Assembly: GCA_017634555.1 (NCBI GenBank) | Contig: JAGBNF010000026.1 | Location: 1 to 64,000 of the forward strand | DNA length: 64,000 nucleotides | Direction: 5' to 3' | Origin: Eubacterium sp. | GTDB taxonomy: Bacteria; Bacillota; Clostridia; Lachnospirales; Lachnospiraceae | Shown here: in pieces, positions 1-64,000 of the stretch | How the letters are laid out: every line of letters starts with the position of its first letter | How positions within the stretch are numbered: the first letter of the stretch is position 1 | Translations under genes and position numbers: made by a program | The notes under the pieces: generated by a model | What the model was told of the DNA's origin: nothing | Databases searched by the model: none | The model's input: the letters and a program-made list of their open reading frames with translations, nothing else

Positions 1-247
1 ATAAAGTTTGTAATCCTTGTCATGATTAAACGTTAACGTTTTACCATTCCAAAAATTTACTGATTTTGGATTCGTTCAAATCCGAATATTCTTTTGCGGT
101 ATTTCTACCGCGGTGATTCTCGTGAAAGAATCATTTTTTTAAAAGAATTTTCGGGGTTGTCATGTTAATAAATTATTAAAGATCAAATGCTGTAAACCCT
201 TACTGGCGTTGGCCTCAGTGGTCTTCGTCATCAGCGACAGCTTGTAC
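1..247 (-). other. structured 5' leader of a leftward transcript leaving the window
   Basis: No convincing protein lies in 1-320. Read on the minus strand from the promoter at 248-276, the sequence has a run of small hairpins: GATTCT/AGAATC (115-120 with 127-132), GCGGTA-GAAA-TACCGC with a GNRA tetraloop (96-111), and the 14-bp palindrome at 28-41. It begins with a GC-rich stretch (about 190-245) inside otherwise AT-rich DNA. The downstream gene is outside the window. A strong promoter with a long A/T upstream tract and a long folded leader fits an rRNA operon or a ribosomal/translation gene; that identity is inference only, and no 16S sequence is visible. Confidence 0.4.
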
Positions 248-276
248 ATAATACAACGTAAGTAATATAATGTCAA
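248..276 (-). promoter_or_regulatory. sigma-A promoter firing leftward, with UP-like A/T tract
   Basis: On the minus strand a perfect -35 TTGACA (271-276) is followed by exactly 17 bp and a -10 TATTAT (248-253). Just upstream (about 277-312) lies a nearly pure A/T stretch resembling an UP element. This is one of the best promoter matches in the window and drives the leader at 1-247. Confidence 0.8.
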
Positions 277-320
277 CACTTTTTTTCAATTTTTTTTAAA
301 AATTTTTTCAGTCTCCCGAT

Positions 321-1709
321 TTAGCCCTTTTTTGAAGGCAAAAAAAGTGTAATTTTTATTTCGCCGTTTCCTGAACTCATACGAATATCTCCACCCAGAT
401 GTCTTGCAATATATCTAGCCTCGTATAATCCGATACCGCTTCCTTCTACCCCTGTTGAGTTGGATCCTCTCCACCTGCTGTTAAACACAAACGGCAGCTC
501 ACTCTCCGGAAGAGGTTCACCTTTATTGATCACAGTAATGAAATGTCCCTCATCCGTTTTATCCATTTTGAGAGTTATCCCTGTTCCGTCTCCGTACTTA
601 ATAGCATTATCCATAAACTGCCTCAGGATCCTGCATACTCCGTCCTTATCACTGTCTATAAGAGGGTTACCCTCATACTCAACATTGAAAGGTATCCTTC
701 CAACCTTCAGACGATTAGCATACTCCTCTTCTATAAATTCCTTTATCTCATCTCTATAGAAAGGCTTCTTCTTCGGATCATAATCAAATATCGTAGCATT
801 TGCAGCATCAACCGCTTCTGTTACGATACGTTCTATCTCATCCGCATTGCTTTCAATCTTTCCCGCAAGCTCTGCGTCCTTCTCATTTACCTTGCCTTCC
901 GGATCATACAGTCCCGTTGCTATCGCTTCCGACAGCAGCTTTATATTTGCAGCCGGAGTCTTAATGCCATGAACTAATACCGTAACCAGATTCTGATGCT
1001 CGTCACTTATCCTTCTTATAGACCTTCTGTCGTTTTCAAGTTTATCCGAAAGCATATTCATGCCCCAGATATACTTTCCAAAAAATCTGTCCTTAGATTC
1101 CGGAAGTTTTTCTGTAAAACCACCCTTTGATAATCTTTCAGGATAATCCGACAAACGATTAAACGGTATTATGACTTTCCTGCAGATCCATATACCGTAA
1201 ACTAAAACCAGCAGCATACATACTGCTATTGCAATATTCATAAGCAGAATTATCTTACTCTGTCTGAATTCTGCAAAAGTAAACTCCGAAACCCCGACCA
1301 GTCTATCAAGCATATATATTCCACGGATTAAAGATCCTTCGCCGCCGATTTCAATTTCTTCCCTTACCTGTTCCTCGTTATTTCTGTTATCAAACAGGAT
1401 TATCCTTACATCCTTCGGACACGCTTCTTCTCCGTAAAGACGCTTCCACTCATCTTCTCTGGAATAAAACACCTCATCCATTATCTTTTCGACATTGATA
1501 ACAGAATCATTCGGCCATGCATCCATAACATCCAGCTTAAATGCCGCCGTACTGACTTCAGACTCTATTTCGGCATTAATACGGTCTACGACCACATTTC
1601 TTTCGGATAATCTTTTTGTGGTAAGCTTCTCCCCTACAACATTCACGCATACAAAAAGCAGACCAAATGCGAGAATAATTCCCAGAAGCCTGCCTATATA
1701 GGCCCTCAT
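321..1709 (-). CDS. two-component sensor histidine kinase
   Basis: 462 aa. It probably senses an envelope signal and phosphorylates the response regulator encoded just upstream. An N-terminal membrane segment (about 5-25) and a second one (153-176) bracket an extracytoplasmic domain of about 125 residues. A HAMP-like linker follows, then the H-box LVHGIKTPA with phospho-acceptor His247, an N-box around FMDNAIKYG, and a G-box GSGIGLYEARYIA. The ATG overlaps the regulator's stop by 4 bp, so the two are translationally coupled. Its position downstream of an ABC transporter and a lipoprotein hydrolase suggests that it controls them. The ligand cannot be told from sequence. Confidence 0.92.
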   Translation of the reverse strand: MRAYIGRLLGIILAFGLLFVCVNVVGEKLTTKRLSERNVVVDRINAEIESEVSTAAFKLDVMDAWPNDSVINVEKIMDEVFYSREDEWKRLYGEEACPKDVRIILFDNRNNEEQVREEIEIGGEGSLIRGIYMLDRLVGVSEFTFAEFRQSKIILLMNIAIAVCMLLVLVYGIWICRKVIIPFNRLSDYPERLSKGGFTEKLPESKDRFFGKYIWGMNMLSDKLENDRRSIRRISDEHQNLVTVLVHGIKTPAANIKLLSEAIATGLYDPEGKVNEKDAELAGKIESNADEIERIVTEAVDAANATIFDYDPKKKPFYRDEIKEFIEEEYANRLKVGRIPFNVEYEGNPLIDSDKDGVCRILRQFMDNAIKYGDGTGITLKMDKTDEGHFITVINKGEPLPESELPFVFNSRWRGSNSTGVEGSGIGLYEARYIARHLGGDIRMSSGNGEIKITLFLPSKKG

Positions 1710-2389
1710 GACGTTTCTCCGAACTGATATCCAACCTTATATACGGTCTTTATCAGCTTCGGCTCCCGCGGATCATCTTCGATCTTGTCCCTTAACCAGC
1801 TAACATATACGCCAAGCGAAGAAAGCTCGCTGAAGCAGCTTTCTCCCCAGACATTATTGAAAATAGTCTCCTTCCGAAGTGCCTTGCCCCGGTTCTTCAT
1901 AAGAAATACAAGAAGATCAAATTCCTTTCCCTTTACATCGATAAGAGCTTCGCCCTTATATACCTTTCTCGCACTTATATCCACGGTTATTCCCTCAGCC
2001 GAAAGAATCTCCTTCTCTTCGGCTATATCATACGAACGTCTCATAAGAGCTTTTATCTTTGAGGTAAGTACCGGTATTGAGAACGGTTTATCCACATAGT
2101 CATCCGCTCCGATCTCCATTCCCAGAATCTTACTTTCATCATCGGTTTTTGCACTCATCATAAGAACAGGCATTTTTTTGGTCTTCCTGATCTCACTGAG
2201 AGCCTCAAAGCCATCCTTACCCGGCAGCATAACATCCAGTAGCATCAGCTTAAAGGATTCCTTCTCAAGTAAAACAAGACCATCCTCGGCGCTCTGCACC
2301 CATTCGATGGTCCATCCCTCCTTCTTCAGGAAATCCGCAATCAGCTGTCCCAGCTGCTCGTTATCTTCAATTATGAGAATATCCGTCAT
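1706..2389 (-). CDS. OmpR/PhoB-family response regulator
   Basis: 227 aa. The N-terminal receiver domain carries the acidic pocket (IIEDNE), phospho-acceptor Asp52 in LLDVMLPG, and the conserved Lys in DKPFS. The C-terminal winged helix (about 130-225) ends with the typical YKVGYQF strand. It is encoded ahead of and coupled to the histidine kinase. A ribosome binding site (GAGAGGTG) precedes the ATG. It is a DNA-binding transcription factor whose likely targets are the adjacent ABC/lipoprotein genes, an inference from clustering. Confidence 0.94.
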   Translation of the reverse strand: MTDILIIEDNEQLGQLIADFLKKEGWTIEWVQSAEDGLVLLEKESFKLMLLDVMLPGKDGFEALSEIRKTKKMPVLMMSAKTDDESKILGMEIGADDYVDKPFSIPVLTSKIKALMRRSYDIAEEKEILSAEGITVDISARKVYKGEALIDVKGKEFDLLVFLMKNRGKALRKETIFNNVWGESCFSELSSLGVYVSWLRDKIEDDPREPKLIKTVYKVGYQFGETS

Positions 2390-2473
2390 ATGCGCACCTC
2401 TCTACTTTTCCTGAACAAATAGTGACAAAAGCGCTCAATGCACTTTTGCCACCATATTAACACATTTAGTAGT

Positions 2474-3940
2474 TTAGTAATAGCCGACATCGGTGAAAAG
2501 AACATCATCTGTCGGTCCTGTTACCGGCGTGAATGCCACCTGAATTTTACCGGTGTGATAATCTACAATGATCAACTGTGCAGTGCCGGTATTCCTTACA
2601 TTTACCACATTAGCTTCGCCCTTTGCCTCACCCTGATTAACCTTTTCCTGAGTAAGCGCTGTCTTAAGTTCACCTACCGTAAACTTATCTTTACTGCCTA
2701 CCCACTCATTATATTTATTCCATCTAACTGCATTAACATCCTGGTAAAGAAAATCCTGATTCCCCTCTGTGACAAATGAATTAACTACGCACAGACTGTC
2801 CGGATTATCCCAGGTAAGTCCTTTTAAAAGTGGAGTCTTATTATCACGAAGTATGGAATATCCCATTCCCTTCTCCTGCAGCTGGCTGACTGCATCCTCA
2901 GCACAGTAGCTGGAATTTGCATCCGAGATTATAAGATTATGGCTCCAGGTATAATTCGCACTATTCGACACCATAAAATCACCGACTTCTTTCGCCGAAG
3001 AAAACTCCTCCAGCGCATATCTGAGATCGTAGGTATAACATTTTCTATTCTCATAGATATAGTTTTCTCTGATAGTTCCCACGTCAAGTATTGCCGCAAA
3101 TACACCGTCATCATTTATTGCCGAGACAATACTTTCAAACCCTAAAAACGAAATACCTGTATAGGATCTGTCTCCTTTCTTGGCATGAATGATGCTGTGC
3201 GCCTCACACATCTGACCGTCAGATCCCAGATTCCAATCAAGCAGACGAACTGTAACTCTGTCTCCCGTTTCTGTCTTATCTCCCCAAAGGGAAAGGGCTG
3301 AACATGCTGTTCCTCGAAGAGCTTCGGGAATAAAGCTGAATGTTACCGCCTCCTCGTAACTGATATGGCCATCTTCTTCATATCCGTGAATTCCACCGGA
3401 CATCGCCTCCGCATATGCATCCAGTTCCTTCCAGTAGTCAGATAATCTCTCGTCTTCTTCTACAGTTTTGGCAAGATATGATACTCTGTCCCATACAGGA
3501 TCAAAGTCATCCACAAGCGCCGGAAATCCCCAATAGATATTTTCATAAATATACGGCTCCATAACTTCATGGAAATCAGGATAAGCTTCAAGCACCTCCT
3601 CTGCAAAAGCTTTTCCAACCTCTTCAGGAGTATGATTTTCATAATCAAGAGTCACATCATAATAATGCTCCATCTTCTTTATAACACAGGCTCCGTCTTT
3701 TGAAGAAAATTCGCCTAATACCTTATCGCCGATTCCATCATCTTCATACTTCTTCAGCTCATCAACATATGTATTTGAAACAGGAGTCAGGCTGCTTTCT
3801 TCAGATTCCGGAAATGTAAAGCTATCATAAGTTTCCGTTTTTCCACACCCACCGAAGGCAGTCACCATAAGAAGAGTCAGCGTGGAAACGGCTATTCTTT
3901 TTGTTATTAATAATCCATTACTTATACTTTTCTTTATCAT
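2474..3940 (-). CDS. lipoprotein with C45-type (acyltransferase-like) Ntn-hydrolase domain
   Basis: 488 aa. The N-terminus is a basic, hydrophobic export signal ending in a lipobox-like FGGC (Cys32), so it is probably a membrane-anchored extracytoplasmic protein. From residue 210, GTACSALSLWG is followed by an R-x-L-D-W segment; this matches the acyl-CoA:6-aminopenicillanate acyltransferase/peptidase C45 pattern, in which a Cys (here Cys213) becomes the N-terminal nucleophile after autocleavage. It is likely an amide or peptide hydrolase; the substrate is unknown. It starts 10 bp after the ABC ATPase stop and belongs to the same leftward operon as the FtsX exporter and the two-component system. 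A role in modifying or degrading an exported or imported peptide is inference. Confidence 0.75.
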   Translation of the reverse strand: MIKKSISNGLLITKRIAVSTLTLLMVTAFGGCGKTETYDSFTFPESEESSLTPVSNTYVDELKKYEDDGIGDKVLGEFSSKDGACVIKKMEHYYDVTLDYENHTPEEVGKAFAEEVLEAYPDFHEVMEPYIYENIYWGFPALVDDFDPVWDRVSYLAKTVEEDERLSDYWKELDAYAEAMSGGIHGYEEDGHISYEEAVTFSFIPEALRGTACSALSLWGDKTETGDRVTVRLLDWNLGSDGQMCEAHSIIHAKKGDRSYTGISFLGFESIVSAINDDGVFAAILDVGTIRENYIYENRKCYTYDLRYALEEFSSAKEVGDFMVSNSANYTWSHNLIISDANSSYCAEDAVSQLQEKGMGYSILRDNKTPLLKGLTWDNPDSLCVVNSFVTEGNQDFLYQDVNAVRWNKYNEWVGSKDKFTVGELKTALTQEKVNQGEAKGEANVVNVRNTGTAQLIIVDYHTGKIQVAFTPVTGPTDDVLFTDVGYY

Positions 3941-3950
3941 TTTATTATCT

Positions 3951-4715
3951 CTACCAATCCCTTTCCTGTAACCAGTTACGCAGCTTCCTCTCTCTTACGG
4001 TTATATCCTGCTCCGACTCCAGTTTCCCCAGAACCAGCTCGCCCTGAATATTACCGTCTACAAGGAAGATCACTCTCTCACTGCAGCTGGCAACCTTCTC
4101 ACTGTGAGTTACCATCATGATCGATGTACCTTCACGGCTGGCATTTACAAGCTCTCTTATTACCTCCATGGAAGCCTTCTGATTCAGGGCTCCGGTCGGT
4201 TCATCAGCAAATACCATCTTAGGATTATTGATTAGAGATCTGCAGAGGCACGCTCTCTGCAGCTGTCCGCCTGATACTTCTGTGATAAATCTGTCTGCTG
4301 TATCGATGATGCCAAGTCTTCTCATAAGAGTCTCCGCGTCTTTATTAACCTCAGCTCTGGACTTCTGCTTTGACTGATATCCCGGAAGGATAATGTTATC
4401 TAAGATATTCAGCTTCTTCATCATATACATCTGCTGAAAGACAAAACCCATTTTATTAAGACGAATCTTTGCCATAGCCTTCCTATCCAGCTTTGATATA
4501 TTTTCTCCGTCAAATGTAACATCACCTGAAGTCATACTGTCCATACCGCTTACGGTATAAAGCAGGGTTGACTTGCCTGAGCCTGAAGGCCCCATTATAG
4601 ATACAAATTCCCCCTCTCCCATACTGAAGTTAACATTCTGAAGTACATTGTTACTATATTCATCTATCACATAGGTCTTGCAAAGATCCTTAACCTCTAA
4701 AACCTTATTACTCAT
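3951..4715 (-). CDS. ABC transporter ATP-binding protein (LolD/MacB type)
   Basis: 254 aa. It energises the adjacent FtsX-type permease. Visible motifs are Walker A (GPSGSGKST), the Q-loop (FVFQQMYMM), the signature (VSGGQLQRA), Walker B with catalytic Glu (MVFADEPTGAL) and the H-loop (MVTHSE). The insertion pattern and length fit the MacB/BceA/LolD group. It overlaps the permease gene by 8 bp, so the two are made together. BceAB-like detoxification of cell-envelope antibiotics is one possible role, but the permease lacks recognisable Bce features. Confidence 0.93.
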   Translation of the reverse strand: MSNKVLEVKDLCKTYVIDEYSNNVLQNVNFSMGEGEFVSIMGPSGSGKSTLLYTVSGMDSMTSGDVTFDGENISKLDRKAMAKIRLNKMGFVFQQMYMMKKLNILDNIILPGYQSKQKSRAEVNKDAETLMRRLGIIDTADRFITEVSGGQLQRACLCRSLINNPKMVFADEPTGALNQKASMEVIRELVNASREGTSIMMVTHSEKVASCSERVIFLVDGNIQGELVLGKLESEQDITVRERKLRNWLQERDW

Positions 4716-7137
4716 TTCTAATCCTCCATATTTCGATATTTCTGATCTTTCTTATCACGAGCATCATAACCATAGCTATAAACATTGTTATAAAAATCGT
4801 CCATATTATTGAAAGAAGCACTCCACCACTGAATACAAATCCGGTAAGACCAATCATAGCATTAAATATATATCCGATTGCTCGAGATATAAGCGTTGGA
4901 GTAACAATCAGTGAAATCGCCATAGCTGCCGCAAAAAGCAACATCATTCTTACGAACTGCCATCTCTTCGTTGTTTTTTCATCCACTCCGGTGCTCATAA
5001 GAAGCGCTATCTCCGGTTCCTCATCCTTCATAAATACTGTCTGATACATCACAACCAGGAATCCCAGAACTCCCGTTACAACTATAGCCATCATATTTCG
5101 TAAAAACGTAAACAGAACATCATATATTCCAAGCGCAGCAGCAACAAAATCCTCATCCGTCATCATCTGTCCGGGGAATAACTTATCAAGTTTTTCATAT
5201 TCGGCCTTCTTCTCCGAATCCGGTACATCCAGTGTAAATCCAACCGCATTCCATCCTTCAGATACCGCATCATTAAACTCCGCCGACATGATCACGTCTC
5301 TGTCATTAAATGCTGAAAGCCTGTCAACAAAGCCCGTTACCACAAACTCTTCCTGCTCGCGTGCTCCGGATAAACGATCTTCAGAATATTTATCATATTC
5401 TATCAGGACCTTATCTCCGATATTCACACCATGATTGCTGGCTGTGAAATAATCCATCAATATTTCATTTCTAAGCTTAGGATATTGTCCGCCCTCTCTT
5501 ATAACCATGCCCTCGGGATCAAAATGAAAATTCATCAGAATCGTTTCTGTTTCATCACCAAAGATCATATTTGCATTCTGACGATCCACTGTTTCACAGG
5601 TTGCTGAGATACCATTTTGTTCCATGAGAGTATTCAGATTTCTCACCATGATATCAGCTCTTCCTGTTCCGTTGGAAAGTTCATCAAATGTGCTGTTGTC
5701 CAGATTAGGAACAGCCTCAAGCTTCTTCCATGTATAAAATTTATATAGGAAGTCAGTACTGATAACCGTATCCCTGACCTGAATATTTATAAGAACCACA
5801 CTGCTTCCTATGGCAAATGCAATAAAGAGAAGTATGTATCTTTTAAAATTACCGAATATATCCGTAAGCGCCAGAAACAGCGGAAGGGACATCTTTCTTC
5901 TCTTGCTTAAACTGAAACGGTCACTATGCTTGATTCTTTCCTGTCTCGCTTCACCATGAAGGACATCCATGACCGAAATCTTGTTGATTCTCCTCATAGA
6001 AAACAGGATAAAGAGGATTACAAGTACAACGATAAATACAGCAGATAGAGCAGCTACAACATAATCAACTACTCCTAATGAGTAAGATATGTTGTAATAG
6101 AATCTTCCGATAAGCTTGTTTCCCACAACAGCCCCGAGAATCATTCCTATAATTCCGCCGACAACGGAAAATGCTACATATTTTGCTGCAACCAGCCACC
6201 TGAAGGAAACCGAATCCGTTCCCAGAGCCTTCATTATTCCGAGTTCCCGTTCCTCCTTCTTAATGGCTGATCTGATAGTAAATCCGATAGTAAAAAGTAT
6301 GATGAGAACCATGAATATACAGGTTATAAGCATAAAAAATGTAATAAGCACCGACACAAGTGCTGCATTACTTGTCGTATGTCCATCTCCAAGACAATGC
6401 ATAAAATAGTCTTTATAATTCTCATCCTTTGCTAATTCCGAATTAAGAACTTTTCTGTCATTTTCGGTATATTTCTGTTCGGTATCAAATCCGGTCATTC
6501 CTATCTTCTGCGGACATTCGGAGCTCATCACTTCGTAATCGGCGTCAGATAATATGAATCTGCAAACAAAATCTAATATCGGATCCCTTGTGATTGCTGT
6601 AATAGTGAACTTATACTGTCTCCCCGAAGGTGCGGTAATAAAAAGATCATCTCCTACCTTAAGTCCGGTCTGCATAGAAAACGCATACGGAACAGCCACC
6701 TCTCCGCTGCGGATAGAAAACGGTTTATTATTCCCATCATAAACCAGGTTATATTCCCTCGGCTGCTTCATAAGTGCATACAGTTTATTTCCCGCACTAC
6801 GGTTCAGAAAATCATAATCTACGCCCTCATAATATAAATTTGTATATTCAAATCGAATGGCTTCATTATGTTCAATCTCTGCCTCCGGGTACTTTGCCAT
6901 TATGATATCTTCCATAGCCTTCTGCTGTCCTTCAGCATCGTCCAGCAGCTTGCTATAAATAATTATAGAATCATAAGGCTTGCATCTCTCCTGGGAAACC
7001 TTCACACCTCTGATATTGGCAAACATCAGGAGTGCACTGGCCGCCACCAAAGCGGACACCATCACCATGAAAAGAAGTATGATGACATTCAGCCCCTTAC
7101 TCTCTTTTAAATCTCTTTGTATCATTCTGAAAAACAT
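4708..7137 (-). CDS. FtsX-like ABC transporter permease
   Basis: 809 aa. One membrane segment lies near residues 17-41, a group of three at about 258-385, one at about 435-455 and three at about 690-800. This is the duplicated MacB/FtsX layout with two large extracytoplasmic domains, as in LolC/MacB-type mechanotransmission transporters. The cytoplasmic coupling motif KKEERELGIMKALG follows the second segment. It is the first gene of the leftward operon and has a good ribosome binding site (AAGGAG). A short palindrome (7220-7233) and a TATTAT (7210-7215) upstream could be part of its promoter and a regulator site. The substrate is unknown. Confidence 0.9.
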   Translation of the reverse strand: MFFRMIQRDLKESKGLNVIILLFMVMVSALVAASALLMFANIRGVKVSQERCKPYDSIIIYSKLLDDAEGQQKAMEDIIMAKYPEAEIEHNEAIRFEYTNLYYEGVDYDFLNRSAGNKLYALMKQPREYNLVYDGNNKPFSIRSGEVAVPYAFSMQTGLKVGDDLFITAPSGRQYKFTITAITRDPILDFVCRFILSDADYEVMSSECPQKIGMTGFDTEQKYTENDRKVLNSELAKDENYKDYFMHCLGDGHTTSNAALVSVLITFFMLITCIFMVLIILFTIGFTIRSAIKKEERELGIMKALGTDSVSFRWLVAAKYVAFSVVGGIIGMILGAVVGNKLIGRFYYNISYSLGVVDYVVAALSAVFIVVLVILFILFSMRRINKISVMDVLHGEARQERIKHSDRFSLSKRRKMSLPLFLALTDIFGNFKRYILLFIAFAIGSSVVLINIQVRDTVISTDFLYKFYTWKKLEAVPNLDNSTFDELSNGTGRADIMVRNLNTLMEQNGISATCETVDRQNANMIFGDETETILMNFHFDPEGMVIREGGQYPKLRNEILMDYFTASNHGVNIGDKVLIEYDKYSEDRLSGAREQEEFVVTGFVDRLSAFNDRDVIMSAEFNDAVSEGWNAVGFTLDVPDSEKKAEYEKLDKLFPGQMMTDEDFVAAALGIYDVLFTFLRNMMAIVVTGVLGFLVVMYQTVFMKDEEPEIALLMSTGVDEKTTKRWQFVRMMLLFAAAMAISLIVTPTLISRAIGYIFNAMIGLTGFVFSGGVLLSIIWTIFITMFIAMVMMLVIRKIRNIEIWRIRNE

Positions 7138-7249
7138 GATTTGTTCTCCTTATTTATCAGTCTTCTGATAACCTTTCAGTTACCTCTTTGCTCCGAGCTT
7201 GAAACTAATATAATACACCACTTTTTAAAAAGTCTTTAAAACCGGATAA

Positions 7250-7304
7250 AAAAATAAAAAAACTTCGCATAAGGGCATTTATATAAAATGTACCATATAC
7301 GAAG
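7250..7304 (-). terminator. rho-independent terminator of the cvpA operon
   Basis: CTTCGCATA (7263-7271) pairs with TATACGAAG (7296-7304), with one wobble. On the minus strand the stem is followed by a T-rich run (7250-7262). It lies directly after the stop of the CvpA-family gene at 7331. Confidence 0.8.
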
Positions 7305-7330
7305 CTTTATCATCCTGTTTGTTTATTTAT

Positions 7331-8098
7331 TTACTTTATGTTCGTCAGAAGTTTTATAAAGACATTGTTCTGATCCAGAAGTGAAAGTATAGGATTATCC
7401 CCTATCATCTCGCTGTAGCTTCCCTTAAGGGCGCAGAAGGCGATGGCCATGAATATCATAATTATGGCAAGTCCAACCACCGCTCCGAGGATCATACCGC
7501 CCAGCTTATCGATTCCCGTAAGGATAGGAACCTCCTTAACAGCCGCTCCCAGGATCCAGCATATTACGAGAAGAACAAACTGGATTGCAAGATATGTTCC
7601 CGCAGAACCGATTATATTCATCACAATCTTTGTAAGATAAGAAGACATGTATCTGTAGAAGCCCGTAACATTCAGGCTCTTATACATGTTCTCATTATTA
7701 TTCTCGATAAGCTTATCCTTGAGTGCCTTCGGCAGCTTCATGTAGCGGATCATCTCCATCTGGGTAGCCTTATCCGTTCCGTCTTCCATGATGCTGAGTG
7801 TTTCCTGCTTTGCCAGCTCCGGAATATCCTCCGCCTTTACTCCCGAGTCCTCGAGAACGTCCGCAACCTGTTCATGGATGCCCGCCTCTATCTTAGTATA
7901 TATCTTCTGCTCTATCTGTTCATCCAGATCGGTATTCTGATACAGAAGATCTACAACAAGCGGTGAAAGCAGAAATGAAGCCACTACCGCTATTATTACG
8001 GCTATAACGCGAAGAAGGCTCTTTAAGAGCCCTCTTCTGAAGCCAATTATAACTGAAAGAAGCATTATCGCTCCACAGCTGAATAACATGTAATACAT
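7331..8098 (-). CDS. CvpA-family membrane protein
   Basis: 255 aa. Two hydrophobic segments lie near the N-terminus (about 3-20 and 30-50, rich in Val/Ile). A hydrophilic helical insertion of about 110 residues follows, then two more segments at about 165-185 and 195-225 with the Gly-rich KLGGMILGAVVG motif typical of CvpA (colicin V production family). Family members are linked to envelope maintenance; their biochemical role is not settled. The gene follows the DUF5711 gene with no gap, so the two are probably co-transcribed. Confidence 0.82.
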   Translation of the reverse strand: MYYMLFSCGAIMLLSVIIGFRRGLLKSLLRVIAVIIAVVASFLLSPLVVDLLYQNTDLDEQIEQKIYTKIEAGIHEQVADVLEDSGVKAEDIPELAKQETLSIMEDGTDKATQMEMIRYMKLPKALKDKLIENNNENMYKSLNVTGFYRYMSSYLTKIVMNIIGSAGTYLAIQFVLLVICWILGAAVKEVPILTGIDKLGGMILGAVVGLAIIMIFMAIAFCALKGSYSEMIGDNPILSLLDQNNVFIKLLTNIK

Positions 8099-9325
8099 TT
8101 AATCATCCTCGGCTTTAAGTTTGATAGTTTCCGTCTTTCCTTCAAAGGTAACGATGTATTCATTCGAACCCGAAGAAGGAATCATGGATTTTATCATATC
8201 CGGAAAGGCATACGTAAACTTTGTTCTTCCCTTTTTCGAAACGATCAGGCACTGGTTTCCGCCTGTAATTATGATCTCATCATTCGCTGCATAAATGTTA
8301 TCATATTCGATGTCGAAAGGATAACTGAATAACTCTTTTCCATAAAGATCATAGCATTTAAGAACGTAACCGGCATTATCCGATTCGCCCTCATTCTTCT
8401 TTATAAAACCTACATAGTTCTTATTATATAAGATACTGTAGATTTCCGAACCATACTCTACTCTGGCTCTCTCAGACGGCTTCTCCCTAAAATCGTACAG
8501 TACAAATCCAAGGTCTGAAAATGCGACAACTACATCGTTTGTCACAAATCTGACTCTGGTAACCATTTCGTCCTCGAAGGTATATCCGCCCACTATTCTG
8601 TCAGCGCCCGAGTTCTGTCCTACTTCGCCAAAGTTATATGCAGCAACATTGTTCTTGAAGTTTACTCCGTCCAGCTTGAAGTAGCTTGTAAAAAGCTTCA
8701 CTCCGTCCTCGGATATAGTTATATCCAGAGGGTATCCACTCTTATCTATGGATGTCCTGAAGGTATAAACCTCTCCTCCGTTAGCATCATACATATTGAT
8801 ATAGTTGGTATCATCACCTTCCAGGATTACCGTAAAGGCTCCCTGAACTCCTACATCTATACTGCAGATGCTGTAAGGCATGCTGTTTTCACTTATCATG
8901 CCCTCTGTATTAAATACGCATACCTTGTTTCCGCCTCTGTCGGCAACTACAGCGTAATCACCTCTGCATGCAGCAATAGGTACACTAAAATCGACACCTG
9001 CCGTCCAGACCACATTTCCACTCTTATCTATATAGGAAACACCGTCCGGAGTATACTTGAGCAGATTTCCACCGAACTCCAGATAGTCCGCATTTGCTTC
9101 AAATACAGTTTCAGCCGAGTAAAGGACCTTATATCCCTTGAATTCCTCCATACTGAAATGTACATACAAGACTACTCCGGCTATTATGATTGCAAGAAAG
9201 ATCAGAACTATAAAACCTGTGCGCACCTGACTGTATCTGGCACGGCTGGCTTCGTTCATCTCCTCAAGCTCGGCGGAGCCACCCATTTCTATAATATTGT
9301 CTTCAGTTACTCTTTTTTTCGCCAT
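8099..9325 (-). CDS. DUF5711-family single-pass membrane protein
   Basis: 408 aa from the chosen ATG, which follows an AAGGGAT ribosome binding site. A longer reading frame exists, but its extra residues lack support. A cytoplasmic N-terminus is followed by one membrane helix (about 36-57). The large extracytoplasmic part is built of repeated beta-strand segments with alternating Tyr/Val and Gly/Asp, suggesting a beta-propeller. The overall pattern matches DUF5711 of Lachnospiraceae, of unknown function. Pairing with cvpA suggests a joint envelope role. A small GC-rich hairpin sits just before its ribosome binding site. Confidence 0.7.
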   Translation of the reverse strand: MAKKRVTEDNIIEMGGSAELEEMNEASRARYSQVRTGFIVLIFLAIIIAGVVLYVHFSMEEFKGYKVLYSAETVFEANADYLEFGGNLLKYTPDGVSYIDKSGNVVWTAGVDFSVPIAACRGDYAVVADRGGNKVCVFNTEGMISENSMPYSICSIDVGVQGAFTVILEGDDTNYINMYDANGGEVYTFRTSIDKSGYPLDITISEDGVKLFTSYFKLDGVNFKNNVAAYNFGEVGQNSGADRIVGGYTFEDEMVTRVRFVTNDVVVAFSDLGFVLYDFREKPSERARVEYGSEIYSILYNKNYVGFIKKNEGESDNAGYVLKCYDLYGKELFSYPFDIEYDNIYAANDEIIITGGNQCLIVSKKGRTKFTYAFPDMIKSMIPSSGSNEYIVTFEGKTETIKLKAEDD

Positions 9326-9337
9326 TTTTATCCCTTG

Positions 9338-9351
9338 CCGGGAAATCCCGG
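9338..9351 (-). promoter_or_regulatory. GC-rich hairpin before the DUF5711 ribosome binding site
   Basis: CCGGG-aaat-CCCGG is a compact self-complementary sequence in the untranslated leader, a few bases upstream of the AAGGGAT site. It could lower translation or stop readthrough. There is no adjoining T-run, so it is not a standard terminator. Confidence 0.4.
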
Positions 9352-9433
9352 TCAATTATTTAAGATTGTGATGTTAGTTACGGCCGGACTTTAGCAGTCC
9401 AAATTTTATTGTACTACCATTTCTGCTGATTGG

Positions 9434-9479
9434 CAAATAAAAAGCGCCTCTATCTGCCTTTCAGCTTTTAGAGACGCTT
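9434..9479 (-). terminator. terminator of the CotH surface-protein gene
   Basis: A 10-bp stem (9442-9451 with 9470-9479, one G-U pair) is followed on the minus strand by TTTTTATTT. It lies about 40 bp after the stop codon at 9521 and separates that gene from the DUF5711/cvpA unit. Confidence 0.7.
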
Positions 9480-9520
9480 ATGATGCGCGGTATCACTCTA
9501 CTTCATTATCATTCATTAAA

Positions 9521-12500
9521 TTACTTATTTGATTTCTTCCTATAAATGACAATTATCATAGAAAGAGCCAGGATCATAATAACCGCAATGCCTGCAATAG
9601 GTGCAACGTCCCCCGTCTTTACAGAACCTTCATTCTTCTTGTTATTATCCTTACCTGCATTACCCTTCTGCTGCTCGGTAGATGTGCCCTGCTTTTCAGT
9701 CGTGGCCTGAGTTGTAGCCTGAGTAGCGGCCTCAGTTGTGGCCTCAGTCGTACTCTCCGTCGGCTTCTCTGTTGTGGCCTCAGTTTTCTCTTCGGTCTTT
9801 TCTTCCTTTTTTCCTTCTATAACATTTATCACACTGTCAACACTTCCGTCGTCGAAAAGAACTGTAAGCTTATGCTTTCCGACCGACAGTGAATTCATAT
9901 ATTCCGCCTTAAGAGTAAGCTTAACGCTTCCCTTTTCTGCTATATAGTGTACCGGTCTGACTTCCGTATCGTCCATCCTTAAACCTGTGAAATGTGCGAA
10001 TGTCGCATCGTTATCACCTTCAAGCTCTACTGTAAGCGAGAATCCTTCTTTACTGCCCTTTGTCCAGGAACCATCCGCACCCTTCGTTACCTTATAAACC
10101 GGATCAGGCCTTTCAGTAACTATAACCTTACATGTAACTTCATCATCGTTGTCGCATCTGCTTGCGTGAAGTACTGTTTCTCCGGGTTTTAATCCCGTAA
10201 CAACTCCGCAATCATCAACAGTTGCAATTTCCTCATTATCTACATAGTACCAGAGGAACCTGCGGCAGAACTCCGGCTCAATATCAGGCAGTGCCTGCTT
10301 ATATTCACCAACATACACTTCCGTATCATGGGAATAGCTCATCTTATCTATACCATCTATACTTCCGTCAACCGCAACAATCTTCAGCTCAAACGATTTA
10401 GTGCGTCCGTTAATAAGAGTCGCCGTGATAGTAACCGTTCCTTCTGAATTGACTATTACGCCTCCATCCTCATCAACAACCGCAACATCTTCATCAGAGC
10501 TGGACCATTTTATGCCTGCAAAATCACAATCCGAAGGATACAGTGTATAAATATTACGAATATAATTTTCATCATATATATTTACCAGACATTTATAATT
10601 GTCAAAGAAGATATCCTCTGCACATTTTGCTTCATCCTCTCTGATATACTGTGCATATACCTTCATATCCGATTCTACGATATCACTATCAGGAGCGAAT
10701 TTTTTACCGTCTTCGGTAAACCAGCCTTTAAAGACATATCCCTCCTTTTCCGGAGGATCCGGATCGTAATTCGTGGTAGAATCCACAAAACCTATCGCCC
10801 TTTTAAGGAGCTGTCCATCAACATAAAACTCCACATTATATGTAAGGTGATCCAGCTTCTCGAAGTTTTCGTTGATCCAATTTCTTCTTTCATTAATCCA
10901 GCCCCTGAGTGCTTCAACTTCACCCTTATACTCTGTAAGCGGGCTGCTATAAAATCCCCATAATTCAATATTGTAGCTTGCGGCAGTCTTCTGCTCTTCA
11001 TAGTATCTGTCCAGCAGTCCGCCCTCCCTAGTTATCTCAACAAGCTTTTCATCTATAGCCTTCCAACGAGCCTTTGCCGCAGCGATAAAATCCTTATCCT
11101 TTTTCATCATATCAAACCAGAGCATGTATCTGATATTGAAACCGGCCACATCAAACTCATCGTACTCGAGATCTCCCCAGGCAACATAATCGAAATCCCA
11201 CAGAGGTCCCCAGTGCAGCTTTCCTTCTCTCGGCTTATAAAGATATGTACTCGGTGTTCCGTAAGCATCTCCGTTCATGGATAATTCCTGAATCCACCAG
11301 TAATCAACTGCCGAATCAAGATCCAGATATTCCTTATAGCTTACACCGTTTTCATCCTTAAAATCCTCATTACATATGGCATTTTCTGTCTTCTGAATAT
11401 AATCGGATATATACTTCTTCTGTGCCTCATTTCCCTCCTCAGAGAAATCAGGTGACTTACACAGGAAGCTTAAGGCATTCGTGGTAAATATCTTTGATTC
11501 CTCCGGATCATTTTCATACGGAGCGGTTCCCAGCAGATAACCTCCTGTGATGATAGGATCATCATAATCCTCAGGTGTCAGTTCATCTATCTCCACTCGC
11601 CCTTTACCGACTCTGATCTGCTCACAAAGTAAGTATGTACCGTAGTACATATCATTCATTACAACCTCTACCGGAATACACTGAGGTGTGTAATCCATTC
11701 CCAGCTCAGCACCGAGCCAGTAAGTCATACGGTTTCTCATATGAGAATTATCATAGTAATCCGCAACGAGCGTCCAGTGCTTATTCTTTCCCATACCGAA
11801 AAGATCCGCACCCTTATCAAGCTTAAACTTATACGGCTTCTTTCTTGCCCACCATGTGGAATTACCACGTCCGCGGATATAATCCAGCTTCAGCTTCGTA
11901 TATGACGATTCCTCTTTACCGGTATACTCGGACTTATATCCGTCCGGTACCTGAATATCGATAGAACCATAGCACTCCTCAGTATGATCAGGGCTGTCAT
12001 TCATCGCCTGGATAGTTCCCTTTGACTCGTCAATGTTTACATATACAACAGGTATTGAATTCTCAGTAAACTCAACTCCTCTCAGGAGAATCTTCACATC
12101 AGCTCCCGCTGCTCCTCCCGATATATTGAAACCGATCGAAACCTTATGCTGTCCCGTAATCCTTCTTCCATATACATCCTGTGTAAGAAACATCGGCTCT
12201 TCCCAGCCGTCTTTCTGATCATACTCATCGTTCAGAGAATCATAATCCTCATATCCGGCAGGATTATAATTTCTCATATTAAAGCTGGCCAGCGGAGCTT
12301 CCTCATCATCAAGATAAACGCTGACAGTTCCTGTAAGTCCCTGATCAAGAAGTCCGTCCAGCATAACTCTTCCCACGGGATTTGCATCAAAATTAAATGT
12401 ATCATTTATTATTATCTTTCCCGCATTCAGAACATCCGCCGGAGCGTTTATATAAATGCCTCCATTATCAGCTGCCGAAGCCATATTCTTCTTGAGAGGC

Positions 12501-12799
12501 GAAGTAAATATCAGGCCTCCGTTTCCCAACTGTTCACCTAATGAAACAATGTGATATGGATCACTGATCATGCCCGGTGCCCTGTCTTCAGCATCCTGTG
12601 CCGAAGCCTTTTCCGGCAGCTGTACATTTTCTGTACTTAATATCTGATCGGTATCGGCATCCGTTACCGTCGCCTGTCCCGAGTCGTCGGTGATGTTCGT
12701 ATCATTCCCTACCGGCTCATCGGCTCTTACTGCCCCTGAACTCATTAAGCCGAATGTTAAAGCAAAGAATAATGTCAGTACGATAATCTGTCTCTTCAT
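9521..12799 (-). CDS. CotH-domain cell-surface protein with InlB-type and Ig-like repeats
   Basis: 1092 aa. A signal peptide (about 1-26) precedes a linker and a CotH-like domain at about 250-640; visible marks are RGRGNSTW, KPYKFKLDKG and LWDFDYVAWGD, the last resembling the acidic metal site of CotH protein kinases. An InlB B-repeat-like module follows (about 655-720, GWFTEDGKKFA). Two Big2/Ig-like modules come next, then a long Thr/Glu linker, and finally a VKTGD motif, hydrophobic helix and RKKSNK tail. That tail resembles a non-canonical sortase signal. It is probably an exported, wall-associated protein acting on cell-surface or secreted proteins. Kinase activity is inferred from family. 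No sortase gene is in the window. Confidence 0.85.
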   Translation of the reverse strand: MKRQIIVLTLFFALTFGLMSSGAVRADEPVGNDTNITDDSGQATVTDADTDQILSTENVQLPEKASAQDAEDRAPGMISDPYHIVSLGEQLGNGGLIFTSPLKKNMASAADNGGIYINAPADVLNAGKIIINDTFNFDANPVGRVMLDGLLDQGLTGTVSVYLDDEEAPLASFNMRNYNPAGYEDYDSLNDEYDQKDGWEEPMFLTQDVYGRRITGQHKVSIGFNISGGAAGADVKILLRGVEFTENSIPVVYVNIDESKGTIQAMNDSPDHTEECYGSIDIQVPDGYKSEYTGKEESSYTKLKLDYIRGRGNSTWWARKKPYKFKLDKGADLFGMGKNKHWTLVADYYDNSHMRNRMTYWLGAELGMDYTPQCIPVEVVMNDMYYGTYLLCEQIRVGKGRVEIDELTPEDYDDPIITGGYLLGTAPYENDPEESKIFTTNALSFLCKSPDFSEEGNEAQKKYISDYIQKTENAICNEDFKDENGVSYKEYLDLDSAVDYWWIQELSMNGDAYGTPSTYLYKPREGKLHWGPLWDFDYVAWGDLEYDEFDVAGFNIRYMLWFDMMKKDKDFIAAAKARWKAIDEKLVEITREGGLLDRYYEEQKTAASYNIELWGFYSSPLTEYKGEVEALRGWINERRNWINENFEKLDHLTYNVEFYVDGQLLKRAIGFVDSTTNYDPDPPEKEGYVFKGWFTEDGKKFAPDSDIVESDMKVYAQYIREDEAKCAEDIFFDNYKCLVNIYDENYIRNIYTLYPSDCDFAGIKWSSSDEDVAVVDEDGGVIVNSEGTVTITATLINGRTKSFELKIVAVDGSIDGIDKMSYSHDTEVYVGEYKQALPDIEPEFCRRFLWYYVDNEEIATVDDCGVVTGLKPGETVLHASRCDNDDEVTCKVIVTERPDPVYKVTKGADGSWTKGSKEGFSLTVELEGDNDATFAHFTGLRMDDTEVRPVHYIAEKGSVKLTLKAEYMNSLSVGKHKLTVLFDDGSVDSVINVIEGKKEEKTEEKTEATTEKPTESTTEATTEAATQATTQATTEKQGTSTEQQKGNAGKDNNKKNEGSVKTGDVAPIAGIAVIMILALSMIIVIYRKKSNK

Positions 12800-12940
12800 G
12801 AAATACTTTCCTCACTTAAATATTTTGATGATAACCATATACAATATTTTCATTTCTGCAGAAAAAGTTCATAAAATATATCTTTATTAAATCATCGACA
12901 CATATATTATGCAACAATTGCAACAGAAATGTATCTAATG

Positions 12941-12995
12941 TAAAATATGACATAAGTGTCAGTAAGAAACATAGCAATCCGTATGTCATATTTTA
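12941..12995. promoter_or_regulatory. 14-bp perfect inverted repeat upstream of ung
   Basis: TAAAATATGACATA (12941-12954) and its exact reverse complement (12982-12995) flank a 27-bp spacer in the divergent region between the CotH gene and ung. The right arm ends about 20 bp before the ung ribosome binding site. It could be an operator pair, possibly for a damage-response regulator, or an mRNA hairpin. No LexA-type GAAC-N4-GTTC box is visible. Confidence 0.5.
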
Positions 12996-13028
12996 TTGAA
13001 AATCAATTCAATTCGGGAGGAAAATGTC

Positions 13029-13703
13029 ATGCCGCCTATCACAAATGACTGGTTCAATAAGTTAAAACCGGAATATGGAAAGGACTATTACAGAAAGCTT
13101 TTTGAATTTGTGGGAAAAGAATATTCCACCCATACCGTATATCCGCCGGGAGACGATATCTTCAACGCCTTTCACCTGACTCCTTACGAAAAGGTCAAGG
13201 TTGTGATCATAGGGCAGGATCCTTATCATGAACCGGGACAGGCCCACGGACTTTCCTTCTCTGTAAAACCGGGCATAGACATCCCGCCTTCACTTCAGAA
13301 TATATATAAGGAGCTCCAGGACGAACTGGGCTGTTCCATTCCAAACAACGGTTATCTGGTAAAATGGGCCGAGCAGGGAGTTCTTCTTCTAAATGCAGTA
13401 CTTACCGTCCGCGCACATGCGGCAGCTTCTCATCAGAACAAGGGCTGGGAAAACTTCACGGATGCCGTGATAAGAGAAGTAAATAAAAAAGATGCTCCGG
13501 TAGTCTTCATGCTCTGGGGAAGCTTCGCCCGAAGCAAGAAATCCATGCTGGATAATCCGAAACATCTGATACTTGAAGCACCTCATCCGAGTCCCCTCTC
13601 TGCATACAGAGGTTTCTTCGGCTGCGGTCATTTTAAAAAATGCAACGACTTCCTGTCAGCCAACGGCGCCGAGCCTATCGACTGGCAGATTGAAAATATA
13701 TAA
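13029..13703 (+). CDS. ung: uracil-DNA glycosylase, family 1
   Basis: 224 aa from the ATG that follows GGGAGG by 8 bp. An in-frame extension to 12996 lacks a ribosome binding site and lies in the inverted repeat. It removes uracil from DNA to start base-excision repair. Motifs: the catalytic water-activating loop GQDPYHEPGQAHG, the proline-rich loop region PPSLQNIYKEL, the uracil-binding LLLNAVLTVR, and the DNA-intercalation motif HPSPLSAYRG with its catalytic His. Length matches the family. It is followed by a strong terminator. Confidence 0.97.
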   Translation: MPPITNDWFNKLKPEYGKDYYRKLFEFVGKEYSTHTVYPPGDDIFNAFHLTPYEKVKVVIIGQDPYHEPGQAHGLSFSVKPGIDIPPSLQNIYKELQDELGCSIPNNGYLVKWAEQGVLLLNAVLTVRAHAAASHQNKGWENFTDAVIREVNKKDAPVVFMLWGSFARSKKSMLDNPKHLILEAPHPSPLSAYRGFFGCGHFKKCNDFLSANGAEPIDWQIENI

Positions 13704-13752
13704 CGATACTCATCCGGATTTTCGAATCCGGATAACTATCCCATAAATAAGA

Positions 13753-13784
13753 TTAAGCGCCTATCTAGGCGCTTAATTCTTTTT
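13753..13784 (+). terminator. terminator after ung
   Basis: A perfect 10-bp stem (13753-13762 with 13767-13776) with a 4-base loop is followed by TTCTTTTTA. It lies 50 bp after the ung stop. Confidence 0.88.
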
Positions 13785-13937
13785 ACACTATTAATCTATA
13801 AACCTTTGAGAGAAATCCGTTACAATTTCAATTGGCTTAACTGTATATTACTACAACCCTAGAATATAGTGTTTAAGAGTTTTTAAACAATATGTAAACA
13901 TACTGTTAACAGTTAACAATTGTGACAGGAGGGTGGA

Positions 13938-14096
13938 ATAATAGAAGAACGTCCCGGAAAACTTGTTTTCTAGGGACGTTCTGATTATTATTTCGAGTTC
14001 TGCGAAGCAGGACTGGTACAAAAAACATGAAATGCTTAGTCCCTGAAAGGGACGGCTAGGTGCGAAGCACCGTAAGCATGAATGTTTGTTGTACCA
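13938..14096. repeat. nested palindromic element with GCGAAGC hairpins
   Basis: This fills most of the gap between convergent ung and the symporter gene. Parts in order: a long hairpin (13938-13989, core 10-bp stem 13946-13955 with 13973-13982, continued by GAAAAC/GTTTTC). A second hairpin (13996-14003 with 14007-14014) has a GAA loop. A nested structure is closed by TGGTACAA/TTGTACCA (14014-14021 with 14089-14096), then AAACAT/ATGTTT and ATGCTTA/TAAGCAT; it encloses two hairpins with GAA loops (14039-14053 and 14059-14071). Three of the four hairpins share the GAA triloop, and two contain GCGAAGC, known as an exceptionally stable DNA mini-hairpin. No reading frame is present. It may be a miniature mobile or REP-like element or a structured RNA. 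Confidence 0.7.
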
Positions 14097-14126
14097 CCCT
14101 CTGTCGCACTTCTAACATGTCTTCAA

Positions 14127-15680
14127 TCACATCACTCTCACGCTCTCGAACTCATCCACAATTTCCTTGTCCGGAGCCTTTGTGATAAGGCTTACAACTA
14201 CGATCATGATAATCGCAACCGCAAATGCAGGTGCAAGCTCATAAAGATCCCAGGCACCGCCCATCGGACGAACGCCGTACTTCCATACGAATACCATAAC
14301 TGCTCCCGAGATCATACCTGCAACAGTTCCTGCTGCATTTGCTCTCTTCCAGAACAGTGACATAAGCATTGCCGGTCCGAATACGGCACCGAAGCCTGCC
14401 CATGCGAAGGATACGATATTAAATACTGAGCTTGACTGATCCCATGCGATCACAACTCCCAGGACAGCAACTACAACAAGTGTGAGACGTGCTGTAACCA
14501 TTGCAGCCTTTTCGGACATCTTGATCTTGAAGAAGTCCTGGAATATGTTTTCCGAAACAGCAGATGAAGCAGCGATGAGCTGTGAGTCTGCCGTTGACAT
14601 TGTTGATGCAAGAATACCTGCGATGATAAGTCCTGCGATAAGTGCATAACCGAAGCCGTGCTTACTTATATGATCGGCAAGTACAACGATAAGTGTCTCA
14701 GCCTTTGATGAACTTGTAGGATCAACGATAAGAGACTCAAGTGCACCGGCCTGTGTCATGGCACGTCCTACTACTCCGAGGAATGTAGCAACTGCAAGAG
14801 AGATAACTACCCATACAGATGCAACTCTTCTTGAAAGCTTAAGCTTCTTAGGATCCTCGATAGCCATGAATCTGAGAAGGATGTGCGGCATACCGAAATA
14901 ACCGAGTCCCCAGCAGAACATAGTAATCTTATTGAATAGTCCATAAGGATCTCCGGTACCTGTCGTATTATTAAATGTAGCATTCATATCCAGATAACCC
15001 TTAAGGTTATTTGCATTATCAATTACCGCACCAAGTCCGCCTGCATTAGCAATACCGTAACTGAGAACCATGATAAGAGCTATAGACATTACTATCGACT
15101 GAATAAAGTCTGTATTTGATGCTGCAAGGAATCCTCCTGTTGTAGTATAACCAACAATAATGATAGCGGAAACGATCATTGCAAGCTCATAGTTAACACC
15201 GAAAAGATTTGAGAAAAGCTTACCGCAAGCTGAGAATCCCGAAGCTGTATAAGGAACGAAGAATACTATGATCGTTATAGCTCCGATAAGAAGTGTCACA
15301 TTACTCTTATCACGGAATCTCTTCTTGAAATACTCCGGAAGCGTGATCGCATCAAGCTTAGCAGTATAGTTACGAAGTCTTTTGGCTGTGAAAAGCCAGT
15401 TGAGATAAGTACCTACGGCAAGTCCAATTGCCGTCCATCCCGCATCGGCAATACCCGAGAAATAAGCAAGTCCCGGTACACCCATCAAAAGATATGAGCT
15501 CATATCCGATGCCTCAGCACTCATGGCAGTTACAAATGGTCCGAGCTTTCTTCCCCCCAGATAAAAATCTCCGACATCATTTGTGTTTTTAGATGCGATA
15601 AAACCGACCAGAAGCATACCCGCAAGGTATACAAAAATGGACACGATAATACCGATCTGAGCTACAGTTAGTCCTCCCAT
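14127..15680 (-). CDS. putP: sodium:solute symporter, PutP (sodium/proline) type
   Basis: 517 aa with about 13 membrane helices, the SSS-family fold. Features: an N-terminal VGFIASKNTNDVGDFYLGGR segment of the PutP kind, the SAEASDMSSYLLMGVPG sodium-site region, TTGGFLAASNTDFIQS, and a late STADSQLIAASSAVSENIF segment. It most likely imports proline with sodium for nutrition or osmoprotection; another amino or organic acid is possible. It has a good ribosome binding site (GGAGGT), a clear promoter with an overlapping palindrome (15702-15746), and a monocistronic context. Confidence 0.9.
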   Translation of the reverse strand: MGGLTVAQIGIIVSIFVYLAGMLLVGFIASKNTNDVGDFYLGGRKLGPFVTAMSAEASDMSSYLLMGVPGLAYFSGIADAGWTAIGLAVGTYLNWLFTAKRLRNYTAKLDAITLPEYFKKRFRDKSNVTLLIGAITIIVFFVPYTASGFSACGKLFSNLFGVNYELAMIVSAIIIVGYTTTGGFLAASNTDFIQSIVMSIALIMVLSYGIANAGGLGAVIDNANNLKGYLDMNATFNNTTGTGDPYGLFNKITMFCWGLGYFGMPHILLRFMAIEDPKKLKLSRRVASVWVVISLAVATFLGVVGRAMTQAGALESLIVDPTSSSKAETLIVVLADHISKHGFGYALIAGLIIAGILASTMSTADSQLIAASSAVSENIFQDFFKIKMSEKAAMVTARLTLVVVAVLGVVIAWDQSSSVFNIVSFAWAGFGAVFGPAMLMSLFWKRANAAGTVAGMISGAVMVFVWKYGVRPMGGAWDLYELAPAFAVAIIMIVVVSLITKAPDKEIVDEFESVRVM

Positions 15681-15701
15681 TTTATACCTCCTGAAATATA
15701 T

Positions 15702-15746
15702 TTTTACACCGTGTAAAATTTTATCATAACGCTATTTCTTTGTAAA
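15702..15746 (-). promoter_or_regulatory. putP promoter with palindromic operator at the start site
   Basis: On the minus strand -35 TTTACA (15741-15746), a 17-bp spacer and -10 TAAAAT (15718-15723) are followed at once by the 17-bp palindrome TTTTACAC-g-GTGTAAAA (15702-15718). Its outer base overlaps the -10. This is the geometry of a repressor operator. The regulator is unknown; the site does not match a standard CcpA cre box. Confidence 0.7.
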
Positions 15747-15758
15747 TAAATGCGGACG

Positions 15759-17903
15759 CTATTCACTTACCAGCACCTTCCCGGAAGACTTCTTTATAGC
15801 CCTGAACATCTCTCTCGATTTCCTGATGATCTCATCATCTGCATCGTCCCCTCTGAACCTGATTCTTATATAAACCTCTATCAGCGATTTCAGCTTATCC
15901 CTAAGCTCTTCATCCGCGATGAGATCGGGATATTCGAAGATAGATCTGTTCTTCTTCTTTTTCACTTTTTTATTCTTATCTATTATGTCGAAAACATTTA
16001 CCATATTGCTCTTTATCTTACCTTCCGGTGAAAGCCTCATATACTTTATATAACCTATAAGTTTTAACACCAGAATAAATAAGATCAGCACCGCAACCAT
16101 AGAACCTGTATACCCCAATAACTTAAGTGCAGTTCCTGTTCTGAATTCAGCCTCCTTCTTTTGCTGCTCAATCTGTACATCTATAGGAACATGCTGATCA
16201 TTTCCCTGTGGAATGTACCGCTTCCAGTACTCATCATCATACGGTACCGAACCTGATGATGTCTTTCTGCTGTCTTCACCCAGTCCCCATGTAGTATCGG
16301 CTGCTGTTTCGAAAACTGCCGTCGGTTCAAAGTTTATCCAGCCTATACCTGCTATATAAGCTTCAGGCCATGCATGGGATTCCGTACTGAGAACTAATGA
16401 AGACTCCGTATCACTGTGATTATATCCAACAGTGAACTTCGCAGGAATTCCGGCGATTCTAAGCATCATGACCATCGCACCCGCATAGTGGATACAGTAG
16501 CCCCTGCCCTCCTCGAAAAGGAAGCTGTCTATATAGTTTTCTTTATCCGTAAGATCCACAGCAGTACTATATTCATAATGTCTGAGATAATCCTCTATCA
16601 CAAGAGCCTTCTCATAATCACTCTCACAGTTCTCTGTCAGCTCATTTGTCAGCTCGATCATTCTGTCAGTCGCCATGGAAGTATCCAGATATGCACTCAT
16701 ATCCTTCGGAGCAACCGCCGCATAATACTGTTCTTCAGTCATGACAGTCCTGAAGTCAATACCATATACATCCATAACATAGGCAATCATATCCGTGTAG
16801 CTGAGCGGCTCCGCATCCTTATCCACGCTGTTTACCAGTTTCTCAAAGTCCGGACTGGCAGTATCCAGTGCGATATAGCGGACTCTGTAGCCGAAGCCCT
16901 TCTTCTTTTTCTTCGGAACTTTATCATTATAATCAACATTGAGAACAGTCTGAGGCCTTATCACATCCTCCGTCCTCAGATACTTATAGCTGACATCCGC
17001 GATCATCATCTTCGAGAAGTAAGTGGACTCCTCATGATCAACTCCCGCGTAATAAAGTGAATTCATATATACAGCAAACCAGTCACTGTAGTTTGCTTCT
17101 TCCTCAGGGTCAGTCATACCATTTTTCGTAAAGGTTTTATAACTGCGGCCCTTCAGATATACAGGAAGGCTCTTACTTCTGAAATCAAACTTCAGCTCTT
17201 CCTTAACATTCTTTTCAATCTTGCCCGAAACCTTTCCTGTTCCGGTATAACCCGTATAGCCCAGATTTCCGGAGCCAAATCCTTCAAAGAAGTATACCGT
17301 CTCATCCTTAAGTCTGCTTATGAATTTTCCGGTTCCGTCAATGGCCTTTCTTACAAAATCCCATTTATAAGGCTCCTCGCTCACCGGTGCCAGGAAACCT
17401 ACGATACACATAATGATAGGGATTGCCACATAGTATCTGACATCCTTCTTAAGAAGCATTGCGATTCCGTAAAATGTGAGAATGACTATACATACAGCCG
17501 CATACTTAGGAAGCGTCGTATCAAATATAAGATGCGCTGCCGTAATCTCCGCAACTGCAGCAACTGCCCATCCGAATCTTTTTATCTTCCGGATATTGAG
17601 TATCGCAATTATAGCCGATGCCGCAAATGCCGCAGCAATATTTATCGTCAGTATTATGTCTCTGAAAAGCAGCACGAAAATAACATCCGCTATAAATATA
17701 TAGAGGATATCCCATTTCTCTCTGCCTGCCGCATGTACGATCATTCCGATCATAAGATTGACCGTCAGATAGCACAGATAAAAAAGCACAACAACGCTCT
17801 TTATCCCCAGGCCGTTAAGCATAATACCTATCGGCACCGAAAGCGCTATATACATCGGCAGTATCAGCAGATATTCAAATACTCGTCTGCTTCTCTCAGT
17901 CAC
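15759..17903 (-). CDS. TgpA-like membrane transglutaminase-domain protein
   Basis: 714 aa with a GTG start 5 bp after the DUF58 stop, so translation is probably coupled. About six membrane helices lie in the first 190 residues, followed by an extracytoplasmic transglutaminase-like core (about 420-570) with Cys in EGRGYCIHYAGAM, His in SHAWPEAYI and an acidic residue in WINFEPT. One more helix (about 605-625) and a cytoplasmic DUF4129-like tail end the protein. The MoxR-DUF58-TgpA arrangement is widespread; the family is thought to act on envelope proteins or peptides, and the reaction here is unknown. Confidence 0.85.
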   Translation of the reverse strand: MTERSRRVFEYLLILPMYIALSVPIGIMLNGLGIKSVVVLFYLCYLTVNLMIGMIVHAAGREKWDILYIFIADVIFVLLFRDIILTINIAAAFAASAIIAILNIRKIKRFGWAVAAVAEITAAHLIFDTTLPKYAAVCIVILTFYGIAMLLKKDVRYYVAIPIIMCIVGFLAPVSEEPYKWDFVRKAIDGTGKFISRLKDETVYFFEGFGSGNLGYTGYTGTGKVSGKIEKNVKEELKFDFRSKSLPVYLKGRSYKTFTKNGMTDPEEEANYSDWFAVYMNSLYYAGVDHEESTYFSKMMIADVSYKYLRTEDVIRPQTVLNVDYNDKVPKKKKKGFGYRVRYIALDTASPDFEKLVNSVDKDAEPLSYTDMIAYVMDVYGIDFRTVMTEEQYYAAVAPKDMSAYLDTSMATDRMIELTNELTENCESDYEKALVIEDYLRHYEYSTAVDLTDKENYIDSFLFEEGRGYCIHYAGAMVMMLRIAGIPAKFTVGYNHSDTESSLVLSTESHAWPEAYIAGIGWINFEPTAVFETAADTTWGLGEDSRKTSSGSVPYDDEYWKRYIPQGNDQHVPIDVQIEQQKKEAEFRTGTALKLLGYTGSMVAVLILFILVLKLIGYIKYMRLSPEGKIKSNMVNVFDIIDKNKKVKKKKNRSIFEYPDLIADEELRDKLKSLIEVYIRIRFRGDDADDEIIRKSREMFRAIKKSSGKVLVSE

Positions 17904-17908
17904 TTATC

Positions 17909-18976
17909 CTATGCGTCCTTTCTGAGGCTTATCTCACCCTTCTTCTCACTGAATATCGCAGCTATTCCGCCACTGTTTTCCAGTGATGCCATAAGTTTTT
18001 CTTCCGTATCCGGAAGCGTCTCTCTTCCTATTTCCTTAAGCTTTTCAAAATAAAATGTATTGAAGCTGTCATAGCCGTCTATCAGAAAATCCTTAACTCC
18101 CGAGCACCAGTACATAAACTTGACCGGCTTTGACTGACCGGCAAACCAGTTGGCAGCGGATACAACATATTCCAGAAGATAATCCCTCTCCACAACCGTC
18201 GGCTCATGCTCGTTAACCACAACCAGCGTCATCATTTCCGAATCCTGTCTGTCAGGCATTCGCTCATACATTTCACCTGTTCTGGCATAATTCTTCCAAT
18301 GAACATATTTCAGCGGATTGCCCGGCGTATACTTCTTCAGCTCATTGCCCGGGAAATCCTCCTTCCTGTCTATCTTATAAATGCTGCTGATATTCATATT
18401 CTCCTCATAGAGTCTGCCGATATCCGCCGCCGCTATATCCGTAACGGTCGGAAGCACGTGCAGTCTGAGAGGCGCCGGAATATCGAAGGTTATACTTGCA
18501 ATCCCGAAAATATCAGTTACGGAAAGACTTGTTATTCCCACTGTGTAGCTTCCCGCATATCTGCATGAAATGTCCGTTTCAATCTCCCGGTTTTCTCCCG
18601 GAAGAAGCTTAAATACCTCTCCGGTGAAATCCTTTTTGAAATGCGTGAATTCTCTGTCTCTGATCAGCTTTAGACCACCTATCGGGATAGGCCCCGCATT
18701 TTCCAGCGTTACAGAATACGGAACCGCCGAATTCTTATATACCAGACGCACATTTACCTCCTGATAAACTCTGATCATCGTAAAGGCATAAACTATCTGG
18801 ATTGCCGCAGCCGGGATATAGGCCAGAGTCGCGAAAAAAAGGACATAAGAAAAAGCTCCCCCTTTAAAGCTTACCAAAACTGCCGTGCCGACAAGTATCA
18901 AAAGGTAAACAATGAGAGGTATTCTTTTCTTATATCCCTTTTCTTTAAAGAATTTCCTAATCTTGCTGAATTTCAT
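17909..18976 (-). CDS. DUF58-domain membrane protein
   Basis: 355 aa. Two hydrophobic segments near residues 17-60 anchor it. The DUF58 signature is seen as ELKKYTPGNPLKYVHWKNYAR (shortened family form: YxPGD..R.IhWk.sAR) near 215-240. It sits between moxR and the transglutaminase gene with gaps of only 2-5 bp. DUF58 proteins are the usual partners of MoxR AAA+ ATPases and resemble von Willebrand A-like scaffolds. The precise role is unknown. Confidence 0.87.
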   Translation of the reverse strand: MKFSKIRKFFKEKGYKKRIPLIVYLLILVGTAVLVSFKGGAFSYVLFFATLAYIPAAAIQIVYAFTMIRVYQEVNVRLVYKNSAVPYSVTLENAGPIPIGGLKLIRDREFTHFKKDFTGEVFKLLPGENREIETDISCRYAGSYTVGITSLSVTDIFGIASITFDIPAPLRLHVLPTVTDIAAADIGRLYEENMNISSIYKIDRKEDFPGNELKKYTPGNPLKYVHWKNYARTGEMYERMPDRQDSEMMTLVVVNEHEPTVVERDYLLEYVVSAANWFAGQSKPVKFMYWCSGVKDFLIDGYDSFNTFYFEKLKEIGRETLPDTEEKLMASLENSGGIAAIFSEKKGEISLRKDA

Positions 18977-18978
18977 AT

Positions 18979-19905
18979 TTATCTCGGTCTGCTGATCTTA
19001 TCTGTAACCCTTGTAAGAAGCTGTTCAGCTGTATATCTGTCCATACGTGCCTTAGCCGTAAGAACCAGTCTGTGCGGAAGCGTAACACCCGCCATCTCTA
19101 TAACATCCTCAGGAATGACATAGTCCCTGCCTCTTATATAGGCATCTGCCTTTGATGCCATAAGAAGATCGAGAGCCGCTCTAGGACTGAGTCCGTACTT
19201 AAGTTCTTCAAGTCCTCTGGTACCGTCCACTATCTCAAGTGCATATTCAAGCACCTCGTCGCTGATCTTAACCTCACGGACTTCCTTCTTCATATTCACT
19301 ACATCTTCCGCAGAAAGTATCTTCTGCACCGCATCTTCCATAACGCCGTTCAGATAATTCTTCGAAAGGCGGATCTGCATTTCTCTGTCGGGATAGCCGA
19401 GACTTATCTTCATCATAAATCGGTCAAGCTCTGCTTCCGGGAGAGGATAAGTACCTATATTCTCCGACGGATTCTGCGTCGCAATGACCATAAAAAGCTC
19501 CGGAAGAACAAATGTGTTTCCGTCTATTGTGACCTGTCCTTCCTCCATAGCTTCAAGAAGTGCAGACTGGGTTCTCGGTGATGTACGGTTTATCTCATCA
19601 GCCAGAACGATCTGATTATGGATAGGTCCCTTAACAACACGGAACTGTGTTTCCTTCGCATCGTATATAGATGTTCCCACAACATCTGTCGGAAGCGTAT
19701 CCGGAGTAAACTGGATTCTTGCAAAGCTTGAATCTATAGAGCCTGCAAGAGCCTTGGCGAGAGTTGTCTTTCCCACACCCGGTACATCCTCGATAAGTAT
19801 ATGTCCGCCCGCAAGAAGAGCCGTGATCATGTTGTGGATCACGGCATCCTTGCCTATAAACCTGCTTCCTATGTTATCCTTTAATTTGCTTATTAATTCC
19901 TGCAT
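18979..19905 (-). CDS. MoxR-family AAA+ ATPase
   Basis: 308 aa. Walker A is EDVPGVGKTTLAKAL; Walker B with the MoxR-type acidic pair is VLADEINRTSPRTQSALLEA; sensor 1 is VIATQNPSE; and the lid carries GLSPRAALDLL. MoxR ATPases act as chaperones that assemble or activate partner proteins, typically the DUF58/VWA protein encoded next. It is the first gene of a tight three-gene leftward operon and has a CAGGGA ribosome binding site. Confidence 0.93.
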   Translation of the reverse strand: MQELISKLKDNIGSRFIGKDAVIHNMITALLAGGHILIEDVPGVGKTTLAKALAGSIDSSFARIQFTPDTLPTDVVGTSIYDAKETQFRVVKGPIHNQIVLADEINRTSPRTQSALLEAMEEGQVTIDGNTFVLPELFMVIATQNPSENIGTYPLPEAELDRFMMKISLGYPDREMQIRLSKNYLNGVMEDAVQKILSAEDVVNMKKEVREVKISDEVLEYALEIVDGTRGLEELKYGLSPRAALDLLMASKADAYIRGRDYVIPEDVIEMAGVTLPHRLVLTAKARMDRYTAEQLLTRVTDKISRPR

Positions 19906-19949
19906 AGTATTCCCTGTAAATCTTTATCTTAAGTCAATCCTTATTACGC

Positions 19950-20105
19950 TTACTCCTTGGTAAACATATCCTTGCCAACACCACAGATAGGGCATACCCA
20001 ATCATCAGGGATATCCTCAAATGCTGTTCCCGGAGCGATACCGCTGTCAGGATCACCTACTTCAGGATCATAAACATAACCACATACACATACATACTTG
20101 TCCAT
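19950..20105 (-). CDS. rubredoxin
   Basis: 51 aa, a compact gene upstream of moxR. The translation begins [18 protein letters not shown] and contains the two CxxC knuckles (CVCGY and [11 protein letters not shown]) that bind a single iron. It also has the conserved aromatic and acidic core (DIPDDWVCP). Length and spacing match canonical rubredoxins. It is an electron carrier in anaerobes, commonly serving oxygen and peroxide detoxification. A good AGGAGG-like site precedes the ATG. Whether it is transcribed with moxR (45 bp apart) is unclear. Confidence 0.95.
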
Positions 20106-20168
20106 AAAATACCTCCTTCATTAATGAATTATATCCTCATGAATCACTCCTGATCCATTTAAACCCCA

Positions 20169-22301
20169 TCAATTTGTTGCTGCCTGTACTTCGGCATTCG
20201 CATTACTCGCAGCATTTGCTGCCTCCGCAGCCTTTTCAGCCTCAACATCCTTCACGCCGACACGCATTCTGTCTTCATATTCCACTGCCGGCATTGGCTT
20301 CGCATAATAGTAACCCTGTATCATATCACAGTCATGCTGAGCGAGGAATTCAACCTGAGCTCTATCCTCAACACCTTCGGCAACCGTGCGCATGTTCAGC
20401 TTCTTTGCAAGTCTGATTGCCTCGGATACAACTATCTCACCGCGGCCGTCAGCCTTATCCCCTCTGAAGAATTCGGCATCCAGCTTTAGAACATCCAGCG
20501 GCATATCCTTCAGTGAATTAAGTGATGAGTATCCCGCACCGAAATCATCCATTGAAACCGAGAAACCATATTCCTTCAGTTTATTTATAGTTGTTATCAT
20601 TGCATTCTTATCATCGAAGAATGCACTCTCTGTAAGCTCTATCTCAACGAGATCGTGCGGTGCACCTTCCCTGTCCACCATATCCCTTATCTGCTCTGCA
20701 AGATCGTCTTCGACAAAATGTGCACGGGATACATTTACGGATACAGGAACACACTTAAAGCCCTGATCCAGCCATCTCTTCTGGTCACGTGCAACATGAG
20801 TTATCATGTAGTGATCGATCTCCGTGATAAATCCGTTCTTCTCGAAGATCGGTATGAACTTACCAGGTGATACAAATCCGTACTCCGGCGAATTCCATCT
20901 GATAAGAGCCTCCGCTCCCGCAAGCTTATTCGTCTTCGGATCATACTTAGGCTGATAATAAACCTGAAACTCCTCGTTTTTCACAGCAGCTTCCTGATTA
21001 TCATTTACCGTATCGATCCATTTCTGCTGCTCGATCAGAATCTCATCGAAGTAGGATATTCCCGAATCATCACTTTCGGAAAGCTCCTCTGCCGCAGCGC
21101 AGGCATTGAAATAATCCTGTTCGATATTGGCATCGATCCTTCGGATTGCTTTTCCTCTGTCGTCAAGCTTAACGCCCTTCTTCTCAACTCCCACGTGGAA
21201 AGCCAGCTTATGCTCAATATAAAGCTTCTCCAGCTTTGAGAGGATGGATCTGATCTTTGAATCCAGATTCTCCTCATTCACATAAGTAAGAAGCACTGCG
21301 AAATGTGCATTTGCCGAATGAGCACATATCTCATTCTTTAAAAGCCCTGCACTTATCACATCAAAGATATCCTTAAGGGCTCTCTCGCCCTCTTCAACCG
21401 AATGTGCTATACAGAAATTTCTGTACTTAACAAAATCAAAATCGATGACCGCATAATTATATGCAGCACCCTTTCTTGATGATATAAGCTGTTCACCCTT
21501 CGCCTTGAACCAGGTCCAGTTTGTGTTCTTTGTCACAGGATCAGTAAAAAGCATAGTGTTGATACGTCGATGATTTGCAATACCTCTGACAAGATTGATG
21601 ACCATGATCACATAGCCGCCCACCAGGATAAGTGCGATAATACCGATCACAATGCCCATAAAGATGACATCGCCTTCGTCCATATCCACAGCCGACTTTA
21701 CAAATATCATCTTGTCGCTGTTCGGAACCTCTACACCCATCCAGAACGGAACGATCAGATCATTCTCCTGCGCTATATATCTCGCTCCGCCTGCTGCCAA
21801 AGGCTTATTATTTATGATTCCCGCAAAATCAAGATCTACAGAATTTTCCTCATCAATCCTAAGAAACTGTCCCTGAATATCCTGATATATCACAACGTTT
21901 CCTAGCTTTGCCGTCGTATAGTTTAATGAATTGTTTCCGTTTCTTGTATCGGTTCCTTTGAGCTCCAGCTGAGTTCCGTTCTTATCAAGTACGATATAAT
22001 CTCTCTGAAGATTCAAGGCATCAAGCATTTTGTCCATCTCTTTATTATCGGATGTCTTCTCCGAATATAACTGAGCGATCAGACGCGCATTGTTCGATTC
22101 CTCTACAAGCTTACTCTCCACAACGAAAGTCATCATCCATGCTATAAGAACGACCAGCGTTACAGCAACGATCGATGAGAACAGGATGAATCCGATAAAG
22201 CCGCTCCACCAGCGGTTCTTCTTCATCTTTCGAAGAGTCTTCTCATTCTTTAATCTTTTCTTTTCATTTTTTATCTTCTGCTTTTCAGTAAGCTCTGCCA
22301 T
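20169..22301 (-). CDS. membrane c-di-GMP phosphodiesterase (degenerate GGDEF plus EAL)
   Basis: 710 aa. A very Lys-rich cytoplasmic N-terminus precedes helix 1 (about 33-60), an extracytoplasmic sensor domain (about 62-208) and helix 2 (about 210-238). A GGDEF-like domain follows in which the signature is lost (NAHFAVLL). The EAL domain keeps EALIRW, ELTESAFFD, the DDFGAGYSS loop and VAEGVE, so hydrolysis of c-di-GMP is likely. The tail is Ala/Asn-rich. The ligand of the sensor domain is unknown. It is separated from rubredoxin by about 60 bp. Confidence 0.9.
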   Translation of the reverse strand: MAELTEKQKIKNEKKRLKNEKTLRKMKKNRWWSGFIGFILFSSIVAVTLVVLIAWMMTFVVESKLVEESNNARLIAQLYSEKTSDNKEMDKMLDALNLQRDYIVLDKNGTQLELKGTDTRNGNNSLNYTTAKLGNVVIYQDIQGQFLRIDEENSVDLDFAGIINNKPLAAGGARYIAQENDLIVPFWMGVEVPNSDKMIFVKSAVDMDEGDVIFMGIVIGIIALILVGGYVIMVINLVRGIANHRRINTMLFTDPVTKNTNWTWFKAKGEQLISSRKGAAYNYAVIDFDFVKYRNFCIAHSVEEGERALKDIFDVISAGLLKNEICAHSANAHFAVLLTYVNEENLDSKIRSILSKLEKLYIEHKLAFHVGVEKKGVKLDDRGKAIRRIDANIEQDYFNACAAAEELSESDDSGISYFDEILIEQQKWIDTVNDNQEAAVKNEEFQVYYQPKYDPKTNKLAGAEALIRWNSPEYGFVSPGKFIPIFEKNGFITEIDHYMITHVARDQKRWLDQGFKCVPVSVNVSRAHFVEDDLAEQIRDMVDREGAPHDLVEIELTESAFFDDKNAMITTINKLKEYGFSVSMDDFGAGYSSLNSLKDMPLDVLKLDAEFFRGDKADGRGEIVVSEAIRLAKKLNMRTVAEGVEDRAQVEFLAQHDCDMIQGYYYAKPMPAVEYEDRMRVGVKDVEAEKAAEAANAASNANAEVQAATN

Positions 22302-22361
22302 ATCTGTTTCTACCTTTCGGAATTTAATTCACTTCCCCCAAAGATAAAATGATATCCCGCT

Positions 22362-24605
22362 TTATTTATAATCGTATCTGAGTACAGTTACAGAAAGTGG
22401 CGGAACATCAAGGACGATGGAATTCTCACATCTGTCGCAGGCAACCTTTTCAGCCTTAAGCACCTTGGCTCTTCCGTTCTTTCCTACATTATTTCTTCCG
22501 AGCCCGCCATACTTCTTGTCATCAGATGACAGTATCTCGGTATAGTTTGTGAGACAAGGAACACCTACTCTGTAATCCTTTCTCTCAACAGGAACGAAGT
22601 TGCATATAAACATTATCTGATTCTTTGCGGTCTTACCTCTTCTGATAAATGCAACCACGCCGCTCTCCTCATCATCAACCTTGGTCCATTCAAAACCGAT
22701 AGGCTCATTATCGTTGTAGTAGAGAGCATCATACTTTGTATATAAATGATTCAGGTCCTTAACGTACTCCTGAATACCCTTGTTATTCTCATTTTCAAGC
22801 AGGTACCAGTCAAGGCTTCGAGCCTCGCTCCACTCTCTTGACTGAGCAAATTCCTGTCCCATGAAAAGAAGCTTCTTGCCCGGATGTCCGCACATGAATC
22901 CGTAAGCCGTACGAAGGTTTGCAAACTTGTCACCTTCAAGTCCCGGCATCTTGTTGAACATCGAACACTTCAGATGAACAACCTCATCATGTGAGATAAC
23001 GAGAATATAATTCTCCGCATATGCATAGGAAAGGCTGAAGGTCAGTCTGTTATGATTGAACTGTCTAAAGTATGGATCCAGCTTCATGTACTCAAGGAAA
23101 TCGTTCATCCATCCCATGTTCCACTTGAAGAGGAAGCCCAGTCCCTTCATATCCGCAGGAGCTGTAACTCCCGGCCATGCAGTAGACTCCTCAGCGATGA
23201 GATAAGCACCAGGATTTCTCTCCTCCATAACAGTATTGATATTCTGCAGAAGCTCGATTGCCTCCAGATTCTCCTTGCCGCCGTTTTTGTTTGCAACCCA
23301 CTGTCCGTCCTGCTTGCCGTAATCCAGATAAAGCATTGATGCAACGGCATCCACACGAAGTCCGTCAACATGATACTTCTCTACCCAGAAGAGTGCGTTT
23401 GCAGTAAGGAAGTTAGCTACTTCATTTCTTCCGTAATTGAAAATGTATGTGCCCCAGTCAGGGTGCTCGCCCTTCCTCGGGTCTTCATGCTCATAAAGAG
23501 CCATTCCGTCAAAACGTCCGAGACCATGAGCATCTCTTGGGAAATGTGCAGGCACCCAGTCAAGGATGACACTGATTCCCAGTGAATGCATGTGATCCAC
23601 GAAGTAAGCGAAGTCATCAGGACTTCCGTACCTCGATGTCGGAGCATAATAATTTGTTACCTGATATCCCCATGAACCATCGAAAGGATACTCGGCGATA
23701 CCCATAAGCTCGATATGTGTATAGCCCATTTCCACAAGGTACTGTCCGATCTCGTCGGCATATTCCCTGTAGTTGAAGAATCCGAAATCCGAATCCTCTA
23801 TCTTCTTCTTCCATGATCCGAGATGGCATTCATAGACGGACTTAGGCTGCTTCATACGTGTAACCCTGTCTGTCTTCTTACGCTTCTCTATCCATGAAGA
23901 ATCGGTCCACTTGAAATTTGAGATGTCAGCGACCACATTTGCATTATCCGGACGAACCTGGTCCTGGTTGCCATACGGATCAGCCTTGTAAAGAATATCG
24001 CCGTATCTCGTAAGTATCTGGAATTTATATACCGCACCCGGTTCAACATCCGGGATAAAGAGTTCGTACACACCCGACACATTATGAATCTGCATAGGAT
24101 TCAGAGCGCCGTCCCACATATTAAAATCACCCACGACCGAAACACGTCTTGCATCGGGAGCCCATACCGCAAAGTATGTACCCTTTACACCGTCGATGGT
24201 CATTGGATGTGCACCGAGCTTCTCATATATATCGTAATTCTTACCCTCTGCAAAAAGGTAAGCATCATAATCTGTGAAAATGCCGTCAAAGCTGTAGCAG
24301 TCAGCTGTCTCAACAGTCGTACCGTCGTAGTACTGCGTCACAAGACGATAAGCGGTGCCGGTATACTTCTTTTTAGGAAAATATATTCCATAGAAGCCCT
24401 CATCGCTGATCTTTTCAAGAGACATTAAATTTTTACCCTTTGGGGATTTTATAGAAACGCTGCTTGAATGCGGTTTATAGCATGTGATAACCTGTCCTTC
24501 TCCGAAGTCATGATTACCGAGAAGATGCTTTGGAGCATTTATCCTGCCGTCTATAAGTTCATCGTACAGGATCCAGTTGACCCAATTCTTTAATCTGTCA
24601 TCCAT
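22362..24605 (-). CDS. glgB: 1,4-alpha-glucan branching enzyme
   Basis: 747 aa. The start chosen follows AGGAGGG by 8 bp; a longer frame to 24662 lacks such a site. It makes alpha-1,6 branches in glycogen. An N-terminal CBM48-like region (about 120-220, GTYFAVWAPDARRVSVVGDFN) precedes the GH13 barrel, with the nucleophile in DGLRVDAVASM, the acid/base Glu in LIAEESTAW and the third acid in ISHDEVVH. A C-terminal beta domain ends at DVPPLSVTVLRY. Length and motifs are typical of GlgB. No other glg gene is in the window. Confidence 0.96.
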   Translation of the reverse strand: MDDRLKNWVNWILYDELIDGRINAPKHLLGNHDFGEGQVITCYKPHSSSVSIKSPKGKNLMSLEKISDEGFYGIYFPKKKYTGTAYRLVTQYYDGTTVETADCYSFDGIFTDYDAYLFAEGKNYDIYEKLGAHPMTIDGVKGTYFAVWAPDARRVSVVGDFNMWDGALNPMQIHNVSGVYELFIPDVEPGAVYKFQILTRYGDILYKADPYGNQDQVRPDNANVVADISNFKWTDSSWIEKRKKTDRVTRMKQPKSVYECHLGSWKKKIEDSDFGFFNYREYADEIGQYLVEMGYTHIELMGIAEYPFDGSWGYQVTNYYAPTSRYGSPDDFAYFVDHMHSLGISVILDWVPAHFPRDAHGLGRFDGMALYEHEDPRKGEHPDWGTYIFNYGRNEVANFLTANALFWVEKYHVDGLRVDAVASMLYLDYGKQDGQWVANKNGGKENLEAIELLQNINTVMEERNPGAYLIAEESTAWPGVTAPADMKGLGFLFKWNMGWMNDFLEYMKLDPYFRQFNHNRLTFSLSYAYAENYILVISHDEVVHLKCSMFNKMPGLEGDKFANLRTAYGFMCGHPGKKLLFMGQEFAQSREWSEARSLDWYLLENENNKGIQEYVKDLNHLYTKYDALYYNDNEPIGFEWTKVDDEESGVVAFIRRGKTAKNQIMFICNFVPVERKDYRVGVPCLTNYTEILSSDDKKYGGLGRNNVGKNGRAKVLKAEKVACDRCENSIVLDVPPLSVTVLRYDYK

Positions 24606-24703
24606 TTTAGTAACCCTCCTACTGTTATTGAGTCCGAAAAATGCACGATAAACGGACCTCAAATTTCACCCAATAATTATTTAAATGATACCACAATTTA
24701 CCA

Positions 24704-24732
24704 TTGAATGAAACTGTTTAATTCAGTATAAT
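24704..24732 (+). promoter_or_regulatory. sigma-A promoter of holA
   Basis: TTGAAT (24704-24709), 17 bp, then TATAAT (24727-24732), about 55 bp upstream of the holA ATG in the region divergent from glgB. Confidence 0.8.
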
Positions 24733-24789
24733 CATAGACAATTCGGCGGTTTTGTAAGGTTTTGAAACCGCGATATCGGGAGCATAAAA

Positions 24790-25803
24790 ATGGCAGATAA
24801 CGAGAAAAATCAGAATCCGATCCAGGTCGTAAACAGACACATCGCTGAGCACAGCTTCAGTCGTATATATCTGTTCTTCGGCGACGAGCAGTATCTGATA
24901 AAACAATACGTGAATAACCTTGTAAATGCGGTCATGCCGGACAGATATTCCATGAGCTTTTCGCATTACGTTTCCGACAAATGTGATATAAATTCCATTT
25001 GTTCGGATGCAGTTACCATGCCTTTCTTTGACGAGTTCAAGGTTGCACTCATTGAGGACAGCGGTTACTTCAATTCTTCCAACGATAAGATCAAGGATAT
25101 GATCCCGGAAATAGGTGAGCAAAACATACTCATTTTCAGTGAGATGAATGTGGATAAAAGGACCTCAACCTATAAGGCTGCCGCCAAGTACGGAACGGTT
25201 CTGGAGTTTGCAACTCCAAGCGAGGATGATCTTATCAAGTGGATCATCGGCAGATTCTCCAGAGACAACATCAGAATTCAGAATGGTGTGCCGGAAATGC
25301 TAGTCTCCATCGCAGGCGAGAACATGCTGAACCTTTCGAATGAAGTCGAAAAGCTTTCCTGCTACGCTATGGATAAGGGAACAATCACCCTCGACGATAT
25401 CAGTCTTCTCTGCAACAGCAAGATTGAAGATAAGATATTTGAAATGTGTGACGCCATCGGACGTCACGACAGCAATACGGCAATCTCTCGCTACAACGAC
25501 CTCGTTGCACTGAAGACTTCGCCGATGATGATAATAAGCATGATATCGAGACATTTCAGGATTCTTTCCCAGCTCAGCTTCATGCAGAACGGCAAGGATA
25601 AGAAGCTGCCTGTCAAGGACAAGGCCGCTCTTATCGGAATCAAGTCTTTTGCCGTAAATAAATATATGCCGCAGCTGAATAATCAGACCACGGCAGACCT
25701 TCTCAGAAAATCAGAACTATGCCTTGCTGCAGATTTCGCAGTCAAGAGCGGACAGATGTCGGATGTAAACACAGCCGAGAAGCTTATTCTCGATCTGCTG
25801 TAA
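24790..25803 (+). CDS. holA: DNA polymerase III delta subunit
   Basis: 337 aa. It is the clamp-loader delta subunit that opens the beta sliding clamp. Family marks are the N-terminal SRIYLFFGDEQYLIKQYVN region, the ILIFSEMNVDK strand, and a C-terminal helical collar containing LSNEVEKLSCYA and MISRHFRILSQLSFM. Length matches family. Neighbouring rpsT on the opposite strand is a common Firmicutes arrangement (holA next to rpsT). Confidence 0.95.
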   Translation: MADNEKNQNPIQVVNRHIAEHSFSRIYLFFGDEQYLIKQYVNNLVNAVMPDRYSMSFSHYVSDKCDINSICSDAVTMPFFDEFKVALIEDSGYFNSSNDKIKDMIPEIGEQNILIFSEMNVDKRTSTYKAAAKYGTVLEFATPSEDDLIKWIIGRFSRDNIRIQNGVPEMLVSIAGENMLNLSNEVEKLSCYAMDKGTITLDDISLLCNSKIEDKIFEMCDAIGRHDSNTAISRYNDLVALKTSPMMIISMISRHFRILSQLSFMQNGKDKKLPVKDKAALIGIKSFAVNKYMPQLNNQTTADLLRKSELCLAADFAVKSGQMSDVNTAEKLILDLL

Positions 25804-25840
25804 TTTCACAATAATCACGGTTTCATCGATAGCAGCTTAT

Positions 25841-25885
25841 AACAAAAAAGTGGTAACATGCATAGCATGCTACCACTTTTTTGTT
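25841..25885. terminator. bidirectional terminator between holA and rpsT
   Basis: A perfect 15-bp outer stem (25841-25855 with 25871-25885), whose ends are A-rich on one side and T-rich on the other, encloses an inner 5-bp stem CATGC-ata-GCATG. It gives a U-tract on either strand, so it can end both convergent transcripts. Confidence 0.93.
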
Positions 25886-25910
25886 AGCGTTATATAAGTA
25901 TAAAACTTAA

Positions 25911-26174
25911 TTAAGCAATCTTATTTACAGCAATTGTAAGTCTTGAAATCTTTCTTGCAGCTGTGTTCTTGTGGTAAATACCCTTTGAAGCTGCCTTGCT
26001 GATCTCAGAAGTTGCTACAAGGAGAGCTGCCTCAGCTTCTGCCTTGTTACCCTCAGCGATAGCTGCCTCAACCTTCTTTACAAGAGTCTTAACCTTAGAC
26101 TTGATTGCCTTGTTTCTCATTTCCTTCTTCTTGCTTACAAGAATTCTCTTCTTAGCTGACTTAATATTAGCCAC
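25911..26174 (-). CDS. rpsT: 30S ribosomal protein bS20
   Basis: 87 aa from a GTG start preceded by GGAGGT at 9 bp. It is a 16S rRNA-binding primary assembly protein. The N-terminus (ANIKSAKKRI) and the basic helical hairpin ending KNTAARKISRL are diagnostic. The GTG start and long leader suggest controlled translation. Confidence 0.97.
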   Translation of the reverse strand: MANIKSAKKRILVSKKKEMRNKAIKSKVKTLVKKVEAAIAEGNKAEAEAALLVATSEISKAASKGIYHKNTAARKISRLTIAVNKIA

Positions 26175-26354
26175 TGTTCTTTACCTCCGGAATTTTACGA
26201 ATAATCAATAACCTACCCTTAACAAGGGCTTCTGTCCTTCGATCTCGTTTAGCCAAGACACGTTCGGATTTACAGGCAGTGACGGAATATATCATCTGCC
26301 GACCGGGCATGCGAAATCATTTAGCAAGGTATCCAGCCGCGAATACCAAGCGCA
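26175..26354 (-). promoter_or_regulatory. long structured 5' leader of rpsT
   Basis: From the promoter at 26361-26389 the transcript would carry about 180 untranslated bases before the GTG. Visible local pairings (minus strand) are GGTAT/ATACC near the 5' end, TGCC/GGCA, and CCCTT-gtt-AAGGG about 45 bases before the start codon. Autogenous control by S20 is known in other bacteria; here it is only inferred from leader length and folding. No known riboswitch was recognised. Confidence 0.45.
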
Positions 26355-26360
26355 ACAGAT

Positions 26361-26389
26361 ATAATAGCAAAGTAAGCACCCTCCGTCAA
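26361..26389 (-). promoter_or_regulatory. sigma-A promoter of rpsT
   Basis: On the minus strand: TTGACG (26384-26389), 17 bp, TATTAT (26361-26366). Confidence 0.82.
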
Positions 26390-26455
26390 GGGTTTTTTCG
26401 CTTATTTAAACGCTTTTTTGCATATCTGCATTTCGTATTGTAACACTTTTTTATA

Positions 26456-26484
26456 TTGTTTGTAACTGTCAAACCCGCTAAAAT
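26456..26484 (+). promoter_or_regulatory. probable promoter of the WYL operon
   Basis: TTGTTT (26456-26461), 17 bp, TAAAAT (26479-26484), about 60 bp before the first WYL gene. The match is moderate. The 26175-26544 gap is otherwise filled by the rpsT leader and promoter. Confidence 0.5.
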
Positions 26485-26544
26485 ATTCATTAGGGTTCCG
26501 ACCTCTTCGGTTGGAATTTCACAAATCTATGAAAGTGAAGAATT

Positions 26545-27837
26545 ATGGCATACAGTGAAGTAGTAAAAAATTTCAATACGATCCGTAACTATATGCGTGA
26601 GTTCTATGTCTATGGCTTCAAGAGCCGCGACGAGTATACCGCAAAGAGCAAGCGTTCCTACGACGGCGAAAAGCGCCGCCTCGAGAGCTGGCTCGGCGAA
26701 TATATGCAGTTCAGGCAGAGTGCCGACGGAAAAAATGTCTTCATATCTATAGACAGCCGTCTCACTCAGCATAATCCGCTCTACACAGCGTGGAAAGCAA
26801 AGAGCTTCACTGACGGCGAGATCACGCTCCACTTTATCCTGATGGATATCCTTCATGACACGACTATAGAATCATCTGCTTCCACGGAGCCGCAGCTTTC
26901 CGAAGAGGAAAACGTCGGCCTTTCCATCAGCGAGATCACGGAGCGTGTCGATGAATACCTGTCCGAATTTGAGAACCCGAAGACCTTCGACGAGTCCACG
27001 ATCCGTAAGAGACTGAATAAGTATATATCCGAAGGGATCGTCACTGCCGAAAAGCGTGGGAAAACTCTTTATTATAAATGTACCGCGTCCGAACCGTTCT
27101 ACGACACGAATATACTGAATTACTTTTCGGAGGTATCTCCATGCGGCGTAGTCGGTTCATTTCTTCTTGATAAAGAAAAACGATATTACGATATCTTCAC
27201 ATTTAAACATCATTATATAACCGGTGCCATGGACAGCGAGGTTCTCTGCGGCATCTTCTTAGCTATGAGCGATCACAGGACTCTTCTCATAGAAGGCTTC
27301 AACAAAAAGAAAGATCACGCGACGGCAAACGAGGTTGTTCCTCTTAAGATCATGTTCAGCGTGCAGAGCGGACGCCAGTACCTGATGGCCGCAAATCCGA
27401 AACACGGAAGGATCAAGCCTTTCCGCCTGGATTCGATAGTGTCTGTTAAGTCCGGTGATAAATGTGATAAATACGATAAATACCGCGAGGCACTCGAAGG
27501 CATGATCCCTCATATATGGGGCGTCAGCACTGACAGCAGATACGGAAGCAGAATGGAACATGTAGACTTCACCGTTCGTTACCGCGACAATGAGATGCAT
27601 ATCCCACAGCGTCTTGAGAGAGAAAAACGCTGCGGCACAGTAACACATTTAGGAAATAACACGTCACGCTTTGAGGCGGATGTTTATGATTCAAGCGAAC
27701 TCATGCCATGGATCAGAACATTTATCTGCCGTATCACGGAAATTCATTTCTCGAATGAGAAGCTTGAGGAGAGGTTCAAGAATGATATCGAAATGATGTA
27801 TAAGCTGTACGGTATAGAAGGCGGTGATGCCCTATGA
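26545..27837 (+). CDS. WYL-domain transcriptional regulator (first of pair)
   Basis: 430 aa. An N-terminal region (1-110) is followed by a winged-helix-like segment (about 120-185, TIRKRLNKYISEGIVTAEKRG). A WYL domain (about 225-330) follows in which the usual W-Y-L is seen as RQYLMAAN, then a C-terminal WCX-like extension. WYL proteins bind small ligands or nucleic acids and commonly regulate DNA-damage or defence genes. It overlaps the next WYL gene by 4 bp (ATGA), so the two are coupled and may form a heteromer. Confidence 0.83.
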   Translation: MAYSEVVKNFNTIRNYMREFYVYGFKSRDEYTAKSKRSYDGEKRRLESWLGEYMQFRQSADGKNVFISIDSRLTQHNPLYTAWKAKSFTDGEITLHFILMDILHDTTIESSASTEPQLSEEENVGLSISEITERVDEYLSEFENPKTFDESTIRKRLNKYISEGIVTAEKRGKTLYYKCTASEPFYDTNILNYFSEVSPCGVVGSFLLDKEKRYYDIFTFKHHYITGAMDSEVLCGIFLAMSDHRTLLIEGFNKKKDHATANEVVPLKIMFSVQSGRQYLMAANPKHGRIKPFRLDSIVSVKSGDKCDKYDKYREALEGMIPHIWGVSTDSRYGSRMEHVDFTVRYRDNEMHIPQRLEREKRCGTVTHLGNNTSRFEADVYDSSELMPWIRTFICRITEIHFSNEKLEERFKNDIEMMYKLYGIEGGDAL

Positions 27838-28745
27838 TATTCAGTGAATTATACAGTGCATACTATAATGCGGTCGCTGAAATACTCGCCGCCGCAGCGA
27901 AGCGTCCCGTCACACCGGATGATATAAGAAGAATCATTGAAGAAAAGGCCTTCGGCGAAAGCGTGCTGAATATAGAGCCGTCCCTCACCGAAGAACGTTG
28001 GCAGCTTCTCCTGCCGGACGGTTCGACCGTAATCGAGAACCGTCCCGAGATGCCGCTCACTCTTATCGAGAAGCGCTGGCTCAAGGCGATCTCACTCGAT
28101 CCGAGGATCAGACTTTTCACGGATGACATTATCGACTATCCGGATGTTGAGCCGCTCTTTTATCCCGAAGACATCATGATCTTCGACCGCTATTCAGACG
28201 GAGACGACTATGAGAACGAGGAATATATCTCGAACTTCCGAATGATACTCGATGCGATACATAACGGCTATCCTCTTACTATATCAATGGAAAGCCGTAA
28301 AGATATCCGAAGCACGCAGAACATACTGCCAAAGCTGCTTGAATATTCCGAGAAGGAAGCTAAGTTCAGGCTTCGCGGCCTGACACGTAAGGGCGAATGC
28401 ATAGTGAATCTCGGAAGGATCACCAGATGCACTAAATGTACCAAAGAAATAAAGTTTGAAAAAACTACACTCAGAAAGCCCGCGGAATGTATGGTCAGCT
28501 TCGACCTTATAGATAGAAGAAATGCACTCGACCGTGTACTTCTGCACTTCGCACATTTTAAAAAGCAGGTTGAGAAAACGGGCGAGGATACTTATAAGGT
28601 TACATTATATTATGATATAAACGATGAAACCGAAATGGTGATAAGGATCCTGTCATTCGGCCCTCTTATCAAGGTTACCGAACCTGAAACATTCATAAAC
28701 AGAATAAAACAAAGACTTATATATCAGAAAAGCTGCGGACTATAA
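27834..28745 (+). CDS. WYL-domain protein (second of pair)
   Basis: 303 aa. No clear helix-turn-helix is visible. A central WYL-like domain (about 140-215, YPLTISMESRKDIRS through CIVNLGRITRC) has a degenerate signature, followed by a WCX-like C-terminal domain (FDLIDRRNALDRVL onward). Start overlap with the upstream WYL gene indicates coupling. Paired WYL regulators of this size are common in Lachnospiraceae. A terminator overlaps the stop codon, so the downstream RtcB gene is a separate unit. Confidence 0.78.
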   Translation: MIFSELYSAYYNAVAEILAAAAKRPVTPDDIRRIIEEKAFGESVLNIEPSLTEERWQLLLPDGSTVIENRPEMPLTLIEKRWLKAISLDPRIRLFTDDIIDYPDVEPLFYPEDIMIFDRYSDGDDYENEEYISNFRMILDAIHNGYPLTISMESRKDIRSTQNILPKLLEYSEKEAKFRLRGLTRKGECIVNLGRITRCTKCTKEIKFEKTTLRKPAECMVSFDLIDRRNALDRVLLHFAHFKKQVEKTGEDTYKVTLYYDINDETEMVIRILSFGPLIKVTEPETFINRIKQRLIYQKSCGL

Positions 28746-28760
28746 TCCGCAGTTTTTTTC
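28733..28760 (+). terminator. terminator of the WYL operon
   Basis: CTGCGGA (28733-28739) pairs with TCCGCAG (28746-28752) and is followed by seven T. The left arm lies inside the last codons of the second WYL gene. Confidence 0.9.
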
Positions 28761-28857
28761 GTTCGCAACTTTTTTTCCATGATAAATAATATTCCGGTTG
28801 ATATCATGTCACTATCGACAGGACGTGATCAGTCATGACGTAACAGTCACATTGAAC

Positions 28858-28872
28858 AGGTGCCCGGCACCT
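28858..28872. repeat. REP-like palindrome with GTGCCCGGCACC core
   Basis: AGGTGC-ccg-GCACCT is a perfect short palindrome in the leader of the RtcB gene, 32 bp before its ATG. The 12-base core, with AACAG just before it, recurs at 49568-49579, suggesting a dispersed element. No T-run follows. Confidence 0.55.
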
Positions 28873-28903
28873 ACATCGTAACATTGCTCGGAAAGGATTT
28901 AAA

Positions 28904-30139
28904 ATGTTTGAGATAAAAGGAAAGATTAACACAGCAGTCTGCTACGCAAAGGTCGTAGAGGACGGCGCTATAGAGCAGATACAGCGAATGTGCGACTACC
29001 CTCTTACCGAGGGCTCACACATTGCCATCATGCCGGATGTGCATGCAGGCAAGGGCTGTACGATCGGAACAACAATGACTATTGTAGACAAGGCTTGTCC
29101 TAACATTGTAGGCGTAGATATCGGATGCGGTATGTACACTGTAAAGCTTGATGCAGCAGACCTCAACTTTGAGGAAATCGATGCAGCCTGCCACTACATC
29201 CCTTCGGGCCTTAATGTATGGGATGGTCGTCTTGAAAAGTTCGACCTCACTCAGCTCCGCTGCTACCGCAGTCTGCATGACACTAAAAGACTTGCCCGCT
29301 CCCTCGGTACACTTGGAGGCGGAAACCATTTCATTGAGATAGACAAGGCCTCAGATGGTACATTTTATCTGGTAATTCATTCAGGAAGCCGTAACCTCGG
29401 AAAGCAGGTTGCGGAAATATATCAGCAGCTCGCGATCGATCTCCACTCCGGAAAGGAGGAATACTTTAAGAAGCGTGATGAGATTATAGCAAGCTATAAG
29501 GCTGAAGGCCGCCGTAAGGAAATAAACACAGCGCTTGAGGAACTCAAGAACTCATATGAGGTACAGGCACTTCTTGTTCCCCAGGATCTGTGCTGGCTGT
29601 ACGGCAGCTTACTTGATGACTATCTTCACGATGTTGAGATATGCCAGCGTTTTGCCAAAAGAAGCCGCGAGATAATGGCTGAAATAATCCTCGAAAGAAC
29701 AGGTATGCACGCAGTCGAGGCATTCCATACCATTCACAATTACATTGATACTGATGAGATGATCCTCCGTAAGGGTGCCATAGCAGCACACGAGGGTGAG
29801 AAGATTCTTATCCCTATCAACATGCGTGACGGTTCGGTAATCGCCATCGGCAAGGGTAACCCCGAGTGGAACTATTCAGCACCACACGGTGCCGGCCGTC
29901 TGATGTCCAGATCAAAGGCTAAGGAAGAGCTCAGCATGGATGACTATAAGTCAGCCATGGAGGGTATCTACACAACCTCGGTAAACGAGAAAACTCTCGA
30001 CGAGGCGCCTATGGCCTACAAGTCACTGAACGATATCATAGATGTCATCAGCGAATCCGTAGATGTGATAGATATTATGAAGCCGGTATACAACTTCAAG
30101 GCATCCGATGATGAACTTCCTTGGAAGAAGAACAATTAA
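28904..30139 (+). CDS. rtcB: RtcB-family RNA ligase
   Basis: 411 aa, normal family length. It joins RNA 2',3'-cyclic phosphate or 3'-phosphate ends to 5'-OH ends using GTP and Mn. Metal and active-site motifs are visible: MPDVHAGKGCTIGTTMT, VGVDIGCGM (metal Cys), GGGNHFIEID, VIHSGSRNLG and APHGAGRLMSR, with the His that takes the guanylate. It sits 158 bp downstream of the WYL pair behind a terminator, so regulation by WYL proteins is possible but not shown. No archease or RtcA gene is nearby. Confidence 0.94.
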   Translation: MFEIKGKINTAVCYAKVVEDGAIEQIQRMCDYPLTEGSHIAIMPDVHAGKGCTIGTTMTIVDKACPNIVGVDIGCGMYTVKLDAADLNFEEIDAACHYIPSGLNVWDGRLEKFDLTQLRCYRSLHDTKRLARSLGTLGGGNHFIEIDKASDGTFYLVIHSGSRNLGKQVAEIYQQLAIDLHSGKEEYFKKRDEIIASYKAEGRRKEINTALEELKNSYEVQALLVPQDLCWLYGSLLDDYLHDVEICQRFAKRSREIMAEIILERTGMHAVEAFHTIHNYIDTDEMILRKGAIAAHEGEKILIPINMRDGSVIAIGKGNPEWNYSAPHGAGRLMSRSKAKEELSMDDYKSAMEGIYTTSVNEKTLDEAPMAYKSLNDIIDVISESVDVIDIMKPVYNFKASDDELPWKKNN

Positions 30140-30149
30140 AATGCACATA

Positions 30150-30191
30150 CAAAGTAAAACATACAAAATCAAATGTACAAAATCAAATGTA
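30150..30191. repeat. 14-bp tandem repeat, three units
   Basis: CAAAATCAAATGTA occurs as two exact copies (30164-30177, 30178-30191), preceded by a degenerate copy (30150-30163). It lies between the rtcB stop and the terminator. Confidence 0.75.
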
Positions 30192-30196
30192 CAAAA

Positions 30197-30228
30197 AACC
30201 GCATCACTGTATAGATAGTGATGCGGTT
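30197..30228 (-). terminator. terminator of the convergent lipoprotein gene
   Basis: A 12-bp perfect stem (30197-30208 with 30217-30228) is followed on the minus strand by TTTTTT. On the plus strand the tail is only weakly T-rich, so it may also end rtcB less efficiently. Confidence 0.88.
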
Positions 30229-30238
30229 AATTTAGTTA

Positions 30239-30901
30239 CTAATACTCACCTTTATGGAATTTACAGTCCGGAAGACTGACTGATCCGACGTGACAGGCTT
30301 CGCTCATCCCCGCTGCGGAATAAGTCTCCTCCGGATAATCATTATGTCCCGGATTATACTTGCCATATACACTCGTGAACCACTCATGATCATGCTCAAG
30401 ATAAATCTTATATCCATCGAGTCGATTGTTCACATTATATTTCTGGAATACCTGAGCTATCTCCTCTGTCGCTTTAATTGCCAGATCATCCGACAGAGAA
30501 CTTGGGTATATCAGCCTAATAAATACTATATCGATCACCGGCTCATAGGTAATAAAATACTTATTGCAGATGCTGTCCAGATCAGGCTGAACCTGAGTCA
30601 TGGTATAATTTCTCAATTCCATATTAAAGCTGTCATATTCATCCGCAACCGATCCGAAATATGAACCATCAATATTGATATCATACATACCGCTGCCAAC
30701 CTTATACTCAAACCCCTGGAGTTCGTCCTTCAGAACCACAACAGTGCGGTCCTTTTCCTCCACCTTTGAGACAACGCTGCATTTTCCATGAACTTCCTCA
30801 GCTTTTTTGGTCAGATACTTCGAGCCTTTTACACTTCCGCATCCTGATATAAACATAAGAAATAACGCAGCCAAAGCCAACTTGATCAATCTTTTTTTCA
30901 T
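30239..30901 (-). CDS. hypothetical lipoprotein
   Basis: 220 aa. Positively charged start, hydrophobic stretch and lipobox ISGC (Cys21) give a type II lipoprotein signal. The mature part alternates Val/Asp/Tyr strands with no recognised domain; the C-terminus is rich in His, Tyr and Asp (EHDHEW, HNDYPEE). It stands alone between rtcB and hflX. I do not recognise the family. Confidence 0.72.
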   Translation of the reverse strand: MKKRLIKLALAALFLMFISGCGSVKGSKYLTKKAEEVHGKCSVVSKVEEKDRTVVVLKDELQGFEYKVGSGMYDINIDGSYFGSVADEYDSFNMELRNYTMTQVQPDLDSICNKYFITYEPVIDIVFIRLIYPSSLSDDLAIKATEEIAQVFQKYNVNNRLDGYKIYLEHDHEWFTSVYGKYNPGHNDYPEETYSAAGMSEACHVGSVSLPDCKFHKGEY

Positions 30902-31036
30902 ATAATCCCCCTATAGTATTCCTTAAATGTGCAACTCCCTATAAATACTTTAGATGAATTATACTCCTTATATTCTTTTAAATCCTTAACTAATCCCAAA
31001 ATTTTTCAAAATCTTTTATACTGCCCATAGTATAAT

Positions 31037-32317
31037 CTACTTACTGTACTTGGAATAAATTCTGAACGGAACCTCTGCTTCGATATAGATACCATCATCA
31101 CTGTAATCCTCAGTGATCAGCTTACCCATATTTCTGATCTCGGCTACTGCAGACATATCGGAATAACTGAATGTCTTCTCCAGACGTTTTCTGTCCTGCC
31201 TGATCATCTCACCCACTGAATTAAGCAGATCATCCACTCCGTCTCCGGTCTTCGCCGATATCTTTACGGTCATATACGCTCTGACATCGCGAAGATGCAG
31301 TTCTACATCCCGGTTCTCATTATCAAATTCTGCCCACGGATCAGAAGACTTCTTCTCTATACTATCGATCCTATCCATCTTGTTAAATACCGTTAGTATT
31401 TTCTTTCCTTCGATACCCAGCATATCGAGAGTTTCATAAACTACTCTCATGTCATCTTCCACATTCTCCGATGATGCATCCACTACATGAATTATATAGT
31501 CAGCATACTTTGCTTCCTCAAGCGTACTTCTGAAAGCATCTACAAGATTATGAGGAAGCTTCCTGATAAATCCAACCGTATCGGTAAGCAGTGCCTGCTG
31601 CTTTCCTTCCAACAGAATGCTTCTGGTTGTTGTATCAAGCGTTGCGAAGAGCTTGTTCTCTGCCAGAACATCTGCTCCCGTAAGGCGGTTAAGCAGAGTC
31701 GACTTTCCCACATTTGTATAACCTACTATGGCAAATACAGGTATCGGATTACCTTCACGCTTTTTTCTCGTAAGGTCACGGTGATTAACAACCTCCGCGA
31801 GTTCTCTTTTCAGCTGCGATACTCTGGTTCTTATCACACGTCTGTCCTGCTCGAGCTTTTTCTCACCCGGTCCTCTGGTACCGATTCCTCCTCCAAGTCT
31901 CGACATGGCGCGTCCCTTACCGGTAAGTCTTGTGAGTCTATACTGAAGCTGTGCCAGCTCTACCTGAATCTTTCCTTCTGATGTAACGGCATGCTGTGCA
32001 AAGATATCCAGAATCAGCATTGTCCTGTCCATGACCTTGGTATCAAGAATCCTCTCAAGATTACTCATCTGGATAGGAGTCAGCTCATCATCACATATGA
32101 TTCCCGTAGCTTCCGTCGATTCAATAACCGCCGCGAGTTCCTCAAGCTTACCGCTTCCGAGATATGTGGAAACACTCGGTGTATCTATATGCTGAACCAT
32201 CGTAGCAACAGTTTCTGCCCCGGCCGTCTCCGCCAGCTCCCTCAGCTCATCCAGAGCCTCATAGCTGTCCGTACCGACCAGTATTACTTTTTCTATCGGT
32301 TCGTTAGTATATTCCAT
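31037..32317 (-). CDS. hflX: ribosome-splitting GTPase HflX
   Basis: 426 aa. The N-terminal HflX domain (to about 190) ends with the linker GGGIGTRGPGEKKLEQDRR, and the G domain has GYTNVGKSTLLNRL (P-loop), DTTTRS (switch I), TDTVGFIRKLPH and NKMD. It binds ribosomes and rescues stalled or hibernating 70S particles under stress. It has its own sigma-A promoter at 32365-32393, next to the inverted-repeat array. Confidence 0.95.
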   Translation of the reverse strand: MEYTNEPIEKVILVGTDSYEALDELRELAETAGAETVATMVQHIDTPSVSTYLGSGKLEELAAVIESTEATGIICDDELTPIQMSNLERILDTKVMDRTMLILDIFAQHAVTSEGKIQVELAQLQYRLTRLTGKGRAMSRLGGGIGTRGPGEKKLEQDRRVIRTRVSQLKRELAEVVNHRDLTRKKREGNPIPVFAIVGYTNVGKSTLLNRLTGADVLAENKLFATLDTTTRSILLEGKQQALLTDTVGFIRKLPHNLVDAFRSTLEEAKYADYIIHVVDASSENVEDDMRVVYETLDMLGIEGKKILTVFNKMDRIDSIEKKSSDPWAEFDNENRDVELHLRDVRAYMTVKISAKTGDGVDDLLNSVGEMIRQDRKRLEKTFSYSDMSAVAEIRNMGKLITEDYSDDGIYIEAEVPFRIYSKYSK

Positions 32318-32364
32318 CTAAATATCATCTCCTATTACCTATCAGTAAGTGTAAAACCGTATTT

Positions 32365-32393
32365 ATAATAACATCTCACGTACTATCTGTCAC
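32365..32393 (-). promoter_or_regulatory. sigma-A promoter of hflX
   Basis: Minus strand: GTGACA (32388-32393), 17 bp, TATTAT (32365-32370), about 50 bp before the start codon. The repeat array begins about 55 bp upstream of the -35. Confidence 0.72.
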
Positions 32394-32448
32394 TTATGCT
32401 GCTGGTATAATATATACACTGTCTAATTTCCCATGTTTTCGGTCTAAT

Positions 32449-32707
32449 TACTAACATCTCTGTCTATCATATCTAATATGTTAGTATTTTTTGCAGTCAT
32501 AAAATTTCAGTTTCTGTCAAATACTAACATTCCACTCTTTTCTTTCTGTAATATTAGTAAATTTTGCCGTTTTTAGCAGTTCTGATCAAATTGCCAACTA
32601 ACATATAACGCATATTATGCTTCCTATGTTAGTATTTTCTTCATTTTACCGCCTATTTTTCGCTTCTTATACTAACACATTTCCAACTATTCCACTTAAT
32701 GTTAGTA
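32449..32707. repeat. phased tandem array of TACTAACAT/ATGTTAGTA inverted repeats
   Basis: Four units, each TACTAACAT then 20-21 bp then its reverse complement. Forward sites start at 32449, 32522, 32596 and 32670; reverse sites at 32478, 32551, 32626 and 32699. Start-to-start distances are 73, 74 and 74 for both series, with 29-30 within and 44-45 between units. The arms are conserved (at most one change each), while the 20-bp and 35-bp intervals differ, though intervals 1 and 2 share TTTTGC and CTG-TCAAA blocks. A period near 73.5 bp equals seven helical turns. It lies in the 740-bp gap between divergent hflX and the xylosidase gene. It is not a CRISPR: the conserved part is only 9 bp. Confidence 0.85.
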
Positions 32708-32734
32708 AACGCCCAAAAAACTGCAGATTCCAAT

Positions 32735-32796
32735 ATCCAATGACACAACTCCGACGCAACTCCAACATCCAATGAAACAACTTCGACACCACTCCA
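32735..32796. repeat. 32-bp-period direct repeat, two copies
   Basis: 32735-32764 and 32767-32796 match at about 25 of 30 positions (both start ATCCAATGA and end ACTCCA). The plus strand here is strikingly poor in G and rich in C and A. No gene is supported on either strand from 32318 to 33058. Confidence 0.6.
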
Positions 32797-32966
32797 CATC
32801 CATTAAATCTCCCAAAAAGCCCAAATCCAAGAATATTAATACAAAAACAAAAATCCTATTTCTCAATCGCAAATAATGAGAAGAAGAGTGCAAATAATAA
32901 CAAGTAATGTGATTTTTCGTATGTTAGAATATTTTCTATAAAAGGGGTCGGGGTACAAAAAGGGGT

Positions 32967-33013
32967 CTGTCCTTCTCAAGCAGTACAATGCAAAAATGCA
33001 GTACGCAGGACAG
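32967..33013 (+). promoter_or_regulatory. inverted repeat in the xylosidase leader
   Basis: CTGTCCT (32967-32973) pairs with AGGACAG (33007-33013), with GTAC and TGCA pairings inside. It lies about 46 bp before the GH120 start codon and could be an operator or attenuating hairpin. An AAGGGGTC-like motif is repeated just before it (32941-32966). Confidence 0.4.
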
Positions 33014-33058
33014 TTAAGTTTCGACCTGAATAAAATATCATAAAGGAGAAGGAATATC

Positions 33059-35077
33059 ATGTCAGACGTAAAAAAGTCAGGAACAGTTTACTATGTTGAC
33101 GCAGCTGCAGCTGTAGGCGGAGACGGATCCAAGGATAAGCCTTTCGTAAAGATCAATGATGCCGCAGCTATCGCAAAGCCGGGTGATGAGGTTATTGTTG
33201 CACCGGGAATTTACCGCGAATGGGTATGCCCTATCAATGCCGGTGAAGAAGATGCGCCGATCACCTATAGATCAGAACAGCCTCTCGGTGCTGTTATTAC
33301 AGGTGCCGATCCTATAACAGGCTGGGCAAAGCACGAAGGTAATGTATGGACAGTCCGTGTAGATAATTCAATCTTCGGAGACTACAATCCATATACCGAA
33401 TATGTATGCGGAGACTGGTACTTCGCACCAACAGTACGCCACACAGGTTCTGTATATTTAAATGACCTTATGATGTATGAGACTGTAACACTTGATGAGT
33501 GTATCGCAGGTGAGCCTGATACAGCCGCATGGAATCATGAAGAGTCAAAGCTTAAGTGGTATACAGAGCAGGACGGCAATGAGACAGTACTCTATGCTAA
33601 CTTCGGCGGACTTGATCCTAACGAAGAGAAGGTAGAGTTCAGTACAAGAAGAAATGTATTCATGCCGGCAGTTAACGGCATCAACTATATTACAGTAAGT
33701 GGTTTTGTTATCACTAAGGGAGCTCCTACCTGGGCACCTCCTGCAGCTTATCAGGACGGACTTATCGGTCCTCACTGGAGCAAGGGATGGATCATCGAGG
33801 ACTGTGAAGTAAGCAACAGCAGATGCTGTGGTATCTCACTCGGAAAGTACCGCGATGAAGAAAACGATATGTATTTCTATACAAAGCAGGTTAAGAGCCC
33901 TACACAGATGGAACGTGACGCAGTCTGCCGTGGACAGTATCACGGATGGCTTAAGGAGAATATCGGAAGTCATATCATCAGAAGATGTCATGTTCATCAC
34001 TGTGAGCAGACAGGTATTGTAGGAAGAATGGGTGCAGTATTCTCAACTATCGAGGACTGCCATATCCATCATGTATGTAATTCACAGCAGCTTGGCGGTG
34101 CTGAGACTGCAGGAATCAAGCTTCATGCAGCTATCGACGTAACAATCCAGAGAAACCATATACATAACTGTATTATGGGTGTATGGCTTGACTGGGAAGC
34201 TCAGGGTGCAAGAATTACAAGAAATCTTCTTCATGATAATCAGCGTCCAAAGGATTCAATAGAAGCAAAGGGCGCAATGTTCAGTAATGATATTTTCATC
34301 GAGGTTGGTCACGGCCCGACACTTATAGATAACAACATCCTTCTTTCAAAGGTTTCAATCACGATTCCTAGTGAAGGTATTGCAGTTATCAATAACCTTG
34401 TCGGTGGTTCCTTCAGCCTTATCAACTCAGGTGTTGACTCAATAGTTAACAACCAGCGTGAGCCTCGATATACACCATACCATATAAGACATAGGACTGA
34501 GGTTGCCGGATTTATGACAATACTTCACGGTGACGACAGAATCTACAACAACATATTCATCCAGAATCAGCCTGTAGAGAATGATTCTCTTACACCTGCA
34601 GATGCTGCATATGAAGTTGTAGGAACCGCACCGTTCGATATCTTCCCATCATATGATGAGTGGATCGCTCAGTTCGACTTTACTAAGGAGCCTGATATGG
34701 GTGCACTTGCAACCGCACATTTCGGACACCTTCCTGTATGGGTTGGCGGAAATGCTTACTTCAACGGTGCAACCGTATGCAAACACGAAAAGGAGATGCT
34801 CGTTGACTCAGACAGCAAAGCTTATGCAAAGATCGTAGTTGACGGAGACAGCTATTCACTTGATACTAACCTTCTCTCACTCCTGGGAGATTTTAAGAAT
34901 AAGATAATGTGCACCGATGATCTCGGTCGTGCATTCGAACCTGAGCAGCGTTTCGAGAGTCCTGACGGAAGCGACATCATCTTTGATACCGATTACTTCG
35001 GTAACAAGAGAGATGATTCCGCTATTCCGGGACCGATCGCAGCTGCAGCTGATGCAGGATGCATCAGATTGATCTAG
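33059..35077 (+). CDS. GH120 beta-xylosidase
   Basis: 672 aa, no signal peptide, so cytoplasmic. It is a right-handed parallel beta-helix enzyme that releases xylose from xylo-oligosaccharides. Recognisable GH120 blocks are GVYREW-like GIYREWVCPIN, GDYNPY, NYITVSGF, PTWAPPAAYQDGLIGPHWSKG, KLHAAIDV and GVWLDWEAQG. By analogy with Thermoanaerobacterium XylC, the Asp in WLDWEAQG is the nucleophile and the Glu in IFIEVGHGP the acid/base. Compared with my memory of XylC there is an insertion of about 13 residues (around QRPKDSIEAKG) between these two. The ribosome binding site is AAAGGAGAAGG. It is transcribed alone. Confidence 0.9.
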   Translation: MSDVKKSGTVYYVDAAAAVGGDGSKDKPFVKINDAAAIAKPGDEVIVAPGIYREWVCPINAGEEDAPITYRSEQPLGAVITGADPITGWAKHEGNVWTVRVDNSIFGDYNPYTEYVCGDWYFAPTVRHTGSVYLNDLMMYETVTLDECIAGEPDTAAWNHEESKLKWYTEQDGNETVLYANFGGLDPNEEKVEFSTRRNVFMPAVNGINYITVSGFVITKGAPTWAPPAAYQDGLIGPHWSKGWIIEDCEVSNSRCCGISLGKYRDEENDMYFYTKQVKSPTQMERDAVCRGQYHGWLKENIGSHIIRRCHVHHCEQTGIVGRMGAVFSTIEDCHIHHVCNSQQLGGAETAGIKLHAAIDVTIQRNHIHNCIMGVWLDWEAQGARITRNLLHDNQRPKDSIEAKGAMFSNDIFIEVGHGPTLIDNNILLSKVSITIPSEGIAVINNLVGGSFSLINSGVDSIVNNQREPRYTPYHIRHRTEVAGFMTILHGDDRIYNNIFIQNQPVENDSLTPADAAYEVVGTAPFDIFPSYDEWIAQFDFTKEPDMGALATAHFGHLPVWVGGNAYFNGATVCKHEKEMLVDSDSKAYAKIVVDGDSYSLDTNLLSLLGDFKNKIMCTDDLGRAFEPEQRFESPDGSDIIFDTDYFGNKRDDSAIPGPIAAAADAGCIRLI

Positions 35078-35085
35078 CCCTTTGG

Positions 35086-35169
35086 CTGTTCGGTAGATTT
35101 TGAGAGAGCTGTCGAACAGTTACCCAATCCCAACAATGAGCCGGGTATATGACTACATATACCCGGCTC
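35086..35169 (+). terminator. hairpins after the xylosidase gene
   Basis: A 7-bp stem (35086-35092 with 35113-35119) is followed by a perfect 14-bp stem with a 4-base loop (35138-35151 with 35156-35169). The second is very stable and likely ends transcription or protects the mRNA 3' end. The following T-tract is short (ACATTTTAATT). Confidence 0.65.
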
Positions 35170-35214
35170 AATACATTTTAATTCAGCACATATTAAATTA
35201 TTCTATTAAGGAAA

Positions 35215-35427
35215 TTACTCTTCTCCAGACATATCAAGAGCACCGTCAAGGTTCTGATTTGTCTCGTTATTCTGATCTACAAGATCGCTTGCCTTATCCT
35301 CAAGCTTAATACCCATAGATACTTCGTTATTTTCCTGAATATTCTGTGCGGTCTCTCCGCCACATGCGGTAAGTCCTGTCATCATAATGCCAAGAACAAG
35401 ACCTGCTACGATCAACTTTTTCTTCAT
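35215..35427 (-). CDS. small lipoprotein
   Basis: 70 aa. MKKKL start, hydrophobic core and lipobox LTAC (Cys22) followed by GGE indicate a lipid-anchored protein. The mature part is about 48 residues, acidic, Asn/Asp/Glu-rich and probably unstructured. No family recognised. It has a GGAGGT-like ribosome binding site and lies 33 bp downstream of the RidA gene, possibly in the same transcript. Confidence 0.65.
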   Translation of the reverse strand: MKKKLIVAGLVLGIMMTGLTACGGETAQNIQENNEVSMGIKLEDKASDLVDQNNETNQNLDGALDMSGEE

Positions 35428-35460
35428 TACGATACCTCCGTATGAAATACAAACCGTAAA

Positions 35461-35841
35461 TTAGTCAATCTCAGCTATAGCTTCCATCTCGATCAGGACA
35501 TCCTTAGGAAGTCTTGCTACCTCTACGCAGCTTCTTGCAGGGAAATCCTGTGTGAAATACTTAGCATAGATTTCATTTACCTTTGCGAAATCATCCATGT
35601 TCTTGATGAAAACCACGGTCTTAACAACCTTATCAAGAGATGATCCCGACGCCTCAAGAAGAGCCTTAACGTTCATAAGTGCTCTCTCAGCCTGAACCTC
35701 TATTCCACCTTCAACAAGTGTATTTGTTGCAGGATCGATTGGGATCATTCCTGATGTGAAAAGGAGATTGCCAACCTTTACTGCCTGTGAATATGGTCCG
35801 ATAGCTGCCGGAGCCTTGTCTGTTGCTATAATTGTCTTCAT
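35461..35841 (-). CDS. ridA: RidA-family enamine/imine deaminase
   Basis: 126 aa, the normal length. It hydrolyses reactive 2-aminoacrylate and related imines formed by PLP enzymes. Conserved blocks are KAPAAIGPYSQAVK, LFTSGMIPIDP and the C-terminal RSCVEVARLPKDVLIEMEAIA, with the substrate-binding Arg. It is useful near PLP enzymes such as the nearby cysteine synthase, though not in the same operon. Confidence 0.95.
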   Translation of the reverse strand: MKTIIATDKAPAAIGPYSQAVKVGNLLFTSGMIPIDPATNTLVEGGIEVQAERALMNVKALLEASGSSLDKVVKTVVFIKNMDDFAKVNEIYAKYFTQDFPARSCVEVARLPKDVLIEMEAIAEID

Positions 35842-35922
35842 AATAAGCCTCTCTTTCCTCCACTATTATTACAAAATCATCTAACACAAAAAATAACACA
35901 TTAGCTATCTCGGTTCAATACT

Positions 35923-36750
35923 TTAATTATCAGTAATTACTATACCTGTCTCGGTTATTTCAATCTTCTTTTCCTTATAAAGATGTCCTACCGCACGCTT
36001 AAATGCATTTCGGCTGATTCCGAACTCCTTCTTTATAAGCTCTGCAGATGCCTTATCGTTAAAAGGAAGCCTTCCACCGTAGCTTTTAATGATATCATAT
36101 ACCATCTCAGCATCCTTCAGCATCTGTACAGGTATTTCCTGTCTCATCGCAAGGTCTGTCTTTCCATCCTCGCGAACCTTTACAACTCTGCATTCAACTA
36201 TATCACCGACATAGATTGAATCGAAAATCTCACTCTCATGTATAAGTCCGGTCATCTCATCATCGATTGCTACAAAAGCACCGAATTCCTTCTTCACCTG
36301 ATAAACCGTACCCTTGACCATATCGCCCTTCTTATACTTATCGTTCGGGCGAAGCTTATCACTGATCTTCATAGAAACAGCAAGACGTCCGGTCTTATCA
36401 ACATACATATAAACAAGATAAGACTTTTCCTGCTTAACAGGTGTCGTCTGCTCCTTAAAAGGAAGAAGAAGATCTCTCTCAAGACCTGACTCCATGAAAG
36501 CACCGATATTTCCGACACTCTTACATTTAAGTCTCTTTATCTCTCCTACTGTGATGAGCGGCTCTCTGGTAGTTGCTATAGGTCTGTCCTTTGAATCCCT
36601 ATATACAAATACCCTGATACTGTCACCAACCTCTATATCGCGCGGAACCTGCTTTATCGGGAGAAGAACATCCTCTCTTCCGTCAGTAAGATATGCTCCG
36701 ACCTCTTTCACACGGTCAACGCGAAGTGTATTCCATTTACCTAAATCCAT
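35923..36750 (-). CDS. cvfB: CvfB-like S1-domain RNA-binding protein
   Basis: 275 aa. Two degenerate S1-like domains fill the first 140 residues, a clearer S1 domain spans about 145-210 (GDMVKGTVYQVKKEFGAFVA), and a winged helix lies at about 215-275 (KSYGGRLPFNDKASAELI). This matches YitL/CvfB, a regulator of virulence factors and RNA-binding protein in Firmicutes. The ribosome binding site is GAGGAAAA. Confidence 0.88.
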   Translation of the reverse strand: MDLGKWNTLRVDRVKEVGAYLTDGREDVLLPIKQVPRDIEVGDSIRVFVYRDSKDRPIATTREPLITVGEIKRLKCKSVGNIGAFMESGLERDLLLPFKEQTTPVKQEKSYLVYMYVDKTGRLAVSMKISDKLRPNDKYKKGDMVKGTVYQVKKEFGAFVAIDDEMTGLIHESEIFDSIYVGDIVECRVVKVREDGKTDLAMRQEIPVQMLKDAEMVYDIIKSYGGRLPFNDKASAELIKKEFGISRNAFKRAVGHLYKEKKIEITETGIVITDN

Positions 36751-36788
36751 TATTTTTCCTCATCATCTTAAAACTAAGTGTATATATC

Positions 36789-37298
36789 TTATCTACTGGC
36801 ATCCGACTGTATGTTAGGCTGTGTATCCGGCTCCGACCTCAGTACCTCTGTCGGTGCTTCAGACCTGTGTAAGCCCTCATCGCGTCTTACCTTCGATACC
36901 AGATTCAGTACATCTACAACCTGCTGTTTACCGTATACAAGGAATATCTGATCACATATCCACTGATACAATTCCTCTTCTTCCTCATCAGGCTCAAATC
37001 CTTCATCAAGATAATATACCACTTCGATATCTCCTCCGAGAGATACCTTATAATTGTATGCTCTTTCAAGTCCCATCGGTCTTCCCGAATCATAGATAAC
37101 TCTTTCGATGGTCTGACCGCCTCTTACATGCTCACCCTCCGGAAATGTGATCCTGAGGATATTCTTTGAGAAATGCATATCCTTTGATAATTCAACATAA
37201 TCTTCCGGAAGCGGATAAGTAAGCGCACTGTCATGAGTATACTTATAAATAAAACTGCTGATGTCTTTATAAACCTTTTCTTTATCGAGTCTTCCCAT
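36789..37298 (-). CDS. conserved hypothetical protein
   Basis: 169 aa from the MGRLDKEK start; the upstream extension to 37340 lacks a ribosome binding site. Alternating strands (NILRITFPEG, YNYKVSLGGDIEVVYYLDEGF) are followed by an acidic stretch EEEEELYQW, a helix and a variable tail. No catalytic motif is evident. It resembles small uncharacterised Lachnospiraceae proteins (perhaps DUF3877-like; not certain). It is probably co-transcribed with the CvfB gene 40 bp downstream. Confidence 0.6.
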   Translation of the reverse strand: MGRLDKEKVYKDISSFIYKYTHDSALTYPLPEDYVELSKDMHFSKNILRITFPEGEHVRGGQTIERVIYDSGRPMGLERAYNYKVSLGGDIEVVYYLDEGFEPDEEEEELYQWICDQIFLVYGKQQVVDVLNLVSKVRRDEGLHRSEAPTEVLRSEPDTQPNIQSDASR

Positions 37299-37419
37299 GA
37301 GATTAAAGCCCCTTTCCCAAAAGTTTACGTGTTTCATCAAAAGCTATTGTAACAGACTGATTTTTTGAATGCAATTGTTTGAAAAGGTTATTCATACATA
37401 TTTAACGTACAATACACGA

Positions 37420-37447
37420 AAGGCGATTCTCATATGAGAACCGCCTT
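37420..37447 (-). terminator. hairpin after cysK
   Basis: A 28-bp nearly perfect palindrome (14-bp arms with one G-T wobble, no loop) lies about 55 bp after the cysK stop. The T-tract on the minus strand is short (CCTTTCGTGT), so it may be a weak terminator or an mRNA-stabilising hairpin. Confidence 0.55.
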
Positions 37448-37503
37448 CCAATTTGTCTTTTTGAATTACCACTTAAATTATATCACAGGAGTTGTTTTAT
37501 TGA

Positions 37504-38436
37504 TCACTCTGTAAAGAGTGCTGTTGAGTAATATCTGTCTCCGCTGTCCGGAAGAAGAGCTACGATTGTCTTGCCCTTATTCTCAGGACGCTTTGCAAGC
37601 TGGATGGCACCGTAAAGTGCTGCACCTGAAGAAATACCAACAGAGATTCCTTCCTTCTTTGCAAGAAGCTTAGCTGTAGCGAATGCATCTTCGTTAGAAG
37701 CCTTAAATACTTCATCAAATACTTCTGTATTAAGTACATCAGGAACGAAACCTGCACCGATACCCTGGATCTTATGAGCACCTGCTCTTCCTTCTGAAAG
37801 TACAGGTGAATCAGCAGGCTCAAGTGCTACTACCTGAACTGCAGGATTCTGCTCCTTAAGATACTCGCCTGTACCTGTAACAGTACCGCCTGTACCTACA
37901 CCAGCGATAAAGATATCAACCTTTCCGTCTGTATCATTCCAGATCTCAGGACCTGTTGTTGCCTTATGAACTGCAGGGTTTGCAGGATTGATGAACTGTC
38001 CGGGAATATAGCTGTTAGGAATTTCCTTTGCAAGCTCCTCAGCCTTAGCGATAGCTCCCTTCATTCCCTTTGCGCCTTCTGTAAGAACGATCTCTGCGCC
38101 GTAAGCCTTGAGGATGTTTCTTCTCTCAACACTCATTGTCTCAGGCATTGTAAGGATAGCTCTGTATCCCTTTGCTGCTGCGATAGCTGCAAGACCGATA
38201 CCTGTATTACCTGATGTTGGCTCGATGATAACTGATCCTTCCTTAAGAAGTCCCTTTGCCTCAGCGTCCTCGATCATAGCCTTAGCGATACGATCCTTAA
38301 CGCTTCCTGCCGGATTGAAGTACTCAAGCTTTACAAGAACTGTAGCTTCAAGTCCGAGCTCCTTCTCAATATTTGTAACCTCAACGAGAGGTGTATTTCC
38401 GATAAGTCCAAGTGTTCCCTTGTAAATATTGCCCAT
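37504..38436 (-). CDS. cysK: cysteine synthase A (O-acetylserine sulfhydrylase)
   Basis: 310 aa. A PLP enzyme that makes cysteine from O-acetylserine and sulfide. PLP Lys sits in [11 protein letters not shown], substrate loop is [12 protein letters not shown], phosphate-binding [14 protein letters not shown], and the C-terminal Ser region [12 protein letters not shown]. It is read away from an Rrf2 regulator with shared operators, typical for CymR-type cysteine control. Ribosome binding site AAGGAGAG. Confidence 0.96.
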
Positions 38437-38550
38437 AACTGTTCTCTCCTTATTTTGAATATTGTGATATGCGTTTCATATTTCATCCTGACGCTCATAT
38501 CTATTATAGTCTTAATTCACACTGACTATTTTTTCTGAAGTGATGATGAA

Positions 38551-38632
38551 ATGTTAACACCTTTTACCTACCGTGTCAATAGGTAAAAAATATATTTTAC
38601 CTATTTACCTTTAGGTCAAAAGGGTGTATTAT
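38551..38632. promoter_or_regulatory. divergent cysK/Rrf2 promoters with overlapping palindromic operators
   Basis: The cysK promoter (minus) is TTGACA (38574-38579), 17 bp, TAACAT (38551-38556). The Rrf2 promoter (plus) is TTTACC (38604-38609), 17 bp, TATTAT (38627-38632). A 26-bp near-perfect palindrome built on ATAGGTAAAA/TTTTACCTAT lies at 38579-38604, touching both -35 boxes. Further half-sites are TTTTACCTA (38562-38570) inside the cysK promoter and ACCT-tt-AGGT (38607-38616) inside the Rrf2 promoter. One bound regulator could therefore repress both genes. Confidence 0.82.
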
Positions 38633-38669
38633 AAGACCATATTATAACCAGTTATATACGGAGGCTAAT

Positions 38670-39065
38670 ATGATTTCAACAAAAGGACGTTACGCTCTTA
38701 GAGTAATGATAGATCTTGCACAGCATGAAAAGGAAGGCTATATACCTCTCAAGGATATTGCCGAGAGACAGGATATTTCAAAGAAGTATCTGGAGATAAT
38801 CGTAAAGGAGCTTGTTGGCGGAGAAATGATCCAGGGTGTCAGCGGTAAAGGCGGCGGATATATGCTGAGCCGTAAAGCATCACGTTATACCGTCGGAGAG
38901 ATCATCGAACTTATGGAAGGAACACTTGCCCCGGTTGCATGTCTCAAGGATAAGGATTACAACTGTCCACGTAAGAAGGGCTGCGAAACCCTCGCCATGT
39001 GGAAGGAATATTACAAGATAACACATAACTTCTTCTATAAGAAAAAATTAACCGAGCTGCTCTAG
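38670..39065 (+). CDS. Rrf2-family transcriptional regulator, possibly Fe-S or CymR-like
   Basis: 131 aa. The N-terminal winged helix (MISTKGRYALRVMIDLA; ISKKYLEIIVKELVGGEMI) is diagnostic for Rrf2. Three cysteines in the C-terminal half (Cys91, Cys99, Cys105, spacing Cx7Cx5C) resemble the Fe-S ligands of IscR or NsrR, though spacing differs. Context with divergent cysK and TAGGTA-type operators suggests control of cysteine supply or Fe-S biogenesis, and autoregulation. Its gene ends in a strong terminator. Confidence 0.9.
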   Translation: MISTKGRYALRVMIDLAQHEKEGYIPLKDIAERQDISKKYLEIIVKELVGGEMIQGVSGKGGGYMLSRKASRYTVGEIIELMEGTLAPVACLKDKDYNCPRKKGCETLAMWKEYYKITHNFFYKKKLTELL

Positions 39066-39082
39066 TCAGCTCGGTTTTTTCA
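39050..39082 (+). terminator. terminator of the Rrf2 gene
   Basis: AACCGAGCTG (39050-39059) pairs with CAGCTCGGTT (39067-39076), followed by TTTT. The left arm lies in the end of the coding region. Confidence 0.9.
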
Positions 39083-39112
39083 TTAACTTTGTCTTCAGGA
39101 TTGCTTCCGGAT

Positions 39113-40750
39113 TTAGAAGCTCTCCATCAGGCCTTGCAGTCCCTGCTCATCATAAATCTTTTTATAGTAAGCAACCTCATCCTTTATAAGCGCATCTATG
39201 GCATTCATGCTGAGAAGCTCAACCGGTGCCTTATCATCCGTAAGTATCAGGTTCCCCGCTTCATATACACTAAGTCCCGCATCCACCTTTTCCATCATAG
39301 CTTTAAGATCTGCATCCTCTTCGGATTCGATGCCTGCGCTCAGTCTCTCAACCATTTTCGGATTTGAAGAAGCGAAAAGCTCCCTGTTCGTATTGTTTGA
39401 TACATCAACCGTATATACCGAAGGGAACACTGTCGAGATTGTATCTGCCAGATACTCATTTATTCCGCCCTCGGTGTTGGTCTTCATATTCATATTTACT
39501 ACCATCACGCCGTCATCTGTAAGATGCTCCTTCACCAGCGTGAAGAACTCCACCGACGACATCTGGAAAGGTATCGTTATATCCTGATATGCATCAACCA
39601 TGATGACATCAAACTTCTTCACCTCCTTGCCCGACTTAGCTTCCGAGCTAAGGCACTGAAGATATGCCCTTCCGTCATAGGTTGTAACCTTAACATCCTC
39701 CGGAAGCTCGAAGTACTCATGTGCAAGATCAGTGATCTTCTGATCTATCTCAACACCCTCAACTGTGGCATTATCAAAATATCTGCTGCACTGTGTAGCG
39801 TAGGTTCCGGAACCCATTCCTAGGATCAGGATATCCACATTATCCTTCTCCTTTATACCTGCCATATAAGGTGCAGCCATTGCATAATCATAGTACATAC
39901 CGGTGAGAGTTTTCTCCTTACGGTATACAGACTGAACTCCGAAGAGCACATTTGTGGAAAGGACAACCTTATGCTCGTCCTCATAAACCTGAAGATAGTT
40001 ATATATAGATTCTCCCTCGTAGGTCAGATCCTTCTGCCAGAAAGCAAAGGAATCACCATGTCCGAATATGCATGAGAAAATGAAAAGTATCACTCCGACT
40101 ATTGCCTTCACAGATTTCTTCTTTCCTACAACAAAGTAGAGGATTGCAAGGATCAGAAGGATTCCCGCAAAGATAAGAAATGTGATGCTTGTTCCTACTG
40201 CAGGGATACTGATAAATGTGGGAACGAAGGTTCCGATGATACTTCCGATAGTATTTGAAGCATTCAGATATCCTACGACCTTACCGCTGTCGTCCAGACT
40301 GTCAACGGTATACTTAACGAGCGAAGGCGTTACAGTTCCCAGAAGAAACAGCGGAAAAACAAAGATTATCATACATGCCGCGAAGGCAGCAATGATAAGG
40401 AAATTCGTACTGATAGTAAAAACAAGAAGTGCGGAAATACCGATTACGATATACTTTCCCACTACCGGGATAAGACCTATCCAGATAGCTGCTATGATTA
40501 TCCTTCCATACAGCTTGTCGGGATTCGGATCCTTATCGGCCCAACGTCCGCCCATGATATTTCCCAATGCCATTGCTATCATGATGGTTCCGATAATGAT
40601 AGTCCACACTATCTGCGATGAACTGAAATATGGCGCCAGAAGTCTGCTTGCGCCAAGTTCTACCGCCATAACCGACATACCTGCAAAGAACTCTGTCAGA
40701 TACAGGTACATTTTATTCTTCAATATTGGATTTTTCGTATTGCCTTCCAT
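39113..40750 (-). CDS. membrane protein fused to spermidine-synthase-like domain
   Basis: 545 aa from an ATG 6 bp after AAAGG; the longer frame starts at TTG. About seven or eight membrane helices in residues 1-225 resemble an MFS-like half. The C-terminal domain (about 250-545) has a Rossmann fold with LILGMGSGTYATQC and EIDQKITDLAHEYF, and a FDVIMVDAYQD motif as in aminopropyltransferases. Polyamine synthase activity is not assured because these fused proteins often lack substrate residues. It is convergent with the Rrf2 gene. Confidence 0.8.
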   Translation of the reverse strand: MEGNTKNPILKNKMYLYLTEFFAGMSVMAVELGASRLLAPYFSSSQIVWTIIIGTIMIAMALGNIMGGRWADKDPNPDKLYGRIIIAAIWIGLIPVVGKYIVIGISALLVFTISTNFLIIAAFAACMIIFVFPLFLLGTVTPSLVKYTVDSLDDSGKVVGYLNASNTIGSIIGTFVPTFISIPAVGTSITFLIFAGILLILAILYFVVGKKKSVKAIVGVILFIFSCIFGHGDSFAFWQKDLTYEGESIYNYLQVYEDEHKVVLSTNVLFGVQSVYRKEKTLTGMYYDYAMAAPYMAGIKEKDNVDILILGMGSGTYATQCSRYFDNATVEGVEIDQKITDLAHEYFELPEDVKVTTYDGRAYLQCLSSEAKSGKEVKKFDVIMVDAYQDITIPFQMSSVEFFTLVKEHLTDDGVMVVNMNMKTNTEGGINEYLADTISTVFPSVYTVDVSNNTNRELFASSNPKMVERLSAGIESEEDADLKAMMEKVDAGLSVYEAGNLILTDDKAPVELLSMNAIDALIKDEVAYYKKIYDEQGLQGLMESF

Positions 40751-40775
40751 AACCAACCTTTCATAACTCTGCTTC

Positions 40776-41525
40776 TTACTTTTCGGTCATCTTCTTATGA
40801 TAATACTTTTCTCTGTATGCTCTCGGAGACATGTTTATCACCTTCTTGAAAACAGCCGAAAAAGCACTCTGGGATGAGAATCCCAGTGAAAGAGAAATAT
40901 CCTGTATAGATGACTCAGAATAAATGAGCATGTTCTGTGCAGTCTTAACCTTCGCCTCGTTGATGAACTGATTAACATTCATTCCCGTTTCCTTGGCGAA
41001 AAGTCTGGAGAAATATCCCGCACTGAGATCCTCTCTGACAGCCAGCTCATTTACGGTAACCTGTCTGTGAAGATTATCGTAGATATAATCTATGCTGCGT
41101 CGTACATGAAGAGATACCGCATCACGTTTGTTCAGCTCACGCATACGGGTAGCAAAATCTATCTGCATCTCCGCCGTAATATCAAGAACCTCCTCAACAG
41201 TCTTTGCAACGTCAGCCCTTCGTATATAGATATCTGAAAGCGTGTAGGCAGTATCCAGCTCCATACCTCCGTCGATGCACACTCTGCTTATGACCGCAGC
41301 AGCAACCACATGATGATACTTCATATTTCTGAGCGGATCATCCGACAGAACACCACGTCCTTCAAGGAAATTCTGACGTGCTATGCTAAAGCGCGCCTTT
41401 GTTCCTTCAACATCCCCATTCTTAATACGATTATACTGCTTAAATTCCATATGATAATCTGCTCTGACAAACTCCTCCTGTCGCTGCAGATACAGACGGT
41501 AATTAAGCGTACTGTTTGTATCCAT
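40776..41525 (-). CDS. AraC-family transcriptional regulator
   Basis: 249 aa, started at the ATG 8 bp after AAAGGAG (the frame extends 13 codons further without support). An N-terminal all-helical region of about 140 residues has no cupin signature. The C-terminal double helix-turn-helix (about 150-245) has VNELAVREDLSAGYFSRLF and ISLSLGFSSQSAFSAVFKK. The gene begins just after a palindrome overlapping its start site, so autoregulation or control by another factor is likely. The downstream membrane protein is 25 bp away. Confidence 0.88.
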   Translation of the reverse strand: MDTNSTLNYRLYLQRQEEFVRADYHMEFKQYNRIKNGDVEGTKARFSIARQNFLEGRGVLSDDPLRNMKYHHVVAAAVISRVCIDGGMELDTAYTLSDIYIRRADVAKTVEEVLDITAEMQIDFATRMRELNKRDAVSLHVRRSIDYIYDNLHRQVTVNELAVREDLSAGYFSRLFAKETGMNVNQFINEAKVKTAQNMLIYSESSIQDISLSLGFSSQSAFSAVFKKVINMSPRAYREKYYHKKMTEK

Positions 41526-41571
41526 ATACCAAACTCCTTTGTAAACCCCAACCCCCATTGACATAGTTCGT

Positions 41572-41603
41572 TACGAACTATGCCAACATTATAACATCTG
41601 ATA
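41572..41603 (-). promoter_or_regulatory. promoter and palindromic operator of the AraC gene
   Basis: A consensus -10 TATAAT (41598-41603, minus strand, preceded by TGT) is followed 5 bp later by a perfect palindrome CATAGTTCG-tta-CGAACTATG (41572-41592) covering the expected start site. No good -35 was found, which suggests activator dependence or an extended -10. Confidence 0.65.
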
Positions 41604-41818
41604 TCCTTTAAAAAAATGTTTTCTTGAAAATTCGCATAACAAAATGGATGACCACTTCTATGATCATCCATCTCTTCGCCCACACTATATAAATCATCTA
41701 AGCTTTCGATTCGAAGTTCTTCAGCCGCATAGATTTATACCACGAGGTCTTTGATATAAATCCGCCGAATGCAGCCGAAAAACTTCAAACCAATGAAAGT
41801 TATGAAAGGGAAACAAAA

Positions 41819-42706
41819 TTAAACTGCAAGGTTTATACTTATCGTCTGTTCCTGATCCGGTCCTATCATTGTTGATGAGATGCTGATATCCAACAAATTT
41901 CCGTAGCCCACTGCCTGCATCTTGTTCTTAATCCTGTTCAGCACACCCGGAACAAACTGGCCTGACATTTCAGGAAGAAGCATTACCAGCTGATTTCCGA
42001 TGAGTGTCATTGAATCACTTTCTCTGAGTGTATGCCTTACAGCCTCAACGTACTGACAGAGAATCTCGGTATAAATGTCGATATCCATCTCGTCATCGTG
42101 CGGATAGAAGGTTATCTCCAGTTCACAAGCTGGTCTTTTATATGTCTTGATGTACTTGCTCATGTAGTCATAAACCACACGATACTCGTCCTCATCAAGC
42201 CACATAGCGCCACCCTCTTCATCTTCCTGATCCTCGTCCTGATCATAAAATGCTATGGTGTGTCCGCCCGACTCACTTACATATTCCAGAGCTCTGTCAG
42301 CCTTGGAGAAAAGTGTGAGATAATCATTGCCCTGCTCCGGAACTATCGCCGCACCTACCGATATTTCCACACATGCCGAGATGTCATCGCTGATACGATC
42401 CGATATAGATTCGTTGATCTTCTTTACAACCTTGAAATATATTTCGGCAAGGTCTTTCTTGTTCTTGATGTCGTATACAAAAAGTACGAACTCATTTTCT
42501 CCGAGACTTGCCTTGATATAATCAACATCGGTGGCAGCATCAATAATGCTAATGCATTCTTCTCTGAGCTGCTTGGTCAGGACATCTCCGGCCACATCCC
42601 TTATGTGACTCAGTTCATCGTAATTATCTATTCTGACAATTGTCAGGATGCCGCTATCTTCTTTACATGCATTTTTTAAACTTTCAATCACCTTAGATTC
42701 GCTCAT
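41819..42706 (-). CDS. degenerate GGDEF-domain protein
   Basis: 295 aa, no membrane segment. The N-terminal 150 residues follow the GGDEF fold, with LTIVRIDNYDEL at the start and LGENEFVLFVYD in place of the GGDEF signature, so cyclase activity is unlikely. The remaining half (about 170-295), with a second similar fold (acidic EDEEGGAMW then ELEITFYP), may be another domain of the same class. It could be a c-di-GMP receptor or scaffold. It has a strong ribosome binding site (GAGGAGGT) and is transcribed alone. Confidence 0.7.
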   Translation of the reverse strand: MSESKVIESLKNACKEDSGILTIVRIDNYDELSHIRDVAGDVLTKQLREECISIIDAATDVDYIKASLGENEFVLFVYDIKNKKDLAEIYFKVVKKINESISDRISDDISACVEISVGAAIVPEQGNDYLTLFSKADRALEYVSESGGHTIAFYDQDEDQEDEEGGAMWLDEDEYRVVYDYMSKYIKTYKRPACELEITFYPHDDEMDIDIYTEILCQYVEAVRHTLRESDSMTLIGNQLVMLLPEMSGQFVPGVLNRIKNKMQAVGYGNLLDISISSTMIGPDQEQTISINLAV

Positions 42707-42944
42707 GACGCTACCTCCTCTTTAAAAATTTGATTGATTTATCTGGGTGATAATCTAACACAAACAAAATTCTGTCTTTTATAATAATTTGCTGTTTTTT
42801 ATATAAATATAACCCCTCATTGTGAATTATTTATGACAAGTAACATTGTTCGCTAAATATACACCTCTTTTTCACAGATTAGCCATAAATCTTACGGAAA
42901 TGTGCCCCTTACCGAAAAACTCTTTTGACCTCTCTCAACTTTCA

Positions 42945-42972
42945 TTGACACACATTTTCCATATGTTATCAT
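42945..42972 (+). promoter_or_regulatory. promoter of the 5'-nucleotidase gene
   Basis: TTGACA (42945-42950), 16 bp, TATCAT (42967-42972), about 40 bp before the start codon. The rest of the 42707-43010 gap shows only AT-rich sequence and no further gene. Confidence 0.75.
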
Positions 42973-43010
42973 TAATTCATACGACCATATTCGGAAGGGG
43001 ATTTTTCCAT

Positions 43011-44483
43011 ATGAAAAACATCAAAAAACTCACACTTCTTCATTCAAACGATATGCATGGAGATTTTCTGGCTGAGGAACTGGATGAGAAACTCGTCGGC
43101 GGTGTATCCATGCTTTCAGGATATATAAACAAAGTCCGCCGAGAGGAAAGAAATGTAATCTATGCCATTTCAGGTGACATGTTCCGAGGCTCGATCATCG
43201 ACTCGGAGTTTAAGGGAATATCAACCATTCAGATAATGAATATCCTTGGACCGGATATTGTCACCCTGGGAAATCACGAGGTTGACTACGGACTCGCTCA
43301 TCTTCTCTTCCTTGAGAAATGTGCCGAGTTCCCTATCATCAATGCAAATATGTATATAACAACAAATCATAAACGGCTCTTCGCACCGTGCAAGATTATC
43401 GAGATTGACGGCATGAAAGTTCTCTTCATCGGAATCATTACCGAGATCACACTTCTCGAATGCAGGAAGGATCACCTTATCGGAACCTTCGTTACACTTG
43501 AGGATGCTGCGGAAGAGATCGGAAGGATCTGCAACACCTACAACTCTATAGATGTGGATTTCACCGTCCTTCTTACACATATCGGATTTGAAGAGGATAA
43601 GCACCTCGCCGAAATGCTCGACCCGGCATGGGGAGTTGATGTGATAATCGGAGGCCACTCTCACACATTTCTTACCGAACCTGCAGAAGTAAACGGCATT
43701 CCTATCGTTCAGGCCGGAATCGGTACAGACCAGATAGGCCGTTTTGACATTAACATTGATATCGATAACAACTGCATCGACAGCTATACATGGAAGCCTG
43801 TTCCGATCAATTCGGAAAACTGTCCGAAGAATCCGGCCATCGAGCAGATTATCAACGTTTATAAGGATCAGACCGATGAAATATACGGCCGCATCATAAC
43901 CACATTTGTCCGAGAGCTGACTCATCCGACACGTATCCGTGAGACTGAGCTGGGCGACCTTTTTTCGGACATAATAAAAGATGCCCTTGGTGTGGACATC
44001 TTTCTTCTGGCATCCGGCTCGATACGTACCGAAACCCTCGGCCCTATAGTCACAAAAGGTGACTTCTGTACCTGTTTCCCATATGATGATACAGCTTATC
44101 TTCTTTACTGGACAGGTGCCCAGCTTAAGCATGCGATAATGCATATGCTCCGCGACGAAACCTTCGAAGGTGCACATACCGAGTTTTACCAGCTTTCCAG
44201 GGGGCTTGAAGTGGAATACGATCAGACGATACATTCCTTCGTAAAATTCAATTACGAAGGCGAACCTGTTGATGATGACCGATTATTCAGCATCGGACTG
44301 CAGCAGTACCATTTCCAGAATATGAAGGATTCCTTCGACCTTGATCTTGAGGAAGTTGAGAAGAACAGGAAGCCACGGGTTGTTGCCAGCTCATGCCTCG
44401 CTGTTATCGAAGAAATCCTGTCATCCGGTCAGCATCAGGATTCCGAAGGAAACGGCCGACTCGTTATCCGCCTTGCGGATTAA
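43011..44483 (+). CDS. metallophosphatase/5'-nucleotidase family protein
   Basis: 490 aa; the start follows GGAAGGGG at 10 bp, and the frame upstream of it has no signal sequence. Calcineurin-type metal motifs are LLHSNDMHGDF, ISGDMFRGS, GNHEVDYG, LTHIG and GGHSHTF; a C-terminal nucleotidase domain (from about 315) has the ELGDLFSDIIKDA and FPYDDTAYLL parts. It hydrolyses nucleotides or sugar nucleotides. Unlike UshA it has no obvious signal peptide, so it may act in the cytosol. Its stop overlaps the stop of the convergent DUF4353 gene by 4 bp. Confidence 0.9.
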   Translation: MKNIKKLTLLHSNDMHGDFLAEELDEKLVGGVSMLSGYINKVRREERNVIYAISGDMFRGSIIDSEFKGISTIQIMNILGPDIVTLGNHEVDYGLAHLLFLEKCAEFPIINANMYITTNHKRLFAPCKIIEIDGMKVLFIGIITEITLLECRKDHLIGTFVTLEDAAEEIGRICNTYNSIDVDFTVLLTHIGFEEDKHLAEMLDPAWGVDVIIGGHSHTFLTEPAEVNGIPIVQAGIGTDQIGRFDINIDIDNNCIDSYTWKPVPINSENCPKNPAIEQIINVYKDQTDEIYGRIITTFVRELTHPTRIRETELGDLFSDIIKDALGVDIFLLASGSIRTETLGPIVTKGDFCTCFPYDDTAYLLYWTGAQLKHAIMHMLRDETFEGAHTEFYQLSRGLEVEYDQTIHSFVKFNYEGEPVDDDRLFSIGLQQYHFQNMKDSFDLDLEEVEKNRKPRVVASSCLAVIEEILSSGQHQDSEGNGRLVIRLAD

Positions 44484-45994
44484 ATAGTTTCATTCGAATC
44501 GGAATTTCCGTTTGGATTGAATTTTTCACTCGGATTGAATCCTTCATTCTGATTGAATTTTCCATTCGGAGGCATCATATTCGGATTCATATTCTCGAAA
44601 TCTTCAGGATTCATATTCTTAAAATCCTCAGGGTTCATGTTACCAAAGTCCTCAGGATTCATATTGCCGAAATCACGCATATTGCCGCCCGGGCCTCCCA
44701 TACCGCCCGGGCCAAATGTCTGATTTGTCATTGTATTCGTTTCTACACCGTTCTCAATTATCGTTCCGCCGTTATATTCGACCGTACCGTCGTAGTCGAA
44801 AGTTGACTGTCCCGATACACTGATCGTTCCGCCGTTGATCACTATATTTCCGTTTGAATCAACTCCGTCAGTATCGCCGGCACCCATTGTTATAGTAACT
44901 TCACCTCCGTTCATCACAAATGTCGGTGTATATGATTTCGACTTCGCTGCTGCGTTGATTCCGTCATCGGAAGCCGTAATATCTATCTTTCCATCATCAA
45001 TCGTGATATAAGTTCCTTCTATACATTCACCAGCTTCGAGTGTAAACTCGCCACCCTTAATATCTATAGTGGTAGTTGCGTGGATTGCATCGTCAACAGC
45101 CTTTATATTAAATGTACCGCCGCCTATATAGATTGCTCCGATGGTATCATCATCGTTATCCTCTGCATGAAGTCCGTCGTTGCATTCCGTTACATTTATC
45201 ACGCCGTCTGCAATCTCTATAGCATCATGTGCTTCGAATGCACTGCCTTCACAGCTCACATTTATGATGCTGCCTGTGATCTTCAGTGTGTCCTTGGATG
45301 TGATTCCGTTATCTGAAGAAGTGATGCTCAGTGTTCCGAGACCGTTTACCACGAGATCATCCTTTGAGAAGATAGCCGCATCTACATTGGTATCTCCGTC
45401 ACTCTTAAATTCACCTGTAACTTCAATCTTGTTTTCAGACTCAGTAGTAGTTACAAATACCTTATCCGCACTCTTCACATATATGAATGAGCTTCCTTCA
45501 TTCTTTACCGATACACCATCCAGAACTATCTGAACCTTATCCTCATCAGCTGCTTCAACTGTTACGGTTACATCTGTCGCATCACCTGACAGAACATATA
45601 CTCCTTCCTTTGTGATGCTTACATCCTGTCCGCTGCTGAGAGCTATATTCTCTGCTCCGGTGAGATCTGCTGTCTGTGCCAGATCTCTGTCTGTGAAGAT
45701 ATCGGAATCACCACTCGCAGATTTCGACTTGGCATCCGCCTCACTTGCATCATCCTTCTCAGAATCCGCATCGGCTGTATCCTTCTCTTCAACCGTAGCA
45801 TCCACAGACTTATTATCTACTTCCGTCGATGCCACTTCCTTCTCTTCGCTTCTTGTAACCGAAGCCTCCGTCTTCACTGTCTCAACTCCGTTATCTCTTG
45901 TTGCCGAGCCCGATGCCGAACATGCTGTCATCATTCCTGCCATTACCATCGCAGCGATTGTTATATATATTCTTCTGAATTTATCCTTTCTCAT
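44480..45994 (-). CDS. DUF4353 (Cthe_2159-like) carbohydrate-binding beta-helix lipoprotein
   Basis: 504 aa. Lipobox MTACSASG (Cys25) is followed by an acidic Ser/Asp/Glu linker to about 105. A right-handed beta-helix domain (about 110-420) has repeated short D-G-I/N and VNGLGTLSITSSDNGI-like rungs, as in the carbohydrate-binding DUF4353/Cthe_2159 family. The C-terminal tail has the repeats NMNPEDF (four related copies), GPGGMGGPGG and FNP. It is the last gene of a unit with DUF4956, VTC and a two-component system. It probably binds an acidic polysaccharide at the surface. Confidence 0.82.
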   Translation of the reverse strand: MRKDKFRRIYITIAAMVMAGMMTACSASGSATRDNGVETVKTEASVTRSEEKEVASTEVDNKSVDATVEEKDTADADSEKDDASEADAKSKSASGDSDIFTDRDLAQTADLTGAENIALSSGQDVSITKEGVYVLSGDATDVTVTVEAADEDKVQIVLDGVSVKNEGSSFIYVKSADKVFVTTTESENKIEVTGEFKSDGDTNVDAAIFSKDDLVVNGLGTLSITSSDNGITSKDTLKITGSIINVSCEGSAFEAHDAIEIADGVINVTECNDGLHAEDNDDDTIGAIYIGGGTFNIKAVDDAIHATTTIDIKGGEFTLEAGECIEGTYITIDDGKIDITASDDGINAAAKSKSYTPTFVMNGGEVTITMGAGDTDGVDSNGNIVINGGTISVSGQSTFDYDGTVEYNGGTIIENGVETNTMTNQTFGPGGMGGPGGNMRDFGNMNPEDFGNMNPEDFKNMNPEDFENMNPNMMPPNGKFNQNEGFNPSEKFNPNGNSDSNETI

Positions 45995-46005
45995 AATTTT
46001 TCCTC

Positions 46006-46686
46006 CTATAAGCTTTCCATATTTTCCATCTGTCTTCCGAGACTTATATCCAGATTTCCGTTTCTGGTTCTTATCTCATCCAGCATCGCCTTCGTCGATA
46101 CTCCTGTCTTAAGTGCAACGCTGAGGGTTATCTTATAAAGACTTCCCATGTTGCTTGTCTTCACTTCTTCATATGTATAGTCTGAAAGATACTTATTAAA
46201 GATATCTTCAAACCTTCCTTCATAGTCCAGATTTTCCGGAACTGTAATTTTCAGTATCCTGTGATATTCATCCGCTGCTCCCAGCTTTGTGATATTCAGC
46301 ATCAAGTTGATTGCCGAAATGATCACTGTGAAAAGGATTGCTACGCCTATATATCCCATTCCTGTTGCAAGTCCTACAGCCATTGCAAGGAAAATGCTTG
46401 TTATCTCCTGACCTCTTCCGGGTGCCGATCTGAATCGTACCAGACTGAAGGCTCCTGCCACGGCAACACCTGCTCCGATGTTGCCGTTCACCAGTATTAT
46501 CACCAGCTCCACTATAGCCGGAAGCATTATCAGTGTTGTTGTAAAGCTTCTCGAACATTTATTCTTTACCGAATATGCGAGCGCTATTATAAGTCCGCAT
46601 ATAAGTGATGTTATCGTCACTATTCCAAGCTGAGCAGCTGTAAATGTGCCCTCCGTAAGTATTGAAGTAAATATATTGTTAAGCAT
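46006..46686 (-). CDS. DUF4956-family membrane protein
   Basis: 226 aa from the ATG after AGGTG; a longer frame starts at TTG. About four membrane helices in the first 130 residues include GAGVAVAGAFSLVRFRSAPGRGQE, recorded here only through its conserved core SLVRFRSAPG. A soluble C-terminal domain (about 145-226) of ferredoxin-like strands follows. DUF4956 is regularly encoded next to VTC-type polyphosphate polymerases and is presumed to work with them at the membrane. It overlaps the VTC gene by 8 bp. Confidence 0.85.
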   Translation of the reverse strand: MLNNIFTSILTEGTFTAAQLGIVTITSLICGLIIALAYSVKNKCSRSFTTTLIMLPAIVELVIILVNGNIGAGVAVAGAFSLVRFRSAPGRGQEITSIFLAMAVGLATGMGYIGVAILFTVIISAINLMLNITKLGAADEYHRILKITVPENLDYEGRFEDIFNKYLSDYTYEEVKTSNMGSLYKITLSVALKTGVSTKAMLDEIRTRNGNLDISLGRQMENMESL

Positions 46687-47443
46687 ACGCAATCACCTCT
46701 CTCTCAAATCCTCCGATTGTTTCCGGTTCCTCTATAAACTTATGTGTCTGTCCGCTTATCATCTCTGTATATCCTCTGCCATATTTTGAAAAGGATGCAG
46801 GGAAAATTCCCAGCCTGCTGAGCTCTCTTGCAAGGTAGAGAGGCATTGATTCCGCAACCTTTATCTCCATCAGATATTCTCCATCCTTAACGATCACATT
46901 TCCTTTTGTCAGCTTCCTAAGGTCTAAGCTGTCCTTATTCCATCTTATATTTGTATCAAATGTGATCCGGAGGTTCGGGTCTTCTGTACCTATCATCGCT
47001 ATCCTGTCATAATATATGGCCATTGCCGGTCGAAGTCCCTGATACATCATTCTGAAGCCCTCAATCTCTTTAGATATCTGTGAATCATCCAGCGGGCTTC
47101 CGTCCTTTATCAGATAGTCATAAGCCTTTTTGTAAGCTCCTGCGACTCTTCTTTTGTAAACAATCCCTTTATATTTCTTCTTTATCTCTATGAAGGAATT
47201 CGTAAAATCGTATGTATCACCATAAGTACGAAGCCTAAGTTTTTCTTTATATACAGGCTTTTCCAGAGATGCTCTTATAAGTTTGTAATCAGGTGTATCA
47301 AAGTAAATGTTGTTTATCCTTGTCTTTCCGTAATCATCAACTCTTGCATAATCCTGTAAAAACTCCTGCAGCCTTTCAAACTGCTCAGGTGATAGAAGAT
47401 ATTTTATTTCTGTTCTTTTAAATACATCTATATATCCGCTCAT
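46679..47443 (-). CDS. VTC-domain polyphosphate polymerase
   Basis: 254 aa; the chosen ATG follows AAAGGTGG, and 10 extra in-frame codons upstream are not supported. The tunnel-shaped VTC catalytic domain is seen as KRTEIKYLLS, NIYFDTPDY, YKEKLRLRTYG, FIEIKKKYKG and VYKRRV on the substrate-binding strands, and FSKYGRGY near the end. It lacks the SPX domain of yeast Vtc4. It probably makes or uses polyphosphate from nucleoside triphosphate; partners are the downstream DUF4956 and surface lipoprotein. Confidence 0.88.
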   Translation of the reverse strand: MSGYIDVFKRTEIKYLLSPEQFERLQEFLQDYARVDDYGKTRINNIYFDTPDYKLIRASLEKPVYKEKLRLRTYGDTYDFTNSFIEIKKKYKGIVYKRRVAGAYKKAYDYLIKDGSPLDDSQISKEIEGFRMMYQGLRPAMAIYYDRIAMIGTEDPNLRITFDTNIRWNKDSLDLRKLTKGNVIVKDGEYLMEIKVAESMPLYLARELSRLGIFPASFSKYGRGYTEMISGQTHKFIEEPETIGGFEREVIAYA

Positions 47444-47527
47444 CTGATCACCACCTTTATTTTTTGCTGTCACACACTCTCTTTACTGATGCCATAATAA
47501 AGGCCGAAGCTTAAACGAAAATTAAAA

Positions 47528-47560
47528 AAATGCGCCAAAAAAAATTTTTTTGACGCATTT
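47528..47560 (-). terminator. terminator after the sensor kinase gene
   Basis: AAATGCG (47528-47534) pairs with CGCATTT (47554-47560), continued by an A8/T7 stem with a single mismatch and essentially no loop. The arm overlaps the kinase stop codon. On the minus strand it carries a long T run. Confidence 0.75.
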
Positions 47561-48818
47561 ACTTGAACTCAACTCTGAATACTGTCTTTCCTTCTTCAGA
47601 ATAGGCTCTTATATTTCCATTATGGTTTTCAACTATTCTTTTTGCTATCGCAAGTCCGAGTCCGTAACGGTTTTCGCTTCTGTTACGTGACTTGTCGGCT
47701 CTGTAGAATCTCTGGAAGATTCTTTCTTCATCTCCTTCTTTGATTGGTTCACCGGTATTGATTATCTTAAGGATGACCGAACCCTTGCTTCTGTACAGCT
47801 TTGTTTCTACCGAAGTTCCCTTATCACTATGCTTTACAGCATTATCAAGAAGTGTGGATACAAGCTTTTCCATTTCTTCCTTACTGCACTTAAGAGATAT
47901 TCCCGATTCAATATCGGTCTCTATCCCAACACCTTCCTCAAAGGCAACTCCCTCAAAGACAAGGCAGGTTTTATCCACTATCTTCGACAGGTTTTCTTCC
48001 TTATAGCTCTCCTTCGATATTCCCTCTTCAAGCTTTGAAAGATCCAGCAAACCTGTGATAAGTTTGTTCATACGATCGGACTCATACTTGATATTATCCA
48101 CATATCGTCTGTTAGACTCATCCGATGAAAGCTCATCCGATGAAGCCATGATGACAGCCAGCGGCGTTTTCAGCTCATGAGACGCATCCGCTATAAATTC
48201 CTTCTGTCTGTCGAAGGCTTCTCTGGCCGGCTTCGTGGTCCATCCGGTAACAAGCTTTGATATGAGCATTATCACCAGCTCCAAAGCAATAAATAATGCG
48301 ATAGTCTCAATAAGAAGCTTCACCAGCTTCTCAGACACCTTATCTTTATTGATGATGATTATCGAACGACTCGGCTGATATCTGAAGGAATATCCGCCGG
48401 TATAGAGGCTTCCGATCTTAATGGTATCTCCCTCACATGAAGAAAGTATATCCGTTGCTGCCGTCACCGGATTGAAATCCGAATCAACTCTGCCGTTATT
48501 CATTATCCAGACAATACCGTTCTCGTTCAGCTCAACCGTATATACCTCATGATCCATAAACATCATGTTTTCCATATCAGGCCCTTCAAAATCTTCAGGC
48601 CGTTCGAGCATTTCCGGCATACCGCCTCCCGGGCCTTCGCCCCATCTGCGTCCCGGCATCATCCAGTCGCCTCTATCATCCATAATATTCAGATTTTGAG
48701 TTATGCTTTCATACTCTCTTCGATAACTCACGATGTTTATTATCACAAGGCTGATGCAGTTAAACAGCGTAAGTATGATGAAGATTGTAAAAAAGACCTT
48801 TCTTCTCAGTTCTTTCAT
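47559..48818 (-). CDS. two-component sensor histidine kinase with Met/Gly/Pro-rich sensor
   Basis: 419 aa. Two membrane helices (about 9-30 and 168-190) bracket an extracytoplasmic domain of about 135 residues that starts with a low-complexity segment (52-88) rich in Met, Gly, Pro and acidic residues. The kinase core has His214 in ADASHELKTP, an N-box LLDNAVKHS and G-boxes RYGLGLAIAKR. It is likely the sensor for the VTC/DUF4956/DUF4353 genes just downstream. The low-complexity segment resembles the tail of the DUF4353 lipoprotein. Confidence 0.92.
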   Translation of the reverse strand: MKELRRKVFFTIFIILTLFNCISLVIINIVSYRREYESITQNLNIMDDRGDWMMPGRRWGEGPGGGMPEMLERPEDFEGPDMENMMFMDHEVYTVELNENGIVWIMNNGRVDSDFNPVTAATDILSSCEGDTIKIGSLYTGGYSFRYQPSRSIIIINKDKVSEKLVKLLIETIALFIALELVIMLISKLVTGWTTKPAREAFDRQKEFIADASHELKTPLAVIMASSDELSSDESNRRYVDNIKYESDRMNKLITGLLDLSKLEEGISKESYKEENLSKIVDKTCLVFEGVAFEEGVGIETDIESGISLKCSKEEMEKLVSTLLDNAVKHSDKGTSVETKLYRSKGSVILKIINTGEPIKEGDEERIFQRFYRADKSRNRSENRYGLGLAIAKRIVENHNGNIRAYSEEGKTVFRVEFK

Positions 48819-48822
48819 ATTA

Positions 48823-49503
48823 TCACTCGTCTATCTTCCCGAACTTATAACCCATATTTCTGATTGCCTTTACAGTCACATCCGAATCGATAGCCTTCAG
48901 CTTCTTTCTTACAAAAGAAATGTACGCTTCAAGGTTATTCGACAGTGAATCGTTATCCATACCCCAGACTCTGTCGAAGATAACATCCTTCGAAAGAACC
49001 TGATTCGGGTTCATCATAAAGTATTCAAGGAGCTGAAACTCCTTGTTATTTATCTTGATACTTTCTTCGGTATCCTTATTTATCACAGCCGGAATTTTAA
49101 AATCCAGAATCGTATTTCCGAACTCTATGGAATCCTTAACCGTCTTCTCGGTTCTCAGCTGTGCACTGACTCTTGCTATCAGCTCATCTATGTGGAAAGG
49201 CTTCGGTACATAATCATTCGCACCTTCGCTGAAGCCCTTCAGCTTATCATCCAGCTCACCTCTTGCAGTCAGCATTATGACCTTCGATGTTATTCCTTCT
49301 TCTCTGATCTCCCTCAGTATCTCAAAGCCATCCTTCTTCGGAAGCATTACATCAAGAAGTATGAGATCGTATATTCCCGTAAGCGCATTATAGAGGCCGT
49401 CCTCTCCGTCATAGGAAATGTCTACCACATATCGCTCCTTCTTCAGTCTGTCCGCAACGAGATCTGCCAGAGAATGTTCATCTTCAACAACAAGAATTCT
49501 CAT
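48823..49503 (-). CDS. OmpR/PhoB-family response regulator
   Basis: 226 aa. Receiver with VVEDEH acidic pair, Asp51 in LILLDVMLPKKDG and Lys in VPKPFH; C-terminal winged helix (about 125-225) ending MGYKFGK. It lies 4 bp upstream of its kinase gene. Ribosome binding site AAGGATAGG. A 55-bp hairpin (REP-like) precedes it. Confidence 0.94.
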   Translation of the reverse strand: MRILVVEDEHSLADLVADRLKKERYVVDISYDGEDGLYNALTGIYDLILLDVMLPKKDGFEILREIREEGITSKVIMLTARGELDDKLKGFSEGANDYVPKPFHIDELIARVSAQLRTEKTVKDSIEFGNTILDFKIPAVINKDTEESIKINNKEFQLLEYFMMNPNQVLSKDVIFDRVWGMDNDSLSNNLEAYISFVRKKLKAIDSDVTVKAIRNMGYKFGKIDE

Positions 49504-49522
49504 AATCCTATCCTTTCATAAT

Positions 49523-49578
49523 GTGCCGGGAACCATTGCTGCCCGCTGTTAATACGCGAGTGCAACAGTGCCCGGCAC
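49523..49578. repeat. REP-like hairpin with CCCGGCAC core
   Basis: GTGCCGGG (49523-49530) pairs with CCCGGCAC (49571-49578); inside, CTGTT pairs with AACAG. It lies between the metF stop and the response-regulator start. The core GTGCCCGGCACC (49568-49579) is shared with 28860-28871. There is no T-run, so it is not a simple terminator. Confidence 0.6.
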
Positions 49579-49591
49579 CGCACATTTCCTA

Positions 49592-50482
49592 TTATCTTGC
49601 AAAATCCTTGCCCAAGATAGCCGAAAGGTTATCCATTATCGTTTTTGCTACATCAGGCTTGTTCATAGAATAAACGTGAACATTTGTAATACCGTTTGCG
49701 TAAAGATCGATTATCTGGTCGGTGGCATAGGCGATACCTGCCTGCTTCATAGCATCAGGATCATTTCCGAAATAATCCACGAGACTCTTGAAACGCTGCG
49801 GCATGAATGAGCCTGAAAGCTTTATCGCACGCGCAACCTGATTTGCATTTGTTATAGGCATGATTCCCGGTATTATCGGAACGGTAACGCCTATCTCTCT
49901 TATCTTATACATAAAGTTGAAGAAGAGATTATTATCAAATACCATCTGAGTTGTCAGGAACTCAGCACCGGCCTCCACCTTATCCCTCAGGTGGATCAGG
50001 TCATCCTTCTGATTTACGCTGTCAGGATGAACCTCCGGATAGCAGGCTGCTCCTATACAGAAGTCTCCGCCGCTTTCCTTCAGATCATATATAAGCTCTG
50101 TTGCATGCTTATAATCCCATGTTGAAGGATCTGTCTTCTCGAGCTCAGGTGTGAGGTCTCCGCGGAGAGCCATTACATTTTTGATGCCCATCTCTTCCAT
50201 CTCTTTGATTTTTTCCTTAATGGTAGCCCTGCTTGAGGATACGCATGTAAGGTGTGCCAGTGAAGGCACGTTATATTTCTCCTTGATATTCTTCGCAATT
50301 TCAAGAGTATACTTGCTGGTTCCGCCGCCTGCACCATAGGTAACACTCATGAATGCCGGATGGCATGCAGCAATCTCCTCTGTCGCCTCAACCACACTTT
50401 CAAATGTACTTTCCCTCTTTGGAGGAAATACCTCGAAAGACAGCGACATGTTCTTCTTGTTCAAAATATCAATGATCTTCAT
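49592..50482 (-). CDS. metF: methylenetetrahydrofolate reductase
   Basis: 296 aa; the start follows AAGGAG by 10 bp. It reduces 5,10-methylene-THF to 5-methyl-THF for methionine synthesis or one-carbon (acetogenic) metabolism. Barrel motifs are SFEVFPPKRES, MSVTYGAGGGTS, NVMALRGD and TQMVFDN. It is the last gene of the run EAL protein, GH3, metF. Other folate or methionine genes are absent, so the link to carbohydrate use is unclear. Confidence 0.95.
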   Translation of the reverse strand: MKIIDILNKKNMSLSFEVFPPKRESTFESVVEATEEIAACHPAFMSVTYGAGGGTSKYTLEIAKNIKEKYNVPSLAHLTCVSSSRATIKEKIKEMEEMGIKNVMALRGDLTPELEKTDPSTWDYKHATELIYDLKESGGDFCIGAACYPEVHPDSVNQKDDLIHLRDKVEAGAEFLTTQMVFDNNLFFNFMYKIREIGVTVPIIPGIMPITNANQVARAIKLSGSFMPQRFKSLVDYFGNDPDAMKQAGIAYATDQIIDLYANGITNVHVYSMNKPDVAKTIMDNLSAILGKDFAR

Positions 50483-50513
50483 TACTCGTAAACTCCTTAA
50501 TACTTCCGAGAAT

Positions 50514-52972
50514 TTACTCGGCATCTTCCTTCTTAATTTCGCCCAGCTGCTTTGCCATCTTTACAACTCTTGTAGCGCTGGCAAGAACCTTATCCTCACT
50601 GAGCTTTCCTTTCTTGATTGCATCCATGATGTCATCATAATCAGCCTTTGAACCCGGCATGAAGAGATCTCCGCCCGCATCGATAACCTCAGGTGCATGA
50701 GCGATATCATACTTGCAGGTATTATCAGAACCTGCAGCACGTACAACCCAGTCGGTCATGATGATTCCCTCATGTCCGAATTCGGTACGCAGTACATCCT
50801 CTGTAAGAACACTTGAATGTGATGTATGTGTTCCGTTGAGGAGATTATATGATGTCATTACAGCCTTAGGAGCCGAATCTCTGATACAGATTTCAAAGCC
50901 CTTGAGATAAATGTCACGAAGAGTTCTCTCACTCAGAACGCTGTTGTTCTGGAATCTGTTGTACTCCTGATTATTTGCAGCGAAATGCTTGATAGTAACT
51001 CCACATCCCTTATGCTTCTGAACACCTCTTGTAATTGCAGCTGCCATAAGACCGCTGATAAGAGGATCCTCCGAATAGTACTCGAAGTTTCTTCCGCATC
51101 TTATATCTCTATGGATGTTAAGCGCCGGTGCCAGCCAGAGCTGTACGCCGAACATTTCCATTTCTTCGCCTACTATATCACCGCATGCCTCTGCAAGCTC
51201 TGTATTAAAACTCTGTGCGATGGCTGTTCCGATAGGGATTGCTGTCGCATACTGATGAAAGATCTCTGCCCCCTTCTTAGGTCTGTTGCCGAGGCTGAGG
51301 ATCTTTGATACCGGTTTCGGCATCAGCTCACGTACCGACTCGATCATTGCCGAATCACCAACAACGTGAACTCCCTTATCATCCTTTGTATAATGCTTGC
51401 TGATTCTTAATCCCGCAGGTCCATCTGCCATACAGAGTGTCGGGATGCCCTTGTCCTCAAAGCCCATGGCAGTCTGTCCCGCAGCACCTGCTACAGTGAA
51501 GCCCGCATTTCCTACGATAGCTGAAAGACCGTTCTTTGAATTATAATGTCCGAGCGTAAGATTTACAACCTCTTTGATCGTCATCTCACGCAGACTGTCA
51601 TCAATATATGCACTGCTCTCATAATTAAATGTTATCTCGGAAATGCTTGCCGGACTGAGTATTACCGACTTTAAACCATCCGTATTCCATGCATCACTGT
51701 CATAGCCGACTCTCTTCTCCGGCTTATAATCATCGAACTCCGGCTTATCTACTATATTCTTAACTCTCTTTACTACGAGTTCCTTCTCAACCTTAACTAC
51801 TCCCGCCTTAACGGTATTTACACTATCGTTTCCTACTCTAAGGATGTAGTCTCCTGCCTCAAGTATATATGCGGCATCGGCTGTACTATAGGAAGCTATG
51901 TCCTTCATCGAGAAGCTTACCGAAACCTTCTCAGTCTCTCTCGGAAGTATATCATCTGTCTTTCCAAATCCGGCAAGTACCTGATAAGGCTGATCCAGCT
52001 TTCCTTCAGGAACCGATACATAAACCTGTACAACCTCCTTACCGGTGAAGGAGCCTGTATTACGAACCTCTGTCTCAACAGTTACTATATCCTTGGCAAT
52101 GGAAATATCAGACTTACCAAGCTCAAATGATGAGTATGAAAGTCCGTATCCGAAAGGATAGAGTTGCTTCTCGCCTACTGTATCGAAATATCTGTATCCT
52201 ACATAGATGCCTTCCTATACTCGGTATCATCCTTCTCTCCAAATGTTCCGATCCTTGGATACTTATCCCATGCTGTCCATGTGGTAGCAAGCTTTCCAGA
52301 AGGATTGGATCTTCCGAGAACGATATCCGCGAAGGTATCACCTGTCTTTACACCGAGCTGCGAAAGGAGAAGTATATTCTTTATATCTCCGAGTTCGGAT
52401 AGATCGACCACACCGCCTGTATTGAGTACGAGCATGAAGTTCTCATACTTCTCGTTGCAGAGAGCGATATCTCTCTTCTCCGTATCGGTAAGAAGTATAT
52501 CTCCGGCTATTCCGTCTCTGTCTGCGCCCTCACCGGAAATTCTCGAAAGCACATAGATTGCTGTCTTACATTCTACTGTAATAGGGATTTCATATTCAGG
52601 CTCTGTCATGATACGTCCCATGGCAAAGTTGAAAACATCCATATGGTTTTCCTTAGCTTCCTTCTTAATGTTATTAATGAAGTCCTCCTTTGCCTTGGCA
52701 GCAACTTCATCATAGCTGTCAAGCCATTCACCTGTAATGATACGGAAACCTGCACGCTCAAGTCCCTTCTCTACTGTTACATAGAATCTGGAGTTAACCT
52801 CACCCGAACCGGTTCCTCCCTTTATAGTGTTTCTTGCTCCGTTTCCGTAAAGAGCTATATCCGCTGATGCGGAAAGTGGGAAATTTCCGTCTTTCTTAAG
52901 AAGCACGCAGCACTCAGTGCCATATCTTCTCATCATCCTGTTATGTTTACGCTCGTGATCCTCTAAACCCAT
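50514..52972 (-). pseudogene. frameshifted domain-permuted GH3 beta-glucosidase
   Basis: The first part (257 codons, 52199-52972) holds the alpha/beta sandwich (ECCVLLKKDGNFPL, GGTGSGEVNSR, NPSGKLATTWTAW). Reading breaks near 52209-52216: AGG AAG GCA should read AGG GAA GGC, that is, one G is missing, and the frame then meets TAG. In the other frame the protein continues with a fibronectin III-like region (YPFGYGLSYSSFEL) and the GH3 barrel (DGPAGLRISK; KHFAANNQEYNRFQN; nucleophile Asp in GIIMTDWVVRAA). Repaired length is 819 aa. Domain order is reversed compared with most GH3, as in Ruminococcus albus and Butyrivibrio enzymes. Start: AAAGGAG then ATG, inside the upstream EAL gene's end. It may be a real mutation or an assembly error. 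Confidence 0.88.
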
Positions 52973-52974
52973 AA

Positions 52975-55641
52975 CTAATCTCCTTTAACGCTGTAATATC
53001 TTCTCTCAATCCTCTTCTCGAATTCCTTCCCCGGAAGAGGTCTGTCAAACATAAATCCCTGTGCATAATCACAGTTATTATCCTGAAGCATCTTCAACTG
53101 CTTCTCGTTTTCAACACCCTCAACAATACATTCCATTCCAAGCTCTTTCGCCATAGCGACCACATACTTGAACATGATATTTCTGGAGCTCACATCCTCT
53201 TCATCAGTCGGAAGAAAGCTCCTGTCTATCTTGATAACATTCCAAGGAAGCTCACGGAGAAGGTTAAGTGATGAATAACCCACACCAAAATCATCAACCG
53301 CCGTCCATATTCCATAGGTCTGTAATCCGTTAACTACTCTCTTCAGATCACTGAAGCCGACATCCGATGTTGTCTCCGTCAGCTCTATCTCAATAAGGCT
53401 GTGAGGTATCTCATGTCTGTCAATGATCTTTAATATGGAGTTCAGAAGGTTACGGTTTATCATGTGCTTTCTGGACAGATTAACAGATACTCTGACCACA
53501 TGCTTTCCTTCCTTGATCCACTTCTTTATATCTCTGCATACATGCTCCAGCACGTAGAAATCCAGCTTACAGATATCATCTGTCTCCTCAAGCATCGGGA
53601 TAAAGTCTGCCGGAGATATAACATTTCCGTCATGTATCCATCTGCATAGAGCCTCTGCTCCGATCATCTCACCGGTCCTGATATTAACCTTAGGCTGATA
53701 GTAAACTGTAAACTCTTCTTTTCTGAGTGCTTCAGGGAACATCTGCTGAACCTTCATGTTCTTTTCCTTGTCCCTGAGGAGCTCTGTATCATAGAATACT
53801 ATTCTTTCCTTACCGCCGTTCTGAGCTATCTGATATGCGGTAATGATCTTACCCATAACATCGCCCGGATGACGTATCACGAAATCCTTCGGCACTCTGA
53901 ATACTCCGGCGCTTGTTGAAATACTCACACATTTTCCTTCGGAAGAATCATATACCACCGAAGCCTCAGTGAGATAATTCAGTACATTTCCTATCTGATG
54001 TCCACCGCAGACACATACAAAGTTGTCACCTCCGAGTCTACATACGATTCCCTCGTCACCTATAATTTCAGCCAGTCTGTTGAAATGGCTCTTGATGACC
54101 TTGTCACCTATAGTCTTTCCGAGTTCCTTGTTAACCAGCGTGAAATGTCTGAGATTATATCTGATGACAGCCTTGCCGGCCATGTTCTGATCGACCGCCT
54201 CTGTCATAATATACTTATATAAGCTTCTGAGATTCCTGTATCCGTACTCATCAAAGAAGGTCAGCTCTTCGACTCTCTGCTTGAGACGGTTCCTGCTTAT
54301 ATAGCAGACCGTTGTACGCATTACGAGGTCAACTCTCCATCTCTCATCATCTGTAAGTGGTTCCTCATCCGGCGACATATATACATGCATTGTAACAACC
54401 GACTGGACAGTATTAACCGCTCTGAAGCTCATTATCTCTACACCCTCTTTGCCTGTATCATAACAGCAAAGGGTTTCTCCGACGCCCGCCTCCTCATCAG
54501 CGAAACTCTTGAACACTTTCGTAACTGCCTTCGAAAGTCTGAACATCGAAGATATATCTATCAGAAGATTCTCTATAAGAGGAATATCCGGCTCATTTAA
54601 ATCCGTCATGGCAGATACGAGCTTTGAGAAAAGGTTATAGAACTCGACCACATTTCCGTCTATCATTATCTGCTGTTCCGGCTTTTCCTTGGTAATTCTT
54701 TTCAGTTCTTCATTCTTCTGGCTGATGGCATGCTTGTTGGCATACATTTCCTTGTCCGCACGTTCAAAAACATCATGCAGACGTTTGTCTACTCCATGCT
54801 CGAATTCGGCCATACCGTAGGACACTGTAGCCTTGCCGTCCTTCAGGTTTGCCACCTGCAGCCTGTCAAATTCTTCTATTAACTTAAATCTATTTTCATA
54901 ATCCTCTTCCTCAAGGACTACAACAAATTCATCTCCACCATATCTGTAAATGTTGCTCTGAGCAAAAACATCACTTATGGAACGGCACGCATTTATGATA
55001 AATGCATCGCCCGTACTGTGGCCGTAGCTGTCATTTACCTTCTTAAGCTCATTTATATCACAGACGATGACTGCAAACCGTCCCTGTGTACCTTCTGCAA
55101 TCTTCGCGTCAACTTCCTGTTCCTTGCGGAAATAATATCTCTTATTACCCGCTCCCGTAAGTGAATCACGGTTTGCGAGCTCCATAGCCTCATCAACTAT
55201 GGCTCTGAGATTGGCTTCCTTACGCTTCTCCGCATCTACATTTGCAACAGCGAAGATCATATAATCCTCTCTGTCCTCTGCACGTACGGCGCTGAGCGTA
55301 ACATACTGCGGAGATCCGTCCAGTATAAGCCTGTAGTTAAGGAAATACTTTCCCGTTTCCTCTATACCCTTAAGTACGGCTTCCTTCTGCATAGCTGCAG
55401 CCATCATAGGATAGTCCTCAGGATAAATATCCCTCTTCATATTCTCCTGGGCTTCCTCAAAAAAGTTCTTTCCGACCGTGCTTATCTTAAGCCTGGCATA
55501 TTCCATGCTGGCACTATATTCTTCATACTCATTGGTGATTATATTTACGTAGTAGATAACCTCGTATTTATCAGCAAGAGCTCTGGCTATTTCTATGTAT
55601 TTACTGTCATTCAGATTTTCATTTGCGATGAATTCACCCAA
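52975..55641 (-). CDS. PAS-GGDEF-GGDEF-like-EAL c-di-GMP protein
   Basis: 888 aa from a TTG start, 7 bp after GGAGGG. A PAS-like N-terminus (about 1-130) precedes a GGDEF domain with intact RYGGDEF (about 165-320), a middle region (about 330-500), a second GGDEF-like fold with RLGGDNFV (about 505-630), and an EAL domain (about 640-880) with EALCRW, ELTETTSDV and DDFGVGYSS. No membrane helix is evident. It could make and break c-di-GMP. It precedes the GH3 gene by 2 bp. Confidence 0.9.
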   Translation of the reverse strand: MGEFIANENLNDSKYIEIARALADKYEVIYYVNIITNEYEEYSASMEYARLKISTVGKNFFEEAQENMKRDIYPEDYPMMAAAMQKEAVLKGIEETGKYFLNYRLILDGSPQYVTLSAVRAEDREDYMIFAVANVDAEKRKEANLRAIVDEAMELANRDSLTGAGNKRYYFRKEQEVDAKIAEGTQGRFAVIVCDINELKKVNDSYGHSTGDAFIINACRSISDVFAQSNIYRYGGDEFVVVLEEEDYENRFKLIEEFDRLQVANLKDGKATVSYGMAEFEHGVDKRLHDVFERADKEMYANKHAISQKNEELKRITKEKPEQQIMIDGNVVEFYNLFSKLVSAMTDLNEPDIPLIENLLIDISSMFRLSKAVTKVFKSFADEEAGVGETLCCYDTGKEGVEIMSFRAVNTVQSVVTMHVYMSPDEEPLTDDERWRVDLVMRTTVCYISRNRLKQRVEELTFFDEYGYRNLRSLYKYIMTEAVDQNMAGKAVIRYNLRHFTLVNKELGKTIGDKVIKSHFNRLAEIIGDEGIVCRLGGDNFVCVCGGHQIGNVLNYLTEASVVYDSSEGKCVSISTSAGVFRVPKDFVIRHPGDVMGKIITAYQIAQNGGKERIVFYDTELLRDKEKNMKVQQMFPEALRKEEFTVYYQPKVNIRTGEMIGAEALCRWIHDGNVISPADFIPMLEETDDICKLDFYVLEHVCRDIKKWIKEGKHVVRVSVNLSRKHMINRNLLNSILKIIDRHEIPHSLIEIELTETTSDVGFSDLKRVVNGLQTYGIWTAVDDFGVGYSSLNLLRELPWNVIKIDRSFLPTDEEDVSSRNIMFKYVVAMAKELGMECIVEGVENEKQLKMLQDNNCDYAQGFMFDRPLPGKEFEKRIERRYYSVKGD

Positions 55642-55741
55642 TGCTCAACCCTCCCCAAGTAAATGCAAATAAAATGCGTACACCCATACATAATTATACT
55701 AGGTAAACAGCCATCTTTCCACCAGAAAAACTTAATAGACG

Positions 55742-56635
55742 TTAAATAGAAGCCCATTTCTTTCTATATTCACTTGGAGAACTGTCGAAGTATTTTCTGA
55801 ACACCTCAGACATATAACTTACACCGTTAAATCCGGTGATAGCCGCAATATCAGAAAGCGACATTGGCGATGATCTCAGATACTCGGCAACCTTCCTGCA
55901 TCTGAAATGCATCACGTAATTTATCGGTGACTCTCCGACATACTGATTGAAGAGATTGTTGCAGAGAGACTTGCTGATATGTGCGCTGTCGGCAATCTTC
56001 GCAAGGGTTATATTATCCTTATAGGACTCGGAAATGTAATACATCATACTTTTGAAAAGATTCATTCTCGGATCAAAGGATGTATTCTCATCAATCATCT
56101 GATAACGTGATCCGCTCTTCAGCAGATAATCCCAGAGATCAAAAAGATGCCTCGTTACCTGGAACGCATCATTTCTTATCTCAGGCAGCTGAAGCATTAT
56201 ATTGAAAACATCTTCGGAATATTCATTATTCTTGCGAAATCGGATAAAGCTCAAATCCTTATTTTCTATGATCGGACGCACCGCCTGCATCTCAACCTCT
56301 ACCGATGACATCATGATGCTCGGATGAACAACAAAGATCACGTATCTCGCAACCTCATCATTTATACACATGCTGTAGTGAATCTGATTGGAATTTACAA
56401 CTATGGTATCGCCCGGTGAAAGCATAACTGTCTTACCGTTTACCGAATAAGCCATGTTTCCCGACTTCACTGCAACTATCTCTAAATCCTCATGAAAATG
56501 AGGTACTCGCTCCCATGTAACATGCGGCGCAACCCATCCGTCATAGATGTATGACGGGAAGGACGGGTTATCATAATTAACTATTTCAGAACCGTCTTCA
56601 CGCTTTACTATGAGACCTCTTACTTCACGATTCAT
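55742..56635 (-). CDS. AraC-family regulator with cupin sensor domain
   Basis: 297 aa. An N-terminal cupin (about 30-130, HFHEDLEIVAVKSGNMAYSV, then SPGDTIVVNSNQIHY) binds an effector, often a sugar. The C-terminal helix-turn-helix pair (about 205-295) has LAKIADSAHISKSLCNNLF and AAITGFNGVSYMSEVFRKYF. It is divergent from the ABC-2 exporter genes and adjacent to the EAL/GH3 genes, either of which it could regulate. Confidence 0.9.
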   Translation of the reverse strand: MNREVRGLIVKREDGSEIVNYDNPSFPSYIYDGWVAPHVTWERVPHFHEDLEIVAVKSGNMAYSVNGKTVMLSPGDTIVVNSNQIHYSMCINDEVARYVIFVVHPSIMMSSVEVEMQAVRPIIENKDLSFIRFRKNNEYSEDVFNIMLQLPEIRNDAFQVTRHLFDLWDYLLKSGSRYQMIDENTSFDPRMNLFKSMMYYISESYKDNITLAKIADSAHISKSLCNNLFNQYVGESPINYVMHFRCRKVAEYLRSSPMSLSDIAAITGFNGVSYMSEVFRKYFDSSPSEYRKKWASI

Positions 56636-56841
56636 AAATTTCTATCTCCTTTTTCAATCCCCGATATCTTCCACAACATGATAACAATATTCCACATCCA
56701 TGTAACATAGTTATCGTTTTGTGGCATTTTAGGCGTATATTTTTACGTCTGCATACAATATACTTGTATCATCACAGAAATGCAAGTGAAAAAAAAGACG
56801 TCTAAAAAACATTTGCAGCATTGATTTTGGAGGAAAATAAA

Positions 56842-57789
56842 ATGGCAGAAAAAGCAATTGTTATGAACAACATTTGTAAAGACTTCAAGGTTCTCAACAG
56901 ACATGAGGGACTTAAGGGAAGTATACAGGATCTTTTCTCCAGAGATTATAAAACTGTCTCTGCTGTAAAAAATGTATCGCTTTCCATCGATCACGGCGAG
57001 ATCATCGGTTATCTCGGTCCTAACGGTGCCGGAAAGTCAACAACTATTAAAATAATGACCGGCGTTCTTGAGCCGACATCGGGAAGCATTCTCGTAAACG
57101 GAACAGTTCCTTTTAAGAACAGAACAAAGAACGCAGAAAATATAGGAGTAGTATTCGGACAGAGAAGTCAGCTTTGGTGGTCACTTCCGCTCATCGAGTC
57201 CTTCAAGCTTCTCAGAGATATTTATATGATCCCGGAGAAAGAATATCAGGACACCCTTGAGCTTTACAGTTCACTGGTTGATATGTCACCGATACTTCAT
57301 AAGACGGTAAGGCAGATGTCACTGGGTCAGAGAACTCTCAGCGACATACTTGCAGCCTTCCTTCACAATCCGTCGATCGTATTCCTGGATGAGCCGACCA
57401 TCGGTCTTGATGTATCAATGAAGGCTAAGATCCGTTCACTCATCGCCGGACTTAATAAAGAAAAGAACACAACAGTAATCCTTACAACCCATGACATGGG
57501 CGATGTGGACGCACTCTGCAAGAGGATCGTCATCATCGATAAGGGACAGAAGATATACGATAACGATATCAGTCACCTGAAAAACTATTTCGGTTCCTAC
57601 AGAACTCTTCGTCTTAAGACAAAGGGCGGTGTCTGGGAGGAGCAGCTCATCGATGAGAAGCATACTGATGTAATGAAGATCATCATGAAGCGAAGTGCTG
57701 AAACAAAGGTTGAAGACATCCAGCTTCTGGAAATCTCAACCGAAGAGGTTATCAAGAAAATATATGAAGGGGAAGAGAAAGCATCATGA
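56842..57789 (+). CDS. ABC-2 exporter ATP-binding protein
   Basis: 315 aa from ATG 8 bp after GGAGG. Motifs: Walker A GPNGAGKST, Q-loop VVFGQRSQLWW, signature QMSLGQRTLSD (variant of LSGGQ, with R for Q), Walker B IVFLDEPTIGLD, H-loop LTTHDM. It is the first gene of a three-gene unit with two permeases. Similar units are annotated as ABC-2/viologen-exporter type, a substrate assignment I cannot verify. Confidence 0.9.
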   Translation: MAEKAIVMNNICKDFKVLNRHEGLKGSIQDLFSRDYKTVSAVKNVSLSIDHGEIIGYLGPNGAGKSTTIKIMTGVLEPTSGSILVNGTVPFKNRTKNAENIGVVFGQRSQLWWSLPLIESFKLLRDIYMIPEKEYQDTLELYSSLVDMSPILHKTVRQMSLGQRTLSDILAAFLHNPSIVFLDEPTIGLDVSMKAKIRSLIAGLNKEKNTTVILTTHDMGDVDALCKRIVIIDKGQKIYDNDISHLKNYFGSYRTLRLKTKGGVWEEQLIDEKHTDVMKIIMKRSAETKVEDIQLLEISTEEVIKKIYEGEEKAS

Positions 57790-58601
57790 TAATGAACTTA
57801 AAAAAAAGTCTGGCTCTGACGCGTGTCGGTATCATGGAAAGTCTGCACTTTCGTCTCGGTACCTTCGTAACGCTGTTCGGAAATCTGACATATCTGGTGC
57901 TGGTATACCATCTCTGGAAAGCGATCTACGCTTCCTCCGGAACGGACATGGTAAACGGCATGACCTTTACAGATACCATAATATATCTGATCCTTGCCAC
58001 TGCACTTTTCAACTTTCTTGAAATGTTCATGGTATGGGATATGAGCCGCAGCATTCAGTCGGGAAAGATCATCCTCGACCTTCTGAAGCCGATGAGCTTC
58101 AGGAAATTCACCTTCTGGAATTATTCGGGTTCACATGTAATATCATTTGTTCTTACTTTTTTCCCGACCTTCCTGATCGTAATGTGGCTCACACACGGTG
58201 CGATTCCGCTGGGACTGAATCTTCTTTACTTCGTTATATCCACAACACTCGCACTGTTTGTAAACTTCAATATTGAAATGCTCGTCGCAACGATCTGCCT
58301 TTATACAGAATCAACCTGGGGAATCAACATCGTAAAGGAAACCATAGTACTTCTCCTCTCAGGTGCGACAATACCTCTTGCCTTCTTCCCTGAAGGCTTA
58401 CGCAGAGTAGTAGACATGCTGCCGTTCCGTGCGGTATATGATGTTCCCCTCACTGTTCTTCTCAAAAAGAACGGTTCAGACACCTTCACAGGAATGCTCA
58501 GTCTTATCGGCTTCCAGCTTGCATGGGTGATAGTGCTTACCATCCTCAGTAATCTTTTCTGGAACCACTCTGTAAAGAAAATAACTGTAAACGGAGGCTA
58601 A
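57786..58601 (+). CDS. ABC-2 family permease (first)
   Basis: 271 aa with about six membrane helices; its ATG overlaps the ATPase stop. The ABC2_membrane_6-type pattern is seen in the central amphipathic MVWDMSRSIQSGKIILDLLKP and the late AIPLAFFPEGLRRVVDMLPF motif (FPEG-like). Works as a half-transporter with the next gene. Confidence 0.86.
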   Translation: MIMNLKKSLALTRVGIMESLHFRLGTFVTLFGNLTYLVLVYHLWKAIYASSGTDMVNGMTFTDTIIYLILATALFNFLEMFMVWDMSRSIQSGKIILDLLKPMSFRKFTFWNYSGSHVISFVLTFFPTFLIVMWLTHGAIPLGLNLLYFVISTTLALFVNFNIEMLVATICLYTESTWGINIVKETIVLLLSGATIPLAFFPEGLRRVVDMLPFRAVYDVPLTVLLKKNGSDTFTGMLSLIGFQLAWVIVLTILSNLFWNHSVKKITVNGG

Positions 58602-58604
58602 ACA

Positions 58605-59447
58605 ATGAACGCAGTCATAACTAATGGAATGCCGGTTGAACGCGAAAAGCATCGCGGACTGCATTTCTATATCTCAATATATAAAAAGATCCTTGTTCAG
58701 GATCTTAAGAGTAAAATGAGCTACCGTGCGGACTTCATCATTTCCACCATCGGAATGATAATGACAAACATTGCCGGCTTCGTCTCATTTATGATTCTTT
58801 TTCATAATTTCCCAACCATCAACGGATGGGATTACTACCATATGCTGTTCCTGTACGGCTTCTCACTTCTGGCACTTACACCGGTCCAGTGTTTCTTCGA
58901 TAACAACTGGTCCTTACGTATGGCCGTACAGAGCGGTGACTTCATCAAATACTGCTTCAGACCAATCAACATCTTCTTCTACTTCATTTCCGAGGTATTC
59001 GATGTTAAGGGTCTCGGACAGTTCGCCTTCGGAGCAGGCACACTGATATATGCATGGGCTCACATAGGTATTCCTGTAACCTTCGTTACTATACTGAAGC
59101 TTCTGCTGTATCTTTTCACTGCATCACTCTTCATGATTGCTATCATGAATTTCGCTGCAGCTACATGTTTCTGGATTCAGGGTTCGGGATACGTCATGGT
59201 AATACTGTTCAGATTCAAGGACTTCGCAAAGTACCCGGCAACCATATTCCAAGGATTCTTTAAGTTTGTATTTACCTTTATAATCCCGGTTGCTTTTATA
59301 GCTTACTATCCGAGTATGGCAATACTCTCACCGGGTGACATCCCGATCCTGACAATACTTGCTCCATTTATAGGACTTCTGTTCTTCTACCTGAGCTACA
59401 AATTCTGGATGCTCGGAGTTGACAGATACGACTTTACGGGTTCGTGA
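58605..59447 (+). CDS. ABC-2 family permease (second)
   Basis: 280 aa with about six membrane helices; it starts after GGAGG, 4 bp from the previous stop. It is related in pattern to the first permease: FDNNWSLRMAVQSGDFIKYCF in the first half and KYPATIFQGFFKFVF near the end. It completes the heteromeric exporter. Confidence 0.86.
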   Translation: MNAVITNGMPVEREKHRGLHFYISIYKKILVQDLKSKMSYRADFIISTIGMIMTNIAGFVSFMILFHNFPTINGWDYYHMLFLYGFSLLALTPVQCFFDNNWSLRMAVQSGDFIKYCFRPINIFFYFISEVFDVKGLGQFAFGAGTLIYAWAHIGIPVTFVTILKLLLYLFTASLFMIAIMNFAAATCFWIQGSGYVMVILFRFKDFAKYPATIFQGFFKFVFTFIIPVAFIAYYPSMAILSPGDIPILTILAPFIGLLFFYLSYKFWMLGVDRYDFTGS

Positions 59448-59515
59448 TACATTTAATGTATTTACCAATAAACTTCTTCAATATTTGGTTACGTCATTCG
59501 TAATCAGGAATTTTC

Positions 59516-60271
59516 CTACCGCGGCAGAACCTGCAGGCAGATAAATATCCTTTCGCTGTTTAATCTTGGCTTTTCAATACAACTCCCGCCATACACAGCA
59601 GCATGGGTAAAGCCTGCACGTTCTGCCGCTTCCCTTATCTCTGCAGCGGAAAACGCACGCTGTCTGTGTACTTCTCTTTCTGCCTTATCTACCTTTCGGC
59701 CGATTTCATCCGTCTCCGTATATCTGAACTTCAGATAATACTTATGGATCTTCGTATCATAATCATAGATATTCTTCCAGACATAGGAGAAGTCTCCGAA
59801 ATCATCCTTATCGGTATATCCGTCAAGAATGACTTTATAAAAGTACTCCGTCTTAAGATCAAAGATAAAGATTCCGCCTTCCTTCAGATTGTCGCGGGCA
59901 GCCGCTATAGTCTTATAAAGGTCCTCCGTTGTGAGAAGATAATTCATGCTGTCACACACGCTTATTATCACATCCTGCTTCTCAGGAAGAACAAGCTCTC
60001 TCATATCCATACATTTGTAATCGGAATACGGATCCTTCGCTCTTGCGGCTTCAAGCATTTCCTCGGAAAGATCTATTCCCGTCATCTGAAATCCATCCTC
60101 CGCCAATCTCATCGTCATAGTTCCCGTACCGCAGCCGAGCTCCGCGATCTTCGCACAGGGTTTAACTTTATATCTGTACATGAGCTGCAGCAGAAACTGC
60201 TTCCACTCATCATAGGGAATATTATCCATCATACGGTCATATACTTTTGCAAAGAATTTATACTGACTCAC
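59516..60271 (-). CDS. SAM-dependent methyltransferase
   Basis: 251 aa from a GTG after AGGAGGT. Motif I is IAELGCGTGTMTMRLA, the acidic loop GIDLSEEML, and post-motif EGGIFIFDLKTEYF. It resembles class I methyltransferases (ubiE/bioC-like) of Firmicutes; substrate unknown. It is convergent with the ABC-2 permease. Confidence 0.85.
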   Translation of the reverse strand: MSQYKFFAKVYDRMMDNIPYDEWKQFLLQLMYRYKVKPCAKIAELGCGTGTMTMRLAEDGFQMTGIDLSEEMLEAARAKDPYSDYKCMDMRELVLPEKQDVIISVCDSMNYLLTTEDLYKTIAAARDNLKEGGIFIFDLKTEYFYKVILDGYTDKDDFGDFSYVWKNIYDYDTKIHKYYLKFRYTETDEIGRKVDKAEREVHRQRAFSAAEIREAAERAGFTHAAVYGGSCIEKPRLNSERIFICLQVLPR

Positions 60272-60401
60272 ATTTACCTCCTAACGGCTGTGCCATAAAC
60301 ATCTTAACGATAAGCGTATCGATATGGTATACTCATTTTCGGAGAAGATAATATTCGGATAAAATCATTAGGGGAAAGCTGATTTCCGAAGGAGTTACAC
60401 C

Positions 60402-60737
60402 ATGGAGAAGAAACGCATTAAAACTATCTGTATACCTGTTCTCGTGATCATAGCGATCATAATAACTATAGGTATTATAGTCAACAATTCACGAACAGAA
60501 AAGACCGAATCTCCCGAACCGCCTCACAAGATCATGCATGTCTATATGCCTGACGTTGTAGGTCAGATGGAAGAATCGGCCTATAATAAATTATCTGATA
60601 TTGGGTTTTATAATATAAAGATTGAATATGAAACAACGGGATTATCCGAAGCAAGCCGTGTCAATCGACAGAGCATTCCGCCTCAGACCACTGCAGGAAC
60701 CGACTTCGAGGTTACTCTCTATATCGAGTCCAAATAG
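60402..60737 (+). CDS. membrane-anchored PASTA-domain protein
   Basis: 111 aa. A single N-terminal membrane helix (about 8-28) and a short linker precede one PASTA domain (about 45-110, MPDVVGQMEESAYNKL, ending SIPPQTTAGTDFEVTLYI). PASTA domains bind peptidoglycan fragments or the divisome. Alone without a kinase, it could be a decoy or cell-wall sensor. Convergent with the next gene. Confidence 0.8.
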   Translation: MEKKRIKTICIPVLVIIAIIITIGIIVNNSRTEKTESPEPPHKIMHVYMPDVVGQMEESAYNKLSDIGFYNIKIEYETTGLSEASRVNRQSIPPQTTAGTDFEVTLYIESK

Positions 60738-60753
60738 TTATTCCGTTATATCT

Positions 60754-61470
60754 CTATCCAATGTTCTTATCTGCACCTTCAACGCATTCAGCGATTTCAG
60801 TGCCTGCTTCATTCGAAGTATCCTTCGAACAATCCTTGGCTCCTGCCTTCGCTGTTATCATCGTAAAGGATGATGTAAAAAGAAAAGCAAAACAGATACC
60901 TATTCCGGGATTTTTAAATACGATACTCCACATGATCATCATCAGAATGAAGTATGCAGACTTTGTTATCGGCGATCCAAGGAAACTCTTTGTCTCACTT
61001 GAGATTACTGTCTTATCGCGATAATCAGCAGACTTTACCTGTCCCATGCCTACGTAGTCCTTATAATGACTCAGCATGCACTCGTCAAAATACTCTTCTT
61101 CGGCCTCAAAGCCCTCAGCAAAATAAATATCATCCGTAATGCAGCTGTCTGTAGAAGCTGCGAACAGCTTCTCTAAGCCTTTCTTATCTGTAGGCTCACC
61201 CGGAACTCTTTTTGCTACCGCAACTCCGAGCAGTACCTTCTGCTTATCTATCTTCTTTATGAGTGCGAATACACTGGCACTCGGCGTATACTTCACTTCT
61301 TCACCCGCATAGTTGACGAAGTTCTTCTTTGCAGCTGCAACCATATCATGCAGCTTCATAAGTGGAAGAACATCCTTTAATCCGTCAGCAATTGCGATCT
61401 TGCCCGTATCAAGTTTCTTTAATATATAATCGGTTAATGTAATAAAACTGCAACCCTTAACATATGCCAT
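60754..61470 (-). CDS. hypothetical protein with C-terminal membrane helices
   Basis: 238 aa from the ATG 9 bp after AGGAAG. The first 165 residues are soluble: helix DYILKKLDTGKIAIAD, then strands. Two hydrophobic segments lie at about 170-205 (SAYFILMMIMWSIVF and IGICFAFLFTSS). The tail is acidic. Family not recognised. Confidence 0.6.
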   Translation of the reverse strand: MAYVKGCSFITLTDYILKKLDTGKIAIADGLKDVLPLMKLHDMVAAAKKNFVNYAGEEVKYTPSASVFALIKKIDKQKVLLGVAVAKRVPGEPTDKKGLEKLFAASTDSCITDDIYFAEGFEAEEEYFDECMLSHYKDYVGMGQVKSADYRDKTVISSETKSFLGSPITKSAYFILMMIMWSIVFKNPGIGICFAFLFTSSFTMITAKAGAKDCSKDTSNEAGTEIAECVEGADKNIG

Positions 61471-61588
61471 GATCATTCGCTTCCTTTCATCATCTGATGA
61501 TCGAATAATACATCAGCAAACTCTGTAATGCGGGCTTTCTGTTGTAAAAAGATTATAAAATGTCGTGAACGGTGTTTCCCGTATTTTA

Positions 61589-62581
61589 TTAATGTGATGT
61601 TGATGCTGCTGTTGTAGCCACAACACATGCGATCATTGCAACCTCTTCTGCAATAACCGCTACTATAGAGCTGTTAAGAGCAGCGTTGCCGAGGATAGAG
61701 CTGTCTGCACTGTATGCATCACCTACAAGCATAGCTGCAAACATAAGTCTCTGCTTCTTGTTCATTGACCATGATCCGAAGCCCTTATTTTCCTTAAGGA
61801 AATCTGCTGTCTCGATAATCTCATCCACAAGCTTATCTGCATCTATATCAATATCTATAAGTGCACCGAGTGATGCGAATTCGTTATAAGATGTACCATA
61901 CTTAGCACCATGTGCCTTAAATGTATTAAAGAGCTTTACGACCTTATCACTCTTTTCTCTCATATCACCGTCTAAAAGTGCGAGCACTTCGCTTACACCC
62001 TGGATCTCATTAGATGAAACCTTGAGCTTAAGCTCTTTCTTCATATATGTATAGCACTCTTCCATCTCATCAACAAGAGCATCGATATCCTTATCAGTGA
62101 GAACAAGCAGCATAATGAAAACTACATCCTCTGAAGATGTAAGGATTGGATGCTTCTTATTCATCTTCTTATATAATTCCTTAAATCTGACTGCGATCTC
62201 ATCTGCCTCAGCGGCTCTTCCCGCATCGCAAACAATTGCTGCTGCTGAAACAAGATATCCGTTATCGGAATGCATTCCCTTTGATATCTTCTTGTAAACC
62301 GCCTTTACATCCTCAAGATACTTTTCAGGGTCTTCCGAAATCGCCATCTTACTTACGATGACCGGCTTTGCATTAGCCTGAAAACCGGAAAAAGCTCCCG
62401 TATTCTTTTGAAGGAGCTTTTTGCATTGCTTCAGCTTCTCAACATCCACTTCCTTCTCAGCGCCTGAAAAAATAAGGGCCGCTGCGATGTTCATAAGTGA
62501 ATGGCCGAATTTAAATCTTGCCGCAATCACATCCCTGTTAGTTAAAAGTCTGTTGCATTTTCCCAAAGTTTTCTCATTCAT
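61589..62581 (-). CDS. DUF4003-family protein
   Basis: 330 aa, largely helical, with no signal sequence. The pattern of Ala-rich helices, the conserved KHPILTSSEDVVFIMLLVLT-type segment and the FSGFQANAKPVI region recall DUF4003 of Firmicutes, of unknown function. The C-terminus ends in an Ala/Val/Ser hydrophobic stretch. It has a good AGGAGG site and its own promoter. Confidence 0.65.
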   Translation of the reverse strand: MNEKTLGKCNRLLTNRDVIAARFKFGHSLMNIAAALIFSGAEKEVDVEKLKQCKKLLQKNTGAFSGFQANAKPVIVSKMAISEDPEKYLEDVKAVYKKISKGMHSDNGYLVSAAAIVCDAGRAAEADEIAVRFKELYKKMNKKHPILTSSEDVVFIMLLVLTDKDIDALVDEMEECYTYMKKELKLKVSSNEIQGVSEVLALLDGDMREKSDKVVKLFNTFKAHGAKYGTSYNEFASLGALIDIDIDADKLVDEIIETADFLKENKGFGSWSMNKKQRLMFAAMLVGDAYSADSSILGNAALNSSIVAVIAEEVAMIACVVATTAASTSH

Positions 62582-62628
62582 TTGTGTCCTCCTGTTGTCG
62601 GGTAGTACAATATTGCTTACAAAGCATA

Positions 62629-62657
62629 ATGATATAATGAGAAATCATTGCGGTCAA
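62629..62657 (-). promoter_or_regulatory. promoter of the DUF4003 gene
   Basis: Minus strand: TTGACC (62652-62657), 17 bp, TATCAT (62629-62634), about 50 bp before the start codon. Confidence 0.65.
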
Positions 62658-62683
62658 TATACTGAATTTATTAAGAATTGATC

Positions 62684-63292
62684 TTATTTTAGAATAATTG
62701 ACATAATCCACTTAGGATCCGGAGTTTCCATCTCCTTATCCATTGCCATCTCTTCCATAATACCCTGAACAGAAGACCATAAGCACTTCGAAAGGAGCTT
62801 TGCATCACCCTCTCTGAACGCGCCGTCCTTCTGTCCCTTCTTTATCATAAGTGCTGTCGAATCAATCGCATCCACCGAAAGCGCAATCTGTCTTGCCTCC
62901 TCCGGCATGCCTTTTCTTCTTGCCTGTCCCATAAGAATGAACATGTTGAAAACCCATGGCTGCTCCTTCGCATAAGAGAAAAGCTGTCCGAGGAATTTCT
63001 CAAGATAAATGTGCGGCGGAATCTGAGCCATTTTCTCGACATCAGCGTTTCCTTCTCCGCCTGCTCCACCGTATCCCGAAGCCGCCTTCGTCGAAGCTGC
63101 TCCCATCTTCACAAGCTCGAGAAGCAGTTCCTCCTTCGACTCGAAATAATGAAACATCAGTCCCGTACTCATTGGAACAGCGGCTGCAATATCTGTAATC
63201 TTTGTTTCATGATAACCACGATCCACGAAAAGAGTAAGCGCGGTCATAAGTATCTTTTGTCTTCTTTCTTCTTTTTGCTCTTTTCTTGTCAT
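62684..63292 (-). CDS. TetR-family transcriptional regulator
   Basis: 202 aa. The N-terminal helix-turn-helix (about 12-60) reads ILMTALTLFVDRGYHETKI and STGLMFHYFESKEELLLEL. A ligand-binding helical domain follows. It lies 24 bp after the FAD oxidoreductase gene on the same strand, so it may repress that gene in an autoregulated operon. Confidence 0.9.
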   Translation of the reverse strand: MTRKEQKEERRQKILMTALTLFVDRGYHETKITDIAAAVPMSTGLMFHYFESKEELLLELVKMGAASTKAASGYGGAGGEGNADVEKMAQIPPHIYLEKFLGQLFSYAKEQPWVFNMFILMGQARRKGMPEEARQIALSVDAIDSTALMIKKGQKDGAFREGDAKLLSKCLWSSVQGIMEEMAMDKEMETPDPKWIMSIILK

Positions 63293-63316
63293 GTAGTCTC
63301 CCTCGTAAAATTTGAC

Positions 63317-64000
63317 TTAGATATCTATACTCTTCTTTTCACTCTTAAGAATTCTCTGAACTGCGAACTTTCCGCTTGTAACAGCAACAGGAAGTCCTCC
63401 CGGTGCGCTTGTCCACTGACCTGCAAGATAGAGATTATCGATTCCCTTAAGCTTGCCCTTAAGACGAACAGGCTTGCCTTCAGGTGTTGTGATAAAGCTC
63501 ATGTAGCTTCCGTGATAAGCATTGCAGTATCTCTCATATGTAAGCGGTGTCCACGCATCAAGGAACTCAAGATCACCGACAGTCTCAGGAAATGCCTTCT
63601 CAATAGCCTTCTGAACCTTAAGTGTAAGCTCAACCTTAACCTGCTCATATTCTTCCTTTGAAAGGCTCTTCCAAAAATCAAAATCATCATCCATCTGTGT
63701 AATGCATGTCTGGATAACCTGCTTTCCATCCTTTACGAAAACAGGATCATAGCCGTATGCCTTAACATACATTCTGTCACATGTTCTCTTTCCTACCTTG
63801 ATAGGATCGATATCGATAAATACAGTCTCTCCCCTATTATAGCTTTCACTTACAGCAAATGCTACCTGGAATCCGCTTGTAGCAGGATATTTTGAAGGCT
63901 CAGCATAAGCAGCCTTAAGCTCCTTTGGCATGTAGCTGTTTGGGATGAACTTATTGAATAATAAATTTGTATCTACAGTAGGGATAATATAATCAGCACC
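63317..64000 (-). CDS. NAD(P)/FAD-dependent oxidoreductase, phytoene-desaturase-like (partial)
   Basis: Coding continues without a stop through the right edge of the window, so only the C-terminal 227 residues are present. The segment QWTSAPGGLPVAVTSGK is the FAD-binding end (P-x-G-G-L-P) typical of CrtI/retinol-saturase-like oxidoreductases; further upstream is GADYIIPTVDTNLLF. The N-terminal dinucleotide fold lies outside. Substrate unknown; carotenoid desaturation is one option but unlikely in this kind of anaerobe. Confidence 0.82.
   Translation of the reverse strand, partial: GADYIIPTVDTNLLFNKFIPNSYMPKELKAAYAEPSKYPATSGFQVAFAVSESYNRGETVFIDIDPIKVGKRTCDRMYVKAYGYDPVFVKDGKQVIQTCITQMDDDFDFWKSLSKEEYEQVKVELTLKVQKAIEKAFPETVGDLEFLDAWTPLTYERYCNAYHGSYMSFITTPEGKPVRLKGKLKGIDNLYLAGQWTSAPGGLPVAVTSGKFAVQRILKSEKKSIDI

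Follow-up and report, generated by a model that had tools for sequence, protein, structure and literature searches.

Among the described systems against which the array presented here can be set are (i) REPIN-RAYT, in which RAYT genes are flanked by REPINs, (ii) helically phased operator clusters and nucleoid-protein sites, e.g. those of Rok, a Bacillus protein with a preference for TACTA, and (iii) integrons, whose attC boxes (RYYYAAC and GTTRRRY) occur with cassette genes. RAYT is described as a single-copy, vertically inherited gene that duplicates REPINs (PMC8049555). Among the matches listed in openly licensed PubMed Central texts there was no description of arrays such as those reported below, and the protein family of gut bacteria that goes with them seems to be undescribed.

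The array in the window and its sister arrays

The window, i.e. the whole stretch of 64,000 nucleotides that was analysed, contains an array of four units with a period of 73-74 bp at 32449..32707, assigned, like its units, to neither strand. In the numbering of the source genome (G000, whose assembly is estimated to be 72% complete) it is C22:32449. Units 1 (32449..32486) and 4 (32670..32707) both read TACTAACA - N22 - TGTTAGTA. Unit 2 (32522..32559) reads TACTAACA - N22 - TATTAGTA, with one mismatch in the right arm, and unit 3 (32596..32634) reads AACTAACA - N23 - TGTTAGTA, with one mismatch in the left arm. The first-pass annotation of this DNA had reported eight 9-base sites, 29-30 bp apart within units that recur every 73-74 bp. 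All eight were found where it had placed them, five as exact TACTAACAT/ATGTTAGTA and three with one mismatch, at 32551 (ATATTAGTA), 32596 (AACTAACAT) and 32670 (TACTAACAC); the measured distances are 29-30 bp between arm starts and 73, 74 and 74 bp between successive units. The expectation for this exact inverted pair in the shuffled window is 0.00. A general detector of at least three phased inverted units returned this array as its sole match in the 64 kb, and gave zero matches in 1.28 Mb of simulated sequence.

A decayed pair had also been proposed at 32895/32921. The letters are indeed present (TAATAACAA and ATGTTAGAA), but the arms lie 26 bp apart as against 29-30 bp, outside the geometry of the array, and the pair could not be confirmed as one of its units. 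A 32-bp direct repeat (pair 84% identical) occupies 32729-32792, just past the array and outside its geometry. On the other side, TAATAACATCTC at 32366-32377 resembles the first arm with its flank (TACTAACATCTC at 32449); it lies 83 bp off, out of phase, and is perhaps a decayed arm.

The array is situated in a divergent intergenic region, between an HflX-type GTPase gene (31037..32317, minus strand), whose start codon is 132 bp from the array, and a GH120-type glycoside hydrolase gene (33059..35077, plus strand), which is 352 bp away. The names initially given to these neighbours, hflX and a xylosidase gene, agree with their domains (GTP-bdg_N, GTP-bdg_M and MMR_HSR1 in the former, Glyco_hydro_120_ins in the latter). 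A promoter scan of this intergenic region gave 5 promoter-like sites, no excess over the mean of 4.0 in shuffles.

The relaxed pair TACTAMCA-N-TGKTAGTA was found at 18 exact places in the source genome. When mismatches are allowed, the places resolve into six arrays, all of them intergenic and with a period of 73-75 bp: C1:19408 (4 units, beside a gene for a 272-aa protein), C16:7010 (5 units), C16:44124, C16:61065 and the window array (4 units each), and C23:4627 (4 units plus one odd unit at 4574). The arms TACTA[A/C]CA...TG[G/T]TAGTA are common to all six, and, with the odd unit excluded, 49 of the 50 arms start with TACTA. Arm position 6 is A or C in either arm, and the two arms would not pair there in 16 of 25 units. 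The impression that most of the intervening sequence is not conserved was confirmed, since interiors are 0.349 identical between the arrays of this genome (0.32 when shuffled), as against 0.912 for left arms. The genes beside the arrays encode an SDR, a Rex-like regulator, a LicD protein, an HD-domain protein and others, and those named have no evident shared function.

A nuclease-like protein family linked to the arrays

The 272-aa gene (G000:C1:19742-20557, minus strand) lies on another contig than the window and adjoins comEC; its array is 71 bp away, on the 3' side of the gene. In G139, a genome of another genus, an array is located between comEC and a homologue 47% identical to the G000 protein. 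Family matches at E <=1e-10 were obtained in 96 of 299 sampled genomes of the bacterial family, with one match in G000 and up to 7 per genome elsewhere. A close set of 11 members from nine genomes, ten of them 47-63% identical to the G000 protein, forms one side of a branch (100/99) that separates it from three distant members. An adjacent array accompanies 10 of these 11 genes, often with other arms but with an unchanged geometry (interior 20-23 bp, interval 35-37 bp); at the one exception, in G078, the gene begins 34 bp from a contig end. The gene-adjacent arms are TACTAMCA in G000, GGCTAACC in G398, GGCTACCA in G139, GGCTAAGA in G089, AGGTAACA in G160, TACTGTAA in G156 and AGCAATGA in G252, and GGCTAAGR, GGCGAACA and GGCYACCA at three paralogues of G073. 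G160 and G000 belong to one genus and differ in their arms. Across the ten-locus set, the distances of the whole proteins and of the arms were not significantly correlated (Mantel r 0.16, p 0.24).

According to Pfam, comEC is found near the gene in G000, G139, G089, G160, G156 and G398, and holA in G089, G160, G078 and G252. A comEC and/or holA neighbourhood is thus present in 8 of the nine close-set genomes, and the G073 paralogues are located elsewhere. The gene-adjacent array of G398 is located 3' of the family gene, as in G000. In G252 (L113 7123-7288) a TwoAYGGAY RNA (Rfam RF01731) is found a few kilobases from the linked gene.

Pfam and NCBIfam gave nothing convincing for the linked protein. 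With PADLOC models, about residues 150-266 match the C-terminal end of PDC-S68 (E 1.9e-26, and down to 7.4e-27 in the family), and some members have a weaker match to HEAT_CxxC_PD-DEXK. The close set conserves the motifs SKSE, PDF and EH.G, and conservation is almost as complete among distant members; the canonical PD-(D/E)XK lysine is not obvious. By homology and by its conserved acidic motifs, the protein is a predicted member of the PD-(D/E)XK superfamily. It appears to begin with a helical or coiled-coil-like portion, which is followed by a conserved central part and then by a C-terminal domain resembling PD-(D/E)XK nucleases. The central part, at roughly residues 35-80, might be read as three strands and a helix, recalling arm-type or AP2-like DNA-binding domains; sequence comparison with the Protein Data Bank yielded no convincing relative. 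A second G139 homologue (L166 2983-3435, G139:C3) has a stop codon in the matched stretch and no array. Viral contigs contained no full-length relative and one C-terminal relative, within a long protein. The matches in eight plasmid records are confined to the C-terminal part. Three phage-labelled, unannotated scaffolds also match, one of them over 91% of the protein at 33% identity, and no array was seen on that scaffold.

Arrays were also sought independently of the gene. Among 397 genomes of the bacterial family, the relaxed pair gave one isolated pair each in two others (G283 and G387), and the core pattern matched three genomes, G000, G139 and G304, the last with one isolated match; the single-site matches in G283, G387 and G304 were set aside as isolated. 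A two-unit pattern run over named genomes detected arrays in Eubacterium sp. RGIG7096 (two loci) and in a Lachnospiraceae genome (5 units). Its match in Bacteroidales (L024), as well as pattern matches in five viral contigs, were discarded as being isolated or belonging to different repeats. A sequence-only model of two units led to G139, with arms GGCTACCA/TGGTAGCC and the same geometry; this search scored at most nine candidates per listed genome, so further arrays may exist. The pattern search gives six places in G139, which proved on inspection of the units to be arrays of 8, 7, 5, 5 and 2 units and one single unit. G398 was first found from arm DNA alone, and it carries the family gene (58% identity).

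Scattered copies with gene-adjacent arms are present in four genomes (G000, G139, G089 and G073). G089 yielded 31 exact pairs on ten contigs and G073 40 exact pairs on nine contigs, matches that arise partly by design, because the arms used to search each of these genomes were those beside its own family genes. G398 has one kind of arm in its scattered array (TACTAACA) and another in its gene-adjacent array (GGCTAACC), and G397 has arrays for which no family homologue was found in that genome. At several loci (e.g. L136, L143, L145 and L113) contigs end at or near arrays, and copy numbers in draft genomes may therefore be underestimated.

Several individual loci deserve description. In two G139 arrays (L085 4947-5498 and L086 4531-5060) the unit types alternate, giving a higher-order repeat of two units and ~147 bp. 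By eye, the second of these arrays ends with a lone left arm (L086 5048-5078) immediately ahead of what is probably the ribosome-binding site of a DUF4422 gene, whose promoter would consequently be within or upstream of the array. A five-unit array (L025 6480-8000, also inspected by eye) starts 9 bp after a GNAT-like gene; next come a terminator-like sequence and a reverse-transcriptase-like gene recalling a group II intron. In G397 an array (L092 4337-6172) is located upstream of a tRNA-Pro gene and an integrase-like gene.

Array geometry and near-whole-turn periods

We classified the placement of 41 arrays in eight genomes relative to ORFs of at least 100 aa, frames largely within an array being left out. 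None of the 41 lies inside an ORF, and two overlap predicted frame ends, by 23 and 26 bp; 29 are between tandem, 4 between convergent and 3 between divergent genes, and 5 were unplaceable. Unit steps are 72-74 bp, with the exception of one array (L151: 68, 73, 73 and 78 bp). In 39 arrays comprising 199 units, the interior measures 20-23 bp (21 or 22 in 187 units) and the interval 35-37 bp (36 in 133 of 160). Between the arrays of the four multi-array genomes, identity is 0.90-0.96 for left arms, as against 0.35-0.50 for interiors (shuffled 0.32-0.37) and 0.33-0.41 for intervals. Within arrays, the identity of interiors is 0.40-0.82, above the between-array values, which means that units multiply in tandem and that mainly the arms and their spacing are held across arrays. 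In most other genomes the arms are complementary over nearly all positions. In G073a, 36 of 52 units have arms that disagree at position 8; among 39 exact-core units, this position forms a non-pairing combination in 14, a G-U pair in 12 and a standard pair in 13.

The linkage extends to more distant homologues, 32 of 44 of which have an adjacent inverted-arm array. Among four such homologues, arrays adjoin those of G007 (63 bp) and G026 (52 bp), and none were found at G290 and G219. A survey of 40 more, in which an array had to comprise at least three units and to lie no more than 1.3 kb from the gene, gave an adjacent array at 30 and none at 10; of 35 survey arrays, 30 are located 5' of the gene. 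Taking all homologue loci together, 42 of 55 have an adjacent array and 13 have no detected array, whereas none of the control pieces, 40 simulated and 24 real, gave a match. A 25th real control piece contained the window array, which was detected.

The periods of the survey arrays cluster near 53, 63, 74 and 84 bp, i.e. 5, 6, 7 and 8 helical turns. The best modulus was 10.45 bp, with an R of 0.84 (maximum of 2000 simulated sets, 0.61), two odd values being kept in the test: 71 bp, which is off the whole-turn series, and 47.5 bp, from an AT-rich stretch that is probably a spurious array. The p value of this test is descriptive only, because the array loci share ancestry. The best tree of 53 proteins requires a minimum of 11 changes of turn class, versus 19.9 in shuffles; when only the starred branches are counted, the 7-, 5-, 6- and 8-turn labels must change 4, 1, 2 and 2 times, respectively, and many branches are weak. 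The sister proteins of G224 and G261 have arrays with periods of 74 versus 83.5 bp and the same arm core, and, as read from the units, the difference is an extra turn within the interval. G073 contains five paralogues with adjacent arrays of ~73, 74, 74, 63.5 and 84.5 bp, i.e. three period classes with different arms, which indicates that the geometry follows the gene and not the genome.

Interpretation and comparison with described systems

The arrays recur in several genomes, are linked to one gene family, keep a constant geometry with near-whole-turn periods and lie between genes. We consider it fairly probable that the nuclease-like family has a DNA-site array of which the window contains a dispersed, intergenic copy, with a mechanism that would comprise binding, bridging, autoregulation and propagation. 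A protein dimer would bind the inverted 8-bp arms, and protein contacts would bridge neighbouring units; such bridging would place the bound units on one helix face and hold the period near whole turns (7 here; 5, 6 and 8 in relatives). The near-whole-turn periods point to joint, cooperative contact of neighbouring units on one face of double-stranded DNA, which makes most sense of them, and the linked protein would be the simplest reader of the arms. The first-pass annotation had likewise favoured a protein-binding array on one DNA face over hairpin RNA or CRISPR, a reading strengthened by the unpaired arm position 6 and by the periods near 5, 6, 7 and 8 turns in homologues. The gene-adjacent array probably serves autoregulation, and the same protein may maintain or spread the scattered arrays, for which regulated nicking or breakage together with gene conversion is the likeliest route. 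Gene and arrays could in this way persist together, as RAYT genes do with REPINs. Counterpoints are that arm distance does not track protein distance, that G398 has two kinds of arms, that G397 has arrays without a detected gene and that 10 of the 40 surveyed homologues lack an array.

Alternatively, the arrays could be regulatory, with the 272-aa protein or another regulator controlling the neighbouring genes as a regulon and the nuclease-like activity lost or secondary. The 5' location of 30 of the 35 gene-adjacent survey arrays is as expected of an autoregulatory operator, and the 29 arrays in tandem intergenic regions are necessarily upstream of some gene. However, we regard a regulon as unlikely, given the lack of an evident common function among the named G000 neighbours, the four arrays between convergent genes, the position 3' of the family gene in both G000 and G398, and the fact that close and distant members largely retain SKSE, PDF and EH.G.

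The proposal that the array controls hflX or the xylosidase gene, made when the locus was initially annotated, was not supported. The divergent intergenic region would suit an ordinary transcription-factor operator cluster for hflX or GH120, unrelated to the nuclease-like protein, but the same arrays adjoin varied other genes at five other loci of G000, 4 of the 41 classified arrays are convergent, and the arrays are linked to one protein family across genera, all of which makes a local operator very improbable.

We would give hardly any credence to a neutral tandem duplication or satellite, expanded by slippage and near the gene by chance. Tandem duplication does occur, since units are more alike within than between arrays, and the ~147-bp repeat of G139 also speaks for it. 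Against this explanation stand the left arms, far better preserved between arrays than interiors and intervals, and the adjacent arrays at homologue loci, which the real and simulated control pieces lack. Chance or decayed duplication, the possibility against which the array had originally been weighed, is not borne out, as the arms recur at five other G000 loci and the spacing is kept in other genera.

Least credible of all, and close to negligible, is an RNA-level element (tandem hairpins or a CRISPR-like array): the inverted arms could pair, as their near-complete complementarity in most other genomes allows, and the period and the arm-interior-arm size recall a CRISPR repeat plus spacer, but position 6 is unpaired in most G000 units, position 8 mismatches in G073a (a weak point, since 12 G-U and 13 standard pairs occur among the 39 units), near-whole-turn periods concern double-stranded DNA, and the variable interiors leave no constant repeat. 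At the gathering score, Rfam gave nothing at the window array or at the arrays of eight other loci; two matches lie elsewhere.

These results tie a protein family found in 96 of 299 sampled genomes to DNA arrays that repeat in step with the helix. The one-turn changes of period between relatives constitute genomic evidence for face-specific assembly, and protein plus array offer a testable two-part system for how bacteria keep scattered repeats. A new DNA-binding scaffold is conceivable, because the G073 paralogues go with different arms and periods. More tentatively, we suggest as a possibility that these loci represent an undescribed, widespread class of gene plus satellite, in which a nuclease-like protein polymerises on arrays of inverted half-sites that evolve by whole turns, and spreads or conserves them within its own genome via directed breakage and gene conversion. 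If true, homing or centromere-satellite drive would have a prokaryotic parallel, in which arm specificity turns over even within a genus.

Two of the known array types were rejected. A CRISPR array does not fit, since only the arms are constant across arrays, the interiors differ and near-identical repeats are absent; there were no cas genes among the direct array neighbours scanned. An integron attC array was dismissed because TACTAAC and TACTACC do not conform to RYYYAAC, and no classified array is in or spans a gene. The candidate defence families of PADLOC, PDC-S68 and HEAT_CxxC_PD-DEXK, have a nuclease-like C-terminal domain in common with the linked protein. In contrast to it, the PDC-S68 models span 1202-1273 positions, of which the C-terminal end alone is matched; we know of no arrays for either. 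Helically phased operator clusters and nucleoid-protein sites, such as those of Rok, resemble the arrays in their short helix-phased sites and proposed cooperative binding. Unlike those sites, the present arrays have arms that vary from gene to gene, and they are linked to a nuclease-like gene.

REPIN-RAYT is the closest analogue and the system that would work most alike. In both cases a chromosomal enzyme gene has inverted repeats beside it and scattered between genes, and the comEC/holA neighbourhood in all but one of the nine close-set genomes is as expected of vertical inheritance; the G073 paralogues do not share it. The differences concern both partners. Instead of a Y1/HUH transposase, the protein has a PD-(D/E)XK-like C-terminus (PADLOC), and a Pfam scan of the 272-aa and 303-aa proteins found no Y1/HUH (IS200/IS605-like) transposase domain. 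Some genomes also contain several paralogues. REPINs are single hairpin-forming doublets, whereas the arrays described here mostly consist of 3-12 units with a near-whole-turn period, 8-bp arms without an inner palindrome and a ~22-bp interior that is weakly or not conserved. Since neither the enzyme nor the repeat fits, the arrays and their protein are not members of REPIN-RAYT.
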